A model generated the notes under the pieces. It was not told the DNA's origin and made no database searches. It saw nothing but the letters and a program-made list of their open reading frames with translations. A stretch of 64,000 bases of DNA from NCBI GenBank assembly GCA_007859995.1, contig SMSL01000003.1, positions 186,001 through 250,000 of the forward strand, given 5' to 3'. Origin of the DNA: Candidatus Brocadiaceae bacterium S225. Its GTDB lineage: Bacteria > Planctomycetota > Brocadiia > Brocadiales > Scalinduaceae. Of the stretch, positions 1-64,000 are shown one piece after another. A program made the translations under genes and the position numbers. Within the stretch, counting starts at the first letter, position 1. Each line of letters begins with the position of its first letter.

Positions 1-260
1 GCATTACTAAATGGAATTATTGCGTCAATTCCCACGTTCGTCTCAATAGACAAAGACGTCGTTACACTTGCAACTTCAAGGAAATATGGAGTGTCACGAT
101 ATTTCAATCGAACCAGGTTCAATAACATCTGCTCATCTATCGTGCTAACAATCGCCTGGTTGTAAGCAGGATGTGCGTTCTTTATGGAGCGAGGTCCAAA
201 AGCAGACAGACAGCCACTAAAAAGAAAACATAACAATAATAATAAGATGTTCCTGTACAC
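1..260 (-). CDS. Putative outer-membrane-type lipoprotein, partial
   Basis: The reading frame is open from a GTG at 260 to the window edge, so only the first ~86 residues are visible. The N-terminus is a hydrophobic leucine-rich stretch ending in a lipobox (LFSGC), so the protein should be exported and lipid-modified at that cysteine. The next section (NQAIVSTIDEQMLLNLVRLK, then YRDTPYFLEV) resembles the start of a widespread uncharacterised lipoprotein family in Gram-negative bacteria. No function can be given. The downstream DUF502 gene lies on the same strand 65 bases away. Confidence 0.6.
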   Translation of the reverse strand, partial: MYRNILLLLLCFLFSGCLSAFGPRSIKNAHPAYNQAIVSTIDEQMLLNLVRLKYRDTPYFLEVASVTTSLSIETNVGIDAIIPFSN

Positions 261-324
261 GGTTTTCCTCGATTTTCACTTAAGTTGTTGTAAAAATACG
301 TGAGTTTTTCATGATCTGAATCTA

Positions 325-936
325 TTAAGCCTCTTGAATTGTAGAAGGAGCGACAATTCCTCCCGAAACAATCATTTTCATGCCATCTTCTACAGAAAGG
401 TTCGTATGCTGTATTTCATCAGATCGGACAATAAGGAAGAAACCTGATGTAGGGTTCGGACTGGTTGGCACAAACACCTTATAACAGTTTTGACCCTGTG
501 TATCCTCTATTTTACCGGTAATGAAACCGATTACTCTAACCCCCGGTTGAGGGAATTCTACCAGCACTACGGATTTGAATGCCTCTCGATTAGGGTCAAT
601 AAATGCGTTTACCACCTGTTTTGATACGCCGTAGATGGTTTTTAATAAGGGGACCCACATTATTATTTTTTCCCCGAATGCTATTAAACGACGTCCTATT
701 ATATGAGTGGCAAAAATCCCTAATCCGTATAAAAATAGTATAAATATGGCAAGGGATATTCCCCATGAGAGAAACGGATGAGCATGATCCCAATATTGAG
801 CGGTAATCTTCACTATGTTACCTGCGGAGATTCTCATTAAAAATCGGAGAAAGAACAGGGTAATTCCTACTGGTAAAATGAATAGAATTCCGGCAATGAG
901 ATATTTCCGCAGATGGTGTTTCATTTGTCGTTTCAT
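325..936 (-). CDS. DUF502 family integral membrane protein
   Basis: The 203-residue protein has a basic N-terminus (MKRQMKHHLRKYLIAG) followed by two strong membrane segments at about residues 12-34 and 53-78. A soluble C-terminal domain contains the conserved run of the DUF502 family, including PLLKTIYGVSKQVVNAF near residues 97-113 and VFVPTSPNPTSGFFLIV further on. The bacterial family has no established biochemical role; plant relatives (COV/LCV) affect vascular patterning. Length is normal for the family. It lies 63 bases downstream of corA on the same strand, so the two may be co-transcribed. Confidence 0.85.
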   Translation of the reverse strand: MKRQMKHHLRKYLIAGILFILPVGITLFFLRFLMRISAGNIVKITAQYWDHAHPFLSWGISLAIFILFLYGLGIFATHIIGRRLIAFGEKIIMWVPLLKTIYGVSKQVVNAFIDPNREAFKSVVLVEFPQPGVRVIGFITGKIEDTQGQNCYKVFVPTSPNPTSGFFLIVRSDEIQHTNLSVEDGMKMIVSGGIVAPSTIQEA

Positions 937-999
937 ATTAACATATTAACTAAAGTAAGAAAGGAATTTTAAAATTTTTTCATAATCGAGAAATAGCAA

Positions 1000-2106
1000 T
1001 CACAACCACTTCTTCTTTCTAAAATAAATTAACATGAATATCCCGGTAACTGATATTACAAGTAAAACTAATGGATAACTCCATTTCCATTTAAGTTCAG
1101 GCATATATTCAAAATTCATCCCATAGAGACCGGCTACAAAGGTCAATGGTATGAATATTGTGGCAATAATCGTCAGTACCCTCATAACTTCGTTAGTCTT
1201 GTTGCTGATACTTGACAGGTAAAGATCGAGCATACCGGTAAGCATGTCCCGAAACGTCTCAATCGTATCAATCACCTGGATTGTATGATCATAAACATCC
1301 CTTAGGAATACCCTGGTTGGTTCATTAATTAACGTTAATTCTCCTCTTTCCAGGTTACTTACTAACTCTCTTAAAGGCCATACAGCCTTACGAAACAGTA
1401 ACATCTCCCTTTTCAGGTCATGAATATCGTGCAAGGTCTCTTTTCCCGGTTCATTCAAAAGCTCTTCTTCAATATTTGCAATCTGTTCTCCTGTTTTTTC
1501 CAGAATGGTGAAATAGTTATCAACTATAGCATCTATTAAGGCATAGATTAGATAATCCGTCCTGGATTTTCTAATGCGAACCCTTCCGTTTTTAATCCTT
1601 TCTCTGACGGGATTAAACACATCACCTTCCAATTCCTGGAATGATATAACAAAGTTTAAACCAAATACCAGACTAATCTGCTCTATTTTTATTATATGCT
1701 TTTCTTCGTCAAAATAAGGTATTTTCAGGACAAGAAAAACGTAATCTTCAAAATCGTCCAATTTAGGACGCTGCTCAGTATTCAGGATGTCTTCCAGTAT
1801 AAGCGGGTGCAGATTAAAATGCTTTCCAATTTTCTCAATAATTTCAATCTGATGAATGCCATCAATATTTATCCATGTAACAGTAGATGTATCTTTAAAT
1901 GGGAAACACTCTTCAACTGATTTCACCTCCTTTTCCTGGAAATTCGTCTGATCATAATCAAGGATGCTAATCCTTGTTTTTTCTGTGCTCTCTTTACCTA
2001 TATGAACAAGGGTGCCCGGCGGAAGACCCGTTTTCTTTGATCGTTTTTTATTGAACCTTGACAGAAGTCCCGCTTTCTTTAACCGTTTTTTGTTGGATCT
2101 TGACAT
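1000..2106 (-). CDS. corA: CorA-type magnesium/cobalt transporter
   Basis: The 368-residue protein has the standard CorA plan: a long acidic/basic cytoplasmic N-terminal domain and two C-terminal membrane helices. The family signature YGMN is present at about residue 328 (VAGLYGMNFEYMPEL), at the end of the first helix; this GMN motif forms the selectivity loop of the pentameric Mg2+ channel. The C-terminus ends in the usual basic tail (YFRKKKWL). The N-terminus carries an unusual lysine/arginine-rich near-repeat (SNKKRLKKAGLLSRFNKKRSKKTGL), which could be a linker or may mean the true start is internal. Confidence 0.9.
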   Translation of the reverse strand: MSRSNKKRLKKAGLLSRFNKKRSKKTGLPPGTLVHIGKESTEKTRISILDYDQTNFQEKEVKSVEECFPFKDTSTVTWINIDGIHQIEIIEKIGKHFNLHPLILEDILNTEQRPKLDDFEDYVFLVLKIPYFDEEKHIIKIEQISLVFGLNFVISFQELEGDVFNPVRERIKNGRVRIRKSRTDYLIYALIDAIVDNYFTILEKTGEQIANIEEELLNEPGKETLHDIHDLKREMLLFRKAVWPLRELVSNLERGELTLINEPTRVFLRDVYDHTIQVIDTIETFRDMLTGMLDLYLSSISNKTNEVMRVLTIIATIFIPLTFVAGLYGMNFEYMPELKWKWSYPLVLLVISVTGIFMLIYFRKKKWL

Positions 2107-2193
2107 TCAACTCGCCTCCTATCAACCGGTTTTTTTATAATTAAGATTTTTTTGAAAATAACACTATTTTCTGAAAGTTCAGAGAAGATGTAA

Positions 2194-2375
2194 CAATGAA
2201 TAGGGAGCATTCCCATTTTATTGTATATAAAAGAGGTGGATTCACTTCGTTTAATCCACCCTCGCACCATACGTTTGCTTATTTGTAAGGGTGGATTAAG
2301 GCCGGAGGCCGAATCCACGTATTCATGGATATCATACCTGATTTACAAAAAATTGGGAATGCTCCCCAATGAATA
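2194..2375 (+). mobile_element. MITE-like element, copy 1 (with target duplication)
   Basis: The element proper is 2203-2366. It starts GGGAGCATTCCCA and ends with the inverted complement TGGGAATGCTCCC. Two internal hairpins are built from GGTGGATT/AATCCACC and GTGGATT/AATCCAC arms. The 9-bp direct repeat CAATGAATA flanks it on both sides (2194-2202 and 2367-2375), which is a target-site duplication and shows that it moved as a unit. It encodes no protein. Five relatives lie at 13906, 15268, 32349, 60194 and 62027. This copy lacks four bases (CTAC) in the middle relative to the others. Confidence 0.85.
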
Positions 2376-2536
2376 TACTATTTGCCAATCGCTATAGAAA
2401 GCGAAAAATTATCTTGACTATTGAAAGACTGTATGGATAATTCCGAGGCGTTGTTTTTATCATTTTCTTTTATTTAAATATACCAACAATACAATATAGA
2501 GCGTGCTAAACACTGCTTAAAAATGGAAGTTTCAAC

Positions 2537-2953
2537 ATGATCAAAAAGCTTAAGGCATTCGAAAGAGTAATAATCATAACTCTCATTTCTATGATGATGC
2601 TTGTCGTTTTCGTCTCAACAGTAAGACTCGGTTGGTGGCTGGTAGTACAATTAATTGCGCCGCCATTTCTGATGTTTAATATAGAACAACTGTTTGTAAT
2701 CTTCGGTTTCTTTCTCATGGTACTCATAGGGATCGAGCTCCTTGAGTCACTTAAAGTATATCTTAGCGAAGACAAAATACAGGTTGAAGTGATTTTCACA
2801 ATTGCCTTGATAGCTGTGGCGAAAAAGGTAATAACTTTAGAGATATCATCACTCCCTAGCCTTACGCTTATGGGGATTGCGGCTATCATAGCATCTCTTT
2901 CTGTGGGATACTTCCTGATAAAAAAAGCTCATACTACGGATAAGCCGAAATAG
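2537..2953 (+). CDS. PsiE-like membrane protein (phosphate-starvation-inducible family)
   Basis: The 138-residue protein has four predicted membrane helices (about residues 9-30, 42-65, 82-103 and 105-128). The loop after helix 2 (IGIELLESLKVYLSEDKIQVEVIF, given here only as a pattern: ELLESLKVYL then VEVIF) matches the PsiE family. The family is induced by phosphate starvation in enterobacteria but its molecular role is unknown. The gene stands alone, transcribed away from the corA/DUF502 pair with a MITE between them. It is a normal full-length member. Confidence 0.75.
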   Translation: MIKKLKAFERVIIITLISMMMLVVFVSTVRLGWWLVVQLIAPPFLMFNIEQLFVIFGFFLMVLIGIELLESLKVYLSEDKIQVEVIFTIALIAVAKKVITLEISSLPSLTLMGIAAIIASLSVGYFLIKKAHTTDKPK

Positions 2954-3070
2954 CGGGTATTAAAACCCCCATTGTTTATTTATACGTTCATTTCAAGATA
3001 TCTACTTCAGCTATCTCTTTTAACAACATCATTCTTCCGCCAGATACACGTAGGGTTCGTATTACAAATT

Positions 3071-4486
3071 TTATGGGAAAATTCCCAGTTCCATATAAGA
3101 AACAGCAATTTTGTTGATTACTTTGATGAAGGAAGCAGTCCTCAGGTCAATACCGTTACCATACTGAGTTCTGGTTTCCCGGATTTCATTGTATGCTACG
3201 GCCATGGTATCTTCAAGGCTGGTGTTTACTAATGTTCTCTCTTCCGGGCCGTACACCAGTCGTTTCATTTCATTTTCAGGAAGCCTTTTCCCCGTAATCC
3301 GTTCGATGGCCATCATAAAGTCCTTACGGCTGTTTTCTTCAAACCGCCTACCTACCCTTCCAAATCGCACATGAGAAAGGTTATTGAGCCATTCAAAATA
3401 TGAGACAATGACCCCGCCGGCATTCAAATATGTGTCTGGGATAATCAGAGTTCCCCTGTTTTTAAGAATATCGTGTGCTTCCGGTGTCACTGGGCCGTTT
3501 GCAGCTTCCGCAATAATCCTGGCTTTAATACGATGGACATTCTCACTCGTAATTTGATTTTCAAGCGCTGCGGGGACAAGGATATCGCATTCCAATTCAA
3601 GCGCTTCCGACGGATTTTTCATAGTCTTGGCGTCAGGAAAGTTCAGGATAGAACCGTTCTCGTTGCGATAATCAGACACCTTGCCTACCTCCAGTCCCTG
3701 AGTGTTGTAGATGGCGCCATCAAATTCTGCGATAGCGATGATGACGGCTCCGCCTTCCTGGAGGAATTTTGCACTGTGATAACCGACGTTCCCAAATCCC
3801 TGAACTACAATTGATTTCCCTTCCAATCCAGACGAAAGACCAAGCGGCTTCATATCTTCCTCGAAACTGCACGCTTCACGCAGACCATAATAAACCCCTA
3901 GACCGGTGGCTTCTTTCCTGCCATGGATTCCTCCCTGTTCGACCGGTTTGCCGGTCACACATGCCCGGGCTTCAAGTTTATCTGACGTCATTGCGGTGTA
4001 TGTGTCAAGGATCCATGCCATTTCACGTTCTCCCGTACCATAGTCCGGTGCGGGGACATCTATCCCGGGACCAATGAAGTTCTTACTGACCAGTTCATAA
4101 GCATAACGGCGAGTGATACGTTCCAGTTCACCCACCGAATACTTCTCAACGTTGATTTGAATACCGCCTTTTGCTCCACCGAACGGCACATCCACAATGG
4201 CGCACTTATACGTCATCAATGCGGCAAGCGCCATTATCTCATCTTCGTTCACCAGGGTGCTGTAACGAATTCCGCCTTTTGTGGGTAATTTATGATGACT
4301 GTGTTCTGCTCGCCATGCATGAATGGTTTCAATCGTTCCATTGTCTCTTTTGAGGGGGAATGTCATGTGATAGACACTGTTGCAAATCTTAATCTCGTTC
4401 AAAATACCAGGAGAATAGTTTGTATATTTTGCGGCTTTATCAAAATTGAAATTTACTTGTTCGAAAAAGGGTAAAACTGTCTTCAT
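3071..4486 (-). CDS. gdhA: Glutamate dehydrogenase (Glu/Leu/Phe/Val dehydrogenase family)
   Basis: The enzyme interconverts glutamate and 2-oxoglutarate plus ammonia, a main nitrogen-assimilation step. From the ATG at 4486 it is 471 residues. The frame extends upstream to a GTG at 4576, but the extra 30 residues do not resemble the family, whereas [18 protein letters not shown] does. Visible motifs are the substrate-binding GGIRYS, the catalytic region [16 protein letters not shown], and the dinucleotide-binding GFGNVG. The C-terminal half contains the usual [10 protein letters not shown]. It is a single gene, with a truncated pfkA downstream of its promoter side. Confidence 0.92.
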
Positions 4487-4744
4487 AATATTGTCTATAG
4501 GATTCCCTGCTTTTACAGTGCTGGAAATCGTCGATCCTTTCAGGTATTCTGAATAATGGAAAAATAAAAACGGCACCTGATCTTAAGATAACTCTGAGTA
4601 TAGCTCCTTTTTAGCACTTATTGTAATGCCATTATTGTGTTTTTCAAATCCCTAAGTTAAGTAAATCATATCACTCCACAGATAGTTTTCCGGATTTTAG
4701 CAATTGGGTTTGTGCTGACGATTTTAGTAAATGAAAGTAAATAC

Positions 4745-5029
4745 CTAAACAGTATCGCCAAAACATGTCCCTAATGAACGGGCTGATTTTATCAACACAT
4801 GATTAACAGGAACCAGCTTTGATCCTTTTGCCACCAGATCCAGAGATACTTTTGCAAAATTACTTCCCTTTACACCAACCATGTTACCAAATTCTTCATT
4901 ATTTATTAAATCAATAGTCTTTGTGCCTAGTTGTGAACCCAATATTCTGTCAAAAGGTGTCGGCGCGCCTCCCCTCTGAAGATGCCCCATCACAACAGTA
5001 CGTGTTTCAAAATCAGCACACATTTTCAT
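4745..5029 (-). pseudogene. pfkA: 6-phosphofructokinase C-terminal fragment
   Basis: The 94 residues match only the end of bacterial/PPi-type phosphofructokinase: ETRTVVMGHLQRGGAPTPFD is the highly conserved substrate-binding stretch found about 90 residues from the C-terminus of the enzyme. Everything before it, including the ATP/PPi site and catalytic aspartates, is missing. The break coincides with the terminal inverted repeat of the decayed IS at 5024, whose last bases supply the apparent ATG. The missing 5' part is not found on the other side of the IS, so the insertion was accompanied by deletion or rearrangement. No functional enzyme is expected. Confidence 0.85.
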
Positions 5030-7081
5030 GGTAAATTAACCCCCTAATATTTACCGTTGTATTCATGCCATTTTTTGCACAACCCCTTTATATTCAATGA
5101 ATTGCACCCTTTATTATTAATTGATTTGTTTATTATTAGAGATATATGTGAAGTTATCTTACTATTTATATATCGGTAAAGTTCGACCTCTAGTATTGAT
5201 AGAGTCCAAAAACCTGCTAAAATAGGGTTCACGCAGTATTATATTTTCTTGTTATTATTTAGTTAAATATATATAGTGAGTTTATGGCAATAAGTACCCC
5301 TAACGTGAGCTGCATGACTTCTTTGATCAACCGACTTTGCCTACTCACAAGAAATATGAAGCGTTACGGAGTTTTTTCTATGAGAAGAAAAGCGCAGAGG
5401 AAGTAGCTAATAAATTTGGTACAGGTTAAGCTATTTTTACAACCTTACCCGTGACTTTAGAAGCCGTTTAAAGAAATCTCCAAACCAGAATGTATTTTTT
5501 TTATCACCAAAGTTTGGTAGAAAAGAAAAGGATCGTGATGGCAATGTGGTTTCATTAATTACCAAATTAAGAAAGCAATATATTTTCAATTCCGGAGATT
5601 AAATCTATCTTGATGCTAAAGACCACAGAGTTTCTGAAAAATATATTTGGCACATATTGAAAAAGAAGGATTTGCGAAATTACCAAGAAGAAGCAAGGGT
5701 GTAACCGGTCGTTCGATTACTAATGATAAAATAAGGGCGCCACAAAGTATTCAATTAGAATATATTTCAGAGAATTTCAGTACTCAAAATTCCATAGGAA
5801 TCCTCTGCATGCTGCCGTATATACAAAAATTTGGAATAGACAAGGTGATCAGAACTCAGAATACCCTGAAACGGAAAGTATTAACAGACTTTTCATCAAT
5901 ATTGATTTTGTTGCTTTAAAGCTATCAAATGTCGACGATATAGTGCTGATGATTTGTGGTGTATGGATCGTGGTGTGGGTTTTTTGCCGGATTAAATGTT
6001 CTTCCAAAAACGGGGTGGTTCAGTTCTTATTCAAGTAGAGTCACTCGATCTATGAATTTGTCATTCTTGAAAAGTTTACACAAGATTTGGAAATCAAATG
6101 GTCTTCTTTCAGATACGCTTAATCTTGATTTCACAACAATTCCATACTGGGGAGATGTTCTCATTTAGAAAACAATTGGTCTGGCAAAAGAAACAGTCTC
6201 TCCAAGCATTCTCTCAGTAATAGCCCAAATCCCGATTCTGGAATAATAGATTATACTGATACGAGTATTCGACGTGATAGGGAACCACAAGTAGTCTTTG
6301 AGGTGTTAGATTTCTATCGTAAAGAAGTTCCGCAAGGAAGGATTTAAAATATTCTTTTTTTGATAGCAAATTTACTCCTTATGAAAATTTGCGGAAATTA
6401 GACGATAATCAAATAAAATTTATAACAATACGTAGACGTGGTAAAAATATTGTAAAGAAATTAGAAAATTTAGATAAATCAAGCTGGAAAAAAACAAGGA
6501 TTATGAAACGCTGATGGTAAAGGCCGATTGTTGAAAATATACGAAGAAAGGATTTTGCTTAAAGAGTACGGTAAATCCCTCCGTCAGATAGCTATAACCG
6601 GTCATGGGAAAATAAAACCTGCATTATTAATAACTAACGATGAAGAAATCAAACCTGAAGATTTAGTCAGAAAATATTGCCGTCGCTGGATTGTAGAAAA
6701 GGGTATATCTGAGCAAATAGATTTTTTCCATTTAAATAGGGTTTCTTCATCAATGGTGATAAAAGTGGATTTTGATTTGACAATGACGGTTTTATCGCAC
6801 AACTTATATCGTTTGTTGGCAAAGAATCTGCCAGGATACACGCACAATACATCAACATCTTTATTTGAAAAGTTTGTTTCAAATAGTGGAGAGATTGAAA
6901 TTTCGCATGATACTATTAAAGTAAAAATGAAGAAGAAAAGAAATCTTCCCGCATTATTAACGGAAATGGAAAAATTTCAGAATAGTGTACTTCCATGGAT
7001 GGAGAATAAAAAAATATATTTCTGTGGAGCCTCTTCTTCATAAAATTAGGGGTTCTTATTTACCATGAAAATCTGTGATAA
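5024..7081 (+). mobile_element. Decayed DDE-type insertion sequence
   Basis: The element is bounded by imperfect terminal inverted repeats of roughly 30 bp. The left end (from 5024) reads CACACATTTTCATGGTAAAT and the complement of the right end (to 7081) reads CACAGATTTTCATGGTAAAT; both continue into an ACCCCTAAT-like segment after a small gap. It contains one broken transposase gene. No matching target duplication is visible, and each end abuts a truncated gene (pfkA on the left, a coiled-coil gene on the right), so the flanks have been rearranged. Confidence 0.7.
5305..7043 (+). pseudogene. Transposase pseudogene (IS4/IS1634-like)
   Basis: Pieces of one transposase can be read in order but in different frames. 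The first piece is ELHDFFDQPTLPTHKKYEAL (from about 5306). Next comes a middle section with VSEKYIWHILKK. A third piece contains FFAGLNVLPKTGWFSSYSSR (near 5978-6040) and LDFTTIPYWGD. The last is a 171-residue C-terminal block at 6528-7043 containing VRKYCRRWIVEKGISEQIDF, the region around the last catalytic acidic residue. Several frameshifts and stops separate them, so no active enzyme is made. Confidence 0.8.
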
Positions 7082-7277
7082 GGCAGACGCCGACGCGCAG
7101 ATTGAGTATTACAAGCAAATTGAAAATTTACGGTTAAAGCAGGAAGCGGCCAGGGAGAAGCTGAAGGAGCTCAAGGATGAGACTGAAGACGCATGGGAAG
7201 ACCTTAAAGCAGGTGTTGAAAGCGCGTGGGGCTCACTCGGAGAGGCGGTGAAATCGGCTATTTCGCAGTTCAAGTAA
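7065..7277 (+). CDS. Small coiled-coil protein, probably N-terminally truncated
   Basis: The 70-residue product is rich in K, E, A and D with heptad spacing, and ends in two near-repeats: EDAWEDLKAGVESAWGSLGE then AVKSAISQFK. This matches the C-terminal two thirds of the sll1863-type stress-response coiled-coil family, which is usually ~100 residues. The N-terminal part is missing and the ATG lies in the terminal repeat of the adjacent IS (MKIC...), so the start is a product of the insertion. A truncated soluble protein could still be made. Function is unknown. Confidence 0.55.
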   Translation: MKICDKADADAQIEYYKQIENLRLKQEAAREKLKELKDETEDAWEDLKAGVESAWGSLGEAVKSAISQFK

Positions 7278-7400
7278 GCCATTGTTCAAGGCGTATCGAG
7301 TTCGGAGAGAAAGTCCGGCCTCAATGATCTTGAACTCAAATAAGATTTTCAATTAGAAGACCGTATTATTCGACAATTTTTCAAACACGGACTAAATCAA

Positions 7401-7568
7401 CTAAATCTTATAATATACGTTACTACATCTTAAACAAAAGCTACTCTTACAACTCACGGGAACTACCCGCTTGCCATCGCCACGACCGAGCATTTTTCCC
7501 GCCACTTCATCATAGTAATCAGTGAAATACCTCGAATACGCTTTCTTAAACCATTTACCCCGGATCAT
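7401..7568 (-). pseudogene. Short fragment with cysteine cluster, possibly transposase-derived
   Basis: A 55-codon frame contains FTDYYDEVAGKML and VPVSCKSSFCLRCSNVYY. The CKSSFCLRC spacing recalls the zinc-binding N-terminus of IS91-type transposases (CKSRFCxxC). There is no start context and no continuation, so this is at best a remnant. The rest of 7278-7643 shows no gene. Confidence 0.2.
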
Positions 7569-7643
7569 TGAGAAGATACTATTTTTTCGTAATCATGCAA
7601 ACTCACTCTGTGAAATTTTGATGTTGCCTGGAATTTGTCCGGT

Positions 7644-8585
7644 TTAGCTGATGTGAGAATCCACCAGCAGGGTGGATTTATCGCTATTGCATTTTTTCTT
7701 TCTTTTCATTCTGATGACTGCAAGTCCCGCCAGACCGATGCCGAAGAGGATCACGGTGGATGGTTCGGGGATCGGTGCGCCGCCGCTGAAGCCGTAGCTG
7801 CCGAAGTCGGGGCGGCCGCTACCATAGTCTTCTTCGGTGTTATTGTTGGAAATTCTATTGGTATCCATCGTCACTGCACCATTTAGCGCGATAGCTCTAC
7901 CGCACAGAATGTCTGCGGTGGTATTCAGGGTGATGCTCTGGTCAGCGATAATGTTTCCCGTGAACGTCGTGCTTGTACCGAGAGTCGCGGAGCTGCCGAC
8001 CTGCCAATACACGCCGCTAAGTGGACCCCCATTGATGACGTTAACAGAAGAACTGCTTGCGGTCGTGAGCGCAGTCCCTACCTGGAAAACGAAGGACCCA
8101 GTGGGGTCGCTTGCGAAGTCAAGAGTAAGTGCTCCTGTCAACCCAGCCGTAGTGTCAAAATTATAGACGCCTGGAGTGAGCGTCATTCCACCCAGATCAG
8201 AGCCAGTCAAGTCGTTAGTGAATGCTAAGCTTGCAAGGTCATTGTACGCAACGAGGGCGTCAATCTGAGCCTGCTGCGCGACCGCATCAGTTTGGTGTAC
8301 CGCTCCTCCGGTGATGGTGATGCTCCCCAGCCCAGTGATCGAAGTGCCTGGGTAGAGACCCAGATCTCCGTAGATGGAGGTCGGGCCGGTGTTGGTCACC
8401 GTCGAGGCACCCAAGACTGCAAAGCTCTGCGCCGAACCCAGTATCGGCGTGGCCGATACCAAGGAATGGCAAAGAGATGCGGTCAATGCCGTTACTACAA
8501 ATAGAATCAAAAACTTGCACTTCATTTTAGATACTATGCGTTCATCCAAAAACTGACTCATTTCCTTAAAAGAAATATTTCTCAT
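7644..8585 (-). CDS. DUF3494 (ice-binding-like) protein with PEP-CTERM anchor
   Basis: The 313-residue protein starts with a signal peptide; [18 protein letters not shown] begins at an internal ATG at 8525, while the ATG at 8585 is preceded by AAGAGA. The central ~190 residues are a DUF3494 beta-solenoid: [45 protein letters not shown]. This family includes ice-binding proteins and many surface adhesin-like proteins. The C-terminus has [19 protein letters not shown] followed by basic residues, a PEP-CTERM sorting signal handled by exosortase/EpsH. The protein is predicted to be exported and surface-sorted. A broken paralogue lies at 13582-13905. Whether it binds ice is not implied. Confidence 0.85.
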
Positions 8586-8684
8586 CGATCTCTTCTTTTT
8601 TTTATGTCCAGCAGGTCTATCCCGCCGAACAATCGATTAGACCACTTAAACGCAGTCTTATAGTACCGCTATCAGGCAAATTAT

Positions 8685-8799
8685 GGTTGTAATTACATTA
8701 CAACCCCAGCATGAATTTTACAAGATCAAGGCTAAAGCCATTGAGTTACATACAACAACCACTTGCTTCAAACTCGATACGTACGCCGATGTAACTCAA
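8685..8799. promoter_or_regulatory. Two inverted repeats upstream of the DUF3494 gene
   Basis: The first is GGTTGTAAT-tac-ATTACAACC (8685-8705), a compact dyad. The second has 11-base arms TTGAGTTACAT (8741-8751) and ATGTAACTCAA (8789-8799). Both lie upstream of the minus-strand gene starting at 8585. They could be operators or RNA structures; no regulator is identified. Confidence 0.35.
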
Positions 8800-8863
8800 T
8801 CCTCCAAGTTTGAACCGTCCGGAACAATTTAAGGCATTAATGTTTAAAGACTTAAATTTATGC

Positions 8864-8975
8864 ATAGGAATTTCAATGTTGATAACACTTCGACTCCGCT
8901 CAGTGTGACGTCATCCTGAGCGGAGTCGAAGGACAGTCCTTTGTCGCGATAGCGACTTAACTTGGAAATTCCTAT
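8864..8975. repeat. Palindromic repeat, possibly a transposase-less IS91-like derivative
   Basis: It begins ATAGGAATTTCAATGTT and ends GGAAATTCCTAT, so its outer ends are inverted. Inside is a hairpin with arms TTCGACTCCGCTCAG and CTGAGCGGAGTCGAA, and a short palindrome GTCGCGATAGCGAC. The outer 17 bases are the complement of the right end of the IS91-like element at 46357, and the GTCGCnATnGCGAC palindrome recurs at that element's left end (~44768). This suggests a non-autonomous relative. Confidence 0.45.
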
Positions 8976-9798
8976 AAGATAAATATAGACATTATAAAAT
9001 AAAACGTTTTCAATGTCAATCAGTATGGTTATTCAAATGAAAAAATCAAGAGAAATGTTGATTACCTTGTATTACCTAAATAAGAATCAACTATGTAGTA
9101 CAAAGAAAAGAGATATGTAATTTGGAATGAAGAAGAAAGAAATAAAAAAAAGGGGCACGGTAATTTGCTCACCACACCCTCTTAAATATATTGGTCACAA
9201 AATGGTCACAACTTTCAGGATTTTTTTCATCTGCAACTTATCATAACACTTTATATGATAATATGGGCGATACTGGACTCGAACCAGTGACCTCTTGCTT
9301 GTCCCTGCCCGACTCATCATTCAGGCGGGGAGCAAGCGAAAGAAGCTATAGCGTTTTTTAGTTTAGTTCTAACTGTTATGGTTTGCTTGAGTTTATGGCC
9401 AAAATGGGGAAGGAGATTTACTCCCTGTTTTGGCCTGTTTTAATTTGCTTACTTGACAATTACTTGACAGTCGCAAGAGATTTGCTCTAATACGTCTAAG
9501 TGGGTATCCCCTTTACGTCTAATTATGGAATTTCTTCATATTATGTTGCTTGTCTATATTATTACCGTTTAATAAAGACGCTATGTGTCGTTGCATACTA
9601 TAAACGCGAGACAATAATGAATACAGATATTCTTCGCTGAAATTATCAATAAGAATCTTTGCATTCAAATCTCTTGAAAAAAATACATTGGTTTTGAAAG
9701 TTAGTGTAGAACATTGTTAATGTATCTTTATTTATACAATTTTTTCTGTGTTCTCTTGTCGGTTATGACAATACACGGTAAATAAGAAGGAGAGCGAA
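8976..9798. other. Intergenic region with no intact gene
   Basis: It contains the tRNA-Val fragment at 9264-9293. A minus-strand stretch near 9460-9520 reads like the tail of a coding sequence (VLEQISCDCQVIVK then stop), possibly an integrase remnant, but this is too short to assign. Nothing else is recognisable apart from the promoter region of the DUF748 gene, whose ribosome-binding site is AGAAGGAGAG ending a few bases before 9799. Confidence 0.4.
9264..9293 (-). tRNA. tRNA-Val 3'-end fragment (probable attachment-site remnant)
   Basis: Read on the minus strand, it has an intact T-arm (CTGGTTCGAGTCCAG) followed by TATCGCCCA, the 3' acceptor strand and discriminator base expected for a bacterial tRNA-Val starting GGGCGATTAGCTC. 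The 5' half and anticodon arm are absent: upstream sequence does not fold. Partial 3' tRNA ends like this are typical of attachment sites left by integrating elements. It is not a functional tRNA gene. Confidence 0.55.
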
Positions 9799-12700
9799 AT
9801 GAAATTCCCACGGAGTTTAAAAGAGCTCAATCTTTATCAGAAAATACTATTCTGGACGATTATTTTTTTTATATCCTATACAATTATCGGGTTTTTTATA
9901 CTTCCACCAATACTGAAATCGATTCTCCAGAAAAGGCTTACTGAAAATCTTAACAGAACCGTAACGATCGAGAAAATCAAGCTTAATCCCTATGCGTTGT
10001 CCTTGACAATGAACGGGTTTTCAGCTTTAGCAAAGGATAAATCGGAAGAATTTATTTCGTTTCAAACCTTTTATGCAAACCTGCAATCATTTTCTATCTT
10101 TAAATTAGCACCCGTTTTAAAACAGTTGAGAGTGGACGGCTTTCATGCAAGAATTGTTATGAATGAAGATGGCACTTTTAATTTTTCCGATATCCTTGAA
10201 TTCTTTATCATTGATAGTACAGAAAATACTGCAGAAACAGTGACCGAAGACTCAAAACCCTTTGAATTTTTAGTAAGTGATATTCAGATAGTAAACTGTG
10301 GAGTACTCGTGATTGACGATCAATACGGAGTAACACATACGATAAATGATATTCAAGTTACCGTTCCCTTCTTATCAAATTTTGAAGAATATGTGGAACA
10401 ATTTACAACCACTGATATTTCACTGACGCTTAATGATGCGCCAGTTGTATTACAGGGGAAAATGAAGCCTTTTTCACCTTCTCGCGAATTAAATATGAAT
10501 TTAGAAGTAAAGGCAATTAATCTGGCTCACTATTCTCCGTATGCGCAAAAAGAATGCTACCTGACTATTAACTCAGGAAAATTTGACGTTGATATTGATT
10601 TATTTCATCATGCCCTGCTGAACGGCAAACCAAAACTTTCTACCCCGGGGAAAATTATAATCACCAACCTTGAAATACTTGATGATGAAAAACAACCGTT
10701 ATTAAAAACCGTGTTAAATGAATTGAAAATTGCTGAGTCCAATATATTTGAAAGAAATTTTCATATTGATTCCCTGTATACAAAATCCACAGAAGTTGGA
10801 ATCACACAGAAACCGGATAAAACCCTTTCAATTGAAACGTTAATGGGCCTTTTCGAAAGTGGAGAAAGTAGAAACAAGCAAAAAGTAGCATTGCATGCAC
10901 AGCTTACCCTGGATGAAATTCTCCTTGATGACACTTCGATATTTATAACGGACCTGGCCAGAGTCGCTGAAGGAAATTCACCAAACAAGACCGATCTCTT
11001 CCGATCTTCTTCGCTTGTATTTAAAGACCTCTCTGTAGAGACAGGCAGATACGAAATAACACTGGGAGAAGCCCGTTATGAAAAGGGATCTCTTTTCATT
11101 CAAGGCGATAAAGATGGCAATTTAAACTTCCAACATTTGCTGGACTTTTCAAGTGCAATAAACGGAAACGACTCTAAAGTCATTTCTAACGAAAAGATTC
11201 CATGGTGCGTTACGATAAAACAAGCGTTTGTTACTGATGTTGACGTTGAGGCAAGAAATATTACACCGGCACAGAACAAAGACATCAGGTTACATAATAT
11301 TATCCTGAAAGCGAAAAACCTGTCTACCATACTTGGTACACAAGGTGAAATCGATTTCACATGCAGTTTAAACGAAACCGGTAAGATTCAATCATTGGGC
11401 AGCATTGCCTTTACGCCACCCTCTGCAAATGTACAGGTTGATGTATCCAATATCGATTTAACGCTATTGCAACCGTTTTTACCGGATGAAATACTTATCA
11501 CAATAGAAGATGGAGTTTTGTCATCTAAGGGAAACGTATCTCTCTTGTACAATGATAGAAATAATATTCATGCTCACTATCAAGGCAAAACCACCGTTAA
11601 AGATTTTGCAACTATTGATGAGAGCACTGATGAATACGTTCTCACATTTGATGCATTAGAGGTCAGCGGCATTGATGCATCTCTCTCTCCTTTATATGCC
11701 AATATAGAGGATATTACACTGCGCAATATGTTTAGTAAAGCGCTGATAAACCCTGATGGGTCAATCAGCTTCAGAAACATTATTTCTTCTGAACAAAACA
11801 AAGATCAATACTCTGAAACCAGTGCCCAGTCAATCACTGATTCTGATACTGAGGCGCAAAGCGGCGGCCTGTTCACCATTCCTGCGCGTATTACCACATT
11901 TACCATAGACAAAGGAAGGATCGAATTTTTAGATCAATCGGTAAGCCCGAATTTTACGTTACAGGTAACAGACCTGCTCTGTACAGTATCCGGTCTGTCA
12001 TCTGTCAGCACTGACAAAGCGGACGTTCTTGCCGAAGGGAAAATAAACGGGAACGCTCCTTTTAAATTTACCGGTGTTGCAAATATTCTCTCCAATAAAT
12101 TATTTATCGACATGGCTGTCGGGCTAAACGACATGGATTTAAGTACATTTGGTCCTTACACGGGAAAATACATCGGTTATGATGTCAGGAAAGGAAAACT
12201 TTCACTGGATGTCACCTATTTAATGAAAGAGAGAAGGCTGGATTCGATTAATAAACTGGTTATTGACCAGTTCGAATTAGGAGAGAAAGTGGAAAGCCCG
12301 GATGCAATAGAAGTCCCGCTCAAGCTTGCCCTTGCTTTACTGAAAGACAGATACGGAAAGATAACCTTGAATGTTCCGGTAGAAGGAAGCTTTGACAACC
12401 CCGAGTTCAGTTTTGGCAAAATTATTATACAAACGATTAAAAATACCCTGGTTAAGGCGGCAACGACACCATTTCGATTTCTTGCTTCCTTGTTTGGCGG
12501 AGGAGAAAATCTTAATTACTTTGAATTTGAGCCAGGAAGTGCAAATATATCAGAAGAAAATAAATCAAAGTTGGATATTATCATTACTGCAATGTACGAA
12601 CGGCCTGAATTAGAGTTGGAAATTGCAGGTTATACGGATATTTTGGAAGACAGCCAGGTGTTAGTGACTCAAAAATATGATCAATTAATAAAAGAACAAA

Positions 12701-13071
12701 AACTTCAGGAGTTGAATAATGCTGGAAAAAGTGCTCCGCCTCTTGAATCGGTAATCATTCGGGAAGAAGAGTATGAAAAATATGCAAAAACCGCATATAA
12801 GGATGTGCTCAAGAAAAAGCAACTACCAATACCAAAAACGTTGTTAAAGATGCCAATCTCTGAAATAGAAGAAGTGATTAAGAAAAACATACATGTTACT
12901 AATAATGATCTGAGGGTACTTGCAACACAAAGGGCTCAAAATGTATTACAGTATATTTTAAGCCATGATAAAGTAGAATTAAACAGATTGTTTTTGATTG
13001 AACCTGATTCTTTAACGGATAAAGAAGTTGAGAAGATAAAAAAGAGTCGCGTTGTTTTAGGCCTCAGATGA
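9799..13071 (+). CDS. DUF748 domain-containing AsmA-like envelope protein
   Basis: The 1090-residue protein has one N-terminal membrane helix (about 16-37) and a very long periplasmic region of repeated beta-rich segments. Sequences such as VLKQLRVDGFHARI, NEDGTFNF, NPDGSISF and KGKLSLDVTY are characteristic of DUF748, related to the AsmA/TamB bridge-like lipid-transport proteins. Near residues 910-945 FEFEPGSANISEENKSKLDI with LELEIAGYTD resembles an OmpA-like tail found in this family. It likely spans the envelope and affects lipid or outer-membrane homeostasis, though the substrate is unknown. It has a clear ribosome-binding site and stands alone. Confidence 0.85.
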   Translation: MKFPRSLKELNLYQKILFWTIIFFISYTIIGFFILPPILKSILQKRLTENLNRTVTIEKIKLNPYALSLTMNGFSALAKDKSEEFISFQTFYANLQSFSIFKLAPVLKQLRVDGFHARIVMNEDGTFNFSDILEFFIIDSTENTAETVTEDSKPFEFLVSDIQIVNCGVLVIDDQYGVTHTINDIQVTVPFLSNFEEYVEQFTTTDISLTLNDAPVVLQGKMKPFSPSRELNMNLEVKAINLAHYSPYAQKECYLTINSGKFDVDIDLFHHALLNGKPKLSTPGKIIITNLEILDDEKQPLLKTVLNELKIAESNIFERNFHIDSLYTKSTEVGITQKPDKTLSIETLMGLFESGESRNKQKVALHAQLTLDEILLDDTSIFITDLARVAEGNSPNKTDLFRSSSLVFKDLSVETGRYEITLGEARYEKGSLFIQGDKDGNLNFQHLLDFSSAINGNDSKVISNEKIPWCVTIKQAFVTDVDVEARNITPAQNKDIRLHNIILKAKNLSTILGTQGEIDFTCSLNETGKIQSLGSIAFTPPSANVQVDVSNIDLTLLQPFLPDEILITIEDGVLSSKGNVSLLYNDRNNIHAHYQGKTTVKDFATIDESTDEYVLTFDALEVSGIDASLSPLYANIEDITLRNMFSKALINPDGSISFRNIISSEQNKDQYSETSAQSITDSDTEAQSGGLFTIPARITTFTIDKGRIEFLDQSVSPNFTLQVTDLLCTVSGLSSVSTDKADVLAEGKINGNAPFKFTGVANILSNKLFIDMAVGLNDMDLSTFGPYTGKYIGYDVRKGKLSLDVTYLMKERRLDSINKLVIDQFELGEKVESPDAIEVPLKLALALLKDRYGKITLNVPVEGSFDNPEFSFGKIIIQTIKNTLVKAATTPFRFLASLFGGGENLNYFEFEPGSANISEENKSKLDIIITAMYERPELELEIAGYTDILEDSQVLVTQKYDQLIKEQKLQELNNAGKSAPPLESVIIREEEYEKYAKTAYKDVLKKKQLPIPKTLLKMPISEIEEVIKKNIHVTNNDLRVLATQRAQNVLQYILSHDKVELNRLFLIEPDSLTDKEVEKIKKSRVVLGLR

Positions 13072-13205
13072 AAATTTTAACAGGCTCTTTTCAGCCGCAG
13101 CGATTAACTGCCGGCTGGAGTGCCTTGTCATGCGAAGTACCACTGAATATGGGTACTGGATTGAAGAAAGAAAATAGAAAGCTTCAATACTCATACAACA
13201 AGCAC

Positions 13206-13457
13206 TCAGCAATTCAAGCTGATCGTTAGATCTATGTCTCGTCTGTCGTAAAGAAAACTGGCGGCAGAAAACGCAGGCGCGCCGAGCACGCCTTTTACAT
13301 CGTTTGAAAAACCGTAGCCTTCCTTTGGGATCCCCAGCCAGTTAGTGTCAAGTTTACCATTTACATTTTCATCATGAATGACAGCAAGTGCATACTTTCC
13401 CGGCAGGATGTCTAAAAAGTTGAAACGCGCCTGTGTTTCTCGAATTTTTACCACCAT
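13206..13457 (-). pseudogene. DUF2141 protein, N-terminally truncated
   Basis: The 83 residues cover the C-terminal half of DUF2141: ARFNFLDILPGKYALAVIHD, ENVNGKLDTNWLGIPKEGYG and FSNDV. The usual ~150-residue protein has a signal peptide and an N-terminal beta-strand region, both missing here. The coding sequence is interrupted shortly upstream of a palindromic repeat at 13490-13551. If translated from the ATG at 13457 it would not be exported, so it is probably dead. Confidence 0.7.
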
Positions 13458-13489
13458 GATATTGGTTGCGCAACGAAAATATTCAGTAG

Positions 13490-13551
13490 GTAAACCACCT
13501 GCTATCAGACTGTGTCATAATATGGATACAAAATGATAGCTGGTGGTTTAC
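13490..13551. repeat. Short palindromic repeat
   Basis: Two 18-base arms, GTAAACCACCTGCTATCA (13490-13507) and TGATAGCTGGTGGTTTAC (13534-13551), are inverted with one mismatch around a 26-base loop. It sits at the break point of the DUF2141 gene, so it is probably the end or whole of a small mobile element. Confidence 0.55.
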
Positions 13552-13581
13552 TATACAGATGAATTATTTGTCGAACCTGGG

Positions 13582-13905
13582 TTAAGGAGCTACAACTGTG
13601 TTTGTAATCAAAGTGACTGCAGTCTGTGCCAACAGCCGTCCATTTATTGATGCATTAGCCCCCATAGCAATACCTGTCTTACCCAGTATGATTCCCTCAA
13701 AATGTGCACCCGTTCCAATTGAAACACCTTCCGATACCTGCCAGAAGATGTTCTTGGCTTGTGCTCCACCCGATAGGATAATCGCAGCGCCGGTGGCCTG
13801 GGTAATTCCTTTTGCTATTTGAAAAATAAAGACATCGTTTACTCCACCATGAAGAGTTACATTCGAAGATATTACAACACCGGTGCCCCACTTGTAAATG
13901 CCAAG
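13582..13905 (-). pseudogene. DUF3494 fragment broken by a MITE
   Basis: About 107 residues of DUF3494 are visible: LGIYKWGTGVVISSNVTLHG, VFIFQIAKGI, KNIFWQVSEGVSIGTGAHFE and GRLLAQTAVTLITNTVV. This is the C-terminal half of the solenoid without a PEP-CTERM tail. The upstream part ends exactly at the MITE at 13906, and the first residues of the open frame come from the MITE. The N-terminal half and signal peptide are not found beyond the MITE. A paralogue is intact at 7644-8585. Confidence 0.75.
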
Positions 13906-14073
13906 GGGAGCATTCCCAATTTTTTGTAAATCAGGTATTATACCCATGAATACGTGGATTCGGCCTCCGGCCTTAATCCACCCTTACAAATAAGCAAACG
14001 TATGGTGCGAGGTAGGGTGGATTAAACGAAGTGAATCCACCTCTTTTATATACAATAAAATGGGAATGCTCCC
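13906..14073 (-). mobile_element. MITE-like element, copy 2
   Basis: The element is in the opposite orientation to copy 1, with the same GGGAGCATTCCCA/TGGGAATGCTCCC ends and both internal hairpins. No target duplication is seen (flanks ATGCCAAG and ATCATAAT), and the left flank is half a DUF3494 gene, so this copy has probably taken part in a deletion or recombination. Confidence 0.85.
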
Positions 14074-14081
14074 ATCATAAT

Positions 14082-14663
14082 TTACTGTAAGTATTTTTCA
14101 AGAGGAAAGATGTATGAGATTGCACCTATCAAATCCCCTATCTTTTTGTCTGAATGGCAAACTGCACATTTTTTTGTAGTCATTGATACTCTGGTAACAG
14201 CTCTTAAGTAATCGTTACCTTTAACATCAAAATAAAACCTTTCATATGATTTCTTACCGGATACTATAGCCTTGATCGCATCTCTTTCAAAATCATCTTT
14301 TATTGAGGATTCGGGGTTTAACGGCTGTTTGGAAATACTTAAAAATCTGGCCTTATGCCAACCCTTTTCTTCCATCATCTTAAAAACCTCTTGAGTTATG
14401 GCAATGGAAGAAAATGTTTCTGTGTCTCTTGCATATTTTCCTGCCGTATGAGTGATGTATAATTTATATAAATCATCAATTATATATAATACATGCCTTG
14501 CCCTATCTCCCGCTGTCTCCAGTGATGATTCAACTGCAATATCACCGGGTTTTATAAAATCAGATGTACTTCTTCCCGTTAATTCAATGCCAATTGTAGC
14601 GGTATTTGACGAGGAAATAATTATTATTAAAATAAAAACCCATATACTAAATTTCTTAAACAT
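14082..14663 (-). CDS. DUF3365 haem-binding-type exported protein
   Basis: The 193-residue protein has an N-terminal signal/anchor helix (about 5-25) and a DUF3365 (Tll0287-like) domain. It contains HKARFLSISKQPLNPES, FERDAIKAI, and a single c-type haem motif CAVCH at about residue 166 followed by DLIGAISYIFPLE. The protein is therefore expected to be a periplasmic monohaem cytochrome-like sensor or redox protein. It is full length; a MITE begins 8 bases after its stop but does not break it. Close relatives are often fused to sensor kinases, but this one stands alone. Confidence 0.8.
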   Translation of the reverse strand: MFKKFSIWVFILIIIISSSNTATIGIELTGRSTSDFIKPGDIAVESSLETAGDRARHVLYIIDDLYKLYITHTAGKYARDTETFSSIAITQEVFKMMEEKGWHKARFLSISKQPLNPESSIKDDFERDAIKAIVSGKKSYERFYFDVKGNDYLRAVTRVSMTTKKCAVCHSDKKIGDLIGAISYIFPLEKYLQ

Positions 14664-14765
14664 GCCGGCTCCCCTTTCTACGTTATTAGAAAATGTTTTC
14701 GCTATCTACTATACTTCACAGCTAGGCAGTATCTCATTTGTTGAAAAATTCTTAAAGGTCAAATT

Positions 14766-15236
14766 ATGCAAAAAGTGTTTAATATTATATTTTCTGGAGT
14801 TCATCTGTTCGCGGCTTTAATTCTTATAGCCCTATCCCTAATCATTATGGGATGGTCTGTCTATGAGGTCATTTCCAGCATTAAAGAAGAAGCTGGGTTT
14901 ATTCCGTTAATGCTTCAGTCTGTAGGTGCAATAATAATATCTGCAGCTATTATCGATGTTGCACAGTATATGATGGAAGAAGAAGTATTTAAGAACAAAG
15001 AACTTCGTGATCCTGTAGAAGCAAGAAGAACCATTACAAAAATAATTGTAATTATTACTATTGCAGTCAGCATTGAAGGGTTGGTTTATATATTTAAAGC
15101 AGGAACTAAAGATCTTACCCTTTTGCTGTATCCGGCTTTACTCATTTTGGTATCAGCTGTTTTAATTGTGGCGCTTGGTTTATATCAAAAATTAAGTGCA
15201 ACAATAGAAAAAAAAGCAGAGACTGAAACCACATAA
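14766..15236 (+). CDS. Four-helix integral membrane protein of unknown function
   Basis: The 156-residue protein has four predicted membrane helices (about 8-32, 44-66, 88-110 and 118-142). Between helices 2 and 3 is AQYMMEEEVFKNKELRDPVE, then ARRTITK, a motif I recognise in uncharacterised bacterial membrane proteins sometimes loosely labelled as glycosylation-pathway proteins. It ends in a charged tail. It is divergent from the DUF3365 gene. A MITE separates it from a likely terminator at 15451. Confidence 0.65.
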   Translation: MQKVFNIIFSGVHLFAALILIALSLIIMGWSVYEVISSIKEEAGFIPLMLQSVGAIIISAAIIDVAQYMMEEEVFKNKELRDPVEARRTITKIIVIITIAVSIEGLVYIFKAGTKDLTLLLYPALLILVSAVLIVALGLYQKLSATIEKKAETETT

Positions 15237-15258
15237 CAAGTCATTTAAAACCGCAGGG

Positions 15259-15446
15259 CAAAAAACCGGGAGCATTCCCATTTTATTGTATATAAAAGAG
15301 GTGGATTCACTTCGTTTAATCCACCCTACCTAGCGCACCATACGTTTGCTTACTTGTAAGGGTGGATTAAGGCCGAAGGCCGAATCCACGTATTCATGGC
15401 TATCATATCTGATTTCCAAAAAAATGGGAATGCTCCCCAAAAAACC
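15259..15446 (+). mobile_element. MITE-like element, copy 3 (with target duplication)
   Basis: The element proper is 15268-15437. The 9-bp direct repeat CAAAAAACC flanks it (15259-15267 and 15438-15446). It has the same ends and hairpins as copy 1. It inserted between the membrane-protein gene and the hairpin at 15451. Confidence 0.85.
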
Positions 15447-15450
15447 TGCC

Positions 15451-15485
15451 ATGCTCGGACGCCGCAAAAAGTGCGGCGCCGTTTA
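15451..15485 (+). terminator. Probable intrinsic terminator
   Basis: A GC-rich stem (CGCCGC-aaaaagt-GCGGCG, extended by CGG/CCG with one bulged base) is followed by GTTTAATT. It would serve the gene at 14766-15236, now displaced by the MITE. Confidence 0.5.
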
Positions 15486-15548
15486 ATTCAGTCGTTAAAT
15501 ATTTTTACCAATAGTGTTTCAAACAGTCGGTAGCGGTATGTCACAAAT

Positions 15549-15866
15549 CTATCTTGCATAGCAAGATCCACAGCAGCTAAGAACTTTATGTTCTATTTGT
15601 CCCCAGAGAACTTCTCCAGACACTCCCTGCTTAACCACATCATTAAGATGTTTTGTCAGGGCTGAACTTCTTTCATCGGTAAATGTTCCTTGAAATGGTA
15701 TTCTATACATTTCTTTTTCATTAACATAAACCAACAGTTTACCATAGTCTACATAGTTCCCATTATCACGTCTGTCTCTTTCCAGGCAAATATATGCTAG
15801 AGTTACAAAATTATTCTGTCTATCATTGTATTGTATGATGGTTAACCTTATCTCTTTATTATTCAT
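15549..15866 (-). CDS. Hypothetical protein
   Basis: This is a 105-residue soluble protein with no family I recognise. It has mixed alpha/beta character, a tyrosine-rich centre (RDNGNYVDYGKLLVYVNEKE) and a cysteine-rich end (CCGSCYAR). There is no signal peptide. A purine-rich stretch precedes the ATG but the ribosome-binding site is weak. Coding status rests on the length of the frame and its codon use resembling its neighbours. Confidence 0.45.
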   Translation of the reverse strand: MNNKEIRLTIIQYNDRQNNFVTLAYICLERDRRDNGNYVDYGKLLVYVNEKEMYRIPFQGTFTDERSSALTKHLNDVVKQGVSGEVLWGQIEHKVLSCCGSCYAR

Positions 15867-16505
15867 TATTTTTTTTTCATTGTCCTTTTCATATTTTTTA
15901 TGTGACTCTCTAAAGTTTCAAATGTATCTGGAAACAGGTTCGAAGATAAAATCCCAGAAAGTGTTTTCTTGTAAACAATGAGGCGGTGGCTAAATCGGTT
16001 TAAATAAATTTTCCTTAAGTGGGAGAGGCGCATTTTAGCGTTGTAAATGAATCTGCCTTGCGTGACAAAGACAACAGACAGGCCTAAAAATAAAACCGTT
16101 AATTTTCACCATCAGTGTGCATACACCTGCTAATCGTGAAAAGAGAGAGCTTTAGCCTTCAGGTTCGAATAATTTCTTATAGTATAGCGAAATTAGACGG
16201 TATTGAGTATGGAGTTGATAAACTGTAGATTTGGCTTTCGGTAGCTTCTTATTTACTTACACTTATCTGAGTATAGACTATAAATATAAATTAGCAAGTG
16301 TCTAAATAAATAATGTCTAAATAAATAAACTTTTTTACCAAATAAAACTACCACTGCTATTGCGTCACTCCAACTATAAGTAAGAATTTACGATTTCAGG
16401 ATGTGAGGGACAGAACATGTTACCGTGTGATTTTGGTTTTACTAGCTTAGACCAGAAAGAATCATGTCATCATTGCTCCTGGATAAGGCTTTATCATAAA
16501 TGCCT
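15867..16505. other. Intergenic region with a diverged repeat (16188-16340)
   Basis: No gene is visible. The segment starting GAAATTAGACGG at 16188 and containing GATAAACTGTAGATTT has a diverged second copy at 27505-27640 (GAAATTAGACTCC ... CATAAACTGTAGATTT), with both ending near AAATAAATAAACTTT. The shared block is about 140 bases and its nature is unknown. Confidence 0.5.
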
Positions 16506-19500
16506 TTAACTCAAATGCACTTCGACATAGTGTTCCCTGCGGTCGTCCACAAGGGGGATTATGCCTTGCGGTTGCCCTGATGCACCCAAGCCGTCTCCAT
16601 TTACCACGACACTGTCCAGCGTCACGCGGATCACATTCTCAGGCTTTTCACCAACACGCTTGACAGTGATATGGTAGACCGTATCGCGAAAGCGGTAGTG
16701 GATTTTGTACGATTCCCAGTGGTCCGGTATACACGGTGCAATGCGCAGATGGTCTCCTTCCAGCTGCAGGCCCAGTAGTGTTTCAACCGTCAGCCGGTAC
16801 ATCCAGCCTGCGGCACCTGTGTACCAGGTCCAACCACCTCGTCCGGTATGAGGCGATGCGCCGTAAATGTCCGCGCACATGACGTACGGCTCGACCTTGT
16901 AACGCTCGATCTCATCCGGCTGACTGCCGTGATTGACAGGATTAAGCATCGCAAACAATTCCCATGCTCGTTCCGTGTTACCCATCATGGCAAACGCCAT
17001 CGTGGTCCAAATCGCGGCATGGGTATATTGGCCGCCGTTCTCGCGAACGCCCGGTACGTAGCCTTTGATATAACCGGGCTCAAGGGTTGATTTGTCGAAG
17101 GGAGGGGTGAGAAGTTGAATTAGCTGTGCATCGCGGCGCACCAGGTATTTGTCTACCGCTGCCATTGCCTGGCTGGCTCGCAAGGGATCGCCGCCACTCG
17201 AAATAACCGCCCAACTCTGACTGATCGAATCGATTTGGCATTCGTCATTGCCGGAAGAACCCAGGGGTGTACCATCATCAAAATAGGCCCGTCGATACCA
17301 CTCGCCGTCCCAGGCATTCGCCTCAATGTTGTTGCGCAGCAGCGAAGCCTGCCCGGTACAAACTTCGGCAAATGCCTCGTCACCTCTGTTTCGAGCCAGA
17401 TCCGCAAACAGCCGAAGATTTTCGTACAGGAACCACGCCAGCCAAATGCTCTCACCCTTTCCACCACGACCGACGAGATTCATGCCGTCGTTCCAGTCAC
17501 CGCAACCCATCAGTGGTAATTGATGTTCGCCAAAGCGTAAACCATGTTTGATTGAACGTACGCAATGTTCATAGAGACTTGCCGCTTCAGCCGAACGTTG
17601 TGGAAGGTCGTAGTAAGCTTCCTCTTCCGGATTCAACTTGCGACCCTCCAGAAAATGTACTGACTCGTCGAGTACTCCAGTATCGCCGGTCGCCAGCACA
17701 TACCGACAGGTTGCATACGGTAACCACAGATAGTCATCGGAGAAATGTGTTCTCACTCCTTGTCCGCCGGGCGGATGCCACCAGTGTTGCACGTCACCCT
17801 GGAGGAACTGGCGCTCTGCGCAACGGATTAACTGCTCGCGGGCGAGCCACGGTGTCGCATGGACCAGAGCCATGGTGTCCTGCAATTGATCACGGAAGCC
17901 ATAGGCACCACCTGACTGATAATAGCCACTGCGGCCCCAGAGTCTGCAGGACAGCGTCTGGTAGACCAGCCAGCCGTTGGTCAATACGTTCAACGCGGGA
18001 TCCGGCGTCTCCACGTGTACCGCGCCCAGGGTGTGGTTCCAATATCCCCACACCGTTTCCAATGCCTGGCGTGCGCCAGCCGGTCCGGCAAATCGCTGGA
18101 TAAAATACTGCGCTTCTTCTGTGTCGCGGGCAGCGCCGAATACGTAGACGATCTCGCGCTCCTGCCCGTCGGCCAGTTCGATCCGGGTCTGTATCGCGGC
18201 ACACGGATCAAGGCCCGCACCTGTCCTGCCAGACAAGCGCTCGCAGCGCATGGCCGCCGGGCTGGCCAGCGAGCCGTTGCGGCCAATGAACTCTGTACGG
18301 TTTCCGGTCACCGTGCGTTCTCGCTCGCTGACTTGCGCAAAAACGACACGGTCGTTGCATTCGCGGCCGTAAGCATTGCGTGCAAACAGCGCTCTGCTGT
18401 GGGGATCTGTTTCGGTTGTAATATGCATCATATTGGCATGCCGCCATTCACCCAGCACCAGCTCCCAATACCCCGTCAGTGACAATTGACGCGGGCGCCC
18501 CGAATGGTTGTGCAGCTTTACCACCAGAAACTTCACCGGCGCGTCCATTGCAACGTAGGTGAACAGTTCAGAGGAGATGCCGGCTTCGTAGTGCTCGAAC
18601 ACGCTGTAGCCAAACCCGTGCCGGCACACATACCCGGACTGACCGCAGGCGGGTAACGGCGTAGGTGACCAGAACGCGCCCGTCTCCTCGTCACGGATGT
18701 AGAGTGCCTCGCCGCTGATGTCGCTAAGCGGGTCATTGTTCCAGGTGGTCAGCCGGAACTCGTGCGCGTTTTCAACCCAGGTATAGGCGCTGCCGCTCTC
18801 GCTGACGACCGTGCCAATGTGCGGACTGGCTATCACATTCACCCACGGCGCCGGTGTGCTCTGGCCTGGATCGAGGGTGACGACGTACTCGTGCCCGTCG
18901 GGTGTGAAGCCCCCCAGGCCATTGCAGAAAATGCGTTCGTGTGTCGACAGTGGATGGACCGTTTCCTCTGCCGGTAGCAGCACCGGGTTCAGACGGTCTG
19001 GCAAACGTTCTGCCGGTACGCGGCGTTCCACCTGTTCGAGTAATGTCTCAGCAGTATCGGTGAGCACGACGCAGGCAACAGTCTGGAACAGAACCCGGTC
19101 TTCCTCGGAAAGTTCTTCGGCACGCCGTACGAAGACCCCACCCGGTTTGTCGATAATGTGTGCTTCGGGACCTGAGTTGATCAACCCCATGATCTGGTCT
19201 TGCAGAACCGCCCGGTAGCCTGAGAAATCCTCGTTCACGATCACCAGATCCGCAGCCAGGCCCTTCATCCGCCAATAGGCATGGGCTTGCAGCGCCTGTT
19301 TTACCAGGTCGAAGCGGTTCAGATCGCCGATGCGCATCAGCACGATCGGCAGATCGCCAGAGATACCAAAACGCCAAAGCCCTGACTGGCCGAGCCGGTT
19401 GCGGGCAATCACGCTGGGCACGGCGCGGCGCAAGGCATGGCCGTAAATGACGGAACTGGCCAGGCTGTCGTAGACCTGTGCATCGGCTTTGGTTACGTTG

Positions 19501-22500
19501 AGGTGGTGCAGCACCTCCTGACTTTGAAACCATGACATTTCAAAGGCACGTTCAACGAAGTGCCTGTCACAATACTTCTCAAGCACTGTCAATGCTGCCT
19601 CGCGGGTATCCGCAACACCGGTGATGATTTGAATGGTCGCTGATTCGTCAGGTAATAAGGTGACTGTGCGGCGGATCGCCACGATGGGGTCGAGCACCGA
19701 GCCATCAGTGTTCGACAGCGTCGAAGGATTGTCACTGCTATCCAGTACAACCGGGTTGACCGCCGTTCGATTCCGCCCGATGAATTTGGCACGGTCAGTC
19801 TCGTAAGACGACTCGTCGGCAATTGCGCCAGGTGCAGCCAACAGGTGAAACATCCACGGCACCTGCTCCTCAGGTGTGCGACGACGGCGTGTGCAGAGGA
19901 TTGCCTGCCGGTCCGGAAGGATTTCGGTTTGCACGAACAGGTTGCTGAAAGAGCGATGGGCCAGGTCGGTATTTAACGGTGCCAACACAACTTCGGCGTA
20001 ACTCGTCACCTCTATATGACGGGTACGGGACGACAGGTTGGTGAGCGTGACACGGCGGATCTCGACATCATCTTCAGGTGAAACGCTGATCTCCGTGTGT
20101 GCTTCGATCTCCTGGTCACGCCGTCGGTATTCAGCGCGCGCCTGTACGAAGATCGCCTCATAGTGATCGGCTTTGCGCAGTGTAGGTTGATACGCGGTTG
20201 ACCAATAACTTCCTGTTTCGTGGTCGCGCAGGTAAATGAATGTTCCCCAGCAATCGGAAGTAGCGTCCTCGCGCCAACGGGTAACTGCCAGGTCGCGCCA
20301 GCGGCTGTAGCCTCCACCGGCATTTGTTGCTATGACGTGGTATCTGCCGTTAGACAATAGGTGAACTTCAGGTATCGGCGTGTTCGGGTCGGTGAATACG
20401 CGCATTATCTCTACTGCTTCCGTGACGGGTGGGCGTGCGGAGGCGCTCACTTCAGCAGCGTGAGGATGCAACGTAGCCCCCTTCCTTGGTATGCGCTCCT
20501 GCAGCAACAATTCCGTCGTCCGTGCGAGGGGGTCAGACATGAATCGGCGCTGCATCGGACGGTTGAGCAATACGTGTTCAAGAGCCAGGAGGCTCATGCC
20601 TTGATGATGCGCCATAAATGTACGCACGATGGCGTGGCTCTTACCCCTCGGTACTCGCGATGGTGTATAATCGACCGACTCGTAGAACCCATAGACGCCG
20701 AGGAACCCGTTGGCGGCCATCGTCTGCAAGTTGCGACAGGCTTCCTGTGGCATCACCGTCAACGCCAGTGCGCTGGCGTAAGGAGCGATGACCAGATCGT
20801 CTCCCAGTCCTCGCTTGAAGCCCAGCCCTGGCACGCCAAACGCCCGATATTGATAGACTTGATGCATATCAGTAGCATTATAGCATGACTCAGAAATGCC
20901 CCAGGGTACAGCGCGTTGTCGACCGTATTCAATCTGACGTGACACCGCTGCCTTGCAGCTCTGCTCCAACAAGGTGTTCTTGTAACCAGGCATTAACAGC
21001 CGCGGCATGAGGTACTCGAACATTGAACCGCTCCACGAAATCAAGCACACGTCGCCGCCACGACTTGTCAGCAGGCGACCGAGTGAGAACCAGTGTTTCT
21101 GCGGTACCTGACCCTGCGCAATGAGCAGGAAACTGGCCAGACGCGCTTCTGATGCCAGCAGGTCGTAGCAGGACGGATCGCGGCGCCGTTCTCCTACGTC
21201 GTAACCTATAGTGAGCAAGTCACGCGATGTATCGTAGAGAAATTTAAAATCCATAACCGCCAGTTCGCGGCAACGACCTACTAAATCGTCGATGATTCTA
21301 AGCCTCTCCTCTGCACCCGTATAACGTGGTCCTGCCGCTGCGGTTGCTCCGGTTGACGACAGCGTTTCAGTGCCAGCGGCTCTCTCTCCGGTTAATTCAA
21401 TCAATGTCGGGATTTTGCTGAAATGCTGCGGTTCGGGTATCAGTAATCGAAGGTCATCTCGAAGTGCAAGGGATTGTTGGCAAAATGCCTGCACCCAGTA
21501 ATTCAGTTCGTCATCTATATCAATATCCGCAGGCAGCCATGCAGCCAGCTCCCCGCCGATATGGTGGATCTTATCCAGCAAGTCATCGACAGCAGCCAGT
21601 GTCTGTGGCTGTCCGTTCAGTGTGAGCGAGTGTAGTGTGTCTTGCAGGAACTTGATCTTCTTTGCAAGATCAGGGGCTTGCAACAAGGGTACGTGTTCGG
21701 CAAGCACCAGCAAGGTGTCCTGCAGTCCTTGAAACGCGAACGAGGACAGCACCGGCTGATCTTTCAACTCAACCAGTCCCGCCTGCAAGGTAAGCAAGCA
21801 GCCGACCAGGTTGCCGCTGTCCACCGAAGAGATGTATTGCGGGCAGAGAGGTTTTAGCGTGCGCGTGTCGTACCAGTTGTAAAAATGACCTCGGTAGCGT
21901 TCCAGCTTTTCCATTGTGGCCAGAGTATTCTTGGCAAGCCGCAGGAATTCTCCTGCGCAAATATAACCGAAATCGTACGCAGCCAGGTCCGCCAGCAGCG
22001 ACATGCCGATGTTTGTGGGTGAGGTGCGTGAGGCGATCACCGGTGCCGGATATTCCTGGAAGTTATCAGGAGGTAGCCAGTTGTCCTGTGGACCGACGAA
22101 CTGTGCGAAGAAGCGCCATGTTCTCCGGGCAGATGTCCGAAGGAACAACCTTTGATCAACGGTTAAATCCAGTACGGGGGGCGAAAGCGGTATGCTGATC
22201 CACCAGCCGATGACCGGCGATATCAGCCAGAGTAATAAAAAGGGCGCGCAGAAGAGCAACTCTGCTGACTGGCTGATCCACAATGCCAAGGCCAGTACCA
22301 TAGCCAGCACAGGCGCTATCCACATCTCCATAAAAAAATCTGAAAGCGTACGGCACGCGTTGCGATTTGCATAGGACCGCATATGCCAGAGCAACAATCC
22401 GCGTCGAGTAAAAAGCATTCGCACTCCCGAGCGCAGGATTGCATTCAGACAAATCAGCGTGTCGTAGGGTAAAAGGATCAAAGTCAGCAAAGAGAGCATA

Positions 22501-25121
22501 ATCGGGCGGCTCGTAGATTTACTTGTCAAAATCAAGTGCACCAGCCAATCACGTTCTTCAGGTTTACGCATGAGTTCAATCGCGGCTCCCAGCAAGGTGG
22601 GCAAGAACACCACGCCTGCGACCAGAAGGGTCCAGAACAACGCAGATACCGGAGCGAACAGCCAACCACCTGTCAGCAAGACAATCAACGAAGGCGGCAC
22701 GAGGCTGCGTCTGAGGTTATCTAAGATTTTCCACATCGACAAGGCTGTGAGCGGGTTCAGTTGCCGTTTAGCCTTTGATCCATTTGGCCCAAGTGGCCCG
22801 GGCACACGCGGGAGCAGCCAACCGGCAATCTGCCAGTCGCCGCGTATCCACCGGTGTCGCCTGCTGGCCTCTATGGCGTAACTGACCGGATGTTCTTCAA
22901 TGAGGTCAACATCAGTCACCAGCGCTGAACGCGCATACGCGCTTTCCAGCAAGTCGTGGCTGAGAATGAGATTCTCCGGAAAGCGTCCATCGACGGCCTG
23001 CCGAAAAGCGTCCACATCGTAGATGCCCTTGCCGATGAACGACCCCTCCCCGAAAATATCCTGGTAGACATCAGATACCTCTCGTGTGTAGGGATCGATG
23101 CCAGATTCACCCGCGAACAGTTTCGTAAACCGTGACTGGCCAGCACTGGTCAGGCTGATCGAAGCGCATGGCTGCAGGATCGCATAGCCTCCAACAATGC
23201 GCCCCTTGTCCGCATCATACACGGGCCGATTGAGAGGGTGTGCGATGTTTCCTATAAGTGTGCGTGCCGCGTCACGGGGCAGTTGCGTGTCGGTATCCAG
23301 GGTGATGATATACTTGATCGAACCGAGGATGGACGTATCACCGATAATATCCGAGAATGCAGTTTTCTTGCCTCCCCGCAACAAGGCATTGAATTGCTCC
23401 AGTTTGCCGCGCTTGCGCTCATATCCCATCCACACCCGTTCATATTGATTCCAGACCCTCGGACGGTGAAACAGGTAGAAAATACACGGGCGGTCCTCGC
23501 TATAGGTCTCGTTGAGCTCTTGAACAGCTGCGCGTGCCTGGGTGAGCAACGCGGCATCTTCTGGCAGAGTGCACTCAGGTGCGTCACAGAAATCCGTCAG
23601 CAAGGCAAAGAACAGATTGGGATCACGATTACCGAGATAGCGGATCTCCAGCGCTTCAAAAAGATTATCAATCTCTTGCGGCCTGCTCAGCAAGGTCGGA
23701 ACAACCACCATAGTACGGTGAGCGGATGGAATGCCCTGCGAAAAATCCATTCGTGGTAACACACGAGGAGGCAAGATGAGTGTGACTAACCGGTTCACCA
23801 GCGGGACAGTCAGCGCCGAGATGCCGATTATGCCAGTGAACTCAAAAAACCAATACCGCCAGTCAGTCAGTTCGAACCCACCGAAAAAGAAAAACACAAC
23901 TGATGTTGTCAGTACGGTGAGCAACATGATGGGTCCGAGGTAAAGGAACAGGCTAAAATGCCGACTAGCACGGCTAACTCGCAATTTCCACGATAAACGG
24001 CAGCCGACCGCACGCTCCAGTATGTGCCGTCCGTGATCGATCAGGTAGTATCCGACATGCGCGGTGCGGTCAATGTTACTCAATAGCTCTGCAGCCGTCT
24101 GCGCGAGAACGATAGCTTTGCGTGCCACCTCCAACTCACTGTGCGAACTATCCCTTGCCACATCTTCGATGACATGCCGATACCTGTCGCGGGTAGCAAA
24201 ATCCTGTTTGGCGTACATCTCGCTGGGGTCTTCACGCAATGTCTGTTCAACGACACTAAGTGACTCGACATAATTTTTCCAATCCATTGCGTCGATGAAA
24301 CGCAGACTACCAATGCTGTTTGCGATGGATATCTGGTTGGCACCAGCCGTTCGTGCGGCTGACGCTGACAACTGTGTAGCGGTCACCCCTTGTTCTTGTA
24401 GTTTCTGCTCAACCCAGGTTTGAACGAAGGCCATAGCGGGACCCTGCGCCTGGAGCCTTTCGTAAAATTCCTCCACAAACGCTGCGGTCAGAGGCACATC
24501 GGCATTGGCAAACTCGGCTAACAACTGGATAAGCTGTTTCGGTTCACTTTCCGCCGTCGCGAGCATGCGGTCTGCCCATGTGATGGCCGCATCGCGTTCT
24601 TCACGCCGATGAGCGATACGCAACCCGACGCGGCGAAGGTTTTCCAGCAGTGCCAACTGCAGCATGATCGGGAATGCCCACAATTCTCCCAGTTTTAATG
24701 GTTCGGCAGTCTGGTAGGCGGCGATGAAATGTGTGGCGTTGTCACTGTCAACACGACCGTCCATATGAGAGATCAACTCCAATGCCAAGTCGTAGATGCG
24801 GGGGAAACCGGCTGACAGTCCATCAGCCAGTCGCGGCAACTGTCGGCTGTACCCGCGCGGCAGATGCCGACGCGCCAGAGCGATCTGCTGTTCGATTAGA
24901 TAATAGTTGTCGAGTAACCAGGACTCTGCCGGCACGATCCGTTGTCCCGGAGTGGCTGTGGCTGTCACGACGTCATACGCAGCCAGCAGAACGCGTGCAT
25001 TATCCGCCAACCGGGGCAGTAACCTGTCCGGCCCCGGACTCGGATCGATGCTATGCTGACCCGCCAGCTTTACCGCGTGATGCTTCAGTTGCTCGATACT
25101 GAGCAGCTCCGAGCGTAGCAA
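16506..25121 (-). CDS. ndvB: Cyclic beta-1,2-glucan synthase-like giant glycosyltransferase (NdvB family)
   Basis: The 2871-residue protein matches the cyclic beta-glucan synthase layout. An N-terminal soluble region is followed by membrane helices (~400-455). A GT84-type glycosyltransferase domain carries DTDTQLPRDAA near residue 610 and RRHRWIRGDWQIAGWLLPR near 750. Further membrane helices lie at ~810-980, then a glycoamylase-like domain. Two tandem GH94 phosphorylase-like modules follow, the last with GCGDWNDGMNLVGRGGKGES near residue 2540, which holds the catalytic aspartate. The enzyme would initiate, extend and cyclise a beta-glucan from UDP-glucose at the inner membrane. The gene is visibly richer in G+C than its neighbours and stands alone, suggesting horizontal acquisition. 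It is intact. Confidence 0.88.
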   Translation of the reverse strand: MLRSELLSIEQLKHHAVKLAGQHSIDPSPGPDRLLPRLADNARVLLAAYDVVTATATPGQRIVPAESWLLDNYYLIEQQIALARRHLPRGYSRQLPRLADGLSAGFPRIYDLALELISHMDGRVDSDNATHFIAAYQTAEPLKLGELWAFPIMLQLALLENLRRVGLRIAHRREERDAAITWADRMLATAESEPKQLIQLLAEFANADVPLTAAFVEEFYERLQAQGPAMAFVQTWVEQKLQEQGVTATQLSASAARTAGANQISIANSIGSLRFIDAMDWKNYVESLSVVEQTLREDPSEMYAKQDFATRDRYRHVIEDVARDSSHSELEVARKAIVLAQTAAELLSNIDRTAHVGYYLIDHGRHILERAVGCRLSWKLRVSRASRHFSLFLYLGPIMLLTVLTTSVVFFFFGGFELTDWRYWFFEFTGIIGISALTVPLVNRLVTLILPPRVLPRMDFSQGIPSAHRTMVVVPTLLSRPQEIDNLFEALEIRYLGNRDPNLFFALLTDFCDAPECTLPEDAALLTQARAAVQELNETYSEDRPCIFYLFHRPRVWNQYERVWMGYERKRGKLEQFNALLRGGKKTAFSDIIGDTSILGSIKYIITLDTDTQLPRDAARTLIGNIAHPLNRPVYDADKGRIVGGYAILQPCASISLTSAGQSRFTKLFAGESGIDPYTREVSDVYQDIFGEGSFIGKGIYDVDAFRQAVDGRFPENLILSHDLLESAYARSALVTDVDLIEEHPVSYAIEASRRHRWIRGDWQIAGWLLPRVPGPLGPNGSKAKRQLNPLTALSMWKILDNLRRSLVPPSLIVLLTGGWLFAPVSALFWTLLVAGVVFLPTLLGAAIELMRKPEERDWLVHLILTSKSTSRPIMLSLLTLILLPYDTLICLNAILRSGVRMLFTRRGLLLWHMRSYANRNACRTLSDFFMEMWIAPVLAMVLALALWISQSAELLFCAPFLLLWLISPVIGWWISIPLSPPVLDLTVDQRLFLRTSARRTWRFFAQFVGPQDNWLPPDNFQEYPAPVIASRTSPTNIGMSLLADLAAYDFGYICAGEFLRLAKNTLATMEKLERYRGHFYNWYDTRTLKPLCPQYISSVDSGNLVGCLLTLQAGLVELKDQPVLSSFAFQGLQDTLLVLAEHVPLLQAPDLAKKIKFLQDTLHSLTLNGQPQTLAAVDDLLDKIHHIGGELAAWLPADIDIDDELNYWVQAFCQQSLALRDDLRLLIPEPQHFSKIPTLIELTGERAAGTETLSSTGATAAAGPRYTGAEERLRIIDDLVGRCRELAVMDFKFLYDTSRDLLTIGYDVGERRRDPSCYDLLASEARLASFLLIAQGQVPQKHWFSLGRLLTSRGGDVCLISWSGSMFEYLMPRLLMPGYKNTLLEQSCKAAVSRQIEYGRQRAVPWGISESCYNATDMHQVYQYRAFGVPGLGFKRGLGDDLVIAPYASALALTVMPQEACRNLQTMAANGFLGVYGFYESVDYTPSRVPRGKSHAIVRTFMAHHQGMSLLALEHVLLNRPMQRRFMSDPLARTTELLLQERIPRKGATLHPHAAEVSASARPPVTEAVEIMRVFTDPNTPIPEVHLLSNGRYHVIATNAGGGYSRWRDLAVTRWREDATSDCWGTFIYLRDHETGSYWSTAYQPTLRKADHYEAIFVQARAEYRRRDQEIEAHTEISVSPEDDVEIRRVTLTNLSSRTRHIEVTSYAEVVLAPLNTDLAHRSFSNLFVQTEILPDRQAILCTRRRRTPEEQVPWMFHLLAAPGAIADESSYETDRAKFIGRNRTAVNPVVLDSSDNPSTLSNTDGSVLDPIVAIRRTVTLLPDESATIQIITGVADTREAALTVLEKYCDRHFVERAFEMSWFQSQEVLHHLNVTKADAQVYDSLASSVIYGHALRRAVPSVIARNRLGQSGLWRFGISGDLPIVLMRIGDLNRFDLVKQALQAHAYWRMKGLAADLVIVNEDFSGYRAVLQDQIMGLINSGPEAHIIDKPGGVFVRRAEELSEEDRVLFQTVACVVLTDTAETLLEQVERRVPAERLPDRLNPVLLPAEETVHPLSTHERIFCNGLGGFTPDGHEYVVTLDPGQSTPAPWVNVIASPHIGTVVSESGSAYTWVENAHEFRLTTWNNDPLSDISGEALYIRDEETGAFWSPTPLPACGQSGYVCRHGFGYSVFEHYEAGISSELFTYVAMDAPVKFLVVKLHNHSGRPRQLSLTGYWELVLGEWRHANMMHITTETDPHSRALFARNAYGRECNDRVVFAQVSERERTVTGNRTEFIGRNGSLASPAAMRCERLSGRTGAGLDPCAAIQTRIELADGQEREIVYVFGAARDTEEAQYFIQRFAGPAGARQALETVWGYWNHTLGAVHVETPDPALNVLTNGWLVYQTLSCRLWGRSGYYQSGGAYGFRDQLQDTMALVHATPWLAREQLIRCAERQFLQGDVQHWWHPPGGQGVRTHFSDDYLWLPYATCRYVLATGDTGVLDESVHFLEGRKLNPEEEAYYDLPQRSAEAASLYEHCVRSIKHGLRFGEHQLPLMGCGDWNDGMNLVGRGGKGESIWLAWFLYENLRLFADLARNRGDEAFAEVCTGQASLLRNNIEANAWDGEWYRRAYFDDGTPLGSSGNDECQIDSISQSWAVISSGGDPLRASQAMAAVDKYLVRRDAQLIQLLTPPFDKSTLEPGYIKGYVPGVRENGGQYTHAAIWTTMAFAMMGNTERAWELFAMLNPVNHGSQPDEIERYKVEPYVMCADIYGASPHTGRGGWTWYTGAAGWMYRLTVETLLGLQLEGDHLRIAPCIPDHWESYKIHYRFRDTVYHITVKRVGEKPENVIRVTLDSVVVNGDGLGASGQPQGIIPLVDDRREHYVEVHLS

Positions 25122-25419
25122 CTCAGTATTGTTGTCGTCATGCAGTGCATTTTGTGTGCGTTTCGAAAATCTGAACTTTTTGATAATTTATGATATCTCC
25201 TCATTCGAACTCAGGATAGTTAGCGCAGCACTGACCTTAAATCAAAGAGGATTCTATTGATGTGATTTGAAGTGGATTCAATGCAATAAATTTGAATTTT
25301 CAAAGAAATATTATATTGTTATGAGGAGAGCTTTGTCGCAGACCTGGTAAAAAATCACTTTCGCCTGCACGTATTTCGAGGTTGAACGACTGTATAATAT
25401 CTTTTAAAATTTGTGTTAT

Positions 25420-27075
25420 TTACTTACCGTCTTCTACACTATCTAAAAATCCTTCCAGCCTTCTACTTCTGATAGGGTGCTGCAATTTCATCACGGCCTT
25501 TGCTTCAATTTGCCTTACTCTTTCGCGAGTTACCATAAACCTTTTACCAACTTCTTCAAGCGTATATGTATAACCATCTCCAATGCCGTAGCGAAGCTTA
25601 ATTATTTCCCTTTCGCGATAGGTAAGTGTTTCCAGTACGCTTTCTATCTTTTCTTTAAGCATTTCCTGGGCGGCAGCAAAAACAGGAGATTCCGCTTTAT
25701 CATCTTCTATAAAATCACCAAAAGCGCTATCAGCACTTTCGCCCACTGTCTTATCAAGAGAAATTTGATGTCTTGAAATTTTTAACACCCTTCTTGCTTC
25801 AGGCACAGAAATCTTTATTTCCTTTGCCAGCTCTTCAATACTGGGTTCTCTGCCGTTTTCTTGCAGTAATTTTTTTGAAACATTTCTTATTTTGCTCATT
25901 GTCTCAATCATATGTACCGGTATCCGGATCGTTCTCGCTTGATCGGCAATCGAGCGAGTTATGGCCTGTCTTATCCACCAGGTAGCATAAGTGCTGAATT
26001 TAAAACCTCTTCTATATTCATACTTATCAACGGCTCTCATTAATCCGGTATTTCCTTCCTGTATGAGATCCAGGAAGCTTAGACCGCGATTTCTGTATTT
26101 TTTCGCAATGCTTACTACCAATCGCAGATTTGCGCTGGAAAGTTCTCTCTTTGCTATTTCATGTTCTTTAAAAGTATTTTCAAAGGACTCGACCCGCTGG
26201 CTTAACCGCTCAGGTGTTTCAAGCACCAAATCCTCATATTTACATAGCTCGGATTTCAAGGTTCGCAATTTATCCTTCATATTGTCACGTTTTTCGTATA
26301 GTAAAATCTGTTTCTTTACACTACTCATTCCAGAAGAAATTTCCTGCAAACGCTTCATTATCGGCTGTAGTTTTTTAGTACGAATGCAAAATTTTTCAAT
26401 AATTTCAGAACCTTTTCTCTGACGGTTTCTCACATTTTTAAGAAGCCGGTACCGGTCTTTTGCAGATGTTTTTTTAAGTTTTAATTGTTCATAATCCTCT
26501 CTGTTTTTCTTTAAGAGTGTTCTTAATACTTTTGTGTGCTCAAGAAATTGTTTAAGAAGTTTTTCTTTTTGATTATCAAATTCAATATTAATTGCTAAAG
26601 TACGCTCAAAAGGCAGGTCGCCATTAGTGATGTCTTCCAGGATCTTTAAACAAACCTCCTGTGAAAAATCAGATTTAAGTACTTTTCTATGGAAATTTTT
26701 TCTCGTCACATCTATTCTCTTGGCTAATGCTATCTCATCGACTCGTGATAATAGAGGTATTACCCCCATTTGCGCTAAATACATCCTTATCGGGTCATCA
26801 ATTTTTTCCGAAGCACCTGCGGTGAGACCTGTTTTAGTTTTTGCATCATCCTTTGATTCATCGTCATCGGTTTCTGCTGCATCGCGGGCCTCGATTTCAG
26901 ACTCTTCGATAAGATCGATACCCAATTCATCCAGCATCATCAACGTTTCATCAATCTTTCCGGGCTGGGCCAATGTGTCATCCGGCAGGATCTTGTTTAA
27001 CTCTTCGTAGGTTACAAATCCTTTTTCCTTGCCTTTTGTTACAAGTGCTTTAATTTTTTGACTGGTTTTGTCCAT
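25420..27075 (-). CDS. rpoD: RNA polymerase primary sigma factor (sigma-70)
   Basis: This is the housekeeping sigma factor, 551 residues. Region 1.1 ([20 protein letters not shown]) is followed by an acidic linker, region 1.2 ([18 protein letters not shown]), and a long non-conserved insertion. Region 2 ([60 protein letters not shown]) comes next, then region 3 and region 4 ([38 protein letters not shown]). All key parts are intact. The start is the ATG at 27075. Confidence 0.96.
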
Positions 27076-27772
27076 TTTTGTATTGAGTTTAATAAGATAT
27101 AATGGTTGTTTATCAATGTCCTCGGTACTGTTTTTTATATCTCAATATAAAAAATATAATACGCAGGATAGAAAGGCGTCCCATGTGAATACAATATTTA
27201 AGCAAATCACAAGCAGTGAGATTGCCAAAGTACCAGTTCTTATATCTGCAAAGAATCAATTACAGGCAAATATTGAGGCAAGGCACCCGGCTGTAATCAT
27301 TTAGAGAGATTCACCGGATACGATCGTGACGTTATAAGCCTTATATTTAGACTGGTTTAACAAAGATAAATAGAAGCGTTCGCGCAGAGTTGCATGCGCA
27401 GTACATAACATTCGAACTTACTCCATTTGTGTGTTTTTATACGCCTGCAAATAACTAACGGGTAGGTTTAAGACCTTTAGATTTGCAAAGCTCCTGTAGT
27501 GAAATTAGACTCCATTTAAATACGGAGTTCATAAACTGTAGATTTGACTTCTGGTAGGGTCTAGTTTACTTCCAGCCGTGTAGTATAAACTATATACGAG
27601 AATTAACAAGGGTTAAAATAAATAAACTTTACAGGTTGGCATGCTGTGAGTTGTAATTTTGTGTGAGGATTAGTATTTTAATTGGAAACAGGAATAACTA
27701 TGATCCTTTGTAATCTGTATCGGGCGCGGCAAAGAGGGGAGGTCTTCCTCAGCTTATTGAGAATTTGCGGAT
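27076..27772. other. Intergenic region with a diverged repeat (27505-27640)
   Basis: No convincing gene is visible. The block at 27505-27640 is the partner of the repeat at 16188-16340; the two copies flank the segment containing the giant glucan synthase and rpoD. Confidence 0.45.
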
Positions 27773-29053
27773 CTACTTCCTGACTCCTAACATTTCAACA
27801 AAACCCTCGGTCCTTGTGGCGATCTGCCCGGACATATAGTTGGTATCATCAACACAATCACCATCAAGATTTAAAAGAGGGATACCCTCCTTAGCCATCT
27901 CTGCTTTAATAGTAGGTATTGCGGCGTTGTTTCTCCTGCATCCCCAGGTGGAGAATGCAATTATACCGTCTACATTGTAATCTTTGGCTAACGTTTTAAT
28001 CACCTTCAGTCTGTTATCTAGAGGTCCGTTGTTGTGGTTGGAGATAAGCTTTCGAGCGAGACTTTCGTATGGCTTATCAGGGTCCATTCTGTCCCAGTAG
28101 ACGTGATTAATTTCCTCGAAAACTATTTTGGTTTTTCCCGCGTTTTCAATTTTATCAAAAATATCAGCTTTAAAATACGGTTTCAATTCCAGCCAAAGCA
28201 GTCTGATCTCTTTTTCATCCGCGACCTCTCCATTTTTTCTTCTTGTTGCAATAATCTCCTTAAGTTCATCGACTATACCTGTGTAGAAATCTACCGCATA
28301 TTGTGAGCCGGCTAAATAGTGGCTCGGAACCATCATCCCAAGACCGTCACCTCCTGCAAGAGGGGATAACGGGTCTTGTCTCACATGATTTAATTCAATC
28401 ATTTTTTCCCGTGCCTGATTGGATAATTCGATGGCCTCTGCAAGCGCGTGTTTTTCCATCTTTTTTCCAGTTACTTCTTCCATACGTTTTGTTAAGCTGA
28501 TTAATTGATTTGTCAGAAATTTTACAGAGTTGTCACTCATCTCGTAAGGGACGTCTACTATCATGCTTTCTTTTCCTGTTATAGATTCGCAGATCTTTAT
28601 TGTTTTTATGTTACTGTCACATATTGTTGATGTCCCGGCGAGAAACAGGGGGCGAGGATAGGCGCCCATATAAACATTCCCTAATGCTGTTCTATGGAAA
28701 GAGCACACATCAGTTGGTATGGCTGCCAGATCGGCTTCAGAGAGAGAATAAGAGCTCTGTCCAAATTTTGAGCAGATAGCTGCAGCTATTTCTAATGAGA
28801 ATGGCTGCAGTTTCATTGCAAAAATGATTTCAGATGGTACAAATAGCGTTGTCCATATTGAACCATATTTGTATGTATGATAAAAAAGCTCTACTATGCT
28901 TTTCGATAGAACATGAAAAGCTTCGATATTTTCTTTTCCAATGCCTTTCCCGGTTACTTTTGAATACATATTCAGAAACCTGAATAGTTCTTTTACCAAG
29001 AAAGGAGTTAGTTTTCGAGCAAGCTTCTTTTTTGTATTTTTAATATTTATCAT
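27773..29053 (-). CDS. 2-hydroxyacyl-CoA dehydratase / benzoyl-CoA reductase-type subunit (HgdB-like)
   Basis: The 426-residue protein belongs to the HgdB/BcrC family, whose members bind a [4Fe-4S] cluster and carry out radical dehydration of 2-hydroxyacyl-CoA or aromatic ring reduction. Visible cysteines in family positions are in PTDVCSFHRTALG, STICDSN, FSTWGCRRNN and LNLDGDCVDD. The C-terminal TRTEGFVEML is typical. The next gene (29190) encodes a fused activator, so the two probably form one enzyme system with an ATP-driven electron activator. The substrate cannot be told from sequence. The length is slightly above family average because of an N-terminal helical extension. Confidence 0.82.
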   Translation of the reverse strand: MINIKNTKKKLARKLTPFLVKELFRFLNMYSKVTGKGIGKENIEAFHVLSKSIVELFYHTYKYGSIWTTLFVPSEIIFAMKLQPFSLEIAAAICSKFGQSSYSLSEADLAAIPTDVCSFHRTALGNVYMGAYPRPLFLAGTSTICDSNIKTIKICESITGKESMIVDVPYEMSDNSVKFLTNQLISLTKRMEEVTGKKMEKHALAEAIELSNQAREKMIELNHVRQDPLSPLAGGDGLGMMVPSHYLAGSQYAVDFYTGIVDELKEIIATRRKNGEVADEKEIRLLWLELKPYFKADIFDKIENAGKTKIVFEEINHVYWDRMDPDKPYESLARKLISNHNNGPLDNRLKVIKTLAKDYNVDGIIAFSTWGCRRNNAAIPTIKAEMAKEGIPLLNLDGDCVDDTNYMSGQIATRTEGFVEMLGVRK

Positions 29054-29189
29054 AATATTTTAGCTTATTTTGGTTTAAAAAATCTCTATAGCGATGCCTG
29101 GTAAGATTAATCTGATATTACCAGAAATGTTTTAAATTGGACATAAGTGGCTAAACCAAAGACCGGGGGAAATTTTCAGGTATGTCTCA

Positions 29190-31091
29190 TCACGCAGTTA
29201 GCTGCTCGATGAATGCTTCAATCCTGGTCTTTGTTTGACCATCACTTTTAGCACTATCGCAATTTATATGGAGTAGGGGAATATGCTTTTTCTCAAACTC
29301 TTCCTTGACCAAAGGATAATCATATAACGTGTGGTCACAGAATTTTAAGGAGTGGTAGATCGCTCCGCTTATTGCTCTTCTTTCGATAAGGGATACAATG
29401 CCTTTAATTCTTCCGAATACGTCAACCATTCTTGAGCAGGGTGACCTTTTTAAATATCTTTCTGCAATTGATTTGTAAGGGTTGTCTGTTATTTCTACTT
29501 TTCTGTCAAAGTACCTGCTGCCGGTACAGAAATCCTCTGATACCACCCTGGCGCCTGCATCTTCAATCATTTTGACTATCTCTTCGTTTTCCATTATGCT
29601 TCCCCAAATAAAGAGCCTTGGTACCGGATCTTTTTCAGGAATATCACCTATTTTCTTCATGAGAGAGGTGAGGGATGATACGTAATCCTGGAATTTTTCA
29701 GGTACTGCATTTATGCCTTTTATCAATAATGTGTAGATTTCATAACCCGAATACCCAACGTAGCCGTTCCACTGTTTCTGTAAAAATTCCGTAACCTTAT
29801 CTCTCATCCCATTGTACAAAGAGATAGTCCGGTTGATGTCTTCATTCTGTATTTTGAGCTTAAAGTGATTCTCAAATCTCTCTTTGAATGTTTGAATTTC
29901 ATCAGCAAAATATTGTACGGATGCATCGTCACAATTTTTTGGAATATCTAGGAAATAATTAAATTTCTCTCCTTTGTCTATTCTTATCCATGCGTCGTAG
30001 AGTCGTCTCATACCATCACAGGAATTAGTAAATACAAGTCCTTCAAGATGGTCTAGATCTCCCGATACTTTTTTATCGGTAAGAGTTTTTATATACGAAC
30101 ATATATTACTGCAGAGAAGTGATTCACCAGATGCTCCATTTTCGTCATTTATGCCTTTTATCCTTACGGGGTGATAGCCTGCCGCTCTAATAATTTCGAC
30201 CGGCGTATAGGTACAAAAATAACCAATCTTCGGCATCGTGTTATCGTCCAGCTGAACATCGGAGATTGAAACGTTACTGTTGTCGACCTTTTCAGCAGAT
30301 TTCACTTTTCTGGTTGCACTTGCATTCTCTAAGGCTATTAAGGCTGCTCCCAAAGCACCGATTATCTGCGGTTCTTCAGCTATTTTTATCTTGCAGAGCA
30401 GCTTCTTTTCAAGTTCACGTACAACTCCTATATTCTTGGCAACACCGCCGGTCATTACAACAGATTCTTCCAGCCCAACCCTTTTTGCCTGTCCTGATAC
30501 CCTTTTAGCAATGGAGATATGCAATGCCCTGCAGATGTCCGGGGTCTTGTGGTCAGCGCCAATAAGGGAAACAACCTCTGATTCCGCAAAGACCGTACAT
30601 AGGCTGCTGATAGAGACATTGTCTTTTCCGGTAAGAGACAGCTCTCCCATCTCATCAAGTTCAATCTCCAGTGTCCTTGCCATTACTTCAAGAAATCGTC
30701 CTGTTCCCGCCGCGCACTTATCGTTCATAGAAAAGTCAAGAACATTGCCTTTGGCATCCAGCTTTATGGCCTTACTATCTTGTCCACCAATGTCTATTAC
30801 CGTTCTGGCATCCGGGAAGAAATAGTTTGCGCCTTTAGCGTGGCATGTAATCTCTGTTACAACTTCATTGGCAAAAGGAACTTTGATCCGGCCGTATCCA
30901 GTCGCAACTACATAGTCTAAGTCTCTTGCTTCTAATTTTGTAGCATCTAAGATATGTTTGAATATTTTATCGCATGCCTTTTTACTGCTGGCGCCTGTCG
31001 CAATTACTTCATAGGCGACGATTTCCCTTTTTTCATTTATTAATACTGCGTCTGTTGATAAAGAGCCGATATCTATTCCAAGTGTTAACAT
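29190..31091 (-). CDS. Fused 2-hydroxyacyl-CoA dehydratase activator (HgdC-like) and HgdB-like subunit
   Basis: The 633-residue protein is two proteins in one. Residues ~1-260 are the ASKHA-fold activase: LGIDIGSLSTDAVLI, TGYGRI, VIDIGGQDSKAIKL, DKCAAGTGRFLEVMA (cluster cysteine), TVFAESEVVSL and VMTGGVAKN. It would use ATP to push an electron onto the dehydratase. Residues ~285-633 are a second HgdB-like subunit (FTNSCDGMRRLYDAW, LHINCDSAKSDGQTKTRIEA). The neighbouring gene at 27773 supplies another HgdB-like subunit, so the pair could assemble a heterodimeric dehydratase with a built-in activator. The gap between the genes is 136 bases. Confidence 0.82.
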   Translation of the reverse strand: MLTLGIDIGSLSTDAVLINEKREIVAYEVIATGASSKKACDKIFKHILDATKLEARDLDYVVATGYGRIKVPFANEVVTEITCHAKGANYFFPDARTVIDIGGQDSKAIKLDAKGNVLDFSMNDKCAAGTGRFLEVMARTLEIELDEMGELSLTGKDNVSISSLCTVFAESEVVSLIGADHKTPDICRALHISIAKRVSGQAKRVGLEESVVMTGGVAKNIGVVRELEKKLLCKIKIAEEPQIIGALGAALIALENASATRKVKSAEKVDNSNVSISDVQLDDNTMPKIGYFCTYTPVEIIRAAGYHPVRIKGINDENGASGESLLCSNICSYIKTLTDKKVSGDLDHLEGLVFTNSCDGMRRLYDAWIRIDKGEKFNYFLDIPKNCDDASVQYFADEIQTFKERFENHFKLKIQNEDINRTISLYNGMRDKVTEFLQKQWNGYVGYSGYEIYTLLIKGINAVPEKFQDYVSSLTSLMKKIGDIPEKDPVPRLFIWGSIMENEEIVKMIEDAGARVVSEDFCTGSRYFDRKVEITDNPYKSIAERYLKRSPCSRMVDVFGRIKGIVSLIERRAISGAIYHSLKFCDHTLYDYPLVKEEFEKKHIPLLHINCDSAKSDGQTKTRIEAFIEQLTA

Positions 31092-31263
31092 TTATTTTTT
31101 TCTCCTTAGAGATCTATAAATACTGTTTAATATGTCTCCCGGTTTAAAAATCCCAATCGCGGATTTTATCATAAGTGGTATTGTGCAGTCAATGTATAGT
31201 TTTTACTTGTTTGTCGGCAAAAAAGTAATAGAGATTGAGGAGATAATCTAGTTTCAGAATAAA

Positions 31264-31300
31264 AAAAGGCTTATAAGGTTTGTGCCCTTATAAGCCTTTT
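31264..31300. terminator. Strong bidirectional intrinsic terminator
   Basis: A perfect 15-bp stem, AAAAGGCTTATAAGG and CCTTATAAGCCTTTT, surrounds a 7-base loop with A/T tracts on both sides. It lies downstream of the minus-strand gene at 31378-31824. Confidence 0.85.
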
Positions 31301-31377
31301 AGTGTGGTATTTATTTAACCTTCTGCTTCCTGGTGAAGTTGCTCAGATATGCAATCCGTACAAGAGAAAAGTTATTA

Positions 31378-31824
31378 CTATAACGAATCGATCATATCCA
31401 GACGATCGCCCTGGAAAAGCTGGTTTTGGCCGGTAAGTCCGTAGCTGCCCTTAGCACGATCTCTCAACTCTCCTACCTTTGACTTGTTCCAGTTATTAAC
31501 TCTGGAATAGTAGCCAACGATCCTTGTGATGCCGTTAAGCACGATGGACGCTCTGTCGTTCTGAATTACATTTACGAACTCTTGAGCTTTGTTACAATCT
31601 GTAACTTTTCGTACGATTTCATCGATCGATACCTCAACGTATGCTCCCTCGATGCCTTCGGTCTTACTGTAGTCTCTAATCACGAAGACTTCTTCTTTTG
31701 ACGGAAATGCTGTACCAATTACTTCGAGGTCTGAAGACAACTCTACGGCCTCTACGAAAAGAGTCAGGCTCTTCTCAATTTTTTCGGCAACCCCTGTGTT
31801 TTCCTTTAACATTTCTACTGTCAC
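31378..31824 (-). CDS. Small NrdD-C-terminal-like protein lacking the glycyl radical loop
   Basis: The start is the GTG at 31824 because AAGAAGGAGGG lies 5-6 bases upstream; the longer frame to 31863 would place the ribosome-binding site inside the gene. The 148-residue product ends with ITRIVGYYSRVNNWNKSKVG and ELRDRAKGSYGL. The first part resembles the segment of anaerobic ribonucleotide reductase NrdD just before the glycyl-radical site (TRVVGYYSPVxQWN). The zinc cysteines and the glycyl motif are absent, so it is not a reductase by itself. It could be an NrdD-derived accessory or regulatory protein; the function is unknown. Confidence 0.55.
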   Translation of the reverse strand: MTVEMLKENTGVAEKIEKSLTLFVEAVELSSDLEVIGTAFPSKEEVFVIRDYSKTEGIEGAYVEVSIDEIVRKVTDCNKAQEFVNVIQNDRASIVLNGITRIVGYYSRVNNWNKSKVGELRDRAKGSYGLTGQNQLFQGDRLDMIDSL

Positions 31825-31863
31825 TATGCCCTCCTTCTTGAAAAATGACAAAAAATAAAACAA

Positions 31864-32340
31864 TTAAATTAAGCTTTTTAGTTAATTCACTAGCCTGTAG
31901 CCAGGCGACCCAAAATGTATCTCTTATTAAGGAATCTAAAAGATGATAGAAACTTGTCTTTTAGATAGAAAAGCGTCTGTATAAGTAAATTACAATTTCA
32001 GAGCGGTTAATATACCGATTGTGAACGAAAAGTCAAGCGCATTTTTCGAGAAACATACAAAATGTTGTACCTCTGTGATGTTTATACACAACATTTATAG
32101 TCGCAAAGACACATCATATCGCAGGTTACAGAAAAAAGGAGGATTGTTAAATTTAGATAATTTTTTTAATTTTTACCCAAAAAAAGTAGAGAAAAAAAGT
32201 TGTTGCAATCACTGACGCAGTTGCAATATATATTAAACAATTATTGATTTGTGCAGCCCATTGAAATCCAAACTACTGCGGACCTTTACTGACATATGTA
32301 GAAGGATGTGAAATATATGAACAAGAACCGCCTCCGGAGG
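31864..32340. other. Intergenic region
   Basis: The region is AT-rich with no gene or clear repeat between the promoter of the NrdD-like gene and MITE copy 4. Confidence 0.4.
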
Positions 32341-32525
32341 ATTGGGATGGGAGCATTCCCATTTTATTGTATATAAAAGAGGTGGATTCACTTCGTTTAA
32401 TCCACCCTACCTCGCACCATACGTTTGCTTATTTGTAAGGGTGGATTAAGGCCGGAGGCCGAATCCACGTATTCATGGGTATAATACCTGATTTACAAAA
32501 AATTGGGAATGCTCCCATTGGGATG
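32341..32525 (+). mobile_element. MITE-like element, copy 4 (with target duplication)
   Basis: The element proper is 32349-32516, flanked by the direct repeat ATTGGGAT(G) on both sides. It has the same terminal repeats and hairpins as copy 1. It sits downstream of lon without touching it. Confidence 0.85.
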
Positions 32526-32590
32526 GTGTTTATATTGTATATTTGACAGCCAAATGGACTCAGAAGCTTAAGGGTTTCTGAATTGATGAA

Positions 32591-35011
32591 TTACCTCTTT
32601 TTCTGTTTTTTAGACCCAAATATTATCGGCAGAATTTCATCAACTTTTTCGACTAATTCAAATGATAACTTTTCTTTTGCTTTCTCGGGAACATCTATCA
32701 GGTCCTTTTCGTTTCTTTTTGGTAGAATAATAGTCGTGATGCCTGCCCTTTTTGCAGCCAGCACCTTATCTTTGATTCCACCAACCGGTAAAACTCTTCC
32801 CCTTAACGTTATCTCTCCTGTCATTGCAACGTAAGGTTTTGTCGCTGTTTTTTTGAATAGCGATATTAGGGATATTGCCATGGTAACACCGGCTGAGGGC
32901 CCATCCTTGGGAATAGCTCCTGCAGGGACGTGTATATGATAGTCATATTTAGAGAAATCATCTACTATGATGCCCAGTGTTTTTGCCTTTGAGCGGACAT
33001 AACTCATTGCCGCTTGAGCTGATTCTTTCATGACATTTCCAAGCTGACCTGTTATCGTCAGCTTTCCGCTTCCAGGCATCCTTGTAGATTCAATAAATAA
33101 TATTTCACCTCCTGCCTGAGTCCATGCGAGACCTGTTGCAACTCCGGGCTCGATAGTTCTTTCTGCGATTTCCGAGAAGAATTTTACGGGGCCAAGAAAT
33201 TCATTGACGTTTTTGGCGCCTACCTCCACCGGCTTTGTTTTGCCTGAGGCAACTTCTTTGGCTACCTTTCGACAAACTGTACCAATTTCACGTTCCAGAT
33301 TTCTCAACCCGGCTTCTCTGGTGTAATCACGTATTATTATCCTGACGGCTTGATCAGTAATTTTTAAATTGTTGCCTTTTAACCCATGGGCCTCATATTG
33401 TTTTGGAATTAGATACTGCTTTGCAATTTCAAGTTTTTCTTCCGTGGTATAACCTGGCAGCTCCAGAACTTCCATTCTGTCTCTAAGTGCGTGTGGTATC
33501 GTATCGAGAATGTTAGCTGTTGTAATAAACATTACTTTAGACAGATCAAAAGGAACATCAAGATAATGGTCTGAAAAAGAGAAATTCTGCTCCGGATCGA
33601 GCACCTCTAATAACGCAGACGAAGGGTCACCATGAAAATCCGCCACCAGTTTATCTATCTCATCCAGCATAAAAACAGGGTTATTCGAGGACGCCTTACG
33701 AAGGCCTTGTATGATTCTTCCCGGGAGCGCGCCCACATAAGTACGTCGATGGCCCCGTATTTCAGCTTCGTCACGAATTCCTCCCAATGACATTCTGATA
33801 AATTTTCTTCCCATTGCTTTGGCTATTGATTTGCCCAGGGATGTTTTGCCTGTTCCCGGAGGGCCGACAAAGCAGAGGATAGGGCCTTTCATGTCCTTTT
33901 TAAGTTTCCTGACGGCTAAATATTCCAGGATTCTCTCCTTAACCTTTTTCAGGTTGTAATGGTCAACGTCTAACACCTTTTGAGCGCTGGGGATATTCAG
34001 GTTGTCTTTAGTAGACATTGACCAGGGAAGCGTGATTAGCCAGTCCAGATACGTGCGTGCTACAGTATATTCCGCAGATGAAGGGTGCATTCTTGCAAGG
34101 CGTGAGAGTTCCCGGTCAGCCTCATTTCGGGCTTCTTCCGGCAATTTTGCCTGCTTTAATTTTTGTCTCAGCTCTTTTACCTCGGCATCCTGATCATCTC
34201 CTTCGCCAAGCTCTTCCTGTATCGCTTTAAGCTGCTGGCGTAGATAATACTCACGCTGTCCTTTTTCCATTTCGTTCTTAACCTGCGTTTGTATTTTACC
34301 GGCAAGTTCTAATACTTGCATTTCATTGTTAATGAATGTATTTATTCTCTGTAACCGGTCTTTTACGTTTGTTAATTCAAGTATTTCCTGTTTTTCAGGT
34401 ACGCTTATGTTCAAGTGAGAAGATATTAAATCTGAAAGCCTGCCGGGATTATCTATGTTAACGACGACTATTTTTAATTCTTCCGGCAAGTGGGGAGATG
34501 CAGATATCATGCGCGAAAACTGATTCTTCGCATTTGTCGCCAGGGCCTCAGTTTCCACATCATCTTTATCAATTACCTCCTGCAATACCTCTACTTTTGC
34601 CTTAAAGAAAGGTTCTGTTTCAGTGTACTCTTTTATGTGTATTCTGGATATTCCCTGTACAAGCATCTTTGCCGTATTGTCCGGCATCCTCAGCATCTGC
34701 AATACTACAGAAGCGGTTCCATACTCGTACAGGTCTGATGGCTGCAACTTATCTTTTTCTTCATTTTTATGGGTTACAAGCGCCACAAATCTGTTTGTTG
34801 CTAAAACATTATCGAGTAGCTTAAGTTCTTCCTCTGTAGTAACTCCCAAAGCGGTAACCATTTGTGGAAAAACTACTACATCTTTTAACCCAAGAACAGG
34901 CAATTCATCAGGTACCTTCAAAGATTCTGGCTCCAATTGCCCTTGAATCTCCGGTTTATCTAGTTTCGTTTCGCCTGAAATAATTGGATTTTCTTTTTTA
35001 GCTTTCTTCAT
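32591..35011 (-). CDS. lon: ATP-dependent Lon protease
   Basis: This 806-residue LonA-type enzyme degrades misfolded and short-lived regulatory proteins in the cytoplasm. The N-terminal substrate-binding domain starts at LPVLGLKDVVVFPQMV. The ATPase has a Walker A motif GPPGTGKTSLGKSIA near 383 and Walker B VFMLDEIDKL. The protease domain contains GPSAGVTMAIS near residue 705 (catalytic serine) and a lysine in the GIKDKVLAAKRAGI segment. It begins 11 bases after the hsp20 stop codon, so the two form an operon. Confidence 0.97.
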   Translation of the reverse strand: MKKAKKENPIISGETKLDKPEIQGQLEPESLKVPDELPVLGLKDVVVFPQMVTALGVTTEEELKLLDNVLATNRFVALVTHKNEEKDKLQPSDLYEYGTASVVLQMLRMPDNTAKMLVQGISRIHIKEYTETEPFFKAKVEVLQEVIDKDDVETEALATNAKNQFSRMISASPHLPEELKIVVVNIDNPGRLSDLISSHLNISVPEKQEILELTNVKDRLQRINTFINNEMQVLELAGKIQTQVKNEMEKGQREYYLRQQLKAIQEELGEGDDQDAEVKELRQKLKQAKLPEEARNEADRELSRLARMHPSSAEYTVARTYLDWLITLPWSMSTKDNLNIPSAQKVLDVDHYNLKKVKERILEYLAVRKLKKDMKGPILCFVGPPGTGKTSLGKSIAKAMGRKFIRMSLGGIRDEAEIRGHRRTYVGALPGRIIQGLRKASSNNPVFMLDEIDKLVADFHGDPSSALLEVLDPEQNFSFSDHYLDVPFDLSKVMFITTANILDTIPHALRDRMEVLELPGYTTEEKLEIAKQYLIPKQYEAHGLKGNNLKITDQAVRIIIRDYTREAGLRNLEREIGTVCRKVAKEVASGKTKPVEVGAKNVNEFLGPVKFFSEIAERTIEPGVATGLAWTQAGGEILFIESTRMPGSGKLTITGQLGNVMKESAQAAMSYVRSKAKTLGIIVDDFSKYDYHIHVPAGAIPKDGPSAGVTMAISLISLFKKTATKPYVAMTGEITLRGRVLPVGGIKDKVLAAKRAGITTIILPKRNEKDLIDVPEKAKEKLSFELVEKVDEILPIIFGSKKQKKR

Positions 35012-35022
35012 TGAAGTGTAAA

Positions 35023-35472
35023 TTAATAGGTAATTTTAATAGATATTGTAGAATTAAAGGCTTTTTCAGACTTAGGAATAGTTATCACTATAAGTCCGTT
35101 TTCGTATGTGGCATGAATATTGTTTCCATCAACTTGTTTGGGGATCTTTATTTTTCTTTCAAAATATCCGTATCTGATCTCGACCTGATAGAAACATACT
35201 TTTTGATGGGTAGAAGCGTCACCTCTTCTTCCGCTTACGGTGAGTATGTGATCGGAGAATAAGACTGATACATCTTCCGGTTTGAGGCCGGAAACAGCCA
35301 TTTTCACTATAATATTTTTTTCGGTTTCATAAACGTCAGTGGGGGGTTGCCACGGAGTTGACGAAGCAAAATCATGGCTTTTTGCCATAAAAAAGAATTC
35401 TTCAAAGAGCTTTTCGATGCTACTGTGTTTTGCCATCAATTTTTGTGATGATTCATCCGATATAAAAGCCAT
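35023..35472 (-). CDS. Hsp20/alpha-crystallin small heat-shock protein
   Basis: The 149-residue protein has a central alpha-crystallin domain: WQPPTDVYETEKNIIVKMAV, GLKPEDVSVLFSDHILTVSG, then YGYFERKIKIP and ATYENGLIVITIPK. It should bind unfolding proteins as an ATP-independent holdase. It is the first gene of an hsp20-lon operon, pairing a holdase with a protease. groEL lies just upstream on the same strand but has its own terminator. Confidence 0.93.
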   Translation of the reverse strand: MAFISDESSQKLMAKHSSIEKLFEEFFFMAKSHDFASSTPWQPPTDVYETEKNIIVKMAVSGLKPEDVSVLFSDHILTVSGRRGDASTHQKVCFYQVEIRYGYFERKIKIPKQVDGNNIHATYENGLIVITIPKSEKAFNSTISIKITY

Positions 35473-35685
35473 CTTGCCCCCATTTTTCGTATCTAAGCCT
35501 GAACCCCGAGTCCGTTTGCTGCTTAATGTCGTTTTGCGGGCAACGCAAGGCCGACCTCAGGAGGGTTAAAGGCTTTGTAGTATTAAATAACCGCCGATGC
35601 TTCGGCTCAAAATACAGTTGTTAAATAAGTGAATTTTCGGAATAGCGGAGTACCGAATATAACAGCTTTGCAAAGCCCATTCAAC

Positions 35686-35720
35686 AAAAAAGCCGACCCA
35701 CAAACGTAGGCCGGCTTTTA
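35686..35720 (-). terminator. Intrinsic terminator of groEL
   Basis: On the minus strand AAAAGCCGGCC pairs with GGTCGGCTTTT (one G-U pair) around a 10-base loop and is followed by a T-run. It lies about 40 bases after the groEL stop. Confidence 0.8.
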
Positions 35721-35758
35721 AAAAAACTGCAGTATCGATTTTGTTGAAGAACCGTATC

Positions 35759-37399
<1,641 letters not shown>

Positions 37400-37843
37400 G
37401 CTTTAAAAACCTCCTTTTTATCTGTTCTATCTAAATAAATTAGTTTTGTGTATTGTGGGATTTGATAACAGTAGCAAAAAAAGTGCCTGATAAGCGGTAT
37501 TGTAATTTATTTATTCTCTTTTTGTGTTTAACTTCTTACTAAAGCGTTTCTAATCAACAGATCTATAGTGTCCAAAGATGTGAAAAAACGGCTATATTTT
37601 TTTTGAGTTTAAGGGCAGAATTTTATCATGCTGCCTAATTGACAGTTGCCTGGCATTGTGATATCCCGAGGGGTGCCATACTGGCAGTTTGCATATAGCA
37701 TAGAAATTTTTTTTGTTCAGAGCAGGCATAACGTGTTTATGATGCTAATCTTATGTGCTTGCTGAGAGGAGATTATTTCTCGATAAGGTATGAAGTATTT
37801 TTTTGGGAGACAGGTAAAATGTTGTTTGGGGTGTATAAAGTAT
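37400..37843. other. Upstream region of groEL
   Basis: AT-rich with no gene. It must hold the groEL promoter, but no recognisable heat-shock operator is seen. Confidence 0.35.
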
Positions 37844-37886
37844 AAAAAACGCCTACACCCTTCAGTTATACGAAGAATGTAGGCGC
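37844..37886 (-). terminator. Probable terminator of the toroid PEP-CTERM gene
   Basis: On the minus strand GCCTACA and TGTAGGC form a stem (extended imperfectly inward) followed by GTTTTTT. It lies 35 bases after the stop codon at 37921. Confidence 0.7.
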
Positions 37887-37920
37887 CTGTATTAATGAAT
37901 CAATCTTGGTAAATAATTAC

Positions 37921-39042
37921 CTAGCTGTTATCAACTGCTTTCTTTTTCCATTTACGTCTTGCTGCACCGCCTGCGAGTCCTGCTAAGCCGATACCGAGGA
38001 GGGCAACGGTTGCGGGTTCGGGGACTGCGGCTGTCTCCGAAAGTGCCCAGACAACTTCACCTTCCACTTCTATGTTTTCACCTTCACCTGGATAGCCTGG
38101 ATAACTAAGGAAACCGCCACTTCCAAGTTGAGTTCCCAAAAGATAATTTCTTCCTGCGACTATTTCACTATTGTATTGCCCGGATGTATTTACACTCATC
38201 AAGGCAAGCATAGCATAAGCAGTTGTCTGGCTATCCTCTTCACCGACAGTATCTTTTAAGGCGTCATCCCATGCCCATGCACCGTTAGTATTCTGGAAAC
38301 CAGCAAGTATATCTGCCAGATCGCTGGTACTGCCAGCGGATGCAAAAGAACCAGCCGTTGGATCAAAATCGGTACCAGTAAGTCCGAGGCCGAAAACACC
38401 TCCACTTAATCCAAGCAGATCATAATCGAGAGCATCGTCAAGTGTATTTATCCCATCCGTCAATGCTGTAGTAAATGCAGTAGCTTGAGCACCAGAGCCT
38501 ACACGTTGTGCCGCATATGCGAGAGGTGCAAACTCCCAGGGTCGCAGGTTGATAAGATTGCCAGCTCGACCACTCTGAACCGCAGAAATATAGCCAGCAG
38601 TATTATATGTGGTAACACCATTGCCTCCCGTATATGTTCCGGCAGTTAACTGCGTAAAATATTCAGTTGCCTTGTCTTTGTAAGCAGTGGTACCCGTTGC
38701 ATCATAAGTCTTTAATAAAAAAAACGGATTATATGTGCCGACCCAACCAAATGTTTGTGCGCTCAAAAAATCCGCTGCCTTAGTCGCGCCTGTCAGGTGG
38801 TCGGCATCACCAGTCACACCGTATGCGCTCAATAAGCCCATGCCTGTAGGGCCAGTAACATTCTTATGCCCGGGTCCAGCAGTACTAGGACCATGTTCCC
38901 AGGTAAATGAACCATCCGTATTCTGAATAGTCAAGATGTGGTCCGCGCCGCTTTGAATACCATCAGCAAAAACTCTTGAAGAACACATGAGTAATAATAT
39001 TGCCACGCTTAATATTGCAAATCTTCTAAACTTTTTCATCAT
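37921..39042 (-). CDS. PEP-CTERM protein with terpenoid-cyclase-like alpha/alpha-toroid repeats
   Basis: The 373-residue protein begins with a signal peptide (FAILSVAILLLMCSSRVFA). The body contains repeated helical segments with QNTDGSFTWEH, GFQNTNGAWAWDD and GTQLGSGGFLSYPGYPGEG, the QxxDGxW-like repeats of the prenyltransferase/squalene-cyclase fold. It is likely a binding or structural domain here, since no catalytic DxDD is seen. The C-terminus [20 protein letters not shown] followed by ARRKWKKK is a textbook PEP-CTERM sorting signal. The protein should be exported and processed by an exosortase encoded elsewhere. Confidence 0.82.
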   Translation of the reverse strand: MMKKFRRFAILSVAILLLMCSSRVFADGIQSGADHILTIQNTDGSFTWEHGPSTAGPGHKNVTGPTGMGLLSAYGVTGDADHLTGATKAADFLSAQTFGWVGTYNPFFLLKTYDATGTTAYKDKATEYFTQLTAGTYTGGNGVTTYNTAGYISAVQSGRAGNLINLRPWEFAPLAYAAQRVGSGAQATAFTTALTDGINTLDDALDYDLLGLSGGVFGLGLTGTDFDPTAGSFASAGSTSDLADILAGFQNTNGAWAWDDALKDTVGEEDSQTTAYAMLALMSVNTSGQYNSEIVAGRNYLLGTQLGSGGFLSYPGYPGEGENIEVEGEVVWALSETAAVPEPATVALLGIGLAGLAGGAARRKWKKKAVDNS

Positions 39043-39771
39043 TTTATTCTCTCCTAATTTTTCGTACTGTTAAAATTGTACGGGCAGTTACCGTACAGCC
39101 TTCTCTTCTTATATATCATGACTAAATCACAGCCTTTGTCACTATCTCCTTAATTCCAGTTTATACAAACATAAAAGTCATATTCTATCTATATAAGATA
39201 CTTTGTGAACGAGCCTGATAAACAAACACTTATTTACTGATAAACTTGTGCTTTCATAACAAAACTCAATTCACTTAAAACTTGGACAATATACCTCCTT
39301 TCCCTATTATAATTTGACTATGATTCGCTATGCATATTCAAAGAAATTAGTAAAATGCGTTCTGTGCAAACAAAAAAAGCCTTACTGCTGAAAAATATTT
39401 ATCTGAAAATATCTTTCGGCAGTAAGGCTGTCTTTTATAAAACTACTTATTGTGCGCACCCTGGGAATCCCGGTTTAAATCCCCGTCACCTACTTGTATG
39501 CACACACATAAGACCCTTTACTTTCAGGCTGGGTCAAATCAGACACCCTATATCAGTTTTGGATTGACTATTCCAAGGCTTGCAATATATTTGGCAAAAC
39601 AGTCTAATATCTATTATTGTAAATTACACAAAAAGAGCTGAATCCCATCTGTTTGTGTTAATATAACCTATTGATAGCAAAGAGTTAGCTGTTTTTTTGC
39701 GATTCATATATTTTGGAATTCAGAATAATTGCACTCAATTCTACTTTAAATCAGAGACACAAGGAGAAAAA
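39043..39771. other. Intergenic region with a hairpin (39378-39429)
   Basis: No gene is visible. The hairpin has 11-base perfect arms AGCCTTACTGC and GCAGTAAGGCT, extended by TGAAA/TTTCG, around a ~20-base loop, followed by TCTTTT. It could be a terminator or a repeat. The rest is AT-rich with no recognisable content. Confidence 0.5.
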
Positions 39772-41275
39772 TATGGCTTAACGGTTGAAAGAAATCAAAT
39801 GATACTTTTTCCTCCAGAGATCGAGATTAGGAGGGCCGAAGACCGTGAGAGCATTGATGCATTATAGAGTTCTTTAGACCTTCGGGAAATGGGCTTTATA
39901 TTAATCCGGATCAAGCGGGAGCCCATAAGTTTCATCCAAAGGAGATGTTAAAAATAATCGTATATGGATATTCCTATGGAATAAGAAGCTCACGTAAGTT
40001 GGAAAGAGCTTGCCATCATAACCTTTCCTTTATGTGGCTGGTCTCAGGCTTAAAGCCTGATTATCGGACGATAGCCAGATTTCGCCATGATCATAAACAA
40101 GAAGAAAACAAGTCTTAAAGCAGAATGTAAAGTTTTGCATGGAGATGGAATCTGATAGAAGGGAACACGTGTTCAAGACGGTAGTAAATTTAGAGCGAAT
40201 GCATCATAAAAACACATGGGATGAGAGAAGTGAAAAGTATGGAAATAGCGGAAAAAAACATAGAACAATAATGGACGAAGTGGAGCAAATAGACAAGGAG
40301 AGGACGGCAAGGGTAATTAGTAAAGTCTAGAGAAGGAACTTAAGAATCAGAAGAAGTTACAAGAGAAAGTGCAGAAAGTAATGAGGTTACTCACAGAAAC
40401 GGGCAAAGAGAAGATTAACTCAACGGATATTGATGCTGTCAATGCCAAAGGCCGTCAGGGAATTCATGCAATACACAATTGCCAGGCAGGAATGGATGAG
40501 AAACATGGTTTAATAGTACATTGTATTCGTAAGTAAAAATAATGATTTGAACAATTTTACCGCAAGTAGAAAAAGCGAAGGAAAAACATGAAAATACCCA
40601 AAAAAACGCAGTGACAGATGCAGCTACTCAGCCTTGTGGATCTAGAGAAAGCACCGGAAGAGGTAGGTAATATACCGAGTAGAAAACAAGCGAAAAGATA
40701 AAGAAAAAGGAAAGTCAAACCGTTTGGAAATATGAAAATTTAAGTACAATAAAAAAGCGAGACATATATATTTGCCCGGAAGAAAAAGCCCACATTTGCG
40801 AGAGATAGCATTGGACATATAGAATAAAAGACTACCAAGGCAGCAGGCAAGATTTGTGTGCTTGCAAGCATTTTGGAAGTGTGTGACTCCAGCAGAAATG
40901 GTAGACATGTAATACGTATGAAGGAGAACGAAGAACTGAAAGCAAAACTGGAAGAAATATATAATGAAAAAGAAAGTCAGGCCCTCTATAAATTTCGCAA
41001 AGAAAAAGCGGAATTTACAATTTGGTCACATGAATACAATTTAGAGCATGTCACTATTGTTACGAAGTAGAAGGACCAATGAGAGTTTTCAATACCTGTC
41101 AACTTGTTTTAATATGGCGAGAATGATAACCAGATTGGGTATTACCAACGTTGAACAGCAAAGCTAAATGGCGAATGTAACACCTGTGGGAAGGGTCGCG
41201 AAATGAACGAAAAGTATATTGGAAATATTTCATAAAATCAAAATAATTTTTTGAAAAAAGTATTTTATGGCTTTT
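39772..41275 (+). pseudogene. IS1182-like transposase pseudogene
   Basis: Pieces of a DUF772-type transposase can be read in several frames: AGAHKFHPKEMLKIIVYGYS, then GIRSSRKLERACHHNLSFMW and LVSGLKPDYRTIARFRHDH near 39920-40100. A linker follows with NEELKAKLEEIYNEKESQAL at about 40924, and a C-terminal piece ARMITRLGITNVEQQS near 41112. Stops and frameshifts are frequent, beginning with a stop two codons after the ATG at 39774. No active product is expected. It abuts the truncated uvrA at 41280. Confidence 0.7.
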
Positions 41276-41279
41276 ACGC

Positions 41280-42230
41280 ATGATTATGTCATCGGCTCTA
41301 CTTGATTTGGCACAGCCTGTATACGGCGCCCTTAAAAGAAGGATGGGGATTTATCCCGGCCATATCGGGAGCCATAAAAAGTTAAACATTAACGGACGCA
41401 TAGACGATGTAATTATGGTAGACCAATCACCAATCGGCAGGACGCCCAGATCAAATCCGATTACCTATGTAAAAGTATTCGATTATATAAGGAAGATATT
41501 TGCTTCAACGAGGGAAGCCAGACTGCATGGTTATACTCAAGGATCTTTTTCTTTTAATGTTAAAGGTGGCCGGTGTGATTATTGTGAGGGCTGTGGTTAT
41601 ATAAAGGTGGACATGCAGTTCCTTGCCGATGTTTACGTAACCTGTGATCAGTGTCACGGCAAGCGTTTCAGGAAGGATGTTCTGGAAGTCTATTATAAAG
41701 ACAAAAATATTCACGATGTTCTGGAAATGACGGTAAGCGAGGCGATGGCATTCTTTTCCACACGCAACAGACATGCGTTGGCAGCCGAAACGAACAACAG
41801 TTTATCTAAGGCAACGTCACACATCCAAAAAGGACTGAAGTATCTTTCAGATACAGGTCTGGGGTACCTGAGATTGGGGCAACCGGCAACGACACTATCA
41901 GGGGGAGAAGCGCAACGTTTGAAACTGGCAACTTATATGGCAAAGGGGAAACGCGAAAAAATACTTTTCATTTTTGACGAACCTACAACGGGCCTGCATT
42001 TTGATGATATAAGAAAGCTGCTTGACTGTTTCCAACGGCTGATCAACAACGGACATTCCGTGATTGTTATTGAACATAATCTTGAAATATTAAAATGCGC
42101 GGACCATATAATCGATCTCGGACCGGAAGGTGGAAAAGGAGGTGGATATGTACTTGGCTGTGGTACGCCGGAAATGATTACTAAATTGAAAAAGTCCTAT
42201 ACAGGAAAATATCTTAAAGAATATTTGTAG
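41280..42230 (+). pseudogene. uvrA: UvrA excinuclease subunit, C-terminal third only
   Basis: The 316 residues match the last third of UvrA: DQSPIGRTPRSNPITYVKVF, the zinc module CDYCEGCGY...CDQCHGKR (~98-127), the ABC signature LSGGEAQRLKLATYMAKG (~208) and Walker B ILFIFDEPTTGLHF. The second Walker A and the whole first ATPase are missing; the break lies just after where GxSGSGKS would be, at the edge of the IS1182-like remnant. It could be translated from the ATG at 41280 but cannot act as UvrA. Another uvrA is expected elsewhere. Confidence 0.85.
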
Positions 42231-42350
42231 ATATAATGGCTCGCCAATACACTAAAAAAAGTCAATATTCTTAATTACTTTTTTGATATTAACATAATCT
42301 TTATCACTGTGAAGCAATTTTAAAAAAGAAGACACGTAAAATCACAAAAA

Positions 42351-43829
42351 TTAATGCTTTGTCAGCCTTTCCAACCTGTATGCAGGCGCCCTTTTTTTAA
42401 TCCCGCCCGGATACTGTTCTCTTTCCAGTATAACTGATATGAATGTATTATACCTGAACAGCCGTTGAATATAAATATTAATCATATGAACAGGAAATCC
42501 ATATTTTACGCCTCTTCTGTTTTTCCTTATTCTTGCCAGATCAATATTGCAGGCTATTTTTTTATCATGCTCACTGTAAAACTCAAAAAAGCTTCCCACC
42601 TGAAACAGGATAACATCCCCCGTAAATCTCCACCGGTAATAAAAGTACTGTTGGCAAGTCCTTCTGATACCTGCTGGATATTTGTATTTACGGGTTAATC
42701 TACAGGCTTCGGGGTCAAAATCAAAATATTGGTCTAAGAAAGCGTGCTTTTCCCATATAGACTTGCATAGATTGTAACTGTTTGCCATCTTGAAATGGCC
42801 GAGGTACGATGACAAAATAGCATGTAGCCGGTCCAACATCTCTTCATCAAAAAGATACCTGCGGTAGAACCTTCCTTCCTTGACTAAAAGCGATTTGTGT
42901 TCACGCAACTTTACATGCAGATTATTTACAACACGTCTTCTTACCAACAGATAATCCGTCCGTACAATATAACCCAGGAAGTCAATCCCATTACTGACAG
43001 GCTGGAGTTTAAACGATTTCCGAAGCTCCAGTTGGAGCTTCTCATCAATAAATGTCTCTATTTTATCTTTCCACATCGTGAGTTCCTCCCTGTCTCTTGA
43101 GAGAAACACAGTATCATCACAGTAACGCAGATAATATCGGCACTTCAACTGATGTTTTACAAATTGGTCAAGCAGATTCAAATAGACATTGGCAAAAAAC
43201 TGGCTGTTCAAATTTCCGATTGGAAGCCCCTTGTTTTTTGCTACCTTAAACAGGCTCTTATGAGGAGGGATCTTGTTCAAAATTCCCATATTACCGCGAA
43301 AGTGATAATCAGCAGTGCAGTCATGATAAACGAGGGTGCGCAGTAACCAGAGCGCTTCATCATTCTTTAATTCAGGCGCAATCATAGAGAATAAGATATC
43401 TTTGTCTATGGACATAAAGTAGTTCTTTATGTCGAGCTGTAGAAAGAAGGCTGGATGTGTTCCGTTTTTTGTGACCTTCCTGGTAAATTGCCGGAGTCTC
43501 GTCACTGCTTGATGGACGCCCTTTCCCCTCCGGCAGGCGTATGAGTCATGAATAAATCCTGGCTCTCATATCCGCTCCAGATAATCCACAAGGATGTGGT
43601 GGACTATGCGGTCTCTGAAATCAGCGGCGAATATCTCCCGTAATTTAGGACGTGTTGCAAAAAAACAGACAGAACGTGATGGCTTATACGTGCGGTCCTC
43701 TAACGCCCCTTTAAGTTCCATCAGGTTTTGCTCCTGATTGATCTCGAACTTTAGGGCGTTTATGGTATTTCTCTTGTTTCGGCGGCAATTAATATACTGC
43801 CGGTAGATATTTTCAAAAGAAAATAACAT
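42351..43829 (-). pseudogene. Diversity-generating retroelement reverse transcriptase with in-frame UGA and MutS-like tail
   Basis: This RT would copy the TR RNA with errors at adenines. It reads from the ATG at 43829 through one frame of ~492 codons, broken only by UGA at 43566-43568 (LERI-stop-EPGFIHDSYACRRGKG). RT motifs are TRPKLREIFAADFRDRIVHH, FFLQLDIKNYF (catalytic Asp), GLPIGNLNSQFFANVYLN (the SQ version of motif 4 specific to DGR RTs) and RYCDDTVFLS (catalytic YxDD). The last ~100 residues (GDVILFQVGSFFEFYSEHDK ... YGFPVHMINIYIQRLFRYN) resemble MutS domain I. If UGA is not read through, the product is split before the catalytic domain. The TR lies 13 bases upstream. Confidence 0.9.
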
Positions 43830-43842
43830 GGGTAATCATTTT

Positions 43843-43972
43843 CCGGAACGAACTGCCAGCCCGTAGTTGTTGTTGTTCTTGTTGTTCGTGTTCTGGTTGC
43901 CGTTGTTGAAGTTGAAGTTCCAGGCGTTGTTGGTATTAGCCGAATACTCCGTACCAGACCAGTAAACAGAGG
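43843..43972 (-). repeat. DGR template repeat (TR)
   Basis: On the minus strand this 130-bp segment reads as a pseudo-protein YWSGTEYSANTNNAW then NFNFNNGNQNTNNKNNNNYG and LAVRSG, with about fifteen AAC codons. It is nearly identical to the variable ends of the proteins at 46387 and 60680 except at adenines. It is not part of a gene: stop codons (TAGATAATAG) lie just upstream and it stops 13 bases before the RT start. High AAC content is typical of DGR templates, where each adenine can be changed. Confidence 0.93.
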
Positions 43973-44048
43973 CTGACTATTATCTATCCACTTCACGGAG
44001 CATTTTATTTATGCCCCATCCACCGGACGCAAATCCTAGTTTACAGAA

Positions 44049-44071
44049 TTTCCCCCTTAAAAAAGGGGGAT
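44049..44071. repeat. Short hairpin between avd and the TR
   Basis: TTCCCCCTT and AAGGGGGAT arms flank an A-rich loop. On the minus strand the stem has T-rich sequence in its loop. It could end avd transcription or structure the TR RNA leader. Confidence 0.4.
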
Positions 44072-44201
44072 TAAGGGGATTGTCATCCTGAATAATCATG
44101 CTTGCCAAAAATGTGCAAGCGGGATAGACGCAAAATGATGTTACTCGGCACGCTCACACAAACCGGATATTCCACAGGTATGTGTGATTCCGGCCCCCAT
44201 T

Positions 44202-44552
44202 TCATCCTTTACTCACACTCCTTATCCACCCCTCGTTCTGCCTGCTTATTGAAACCGTCTCCTCGATTGCAAACTGAAAAGACTTGAAACTCTTAAAGGC
44301 TCTGATCTCTTTGCATATGCGTATCAGAATCATCAACTCCTCAAGCTTGTCACGCAGATCAAGTAACCGCGGGAGCTTCTCTTTTTCTGAGTTGGCCTTT
44401 ACTATCAATCCCACAATCTCGCGGCTCTTATCTCTCAGATCTGTCCCCAGGGTGTACTTGTGATACCGGCTGAAACCGGCAACCACCTTCTCAAAATATA
44501 CTGCCGTTTCAAGGGCCTTTTTGTAGATGGGAAGGTGTTCATAGCGGGCCAT
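44202..44552 (-). CDS. avd: DGR accessory protein, Avd-like four-helix bundle
   Basis: The 116-residue basic helical protein begins MARYEHLPIYKKALETAVYF and continues with RYHKYTLGTDLRDKSREIVG, LRDKLEELMILIRICKEIRA and FKSFQFAIEETVSISRQNEG. This is the four-helix bundle family related to 23S rRNA intervening-sequence proteins and to Avd of the Bordetella phage DGR, which binds RT and nucleic acid and is needed for mutagenic retrohoming. Its position directly upstream of the TR and RT on the same strand supports the assignment. It is complete. Confidence 0.85.
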   Translation of the reverse strand: MARYEHLPIYKKALETAVYFEKVVAGFSRYHKYTLGTDLRDKSREIVGLIVKANSEKEKLPRLLDLRDKLEELMILIRICKEIRAFKSFKSFQFAIEETVSISRQNEGWIRSVSKG

Positions 44553-44590
44553 CTTTAAAACAATATACCTTTTTGAAAAAAATCGTGTCA

Positions 44591-44674
44591 GGGTGGCATG
44601 GACAAATTTTATTTGTCCGTGATATCAGCTTGCTGCGTAAATTACACGGACAAACGAGTTTGTCCATGCCACCC
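44591..44674. repeat. Long palindromic repeat upstream of avd
   Basis: GGGTGGCATGGACAAA (44591-44606) and TTTGTCCATGCCACCC (44659-44674) are perfect 16-base inverted arms, with a second nested pairing (TTTGTCCGTG / CACGGACAAA) inside. It resembles a small non-autonomous palindromic element. Confidence 0.6.
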
Positions 44675-44712
44675 ATGTAGTAAACGCCGGTTCAATCCGC
44701 ATACCCGACCGG

Positions 44713-44750
44713 CAGAAAAAAGAAAATGCAGGGGGGAATTCCCCCCTGCA
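44713..44750 (-). terminator. Displaced intrinsic terminator of DGR target 1
   Basis: A perfect 24-base palindrome with arms TGCAGGGGGGAA/TTCCCCCCTGCA (44727-44750) is followed on the minus strand by TTTTCTTTTTTC. The same hairpin plus flanking sequence (GGTTCAATCCGCATAC) lies right after target 2 at 60593-60637. So it belongs to target 1 but is now separated from it by the IS91-like insertion. Confidence 0.75.
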
Positions 44751-44830
44751 ACCCCCCTTCAAGCTAAGTCGCAATAGCGACAGAAATTTCATACTACCAA
44801 AATTCTTTATTTATTCTATACTTCTAACTT

Positions 44831-46036
44831 ATGGAATATGTCAGTGGCATAAAGATAAGAGACATTTTTTTAGATAATGGGAATTGGTGGAAATTCTTCC
44901 TCAAAAACCATCGCCTAATCAGGATTAGTATCATAACCAATGTCTTAAAGCTTCTCGTATGCAGAACTACATTCTTAGGATACCATCTTATCGTATGCCC
45001 CAAATGCTTTTACCAAAAGAAAATACCTCACTCCTGCAAATCAAAATTCTGCTCTTCCTGTGGTAAAAAAGCTACTGACATCTGGATTAAAATACAATTC
45101 AATTCTCTTCCTAAAACCAAATGGCAACACATTACTTTCACTATAGATGAACGCCTCTGGCCATTCTTCTGGTATAATCGATATCTCATGAATAAGATTC
45201 CTGCCATTGCTGCCGACATTATCAAAACTCTTTCCGTAAAGAAAGATTTTCTGCCCGGTATCTTTGTTGCCATTCATACTTTTGGAAGAGACCTGAAACG
45301 AAACCCACATATCCATCTCTCCACTACCGTCGGAGGACTTAGAATCTCTAACAGACATAAATCATGGGTGTTTTCTGCGTTCTTCCACCACGCCGGTCTT
45401 AAGGCAAAATGGAAATACGCTATTATTTCTCTACTACTTAACGAATTCAAGCAAGGCAATCTACAATTACCAAACAACCTAAAACATATCAAATCAATAC
45501 AATCTTTTTATTCATGGCTGCAAATCTCTTATCGTAAAACATGGGTTGTACACCTTCAAAAACCGTCTTCCAACATGAAGCAAAATGTGGAGTATCTTGG
45601 TAAATATCTCAAACGACCCCCTATCGGAGAAACCAGAATCAAAAACTATGATGGCAAATTTGTCACTTATCAATTCCTTGATCATTATACCAATACTACT
45701 CAACACCTGAAACTGCCTGTCCTTGACTTTATTGCAAGATTAATCTCTCATGTCCCGGATAAACATTTCCGCAATATCCGTTACTATGGCTTCCTCGCTA
45801 ATAGAACTTCTTCAAAACTTCTACCTATTGTTTACAAATTGCTTAATATGACTCGTGTTATCTTTGCCAAGATTGCTATCATATGGAAAGATATGATCAA
45901 AAATACTTTCTTTTTTGATCCAACGTCCTGTCCTTGCTGTAAAACTCAAATGCTGTTCTCTCATCGCGTATTTACCAAACATCATATCCTCTCTAAACAT
46001 CAGGAGATTGCTCGTGGATATTTCCCGCTGCTTTAA
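44831..46036 (+). CDS. IS91-family (Y2/HUH-type) transposase
   Basis: The 401-residue protein starts with a zinc-binding domain (CPKCFYQKKIPHSCKSKFCS followed by SCGKK). A relaxase-like core follows with KWQHITFTIDERLWPFFWYN, HTFGRDLKRNPHIH (the HUH-type metal-binding histidines) and NVEYLGKYLKRPPIGETRI. The C-terminal zinc knuckle DPTSCPCCKTQM completes it. These elements move by rolling-circle replication. The gene looks intact and may be active. It points opposite to the DGR genes. Confidence 0.85.
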   Translation: MEYVSGIKIRDIFLDNGNWWKFFLKNHRLIRISIITNVLKLLVCRTTFLGYHLIVCPKCFYQKKIPHSCKSKFCSSCGKKATDIWIKIQFNSLPKTKWQHITFTIDERLWPFFWYNRYLMNKIPAIAADIIKTLSVKKDFLPGIFVAIHTFGRDLKRNPHIHLSTTVGGLRISNRHKSWVFSAFFHHAGLKAKWKYAIISLLLNEFKQGNLQLPNNLKHIKSIQSFYSWLQISYRKTWVVHLQKPSSNMKQNVEYLGKYLKRPPIGETRIKNYDGKFVTYQFLDHYTNTTQHLKLPVLDFIARLISHVPDKHFRNIRYYGFLANRTSSKLLPIVYKLLNMTRVIFAKIAIIWKDMIKNTFFFDPTSCPCCKTQMLFSHRVFTKHHILSKHQEIARGYFPLL

Positions 46037-46325
46037 GAGAAAAGGTAATATTTGTCGCTGTACTCATTGTTCATATGAATATAGTATTTCTCGAAAAGAG
46101 ATTATTGAGACGAAAAACAAGCAACCTTTTCACAAATATGATGAAACCATAGCCCCTTTCCAGGAAGTATGCATGATGTGCTGTAAAGGTCTTATGATTC
46201 CCGTAGAATTTACAAATAGTAATGGAGAAACTGTACTTTTCCATCAAACTAGTCAAAAAGTCTCTATGCCTGACAACGAAACTATCCTTGCACGTATCAT
46301 TTTATTCCAAAATGAGGAAATTTAA
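45915..46325 (+). CDS. Small frame downstream of the IS91-like transposase
   Basis: A 136-codon frame overlaps the transposase end by about 120 bases in another frame. The unique part (RKGNICRCTHCSYEY, VCMMCCKGLM) has paired cysteines and may be a second IS protein or a frameshifted extension of the transposase. The true start is uncertain. Confidence 0.3.
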   Translation: MIQRPVLAVKLKCCSLIAYLPNIISSLNIRRLLVDISRCFKRKGNICRCTHCSYEYSISRKEIIETKNKQPFHKYDETIAPFQEVCMMCCKGLMIPVEFTNSNGETVLFHQTSQKVSMPDNETILARIILFQNEEI

Positions 46326-46386
46326 GCTTTTTAGCAAACATTGAAATTCCTATACATTAAATTACCGAATAACTCAAATTATCAAA

Positions 46387-47058
46387 TTACCGATGCCGCC
46401 TTCTTCTTGCACCATACACACCCATCCCCGCCAGGCCGATCCCGAGTAACACAATAGTCGCGGGTTCAGGCACAGGGGCGGCGGCAACATCGCCGGAACG
46501 AACTGCCAGACCGTAGTAGTTGCCGGTCTTATAGTTCGGGTACTGGGAGCCGTGGCGGAAGCTGAAGTACCAGGCGAGGTCTGTATTTGTATCAGCCAAA
46601 TTCTCCGTACCAGACCAGTAAACATAGGAGTTCAAATGCTGAAAGACTCCGGTCTTTGTCAGGCCACCCGCTTGTGAATTTCCAGAAGTATCATAATCCC
46701 CATCATTCCCCAGCTCTGTGTAAAAGAGATGGCCCATCTCACTCGTCGTGATGTTATAGCCGACCGTTGTGGTACCGTCATAGCCGAACACATACGGGCC
46801 ATCCACCGTTGTCGGTAATCTCCAGTCGTTAAAAATATCACCACCGAAATCAACTGATAATGTATCAGCCCAGGCTACCTGAGATGTCCAATTACCTGCG
46901 GAATGGGTATAATCATACCACGTGATGTCAAGATCATCATCATAGATCAGACGATTGCCCAGTGTGTCCGTTCCTCTGTTTATAAGGGTCGCATGCGCCG
47001 GGGTGGCCAGTACACACACTGCCAGCGCTGCCATTAATAAAAATAATATTCTTTTCAT
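46387..47058 (-). CDS. DGR target protein 1: DUF1566-like variable protein with PEP-CTERM anchor
   Basis: The 223-residue protein has a signal peptide (MKRILFLLMAALAVCVLATPAHA cleaved after AxA; first 20 residues identical to target 2). The DUF1566/C-type-lectin-like body contains LIYDDDLDITWYDY, FNDWRLPTTVDGPYV and GHLFYTELGN. The VR follows (YWSGTENLADTNTDLAWYF to YYGLAVRSG), then PVPEPATIVLLGIGLAGMGV with a basic end, a PEP-CTERM signal. Most VRs end their protein; here an anchor follows. The ligand-binding surface is predicted to be the VR, and the protein surface-sorted. It is intact, though an IS lies 30 bases after its stop. Confidence 0.88.
   Translation of the reverse strand: MKRILFLLMAALAVCVLATPAHATLINRGTDTLGNRLIYDDDLDITWYDYTHSAGNWTSQVAWADTLSVDFGGDIFNDWRLPTTVDGPYVFGYDGTTTVGYNITTSEMGHLFYTELGNDGDYDTSGNSQAGGLTKTGVFQHLNSYVYWSGTENLADTNTDLAWYFSFRHGSQYPNYKTGNYYGLAVRSGDVAAAPVPEPATIVLLGIGLAGMGVYGARRRRHR
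46493..46628 (-). repeat. DGR variable repeat 1 (VR1)
   Basis: VR1 aligns to the TR from the shared 3' end CTGGCAGTTCGTTCCGG. From the conserved GCC TGG codons to that end there are about 16 changes at TR adenines and only two elsewhere (one AAC to TAT third base, one GGG to GGT). Near its 5' end it has two extra codons, apparently a duplicated AATAC(A/C) unit, and a few non-adenine differences. Confidence 0.9.
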
Positions 47059-47597
47059 CTTTGCTTTCCTCCTTCTCCAAATAATAAAGGTTATAAAAAT
47101 ACCAAACCAAATCCCTCGTTCCCACGCTGGAGCGTGGGAACAAGTAGGGGTTTAAAATCTTAAACCCCTACCAAATGTAACTCATAGCTTCAGGTTTGAG
47201 AAATCACACAATAAAACAGAGTCGCCTCAGGCGACAGGTTGCCTGCCCGGCTTCGTCATTCAGGCGGGCAAGTCGTACCAAAGGCAGATCCCTCCAGAGG
47301 CCGGTCTGAGGGCTGCTTCAGGGTCGTCCTCAGGCGACAGGCGACCGCCTAAGGCGTGACCTGGACCGGCACAGAGATCTGTCAGACAGTATCCGGGAAC
47401 ATCTTCCTCTCTTTCGAGAGGAGTCCGGTACTGGAATCCTCTCGAAAGAGAGGACACTTAATTTTACTTGATATCGAGTAATTACAAAAAAAGACCCAAA
47501 AGCATGCAGGATGAAACCCCTGACCACTTCCGGGCCTTGAATAGATAGAGCAGTTTTAACAATAAATAAAACTGATAGAATATTTAATAGATGCGTG
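47059..47597. other. Long leader of target 1 with palindromes at 47118-47141 and 47146-47169
   Basis: GTTCCCACGCT-gg-AGCGTGGGAAC and AGGGGTTTAA-aatc-TTAAACCCCT are adjacent hairpins. Further up (47220-47350) is a GC-rich stretch with repeated CAGGCGAC. The 48-base palindrome at 47406 also lies here. The equivalent interval before target 2 is only ~54 bases, so this region looks like inserted repeat material. No gene is supported. Confidence 0.5.
47406..47453. repeat. 48-base palindrome, copy 1
   Basis: Arms CCTCTCTTTCGAGAGGA... and its complement meet near GGTACT. It is a slightly imperfect copy of the perfect palindrome at 60514-60561. Both copies lie near a DGR target gene. Confidence 0.7.
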
Positions 47598-47693
47598 TTA
47601 TTTGTGAGTGAGTGAGTGAGTGAGTGAGTGAGTGAGCGCAACGGCAGTGCCATAATACTCCCTTTCTTCAAATGACATGCTCTTATTTTCCAT
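47598..47693 (-). CDS. Small upstream ORF with tetranucleotide tract (8 copies), out of frame
   Basis: The ATG at 47693 has AGGAAAG about 8 bases upstream. It encodes MENKSMSFEEREYYGTAVAL then THSLTHSLTHK and stops. The GTGA repeat (47604-47635, eight copies; TCAC on the coding strand) encodes the THSL run. The homologous ORF before target 2 has four copies and reads on for another ~30 residues. With seven copies this frame would also continue, so repeat number decides the reading frame. The function of the peptide is unknown. Confidence 0.5.
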   Translation of the reverse strand: MENKSMSFEEREYYGTAVALTHSLTHSLTHK

Positions 47694-47927
47694 AACTATC
47701 TTTCCTGTTTTTGTTGAATCGGTTGTAGTGGCGTATTGCAATACGCCCCTACGCTTTTATGGGAGAGAATTATGACAAATCTTGCATACAAAGTCAAACA
47801 GAATATTGGGCTTGCGGAATGGCTTCCCGCCCGTCCGCCCGTCAAAGCCGTTCGGACGGGTACCTATTCGGGCAGGAAAACCTCCGCTACAGATACAATA
47901 AAGCCTAAAGGATTAACTCTCAAAGAC

Positions 47928-48305
47928 TTAAAATGGAAATTTCAGATTATGTTCTCGTGCTATTTGTGAGACTAGACAGTCAACAGAACTACTAATCGTT
48001 ATTCCCTTTCTTCGACATTCAAAATAAATATGGGCTGCTTCTGCAAATGACTGTTTATTATCTTTAGGGTAATAAAAAGTAAACGTATCGAGATACTCCT
48101 TTAATATATTGAAGTCTCTTTCGGAAGATGTACCTTGCAATAGTTCCTGGTAGATATGGCTGGTGATGCCGAAAGGAATGCTTAGATCGAGAATTGTGTT
48201 AAATTTATCGGTACCGTCATTACTCTTGTTTTTTAAGAAGTCAATTAGTACTGATGTTTCCCCCAGTTTGTTACGCGGAAATTCCTGAATTCGGCATATC
48301 TTCAT
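47928..48305 (-). pseudogene. PIN-domain (VapC-like) toxin, degenerate
   Basis: The 125-residue frame contains TSVLIDFLKNK, FGITSHIYQELLQGTSSERD, FTFYYPKDNKQSFAEAAHIY and FECRRKGITISSSVDCLVSQ, typical of VapC ribonucleases. The first catalytic aspartate position (usually VDTSV) reads GETSV, and the C-terminus ends at REHNLKFPF, before the HNDxDF segment that carries the last acidic residue. It lacks a recognisable antitoxin partner. The ATG is adjacent to the nadA stop. It is probably inactive. Confidence 0.65.
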
Positions 48306-49214
48306 TCATGACAAATCCAGCATTCTCTGAATAGCTTTTCTTGCCTCAACCGCTATCTCTTCCGGCACGGTAACCACAAACTGAATATCTTCCAGAGACC
48401 ACAATAGCTTTTCCAACGTGTTTAATTTCATATTTGGGCAATCCGACAGAGGTGTAACAGGCATAAAAGTTTTATCAGGATTCTCTTTCTTCATCCTGTG
48501 CAAAATCCCTATTTCAGTCCCTATAACAAACTCCTTCGAATTACTGCTCTTCGCATAGTTTAAAATACCGGTTGTACTTGCAACATGATCTGCAAGCGCA
48601 ATCACATCCGGAGTACACTCAGGGTGAACGACTACCTCCGCATCCGGGTGTTCTGATTTCATTTTGACTATCTGATCGGCAAGAATCCTGTGATGAGTAG
48701 GACAGTAGCCTTCCCAATACATCATCTCCCTATCCAGGCACGATGAAACGTATGCACCGAGACTCTTGTCAGGAACAAATATTATCTCCTCATCTTCAGG
48801 AATGGAGGACACGATCTTTACTGCATTTGATGATGTACAACAGATATCGCTTTCTGCTTTAACGGCAGCGGTGGTATTCACGTAACATACCACTTTGGCA
48901 TTTGGGTAGAGCTTCTTTTTCTCTCTTAATTCCCTCGCTGTGATCATTGACGCCATCGGGCACCCTGCATGTTCATCAGGCATGATAACGGTCTTATCGG
49001 GAGATAACAGGGCTGCAGTCTCTGCCATAAAATGAACGCCGCAAAAGACTATTAAATCCGCGTCAGTCTTTGCCGCCTGCTGAGACAAACCCAGGGAGTC
49101 GCCAACAAAATCTGCAACATCCTGAATCTCACCACGCTGGTAATTGTGTGCCAGAATAACTGCATTATGCTTCTTCTTCAGCTCAGAAATCTTTTCAATA
49201 ATCGGATCAGACAC
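48306..49214 (-). CDS. nadA: Quinolinate synthase A
   Basis: The 302-residue enzyme makes quinolinate from iminoaspartate and dihydroxyacetone phosphate in NAD biosynthesis. Motifs are AHNYQRGEIQDVADFVGDSL, VFCGVHFMAETA, CYVNTTAAVKAESDICCTSS, VPDKSLG and PLSDCPNMKLNTLEKLLWSL. The three [4Fe-4S] cysteines are in the GVHFM (FCG), ICCTSS and SDCPNM segments. It is full length. nadB is not in the window. Confidence 0.95.
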   Translation of the reverse strand: MSDPIIEKISELKKKHNAVILAHNYQRGEIQDVADFVGDSLGLSQQAAKTDADLIVFCGVHFMAETAALLSPDKTVIMPDEHAGCPMASMITARELREKKKLYPNAKVVCYVNTTAAVKAESDICCTSSNAVKIVSSIPEDEEIIFVPDKSLGAYVSSCLDREMMYWEGYCPTHHRILADQIVKMKSEHPDAEVVVHPECTPDVIALADHVASTTGILNYAKSSNSKEFVIGTEIGILHRMKKENPDKTFMPVTPLSDCPNMKLNTLEKLLWSLEDIQFVVTVPEEIAVEARKAIQRMLDLS

Positions 49215-49539
49215 CGCCTTATACTCCTATCTCATGGGCATTCCATGATAATTATGTCCAAATAATACGTTGAGAAATATTAAACAATACATAAATCCAC
49301 TACCCGGCAACACTATATATCAGCTTTCTTTTGCCAGAAGATTGGTACCTGCAAATACAATAATTTAAAATCTATTATCTTTTAAAAAATACATTTTACA
49401 ACAATTTTTTATTTAGTTTCCGCACGGGGACTAAATAGACTCCAAAAGCCTTGTTTCTTCTTTTTGGGAGATAGACCAAATATCTTAACATGTTTTAACA
49501 CATTATGGTATCATAGCTATATTAGAATGAAATATTATT
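49215..49539. other. Divergent promoter region between nadA and the ATP-grasp operon
   Basis: AT-rich, with no gene or repeat seen. It must hold promoters for both directions. No regulatory element is recognised. Confidence 0.35.
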
Positions 49540-50334
49540 ATGAATCATGCAATGTGGAAAATTTTAAGGGGAGATGGACCATTAATTGGCACCGCAATTC
49601 ACAATGGCCATGAATTACGGGACGAAGTTATCGCAATAACTGCATTGAGTGATGTTGAGCGCCTGAGAGAAGAAGATCCTTATACCGGGAAGTGGGCTGA
49701 GGTTGTAGAAACCAATATTGTTGTTGGGCGTTCTCGTTTTGAAGTAGATCTAAACCGGCCAAGAGATAAAGCGTTCTATCGATTCCCGGAAGATGCCTGG
49801 GGACTTAATTTATGGAAAGAATCTCCAGGGTCAAATTTAATTCAAAGGTCAATAGATCAGTACGATTTTTTTTACAAGGAAGTTAATCAATTACTGAGGG
49901 AAAAGATCGCTAATCATGGCTCTTTTCTTGTATTAGATATACATAGTTACAATCATCTTCGTGAAGGACCCGACGGCCCCACCGCAAATCCTGAAAGTAA
50001 TCCGGAAGTTAACGTAGGAACGGGAACGATGGATCGTAATCGGTGGGCACCACTGGTTGATCGTTTTATTTCGGAATTAAATGCCTTTAAGTTTCCGGGC
50101 CGTAATTTGGATGTACGGGAGAACGTAAAATTTCGCGGAGGGGAGTTCCCACGGTGGATCCATGCTAACTTTCCCGAGAACGGTTGTGCTTTGGCTGTTG
50201 AGTTTAAAAAGTTCTTCATGAATGAGTGGAATGGCGAACTCAATCAAGAGATGCACAAGACTATTTTGCAGGCTCTCCGTGCAACTCTACCGGGTTTAGC
50301 GGAGGAATTAAGGCGCTCAGGGGCGCGCTTTTAG
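49540..50334 (+). CDS. N-formylglutamate amidohydrolase-like hydrolase
   Basis: The 264-residue protein matches the N-formylglutamate amidohydrolase (HutG-type) family: GTAIHNGHELRDEVIAIT, DPYTGKWAEVVETNIVVGRS, RFEVDLNRPRDKAFYR and FLVLDIHSYNHLREGPDG. These hold the zinc-binding residues of the family. There is no histidine-degradation gene nearby. It starts a tight four-gene operon with a DUF1704 metallopeptidase and two ATP-grasp ligases, so it more likely acts on a peptide-like or amidated metabolite than on formylglutamate. The next gene starts 14 bases later. Confidence 0.8.
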   Translation: MNHAMWKILRGDGPLIGTAIHNGHELRDEVIAITALSDVERLREEDPYTGKWAEVVETNIVVGRSRFEVDLNRPRDKAFYRFPEDAWGLNLWKESPGSNLIQRSIDQYDFFYKEVNQLLREKIANHGSFLVLDIHSYNHLREGPDGPTANPESNPEVNVGTGTMDRNRWAPLVDRFISELNAFKFPGRNLDVRENVKFRGGEFPRWIHANFPENGCALAVEFKKFFMNEWNGELNQEMHKTILQALRATLPGLAEELRRSGARF

Positions 50335-50348
50335 CTGGAGGAGAGAGA

Positions 50349-52304
50349 TTGATAAAAAAAATTAAGAACAAAAGAACGCCTGGCTCTGCAGGCAGGATAT
50401 CTGCCAAGTCTAAGGGCTTAGATACCATTACGGATGATTTTATAACATCCGTTCGTGAGCGGATCATCAGTGGCAACCCAATTAGGCGAAAATTACAGGA
50501 ATATGGCCGGGTGAATATTGACCGACAACTACCATTTATATGTGTTTTTCGACGTCCTCCAGGCGCAAAAGATCTTGGCACCCAGAAATTAGTCATGAGT
50601 GAGGCTTCTTATCTTATTGCCTCCGGTGAGAAAAAGCTACAAAAGGGCCTCGCAAAGCTTATCAAGGAATTAGCCGAGACGTTAACGGAGATTTTCGGCT
50701 CTTTTCTGTTGATGGAGATTTGGGAATCAAACGACATCAACATTAATGGAGAACTTTCCCAGGATAAACCCACTTTTCGTCTTTATGCCCCCGAAAGGAA
50801 TACCATCCCTAAAACCGTTACCGCTTTTCAGAAAGCTTTGCAGAATATGCAAATTCAAAAAATAGAGGCAGATGTAAAAGTAGTTGAGCGTGTGGAGATT
50901 TCTCCGCCAGGTCTTCCGGTCCTTATAAAGTCAAGCGTGGCGAAAAAAATGGGTTGTCATGTATTAGGACTTCAGATTAAACCCATTTACCGGGATTCCG
51001 TATCTGGAGAGTTGCGCCCTTTGGTCCTTCAGTCTTTGCGCAGGGCTTTATCCAAGGTATACAAAAAAAGTTTCTATGAATTCACCCACAATTACACAAC
51101 TCACCGTCCTCCTCATTATCATTCGCTTGGACGCAGGGCGATGGTCAAGTCTGTATGGACTGCAGACCAGCAACTTGCGGATATTAGTAGCGGATTTGAT
51201 CTTTTATTGGGCGTCACACCAACCAATGCAAACGAGGCGTGGAATGAATTTAAACGCTCCAAATTCCAGAAAACTCCGGTACTGATTTATCGTCCGTTAC
51301 CCATTGACCCTTTCCTGCTCAAGCGGCGCTTGTTCGACGTTCACATTGAACGTTTAGAAGATCCCGCCCTGATGCATCTTTTTTATGATAAACAAATGGA
51401 GCTTGAACGAATGATCAATCTACTGGCTGAACGGGGAACTCGCAACTTCGTCTATACGAGCTTGCAACTATATGGTATGATGGACGACAAATTACTTAGT
51501 TCCGCGAAAGATGTTCTGGAATGTGTATTGCCGAAAAAAGCTGGCGGGGGAGACAAGAGTTTTCTTGATGCCGCAGCCTTAGCCGTCCAGGCTGAAGAGG
51601 AAATCAGTTACCTGCGTATGACACGTCCGGATATCAAAAGCCGTGTTGAAATTCGAGATGATATTGTCGGCCTGATGGTGTCCCGTGGGAATTTACTCAT
51701 TGGCAATGAGGTCAAGATACTCGCATCACGAGTAGCTGCCGCGCTCTCACATGAGGTCGGGACGCATATACTGACATATCTCAATGGTCAGGCTCAGAAG
51801 TTCAAGCACCTCTATATAGGCCTGCCGGGTTACGAAGAACTTCAGGAGGGCCTGGCCGTGTTATCGGAATATCTGGTCGGGGGCCTTTCGGGGTCGCGCC
51901 TGCGCCTTTTAGCTGCTCGTGTCATGGCTGTCAATTCACTTTTAGAGGGAGCTTCGTTTGTAGAAGTTTACCGGGAATTGGAGGGTACTTATAATTTTCT
52001 CTGTCATACCGCGTTTAATATAACTCTCCGGGTTTTTCGGGGTGGAGGGCTTACAAAAGATATGGTGTATTTGCGGGGACTAATCAAACTGCTGGACTAC
52101 CTCAAAAAAGGAGGGGATCTGGACATACTGTTTGTCGGCAAATTTGCCCTGTCTCACGTGGGCTTGATTCAAGAGCTTCAATTGCGTCATGTGTTGGGAC
52201 CGCCGCCATTACGTCCCAGTTATCTCAATAATCCGAAGGCAAGAGAACGCCTGGGGAAGGTTCGGAGCGGAATTACTTTGTTGGAGATCATAAAGGAGGA
52301 ATAA
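50349..52304 (+). CDS. DUF1704 / MATCAP-like metallopeptidase (QEGLA-motif protein)
   Basis: The start is the TTG at 50349, which has GGAGGAGAG a few bases upstream; the longer frame from 50226 overlaps the previous gene. The 651-residue protein has the DUF1704 core with ALSHEVGTHILTYLNGQAQK (HExxxH zinc motif) and GLPGYEELQEGLAVLSEYLV, which names the QEGLA family. Animal relatives are tubulin tyrosine carboxypeptidases; bacterial members are usually coded beside glutathione-synthase-like ATP-grasp enzymes, as here. It may trim a C-terminal residue from a peptide made by the ligases. The substrate is unknown. Confidence 0.82.
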   Translation: MIKKIKNKRTPGSAGRISAKSKGLDTITDDFITSVRERIISGNPIRRKLQEYGRVNIDRQLPFICVFRRPPGAKDLGTQKLVMSEASYLIASGEKKLQKGLAKLIKELAETLTEIFGSFLLMEIWESNDININGELSQDKPTFRLYAPERNTIPKTVTAFQKALQNMQIQKIEADVKVVERVEISPPGLPVLIKSSVAKKMGCHVLGLQIKPIYRDSVSGELRPLVLQSLRRALSKVYKKSFYEFTHNYTTHRPPHYHSLGRRAMVKSVWTADQQLADISSGFDLLLGVTPTNANEAWNEFKRSKFQKTPVLIYRPLPIDPFLLKRRLFDVHIERLEDPALMHLFYDKQMELERMINLLAERGTRNFVYTSLQLYGMMDDKLLSSAKDVLECVLPKKAGGGDKSFLDAAALAVQAEEEISYLRMTRPDIKSRVEIRDDIVGLMVSRGNLLIGNEVKILASRVAAALSHEVGTHILTYLNGQAQKFKHLYIGLPGYEELQEGLAVLSEYLVGGLSGSRLRLLAARVMAVNSLLEGASFVEVYRELEGTYNFLCHTAFNITLRVFRGGGLTKDMVYLRGLIKLLDYLKKGGDLDILFVGKFALSHVGLIQELQLRHVLGPPPLRPSYLNNPKARERLGKVRSGITLLEIIKEE

Positions 52305-52307
52305 TTC

Positions 52308-53354
52308 ATGAATATTGGATTTTTCGTTAATGACGTTCATGCTGAGAAAGCGGTTTATACCACAGTCCGGCTGGCCATGACCGCCAGTAACAGAGGGCAT
52401 CATGTGTGGTTTATCGGAGCCAGTGATTTTACCTACGACCCGGATGATACCATCCGTGCCTGGGCCAAGGCGGCTCCACCCAAAAAATACCGTGCCACCA
52501 ATAAATATCTTAGCGCATTATTGGGGGAAAAGAATCATTTGGAGCGCATTTCGGTAAATGAACTGGATATTCTCTTTTTGCGTAATAACCCGTCAGAGGA
52601 AAACGAATTCAGGACATGGGCCAGAACAGCAGGTATTATTTTTGGCAGAATGGCTATGGGTGGCGGGGTAGTTGTTTTAAACGACCCTGATGGTCTGGCC
52701 AGCGCGTTAGACCGAATGTATCAACAGCTTTTACCGGAAAGCATCCGTCCGAAAACTTTGATTTCCAGAAACCGGGAGAAAATTAAATCTTTTATTAAAA
52801 GTCTGGGAGGGCAAGGTGTGCTCAAAGGGCTGAAGGGCACGGGAGGTAAGTCGCTTTTCGTCGTTTCCACAAAAAATCAAAGTAATTTAAACCAGATGAT
52901 TGAGGCCATTACCCGGACCGGTTATGTCGTTGCTCAGGAATTTTTGCCGAATGCGCAAACAGGGACAGTCAGAATGATTCTCATGAATGGCGAACCCTTG
53001 CGGTACAAGGGAAAGTTTGCCGCTTTTCAATGGATACGAAACCCTGACGAGTTGAGATCAAATATTCACGCCAGCGGAACAACCCAGGGAGTGAAAATCA
53101 CTGATGATCATCTGCGCATTGCCGAAGCGGTGCGCCCGCGCCTGGTCGAAGATGGAATGTTTCTTGCCGGTTTGGATATCGTGGATAATAAACTAATGGG
53201 ACTTGATGTTTTCAGCCCCGGTGGGCTTGGTAATGCGCAGAAATATGAAAAAGTTAATTTTGATGAAGCCGTGATCATGGGATTGGAAAATAAAGTAGAT
53301 TACATGAAGTACTACAAAAGACAATTCAACAACGCGGATATGGCTTCTCTCTAA
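52308..53354 (+). CDS. Glutathione-synthetase-like ATP-grasp protein 1 (altered metal site)
   Basis: The 348-residue GshB-like protein starts MNIGFFVNDVHAEKAVYTTV. It carries NDPDGLASALDRMYQQLLPE, VLKGLKGTGGKSLFVVS (ATP loop) and DELRSNIHASG. At the position where ATP-grasp enzymes have E-x-N for magnesium it reads MGLDVFSPGG, so Glu is Gly and Asn is Asp; the paralogue next door has MEINVFSPGG. It may be a catalytically weakened partner in a heteromeric ligase. It begins 3 bases after the metallopeptidase gene. Confidence 0.82.
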   Translation: MNIGFFVNDVHAEKAVYTTVRLAMTASNRGHHVWFIGASDFTYDPDDTIRAWAKAAPPKKYRATNKYLSALLGEKNHLERISVNELDILFLRNNPSEENEFRTWARTAGIIFGRMAMGGGVVVLNDPDGLASALDRMYQQLLPESIRPKTLISRNREKIKSFIKSLGGQGVLKGLKGTGGKSLFVVSTKNQSNLNQMIEAITRTGYVVAQEFLPNAQTGTVRMILMNGEPLRYKGKFAAFQWIRNPDELRSNIHASGTTQGVKITDDHLRIAEAVRPRLVEDGMFLAGLDIVDNKLMGLDVFSPGGLGNAQKYEKVNFDEAVIMGLENKVDYMKYYKRQFNNADMASL

Positions 53355-53370
53355 AAAAAAGGAGGTATAA

Positions 53371-54417
53371 ATGGAAATCGCTTTTTTTGTCAATGACGTA
53401 ATGACCGAGCAAGCCGGATATTCAACCACTCGTTTGGCAATGGCCGCCACCAATCGCGGCCATCAATCATGGTTAATTGGCGCGGAGGATTTTGATTGTG
53501 ATGTGAACAACAGAGTGCATGCCTTTGCCTATAGCGCACCAAAGAAAAAATATTCGACCACCGCATCTTATTTAGGGGATATCCAATCCAAACGGGCGGT
53601 GAGAGAGAATATTGTAGTAGATGATTTGGACATTCTTATGTTGCGAAATGACCCCTCCACGGATACGGGTTATCGTTCCTGGGCCCAAACGGTCGGCATA
53701 ACTTTTGGGCGAGTTGCTTTACAGAAGGGGGTTGTTGTGGTCAATGATCCAAGAAGTCTTCAAATCGCGACCAACAAGATGTATTTTCAGATGTTCCCGG
53801 AAGAAGTCCGGCCAAAAACCTTAATATCTCAAAATCAGAAAGACATCAAAGCGTTTATCAAGGATATGGGAGGCAACGCGGTCCTTAAACCTCTCCAGGG
53901 TTCGGGAGGAAGCGGTGTATTCCTGGTTAATATCGAGGATACGTCCAACTTAAATCAAATGATTGAATCCTTGACTCAGGACGGTTATATTATCGTACAA
54001 GAATATCTCCCCGCCGCTGCCGAGGGTGATACACGCCTTTTTGTGATGAATGGGAAACCATTGCGCTATAAGGGCAAATATGCAGCGTTCAGGAGGGTAC
54101 GCAGTGGGGATGACATGCGCAGCAACATTCATGCTGGCGGCAAATTGAAGCAGGCGGAGATCGGACCGAGCCATTTAAGGCTGGCGGAAATTGTGCGACC
54201 TAAACTCGTTCAAGATGGAATGTTCCTCGTGGGACTGGATATTGTCGGTGACAAGCTCATGGAAATTAATGTGTTCAGTCCCGGGGGTCTTGGTAGCGCG
54301 CAGAAATTTGAGAAAGTTGATTTTTCTCTGGCGGTTCTAGATGCGTTAGAACGAAAAACGGGTTATATGAATGAGTACCATCGAAATTTTTCAAATAAGG
54401 AAATCGCATCATTGTAA
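53371..54417 (+). CDS. Glutathione-synthetase-like ATP-grasp protein 2
   Basis: The 348-residue paralogue of the previous gene is the same length and alignable throughout. It has NDPRSLQIATNKMYFQMFPE, VLKPLQGSGGSGVFLV, GDDMRSNIHAGG and the intact metal-binding MEINVFSPGG. It should form an amide bond between an amino acid or peptide carboxylate and an amine with ATP, as glutathione synthetase does. The start has AAAGGAGG about 7 bases upstream. It is the last gene of the operon. Confidence 0.85.
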   Translation: MEIAFFVNDVMTEQAGYSTTRLAMAATNRGHQSWLIGAEDFDCDVNNRVHAFAYSAPKKKYSTTASYLGDIQSKRAVRENIVVDDLDILMLRNDPSTDTGYRSWAQTVGITFGRVALQKGVVVVNDPRSLQIATNKMYFQMFPEEVRPKTLISQNQKDIKAFIKDMGGNAVLKPLQGSGGSGVFLVNIEDTSNLNQMIESLTQDGYIIVQEYLPAAAEGDTRLFVMNGKPLRYKGKYAAFRRVRSGDDMRSNIHAGGKLKQAEIGPSHLRLAEIVRPKLVQDGMFLVGLDIVGDKLMEINVFSPGGLGSAQKFEKVDFSLAVLDALERKTGYMNEYHRNFSNKEIASL

Positions 54418-54497
54418 CACGATAATCAAGATGCCAGCAAATGAACTTCTGTCATATATTGTCACCATATAGCTCCAGGCAGAAACTCGCTTAACCG

Positions 54498-54827
54498 TTA
54501 ATATTTTTGATTCCCTTCTGACACGCTACGGTTTCTGTACTCTCTGCTCTCCTTACTATCATCCGGGTTGGGGGAATTCATTATCTCGATCAAATCTGCA
54601 TATTTCCCCCCCGCTGTTTTTACCTTATGCGCTAAAAGACCTTTGTCATTCTGTAATCTTTTTATTTCTTCAATATCTAATTGCAAAGCCCGGTAGTATC
54701 CATTCATATACGCAGTCACAAGCTCCCTGCGTTTCATTGGTGATAATTCGGAGTATGTATAGTTTATACACAGAGATAAAATAATTATTATCAAAGCTGT
54801 GATCATTAACCGTTTTTTCGAACGCAT
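54498..54827 (-). CDS. Hypothetical exported protein
   Basis: The 109-residue protein has an N-terminal signal/anchor helix (LMITALIIIILSLCINYTYS) and a helical charged body (LSPMKRRELVTAYMNGYYRA then LQLDIEEIKRLQNDKGLL). I do not recognise the family. It lies just downstream of the HAMP protein gene on the same strand. Confidence 0.55.
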   Translation of the reverse strand: MRSKKRLMITALIIIILSLCINYTYSELSPMKRRELVTAYMNGYYRALQLDIEEIKRLQNDKGLLAHKVKTAGGKYADLIEIMNSPNPDDSKESREYRNRSVSEGNQKY

Positions 54828-54894
54828 TTATATACCTTTTATTTAATCCAAGATACGTTATCTAATATTTACCAAACATGCCTGACCTCTAATA

Positions 54895-55473
54895 TCACTC
54901 TATTTCTGTTTTAAACGAAGACGCAATTTTCTTTATACGGTTTAAATGTTGTTCATGATATCCATCCTCTCCAAATTGCCGGCATGCCAACTGAAGCTCC
55001 TGGATCTGTAATCGCCAGTGTTCTTTTACGTTATTGATATCTGCATACAAATGTTTGAATTCATCTTTTTTTCTCAGGCAGCTTACCGGTCGACTCAAGT
55101 CTCCCTTCGCCATCTCTTCCAGGAGATTTCTCATCCGGTAAACAGGACCAGCCATTCTGTGAGAAACAATCAGGCTGAAGAAAAAAGTAAAAACTATCGT
55201 TCCTACAAGGCAAATTGACAGAACCGGCCATAGAAGATTCATAAGGGAATATGTGACCATCTCCTCATTATCAACAAAACTGTCTGACAGGTCAAAAGGG
55301 ATAGGCTGCTCAACAGAGACCTGTATATCTCCATATATATAGTAAATCAGAACAAGAAAAAAAAGTGAACCTGTAACTATAGATGCCGCTAAGATTGCAA
55401 ATTTGCTTATCAAACTATATTGAAATCGCCTATCTATAATATATTGCCGTCTTTTGTATTTTCTCTTGCCCAT
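54895..55473 (-). CDS. Membrane protein with HAMP domain
   Basis: The ATG at 55473 is preferred because GGGTGG lies just upstream; a GTG at 55485 is an alternative. The protein has a basic N-terminus, two membrane helices (about 22-46 and 78-105) around a short periplasmic loop, and a HAMP linker (SHRMAGPVYRMRNLLEEMAK then GDLSRPV). A helical tail follows. No kinase, cyclase or chemotaxis output domain is present, so it may be a minimal sensor or a partner of another protein. Confidence 0.7.
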   Translation of the reverse strand: MGKRKYKRRQYIIDRRFQYSLISKFAILAASIVTGSLFFLVLIYYIYGDIQVSVEQPIPFDLSDSFVDNEEMVTYSLMNLLWPVLSICLVGTIVFTFFFSLIVSHRMAGPVYRMRNLLEEMAKGDLSRPVSCLRKKDEFKHLYADINNVKEHWRLQIQELQLACRQFGEDGYHEQHLNRIKKIASSFKTEIE

Positions 55474-55713
55474 TAATCCACCCACATTAAGATATTAAAT
55501 CACATATTGCTGAATCTGAACAAACAACTTCGATATGTAAATAATCATCGTTTAAATCATTACGCATTATACACTGAAATGCTTAGTTTAATCTTACCTG
55601 CCCGAATGTATCACTCTGGCAGGTAAGATTAAACCAGTAAGGTATTGAGGTGTAACAAAGCATGAAACTGATAATAGCCATTTACAGCCAATCAGTCATA
55701 TTACTATTTATGA

Positions 55714-57522
55714 TTATGACGCTTCTAAACGTTTTTCCAAGGCGTCTATCTCATCTCTAAGCCCCTCTGGCAGTCTATCACCGAATTTTGCAAGGTGTTC
55801 TCTTATTAAAGGTACCTGTTTTTTCCACTCTTCCGGATCCACTTTTAAGAGCTCTTTTAAATCACTATCTGAGATATCCAGACCGTCAAGATCCAGTGCA
55901 TCCTTGGTCGGGACCCATCCAATTGGTGTCTCTTCGGCCTTGCCTTCACCGCAGACTCTTTCAATTACCCATTTCAAAGCACGACTGTTTTCGCCATAAC
56001 CCGGCCACAGGAACTTACCATCGCTGCCCTTACGAAACCAGTTAACATAGAAAATTTTTGGTAATTTATCAGAATCAGTTTTCTTCCCAATATCCAGCCA
56101 ATGTTTAAAATAATCTCCCATATGATAGCCGCAAAAAGGCAACATTGCGAATGGATCGTATCGCAGCTCTCCAACCTTACCGGCAGCAGCGGCTGTCTTT
56201 TCAGATGAAGCTATAGAACCAAGGAATGTCCCATGCTGCCAGCTGAATGATTGGTGAATCAGAGGCACAACGCTCGCCCGTCGCCCGCCAAAAAGAAACG
56301 CGGATATCGGAACACCCTTTGGATCTTCCCACGCGGGATCGATTACAGGGTTTTGGGATGCATGTGCCGTGAAACGTGCGTTCGGATGTGCTGCAGGAGT
56401 CCCTGTCTCAGGCGTCCATTCATTACCTTTCCAGTCTGTTAACTTAGCTGGCGGTTCATCTGTCATTCCCTCCCACCATACATCACCATCTTCCGTATAA
56501 GCCACATTAGTAAAAATGCTGTTTTCCCTCATCGTAAGCATACAATTAGGATTCGTTTTCATTGATGTCCCCGGAGCAACTCCAAAGTAGCCAGCCTCAG
56601 GGTTTATGGCGTAAAGACGGCCATCTTCACCGAATTTCATCCACGCAATATCATCACCTACGCATTCAACCTTCCACCCGGGAATGGTCGCGTTCAGCAT
56701 TGCAAGATTAGTTTTACCGCATGCGCTTGGAAATGCCGCTGTAATATATTTCTTCTCACCATTAGGAGGTGTAATCCCCAGTATAAGCATGTGTTCGGCA
56801 AGCCATCCTTCTTCTCTTGCCATCGAAGAAGCGATACGCAACGCGAAACATTTCTTTCCCAACAGAGCGTTACCACCATAACCGGAGCCGTAGGACCAGA
56901 TGGTTCTAGTCTCAGGAAAGTGAGTTATATATTTGTTGTCTGCATTACACGGCCATGGAACGTCCTGCTGACCCTCTTCCAATGGGCTGCCAACCGAATG
57001 GAGACAGGGAATAAAAACGCCATCTTCACCCAAAACATCTAGAACCGGTTTTCCCATACGTGTCATAATCTTTAAATTATTTGCAACATAAGGAGAATCT
57101 GTTAATTCTACGCCAATGTGAGCAATTTTTGAACCTAATGGCCCCATACTGAAAGGAACAACGTACATGGTTCGCCCCTTCATAGAACCGGTATAAAGAG
57201 CAGTCATCTCCGCCTTCATTTCTTCCGGGTCACACCAATTATTGTTTGGACCGGCATCATCCCTGTTTTTTGTACAGACAAAGGTTCTATCTTCTACTCG
57301 GGCGACATCTGCAGGATCTGAAATTGCCCAATAAGAGTTTGGTCTTTTTTCTTCATTTAATTTTACATATGTACCACTCTTAACCAGCATATCGGCGATT
57401 TCATCATATTCTTCATTGCTACCATCACACCATATAACCTGATCAGGTTGACACATTCTTGCCATTTCGTCTACCCATGCCAAAAGTTTTTTATTATTGG
57501 TTAGCGGGGTTGTGCTGCCCAT
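55714..57522 (-). CDS. pckG: Phosphoenolpyruvate carboxykinase (GTP)
   Basis: The 602-residue enzyme converts oxaloacetate and GTP to phosphoenolpyruvate and CO2, a gluconeogenic step. The N-terminus has [12 protein letters not shown]. The nucleotide loop is [13 protein letters not shown] near residue 268, with [10 protein letters not shown] behind it. [20 protein letters not shown] and [20 protein letters not shown] are typical of the GTP-type family. It is complete. Confidence 0.96.
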
Positions 57523-57786
57523 AGCGTCTCCTGTCTATTTATAAAGTTTTTATTTGTAACTTCTATGATAAAATATTCTTAAAAACCCAAAGGGGTTATT
57601 TTAAAACAAAACACTATTAATTTCCAACCATTTTTTGATTTTTAAACTTACTTTTTCCCTGTACTTTTTCCTGATGAAAATCAAGCCAATTGCTATTATA
57701 ATGAATTGTTTGTAAAAAACCCCCTGTATATGTCGGTTTTTTTAGCATTGAACGCAAAATTCCGGATTACTCTCAGGAATAATAAG

Positions 57787-58368
57787 ATGAAAAGATTGTG
57801 TGTATATTGTGGATCGAGCCCAGGTGTGCAGCCTGATTACGCGCGAGCAGCCAGACAGCTGGCACATGCCATGGTAAATAGAGATATCGGCCTGGTATAT
57901 GGTGGTGCAAGCGTAGGAATAATGGGTGAAATTGCGAATGCTGTTCTTGAAGAAGGCGGAGACGTAATCGGTATAATCCCTAAAGGACTCTTTGTTAAAG
58001 AAATTGCGCATACAGGCATTACCGAATTAAGAGAAGTTGATTCCATGCATGAACGGAAATCATTGATGGCTGACCTCTCTGACGGTTTTATCGCTTTGCC
58101 AGGAGGCTTAGGTACAATGGAAGAAATCCTTGAAATTATAACATGGTCACAGTTGGGAATGCACCGAAAGCCGTGTGGTATCCTGAACGTATGCCACTAT
58201 TACGATAAGCTGATCGGCTTTCTTGATCATGCTGTCTCTGAACAATTCATAAAAGCTACACATCGTTCCACAATACTTGTAGATGAGTGCCCGGATGCAT
58301 TACTGGAAAAATTCGAGGCATACAAAGCCCCTGAAACGACGAAATGGATTGATAGAAAAAGCACCTGA
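57787..58368 (+). CDS. LOG-family nucleotide hydrolase (TIGR00730)
   Basis: The start is the ATG at 57787 (MKRLCVYCGSSPGVQPDYA); the frame extends to 57706 but without family similarity. The 193-residue protein has the motifs GLVYGGASVGIMGEIANAVL, MHERKSLM and the signature PGGLGTMEE. LOG enzymes release adenine-type bases from nucleoside 5'-monophosphates (cytokinin-activating type); in bacteria many act in purine housekeeping. The following small gene starts 11 bases later. Confidence 0.9.
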   Translation: MKRLCVYCGSSPGVQPDYARAARQLAHAMVNRDIGLVYGGASVGIMGEIANAVLEEGGDVIGIIPKGLFVKEIAHTGITELREVDSMHERKSLMADLSDGFIALPGGLGTMEEILEIITWSQLGMHRKPCGILNVCHYYDKLIGFLDHAVSEQFIKATHRSTILVDECPDALLEKFEAYKAPETTKWIDRKST

Positions 58369-58378
58369 AATAAACAAC

Positions 58379-58780
58379 ATGAAGACATATATACTTATAT
58401 TTTTTATCCTCTTTATCTCGATTATTGTGACATTAAAACTGATCACATCACCAGAACCGATCACTGACCACGAGCTTCCATTCGATATGAAGATTTATGA
58501 CACAGGAAAATCGACATATCAGTATAATGAGGACGCATATTACAGGCAAAGCTCAAACAAGGAAATAGATGATCTGAAATTAATGGCTTTTGCAAGAGCC
58601 TTTGTTGACGTACAATCGTACATGCATAAAGCTGGTAATAGAGCACATTATAATGAAACGAGCGAGATTGTCCAAAACCATGGTTTAAGTGTGGAGGATT
58701 ATACAAATATCGCATCAAGAATGAACAAGAATTCCGATTTTAAAAATAAAGTTCAAAAGATGATTAACGAAGTTAACTAA
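58379..58780 (+). CDS. DUF4168-like exported protein
   Basis: The start is the ATG at 58379, giving a 133-residue protein with an N-terminal signal/anchor (MKTYILIFFILFISIIVTLK). The C-terminal part DDLKLMAFARAFVDVQSYMH ... GLSVEDYTNIASRMNKNSDF matches DUF4168, a small periplasmic helical domain of unknown role. It is probably in an operon with the LOG gene and the next exported protein. Confidence 0.6.
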   Translation: MKTYILIFFILFISIIVTLKLITSPEPITDHELPFDMKIYDTGKSTYQYNEDAYYRQSSNKEIDDLKLMAFARAFVDVQSYMHKAGNRAHYNETSEIVQNHGLSVEDYTNIASRMNKNSDFKNKVQKMINEVN

Positions 58781-58802
58781 CCTTACTGTAAAGAGAGCTA
58801 TA

Positions 58803-59327
58803 ATGAAAACAAAACATATCCAAAATATCCTTATAATATTTATTATCATTTTCTCAATAAATAAAACAGGCTATGCAATTGGAAAAATTGTAAATTACTT
58901 CCTGGACGATCCGAATGCGTGGAACGACACAAAGCGGATTACACATGGTACTCCAACTAAGATTGTAGTAAAAGATGGATTGGAAGGATTGGTGTTTAAA
59001 CTTACAGACATAACAGAGGGGGATGAAGTTGCGTTAGTATTTCTGGAAACTAAAAAGATAGAAAAATTTGATAATGAGAGTGCTTGTGATGCCGACGGTA
59101 AATTGATACGAGGTAAAAACAGAATCGTTTCTGTTATTACGAAGAATCACGGCAATCGCAAAGAATTTCACTATAAATTTATATTACAAAGAGTAATGAA
59201 TCGCATGCCAATTGATATATATAACAATGGCGATGCTGTTCTAGAAAGTAGATACGACGGCACTAAACCAGTTGAAAGCATGTCAGATCTATCCGGTATT
59301 GAGCTTTTAGAGATTGAGGTCCGTTAA
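58803..59327 (+). CDS. Hypothetical exported protein
   Basis: The 174-residue protein has a signal peptide (IQNILIIFIIIFSINKTGYA). The mature part begins IGKIVNYFLDDPNAWNDTKR and is likely beta-rich, with several charged strands. I do not recognise a family. It begins 22 bases after the DUF4168 gene on the same strand. Confidence 0.6.
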   Translation: MKTKHIQNILIIFIIIFSINKTGYAIGKIVNYFLDDPNAWNDTKRITHGTPTKIVVKDGLEGLVFKLTDITEGDEVALVFLETKKIEKFDNESACDADGKLIRGKNRIVSVITKNHGNRKEFHYKFILQRVMNRMPIDIYNNGDAVLESRYDGTKPVESMSDLSGIELLEIEVR

Positions 59328-59500
59328 TTTGTGATGGACACATCTTTCTATGAAACCAATAAAATTTGCGGGAGGAGCGGCAGATTACACTGTAATTACC
59401 GTTAAAGCTCAAATTGGCTGTTGTAAAGATAAGGACGTTTTTTTAATATACCCAGTGTTTCTATACAAACATTTCTATCCTGATTAATATACGTGACCTT

Positions 59501-60145
59501 GTGAGCGAAAAAAACGATAACTCAGATGAAAGCAGGAATGCCGTAAGGATTCCGGACTCCTTTACTATCAATTACAATATAGTTACGCAAAAGGAGTACA
59601 ATAAAAAAGCCTCCCTTTATATCAGCCGCCGTACAGCAAACAGATCAGCCGCCATAAGCAGTGATGCTCAAGCATTTGTTTTTGACTGGTCTCATATTGA
59701 GGCTGAAGTAGATTTTGACCCTGTGCTGGTCAAAATACTGTTTTATCTGGATCAGAAGGTTGACAAGGTTATTTCTAATCAGGAGAAGATACTAAAAAAA
59801 TTTGATACAGTGGAAGAGGTGCAGGACAAATCTGAAGCAGCAGAATGTATTGATATAAGCGGTTCCGGCGTCCGCATGCTCGTTGCAGAAGAGCTAAAGC
59901 CAGGTTCATTATTAGAGTTGACGATTGAGCCGCCCATCAATCCGCCTATACAAATTATACTTTTAGGAAAACTTTCGAGAGTATGCCAATCAAAGGACAA
60001 AGAAAATGACGGTTTTGAAGCTTCGATCACATTTACTGCTGTTAATGAAGATGACAGAGAGAATCTAATAAAATATATCTTTCAACGACAGCGCGAATTG
60101 ATTTCCTCCAGAAAGAAAAGCGAAGGTCTTTCTGCAAGCGCCTGA
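59501..60145 (+). CDS. PilZ-domain protein
   Basis: The 214-residue soluble protein starts at a GTG. The N-terminal ~115 residues are helical, and RRTANRSAAISSDAQAFVFD followed by VDKVISNQEKI resembles domains found before PilZ in related proteins. The C-terminal half has AECIDISGSGVRMLVAEELK ... GSLLELTIEPP ... LGKLSRVCQ, the PilZ fold. The usual RxxxR c-di-GMP motif is not clear, so c-di-GMP binding is uncertain. It is not in an operon. Confidence 0.7.
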   Translation: MSEKNDNSDESRNAVRIPDSFTINYNIVTQKEYNKKASLYISRRTANRSAAISSDAQAFVFDWSHIEAEVDFDPVLVKILFYLDQKVDKVISNQEKILKKFDTVEEVQDKSEAAECIDISGSGVRMLVAEELKPGSLLELTIEPPINPPIQIILLGKLSRVCQSKDKENDGFEASITFTAVNEDDRENLIKYIFQRQRELISSRKKSEGLSASA

Positions 60146-60193
60146 ATACTCCAGGTATTGTGGAACACTGCAGATAACGTTCTTAATCAAGGA

Positions 60194-60360
60194 GGGAGCA
60201 TTCCCAATTTTTTGTAAATCAGGTATTATACCCATGAATACGTGGATTCGGCCTCCGGCCTTAATCCACCCTACAAATAAGCAAACGTATGGTGCAAGGT
60301 AGGGTGGATTAAACGAAGTGAATCCACCTCTTTAATATACAATAAAATGGGAATGCTCCC
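60194..60360 (-). mobile_element. MITE-like element, copy 5 (with target duplication)
   Basis: The element is in the opposite orientation to copy 1. ATCAAGGA lies directly on both sides, an 8-bp target duplication. The right flank is shared with copy 6. Confidence 0.85.
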
Positions 60361-60510
60361 ATCAAGGATAAACTACTCATTAAACCAGGCAAGGAATAAA
60401 TGACTGATATGCTACTTAGTCTTCAACTTAAATTACACGAGAATCACCGACTCGCAAGCGATAACACGACTCAGAGTCTTTCAGCTTTTTGGATTGTACA
60501 GGAAATGAAT
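60361..60510. repeat. Duplicated segment carrying a relE 3' remnant (partner at 62195-62344)
   Basis: The ~150 bases after MITE copy 5 are almost identical to those after copy 6, up to GTACAGGAAATG. On the minus strand they encode the end of a RelE-type toxin (CYRLRVGDSRVI then stop). MITE plus flank were duplicated together. Confidence 0.8.
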
Positions 60511-60513
60511 TTT

Positions 60514-60561
60514 CCTCTCTTTCGAGAGGAGTCCAGTACTGGACTCCTCTCGAAAGAGAGG
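60514..60561. repeat. 48-base perfect palindrome, copy 2
   Basis: Two perfect 21-base arms meet at AGTACT. It begins CCTCTCTTTCGAGAGGAG, and each arm contains its own small palindrome TTTCGA-type core. The partner copy is at 47406-47453. Confidence 0.8.
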
Positions 60562-60592
60562 GAGGCGCCGGTTCAATCCGCATACCAGACCA

Positions 60593-60637
60593 GCAGAAAA
60601 AAGAGAATGCAGGGAAGGGATGAATTTTCCCCCTGCA
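60593..60637 (-). terminator. Intrinsic terminator of DGR target 2
   Basis: TGCAGGG and CCCTGCA arms with an AT-rich centre are followed on the minus strand by TTCTCTTTTTTC. It lies about 45 bases after the target 2 stop and is homologous to 44713-44750. Confidence 0.7.
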
Positions 60638-60679
60638 CCCCCTATTTAAATAATTTACCCCGTGAAACCTTCTTTTTAT

Positions 60680-61369
60680 CTATTTCACATGAGACCTGAG
60701 TTGCCGCCTTCTTCTTACACCATAGCCTGCCATCCCCGCAAGACCAATACCGAGTAACGCAATAGTCGCGGGTTCAGGCACGGCGGCGCCAACATCGCCG
60801 GAACGAACTGCCAGCGCGTACATGAAGTTGAAGCGCTTATCGTCCAGGTACTGGACGCCGTGGCCGAAGAAGAAGTCCCAGGCGAGGCTGGTATTAGCCG
60901 CATACTCCGTACCAGACCAGTAAAAAGAGGAAATTAAATGCTGAAAGTCTCCGGTGTTATTTAGGCCCCAATTCCCGTCGCCAGCATATGTACCGGTAAT
61001 GTCGTAGTACCCAAGATTCCCCAGCTCTGTGTAAAACAAATGCCCCAACTCACTGGTCGTGATGTTATAGCCGGCCGTTGTGGTGCCGTCATAGCCAGCC
61101 ACATACGGGCCATCCACCGTTGACGGCAGTCTCCAGTCGTCAAAAATGTCACCGCCGAAATCAACCGATAACCCACCTGCCCAGGATACCTGATTTGCCC
61201 AAGTGTCTGCAGCATTGGTATAATCATACCACGTGATGTCAAGGTCATCATCATAGATCAGACGATTACCCAGTGTGTCCGTTCCCCTGTTTATCAGGGT
61301 CGCACGCGCAGGGGTGGCCAGTACACACACTGCCAGCGCTGCCATTAATAAAAATAATATTCTTTTCAT
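60680..61369 (-). CDS. DGR target protein 2: DUF1566-like variable protein with PEP-CTERM anchor
   Basis: The 229-residue paralogue of target 1 has the same signal peptide and body (LIYDDDLDITWYDYT, FDDWRLPSTVDGPYV, GHLFYTELGN). It differs mainly in two stretches: the loop before the VR and the VR itself (YWSGTEYAANTSLAWDFFFG to FMYALAVRSG). The C-terminus is VPEPATIALLGIGLAGMAGY plus a basic tail, a PEP-CTERM signal. It lies ~16 kb from the RT and would be diversified in trans. The gene is complete. Confidence 0.88.
   Translation of the reverse strand: MKRILFLLMAALAVCVLATPARATLINRGTDTLGNRLIYDDDLDITWYDYTNAADTWANQVSWAGGLSVDFGGDIFDDWRLPSTVDGPYVAGYDGTTTAGYNITTSELGHLFYTELGNLGYYDITGTYAGDGNWGLNNTGDFQHLISSFYWSGTEYAANTSLAWDFFFGHGVQYLDDKRFNFMYALAVRSGDVGAAVPEPATIALLGIGLAGMAGYGVRRRRQLRSHVK
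60798..60930 (-). repeat. DGR variable repeat 2 (VR2)
   Basis: VR2 aligns to the TR with about 21 substitutions at adenines and about four at other bases (for example TCG to GCG and GGG to GCG), plus one inserted codon (ATG) near the 3' end. The 5' and 3' constant parts (TACTGGTCTGGTACGGAG and CTGGCAGTTCGTTCCGG) are identical to the TR. Confidence 0.9.
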
Positions 61370-61422
61370 CTTTGCTTTCCTCCTTCTCCAAATAAAGGTT
61401 AAAAAAATAGAAACAACAGAAA

Positions 61423-61611
61423 TTAAAAAAGGCCGGAAGGATACAAGAAAAAACCTGTATTCTTCCGGTCTTCATTATAGGGAACTGTTTTAATGACAGT
61501 CAAAACCGATTGATTGTTTAATAGATACGTCTTATTCGTGAGTGAGTGAGTGATCACAATGGCAGCGTCATAATACTCCCTTTCTTCAAATAATATGCCC
61601 TTGTTTCTCAT
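61423..61611 (-). CDS. Small upstream ORF with tetranucleotide tract (4 copies), in frame
   Basis: The ATG at 61611 has GGAAAG about 8 bases upstream. The 62-residue peptide reads MRNKGILFEEREYYDAAIVI then THSLTNKTYLLNNQSVLTVI and ends 53 bases before target 2. The GTGA tract (61538-61553) has four copies. It is the homologue of 47598-47693, which has eight copies and is frame-shifted. It could act as a leader peptide or be a phase-variable small protein. Confidence 0.5.
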   Translation of the reverse strand: MRNKGILFEEREYYDAAIVITHSLTNKTYLLNNQSVLTVIKTVPYNEDRKNTGFFLYPSGLF

Positions 61612-61739
61612 AACAATCTTTCCAATTATGTTGATCCGGTCACAAGATAAATGGACGCCTGACCAACGGCAGTTTGGTAGCTTCACCCCAACATTTTTAT
61701 GATATGGGCGGGATTCTGACAAATTTTGTTTTTAAAGTC

Positions 61740-62008
61740 AAGCAATAAATATGTATATGAAAATCCCAGAAAGAAATGGAAAACGTATTATAAAGAGAGC
61801 TGTCCATACAATATTAAAACTGAACCTGTGCAGATTAAAATATTGCAGGGAGAGGATAAGGGATTTTAAAGGAACGGTCATAAAGGGGTGGACCGGACAT
61901 TTCCGGTTGGAAGGCAAACCGGAACTCCTGCAGTTTGCCCTTGATACGGGATTGGGTTCGAGGAATAGTGCGGGATTCGGGTTTATTGAAAAGGTAGGGA
62001 AGCGGTAG
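61740..62008 (+). pseudogene. cas6: cas6 3' remnant with frameshift
   Basis: The C-terminal signature of the Cas6 CRISPR RNA endoribonuclease is clear: KGWTGHFRLEGKPELLQFAL then DTGLGSRNSAGFGFIEKV, with the glycine-rich loop typical of the family. Upstream, INIKTEPVQIK-like sequence continues in another frame (YNIKTEPVQIKILQGEDKGF), so a frameshift separates them. The N-terminal half is absent. No CRISPR array is visible in the window. A cas8-like gene begins 1.8 kb downstream. Confidence 0.7.
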
Positions 62009-62026
62009 CAGATACTATCTCTTTTT

Positions 62027-62194
62027 GGGAGCATTCCCAATTTTTTGTAAATCAGGTATGATACCCATGAATACGTGGATTCGGCCTCCGGCCTTAATCC
62101 ACCCTTACAAATAAGCAAACGTATGGTGCGAGGTAGGGTGGATTAAACGAAGTGAATCCACCTCTTTAATATACAATAAAATGGGAATGCTCCC
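62027..62194 (-). mobile_element. MITE-like element, copy 6
   Basis: Same orientation and nearly identical to copy 5. The right flank (ATCAAGGATAA) equals that of copy 5, while the left flank is the end of cas6; there is no target duplication, so this copy arose by duplication or recombination. Confidence 0.85.
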
Positions 62195-62262
62195 ATCAAG
62201 GATAATCTACTCATTTAAACCAGGCAAGGAATAAACGACTGATATGCTACTTAGTCTTCAAC

Positions 62263-62454
62263 TTAAATTACACGAGAATCACAGACTCGCAAGCGATAAC
62301 ACGACTCAGAGTCTTTCAGCTTTTTGGATTGTACAGGAAATGGATTTGTAGCAAGATTTTCAATTGCATGAAGAATTTTTGAAATATATTGTCTGTCGAT
62401 TCTTTTAAGATCGTGCTCCACTGATCCCTTAGGATTAATCTTAAATAAGCCCAT
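62263..62454 (-). pseudogene. RelE-type toxin, C-terminally truncated
   Basis: The 63 residues MGLFKINPKGSVEHDLKRID, then ISKILHAIENLATNPFPVQS, KKLKDSESCYRLRVCDSRVI match RelE/ParE up to the RVI strand. Normal members continue with YxIxDxxxxVxVxxIGHRxxVY; here a stop follows and the next codons (VED..VAYQ) are decayed before the MITE. The catalytic C-terminal residues are lost, so toxicity is unlikely. It overlaps the antitoxin by 14 bases. Confidence 0.7.
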
Positions 62455-62623
62455 CAGCTTTCAACCTATTTTTCAAATCAACAAAACTAATTGACGGCTC
62501 ATTTTTTCTCTCTGCAATAACCGATAAATCATGAATATCTTCCAAGAGCTTTTCATAATCTTCAACCGGTAAAATAACAGAGGTTTTCTTTCCTTCCTCG
62601 TCTACTATGAATTGAGTATTCAT
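62441..62623 (-). CDS. RelB/Phd-type antitoxin
   Basis: The start is the ATG at 62623 with AAGGAGG 6 bases upstream. The 60-residue protein has the Phd/YefM-like N-terminal DNA-binding strand (MNTQFIVDEEGKKTSVILPV), then EDYEKLLEDIHDLSVIAERK and a toxin-binding tail. Its cognate toxin gene follows but is truncated, so this is an orphan antitoxin that may only autoregulate. Confidence 0.7.
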   Translation of the reverse strand: MNTQFIVDEEGKKTSVILPVEDYEKLLEDIHDLSVIAERKNEPSISFVDLKNRLKADGLI

Positions 62624-63100
62624 TATTAACCTCCTTTTCAAAAATAACATCTATCAAGTTCGACATTATTATATGTCTTTATATTTTAAAACCTTAATAC
62701 GGTAACATCCCATAATCGGCCTTTTACTGTATATTCCACTTTTTGTCAAGATCTATTCTTTCCGTCAGGTGGCAATGACAGCAAAGCTGATTGACCTATT
62801 GACAATGAAATCTAAAACCAAATTCTTTCTCACATCACTCTTTGACTCCTTTGCGATCTTGGCGCTTTTTTGCCTGACTTGTCCGAACAACCTTACAGGG
62901 CGGGCGTGCTGTATGGCGGGAGCGAGAAAACATGTACTTTTTTCTTTCAGATTTTTGATACTAAGAAACAACTGACTGCTTCTTTTGTAAGTCCCATTTT
63001 AATCTTGATTTAACGAACCAATGCGTCTATTATGCCGCTAATAGCGGCAAGATCTACCCCTTTGATATACCATCCGATGAGGGGATATCAAAGGGGTGGC
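62624..63100. other. Intergenic region with a hairpin (63056-63097)
   Basis: No gene is supported. ACCCCTTTGATAT (63056-63068) and ATATCAAAGGGGT (63085-63097) form a 13-base perfect inverted repeat. A smaller GCCGCTAATAGCGGC palindrome precedes it. Confidence 0.5.
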
Positions 63101-63284
63101 GATCAAGAGTTTATACAGTTCCTTTCAATAGCCAAAGCGTCATGCGGTGAAGTACGTTCACAATTATACGTTGCCATGGACCAAAATTACATTAATAAAA
63201 TAAAGTGTGAACAAACTCTTCATCATGATTAACAACTTTATGGAATACCTGAAAGGCAGCAGATACAAAGGAATAAAGACATGA
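63101..63284 (+). pseudogene. Four-helix-bundle (23S rRNA IVP-type) protein remnant
   Basis: QEFIQFLSIAKASCGEVRSQ then LYVAMDQNYINKIKCEQ is read in one frame, and INNFMEYLKGSRYKGIKT then stop in another, together matching the last two helices of the S23/IVP four-helix family. The N-terminal half is missing. It is related in fold to the DGR Avd protein but is a separate common family. Confidence 0.55.
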
Positions 63285-63425
63285 ACGAAAAAGCACAAAA
63301 GAAGTGCTGGATACAATTATAAAAAAAATGAGGAATGAAAAAGGCGAAACAGCTTGAACGGCTTAAAGGGTTAAAACAGCTCGAACGGTTTTAACTGCTA
63401 AAACGGTTTAAGCAGTTAGTTTATT

Positions 63426-63557
63426 GTGAAAAGGCAGGGGAAAGAAGACTTTGAGAGGTGGGATGATTATATGGAGTGGAAATGGTATGAAAATGTCTTA
63501 CCAAGCTATCAAATCTCTTGCGAGGAAATATTAAAAGTAATTGAAGTGAAAATATGA
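63426..63557 (+). CDS. Small hypothetical ORF
   Basis: The 43-codon frame starts at GTG and includes KEDFERWDDYMEWKWYENVL. Its stop overlaps the start of the next ORF by four bases (ATGA), suggesting translational coupling. Acidic and aromatic; no family recognised. Too short for certainty. Confidence 0.35.
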   Translation: MKRQGKEDFERWDDYMEWKWYENVLPSYQISCEEILKVIEVKI

Positions 63558-63718
63558 ACAAAAATAAACCTGTACAAATGAAATACTGCGGTGAAAGGGA
63601 TAAGAAGGTTATCATTGTTTTTCCGGATGACGCAGAAGACGGGATATGGGAACACACTGTAGCTGAAGATTTTATGAAAGGATATTCCGAAAAGGATGCT
63701 GATTATGACAAACTATGA
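63554..63718 (+). CDS. Small hypothetical ORF
   Basis: The 54-residue acidic protein MNKNKPVQMKYCGERDKKVI, then IVFPDDAEDGIWEHTVAEDF ends just before the cas8-like gene. It overlaps the previous ORF. No family recognised. It may be part of the same transcript as the cas gene. Confidence 0.4.
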   Translation: MNKNKPVQMKYCGERDKKVIIVFPDDAEDGIWEHTVAEDFMKGYSEKDADYDKL

Positions 63719-63791
63719 TTTTGGCTAAAAGGAAAGTTTTGGAGTCAGTATAGGTTTGAATTTATTTAAAGGGTAAGGAACAGAGTAAATA

Positions 63792-64000
63792 ATGGAAAAC
63801 AAAATTGACGAAAATCAAAAGAATTTATTTAGATTTACAGGTAATCCGATTATTGATAATGGAATGTCGGTCTTAAGCATTATTGCTAAAAAAGAGAAAC
63901 TTGAAGATATACGTCCCAAAGATATTAAAGAAAATCTTGGTTCGTTTTTTGAGTCTATTAAATACCAGTTTAATGATTTAGATGCAACTAAGTCTGAACA
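63792..64000 (+). CDS. Cas8-like (Cst1/Cas8a1-type) CRISPR protein, partial
   Basis: Only the first 69 residues are in the window: MENKIDENQKNLFRFTGNPI, IDNGMSVLSIIAKKEKLEDI, RPKDIKENLGSFFESI. The opening FTGNPIIDNGMSVLS pattern matches the start of Cst1/Cas8-type large subunits (TGNPFVDxGIA), which recognise the PAM in type I-B Cascade. The cas6 remnant at 61740 supports a type I CRISPR locus here. The gene continues beyond the window, so its integrity is unknown. Confidence 0.55.
   Translation, partial: MENKIDENQKNLFRFTGNPIIDNGMSVLSIIAKKEKLEDIRPKDIKENLGSFFESIKYQFNDLDATKSE

Follow-up and report, generated by a model that had tools for sequence, protein, structure and literature searches.

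A nonsense-interrupted diversity-generating retroelement with two adenine-diversified PEP-CTERM target genes in a probable relative of the anammox bacteria

Diversity-generating retroelements (DGRs), including broken ones, are already known, and the solved structures nearest to the reverse transcriptase (RT) described here, judged by profile and by the predicted fold of homologues, are those of a DGR RT (the 8ub7 series of entries, which carry that title and which we take to be the RT of the Bordetella phage BPP-1 DGR). The element we describe shares with the BPP-1 DGR the RT fold, the SQ and YxDD motifs, an Avd partner and adenine-directed variation, but differs in being chromosomal, in having two PEP-CTERM targets of putative Lcl type, and in the MutS-I tail and interrupted gene of its RT. 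It also resembles nine MutS-I-tailed DGRs (L057, L058, L060, L062–L066 and L072, presumably from Thermodesulfobacteriota, Gammaproteobacteria and Nitrospirota, with some phyla taken from names) in its avd–template repeat (TR)–RT order, C-terminal MutS_I homology and adenine-biased variable repeats (VRs). After the position of the stop its RT is 41–62% identical to theirs, whose frames are open, unlike its own, and non-adenine mismatches amount to 18/869 in the best pairs of the nine loci versus 11/178 here. Inactivated DGRs, for example one with a nonsense-truncated RT in Ruminococcus gnavus, are described in the relevant section of the DiGReF survey (PMC3521204). Our element shares with these truncated DGRs an RT nonsense codon and recognisable VR/TR pairs, but as that section describes them their VRs carry A-mutations alone, whereas ours also shows non-adenine changes and indels; according to the same section, some DGRs whose RT is full-length have changed at non-adenine sites as well. 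In the literature collection searched, no paper joined DGR with ‘Scalindua’ or with ‘PEP-CTERM’, and the papers returned for DGR and ‘anammox’ were, by their titles, on other subjects. What the present locus contributes is a DGR from a group akin to the anammox bacteria, with its target family and its decay, one case combining an RT nonsense codon with non-adenine VR drift, and a worked example of DGR loss: close copies in three relatives have broken, while the RT described here has remained under constraint.

The relatives of the genome suggest that it belongs to a planctomycete of the Brocadiales, the anammox group. In the 64-kb stretch of DNA that we analysed (the window), avd, TR and RT are consecutive on the minus strand, and the coordinates bear out the succession proposed in the initial annotation. 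The avd gene (44202–44552, minus strand) encodes 116 aa matching bAvd at 43.1 bits (cut-off 40) and the PHROG ‘Avd protein of DGR’ (E 5.5e-20), with a score of 45.6 bits against NCBIfam Avd that lies under the cut-off of 80, and the protein has 75% identity with the L057 Avd. The TR (43843–43972, minus strand) is an AAC-rich repeat of 130 nt, and its 3′ block CTGGCAGTTCGTTCCGG is common to TR, VR1 and VR2. The genes at 46387 and 60680 had been said to carry near-copies of the TR, and both VRs were located there: VR1 (46493–46628, minus strand; 136 nt, TR plus 6 nt) lies in target gene 1 (46387–47058, minus strand; 223 aa) and VR2 (60798–60930, minus strand; 133 nt, TR plus 3 nt) in target gene 2 (60680–61369, minus strand; 229 aa; 77% identical protein), a paralogue of target gene 1. 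The frames of avd and both target genes are open. Between avd and the VR1 gene lies an IS91-family transposase gene (44831–46036, plus strand; Y2_Tnp E 3.6e-45, and IS91 E 1.3e-86, over cut-off), the sole full-length match in the assembly, which otherwise holds one 60-aa fragment and one weak match.

The whole interrupted RT gene (42351–43829, minus strand) spans 492 codons including an in-frame TGA at codon 88 (43566–43568, minus strand), so that its open reading frame is not intact. The N-terminal part of 87 codons, counted from the first GTG (43569–43829, minus strand), is 73–77% identical to homologues L057, L058 and L060, and the remainder (42351–43565, minus strand) has 404 codons before its stop. 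The frame 42351–43505, taken in the initial annotation for the RT gene, is merely part of what follows the TGA, and the interruption had been missed. The SQ and YxDD motifs reported there are indeed present, as IGNLNSQ (at about 43197–43226) and YCDD, conforming to the (I/V/L)GxxxSQ and YxDD patterns, and the TGA lies upstream of these catalytic motifs. A Foldseek search with a model of the intact homologue L058 placed the DGR RT entries 8ub7, 8ubd, 8ubf, 8ubc and 8ube at ranks 1–5 (best E 1.4e-21), and a profile of 11 homologues ranked 8ub7 first (E 8.5e-58; next 2e-22). Fused to the RT C-terminus is a MutS domain I (42429–42656, minus strand; PF01624 E 1.5e-7, over cut-off) which carries an F-x-E triplet and matches the T. 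aquaticus-type MutS 1ewq (E 2.5e-4). PF01624, the family given for the MutS-like (MSL) DGR accessory in the corresponding part of PMC10053308, is present in 10 of the 11 selected homologues.

Base-by-base comparison of the TR with both VRs placed the changes predominantly at adenines, and not evenly over the four bases. In a codon-wise alignment VR1 is changed at 17/41 TR adenines versus 6/89 other bases (p = 5e-6), and VR2 at 21/41 versus 5/89 (p = 8e-9). The adenine bias claimed in the initial annotation therefore stands, while its figures need revision: ‘about 16 of about 18’ flattered VR1, for which we count 17/23 (74%), and ‘about 21 of about 25’ becomes 21/26 (81%) for VR2. In DGR TR/VR alignments overwhelmingly at least 75% of changes fall at A, according to the passage concerned in PMC8144416, a share to which VR1 is slightly inferior and VR2 superior. 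Codon-position composition was ruled out as the source of the bias, which persists under permutation within codon positions (p = 1.5e-4 for VR1 and 5e-5 for VR2). Together with the Avd match, the SQ and YCDD motifs and the DGR RT as nearest solved structure, these adenine-specific differences uphold the earlier proposal of a true DGR that diversified two genes in the past. The enrichment had also been offered as confirmation of activity, but shows past action and not by itself present activity, and the cassette is called a DGR here for its ancestry and for what it once did, not for any demonstrable function today.

The two VRs also differ from the TR at sites other than adenines, with 11/178 mismatches in the codon-wise alignment and 13/178 in the reference pipeline. 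Drift of this order was seen in 5 of 60 reference pairs and was lower in the other 55; the reference totals are 47/3010 when each of 34 loci is represented by its best pair (Fisher p = 3e-4 versus 11/178) and 110/5286 for all 60 pairs (p = 0.002), although these pairs were BLAST-trimmed and had to pass a filter for A bias, a procedure that tilts them towards low mismatch. The 34 loci are those of 44 (L057–L100) which had a TR/VR pair and an RT frame that satisfied a rough check of motifs and length; L059, L061, L068, L069, L073, L076, L079, L080, L084 and L088 were omitted, and L074 was kept despite a TAG in its RT tail (as in G044). Loci with open RT frames (L065, L066, L072 and L081) likewise show TR/VR length differences of 3 to 6 nt, so such indels are no proof of decay. 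As far as sequence comparison goes, the non-adenine drift suggests that there has been little recent rewriting of the VRs.

The codons after the stop point in another direction. Changes private to the window RT in this part, counted by gapped codon mapping, number 3 nonsynonymous and 18 synonymous, against a neutral expectation of 76% nonsynonymous (p = 6e-9), while the close RT copies of three relatives, all of them broken, have 7 and 7 (G005), 11 and 8 (G014), and 24 and 19 plus one stop (G010). Nonsynonymous changes are below neutral in G005 and G010 as well (p = 0.03 and 0.006), and the window differs from G005 with p = 0.053 only. These counts indicate that the window RT kept strong purifying selection after the stop, with weaker constraint in the copies of the relatives. 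Such constraint leaves four readings of the stop: a recent mutation, a strain variant, a mistake in the assembly, or a codon that is read through. An element long dead, as VR drift had suggested, conflicts with it, and we replaced that reading by a loss of recent or uncertain date. A functional gene misread at one position of the consensus would look the same, with a single stop among 492 codons and strong constraint downstream.

The reading we prefer, at a probability of roughly 70%, is that of a genuine DGR (Avd plus an SQ-motif RT ending in a MutS-I tail) which acted in the past on two genes and is now most probably silent or almost so, since a nonsense codon interrupts the RT gene ahead of its catalytic motifs. 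Given the strong constraint that persists beyond the stop, the loss would be recent in terms of the genus, or else a polymorphism among strains, and the three copies in relatives would be broken relics. In its active phase, to go by its family, RT and Avd would have reverse-transcribed the TR RNA, making errors opposite adenines, and the resulting cDNA would have taken the place of the VRs in two paralogous surface proteins that bear PEP-CTERM motifs and putatively belong to the lectin-like Lcl family. The stop was observed in one assembly, and it may instead be an assembly error or a minority-strain variant, with the DGR intact and active in most cells. This we consider unlikely, though it deserves to be taken seriously: the interruption is a single point, avd and both targets are open and selection has acted downstream, but the VRs, with their non-adenine mismatches exceeding those of 55/60 related pairs and their two indels, and the breakage of the element in all three close relatives found argue against it.

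Other alternatives would leave some function to the interrupted gene. Of the stop codons, UGA is the one most prone to be misread as tryptophan, and near-cognate misreading by tRNA-Trp is known in E. coli, so a real but leaky stop could yield a little full-length RT and a slow element still under selection. Tryptophan occupies the codon-88 site in 13/41 homologue frames (F, W or Y in 38/41; 41 of 45 frames were aligned, omitting L076 and three shorter than 340 aa), and the downstream constraint and the apparent rarity of VR rewriting would fit. However, a very recent mutation accounts equally well for all of this, and the assembly, which is 79% complete, offers no UCA anticodon among the 33 tRNAs found, a tRNA-Sec under cut-off and a tRNA-Trp with the normal CCA anticodon, on which grounds recoding of the stop was rejected too. 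We regard the leaky stop as distinctly improbable, and give similarly slender odds to its extension, in which the nonsense codon is a tolerated brake and traces of read-through RT sustain a slow, selectable DGR whose downstream sequence is conserved. Least credible of all is a working shortened or split RT translated from GTG 43505, the first possible start inside the remainder: the missing part holds columns invariant in all 11 aligned homologues (e.g. within RPKxREIFAADFRDR), and the frames of L057, L058, L060 and L062 are unsplit at that point. As for help from elsewhere, a PF00078 search of the assembly (79% complete) brought up no further RT of DGR type: apart from the RT frame with its one internal TGA, it gave a weak hit to a 120-aa frame of C1 and one other strong RT (G000:C17), which was rejected as a source of activity in trans, having a QGSAISP motif and a Cas1-like neighbour and not being of DGR type. 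The interruption of the RT gene makes present activity doubtful, in keeping with the preferred reading.

The relatives found numbered 96, of which 80 were kept and 45 of these 80 (L057–L101) examined. The avd–TR–RT order with adenine-biased VRs recurs in L057, L058 and L060, and VRs alignable to the window's TR persist in genus-mates that lack a close RT. Sequence searches gave no indication that a phage carries the element in this genome: the window's RT part had no relative in viral contigs, and 146/146 phage records were below 60% identity to the L058 RT, the 10 listed covering 58–73% of it. Target 1 carries a PEP-CTERM sorting motif (E 1.1e-6, over cut-off) and an Lcl_C match (E 9e-8) which at 32.9 bits is just under the curated cut-off of 34.9; in target 2 PEP-CTERM is likewise over cut-off and Lcl_C (E 3.3e-5, 24.6 bits) below it. 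Fold prediction for the target protein gave a failed model (pLDDT 31). The A-bias test of target homologues omits the weaker TR matches L034, L040/L055, L045 and L047, though the G043 stretch of L045 is nonetheless within its alignment. Lcl_C was also matched in 3/11 RT homologue frames, probably because these stop-to-stop frames reach back over the TR.

The diversity-generating retroelement (DGR) cassette lies on the minus strand of the window (G000:C3:186001-250000, from an assembly of 2.96 Mb which is 79% complete) and, in transcription order, starts with target gene 1 (46387–47058), which carries the variable repeat VR1, followed by an IS91-family transposase gene oriented opposite to the cassette genes (44831–46036), avd (44202–44552), the template repeat TR (43843–43972), and the reverse transcriptase (RT) gene (43829–42351). 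Target gene 2 (60680–61369), which carries VR2, is located on the same strand at a distance of about 14 kb from its counterpart, and the only TR matches in the assembly at E 0.001 were TR itself, VR1 and VR2. That the element is an ordinary DGR by kind is well supported, and the true DGR proposed in the initial annotation, said to have diversified two genes in the past, is borne out by an adenine bias in both VRs, an Avd protein scoring over the bAvd cut-off which also matches the PHROG ‘Avd protein of DGR’, and a profile built from 11 homologous RTs having RT 8ub7 as its top match (E 8.5e-58). The predicted structure of the RT homologue from locus L058 (mean pLDDT 84.6) likewise returned five DGR RT entries at ranks 1–5 (best E 1.4e-21). 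Of the NCBIfam models, that for Avd scored 45.6 under a cut-off of 80 and none of those for RTs exceeded its cut-off with the window’s RT (the best was a group II RT model with 65 bits versus 300).

When differences were tabulated by TR base using codon-wise gaps (6 nt for VR1 and 3 nt for VR2), changes were enriched at A in both VRs, in agreement with the initial annotation. VR1 differed from TR at 17/41 adenines versus 6/89 other bases (Fisher p = 4.8e-6) and VR2 at 21/41 versus 5/89 (p = 7.6e-9), with adenines replaced by all three other bases in each case (5 G, 6 C and 6 T in VR1; 8 G, 4 C and 9 T in VR2). The counts vary with gap placement, with multiple alignment giving 18/41 adenines and 6/89 others for VR1, and BLAST giving 16/41 and 7/89 for VR1 (p = 4e-5) and 20/41 and 6/89 for VR2 (p = 1e-7); permuting changes within codon positions gave p = 1.5e-4 and 5e-5. 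VR-like stretches in the relatives G002 (18/41 adenines and 6/89 others, p = 1e-6), G003 (21/41 and 8/89, p = 3e-7) and G014 (17/41 and 10/89, p = 2e-4) also show this bias when compared with the window’s TR.

Differences at other bases suggest that neither VR1 nor VR2 has been rewritten recently, as judged from these alignments, since they amount to 11/178 over both VRs with codon-wise gaps, or 13/178 when the references’ own pipeline is applied, compared to 47/3010 in the best pair per locus at 34 homologous loci and 110/5286 in all 60 pairs, a reference set skewed towards clean pairs in which 2/34 best pairs and 5/60 pairs are as divergent as those of the window. In the DiGReF paper (PMC3521204), the authors expect a dead DGR to gather random non-adenine changes and note that some DGRs whose RT is full-length have them as well; their truncated-RT cases show A-mutations only, whereas in the window, where the RT also has a stop, the VRs differ at non-adenine sites too.

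The RT is interrupted in this genome: its frame has a single internal stop, a TGA which occupies codon 88 and precedes the catalytic motifs. In 41 homologue frames aligned with the window, this site is occupied by F (13), W (13), Y (12), I (2) or H (1). A UCA anticodon was absent among the 33 tRNAs found in the 79% complete assembly, all of which were examined; tRNA-Trp has a CCA anticodon, and tRNA-Sec fell below its cut-off. The remaining RT matches in the assembly are a weak one on contig C1 and one on C17 with a QGSAISP motif (L175, G000:C17:62471-63058), which adjoins a frame judged by eye to be Cas1-like and is perhaps a CRISPR-associated RT.

The lineage is in the course of losing the DGR element. 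Some RT match was found in 31 of 59 genomes (that of the window, which is among the 31, plus 58 relatives), though mostly distant, and close copies (82–88%) occur in three relatives. The G005 copy has nothing before residue 149 of the part downstream of the TGA (the post-stop part), though its contig ends 220 bp upstream, the G014 copy lacks its start and is divergent beyond residue 245, and the G010 copy lacks its N-terminal part and contains stops and a frame change. Two more distant copies are interrupted too, the one in G044 (C193) having a TAG within its tail and the one in G043 frame changes, while further matches at 34–41% (G044:C153, G003 and G021) are stop-free within the match. G002 had no RT match and G003 only the distant one, though these are draft assemblies in which absence is not proven.

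When the post-stop RT was compared pairwise with G005, G014 and G010, two methods gave dN/dS values of 0.15–0.31. Private changes, being those in one copy where the other copies (two or more) agree, are expected to be 76% nonsynonymous under neutrality, and the window’s RT has 3 nonsynonymous and 18 synonymous in 131 codons, all post-stop (p = 6e-9). Constraint is weaker in the relatives’ copies, yet some remains in two of the three (nonsynonymous and synonymous changes, with p versus neutral: G005, 7 and 7, p = 0.03; G014, 11 and 8, p = 0.08; G010, 24 and 19 plus one stop, p = 0.006). The window differs from these copies with p = 0.007 (G014), 0.003 (G010) and 0.053 (G005). Selection therefore seems to have maintained the window’s RT for longer than the relatives’ copies, and the TGA is either recent or else a variant, an error or a leaky stop.

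The RT C-terminus is fused to MutS domain I (PF01624 over cut-off; MutS chain 1ewq by phmmer). The tail contains F-x-E, the mismatch-reading motif of MutS, which is also present in 11/16 homologue tails with a readable motif pattern (42 frames scanned). A MutS-I-tailed RT is of an already known sort: PMC10053308 lists MSL with PF01624 as a known DGR accessory and cites Wu et al. 2018 for this; a search of the literature available to us for DGR plus ‘MutS domain’ found no paper. In work from 2026 on a reconstituted DGR (PMC12875486), mutS was deleted in one assay to help preserve DGR substitutions, and the authors observed no influence of mutS on their insertion reporter. Our guess is that the tail would bind cDNA/target mismatches and shield them from repair. 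A UvrA fragment adjoins the RT (41280–42230, profile positions 670–923 of 924), and a full-length uvrA is found on C27 of the same assembly.

Several repeats lie near the target genes. Tetranucleotide CACT/GTGA arrays of differing lengths (about 47604–47636 and 61538–61553) sit in homologous regions upstream of both genes, and a 62-nt palindrome-like sequence occurs close to both in inverted orientation (47403–47464 and 60503–60564, 90% complementary). A 320-bp repeat has a copy on each side of target gene 2 (60194–60515 and 62027–62347; 98%), and its first ~167 bp belong to a dispersed repeat family with at least 43 matches across the assembly (40/72 candidates scored). Between these copies is a short frame (61751–62008) with an end which we take to resemble the Cas6 glycine-rich loop.
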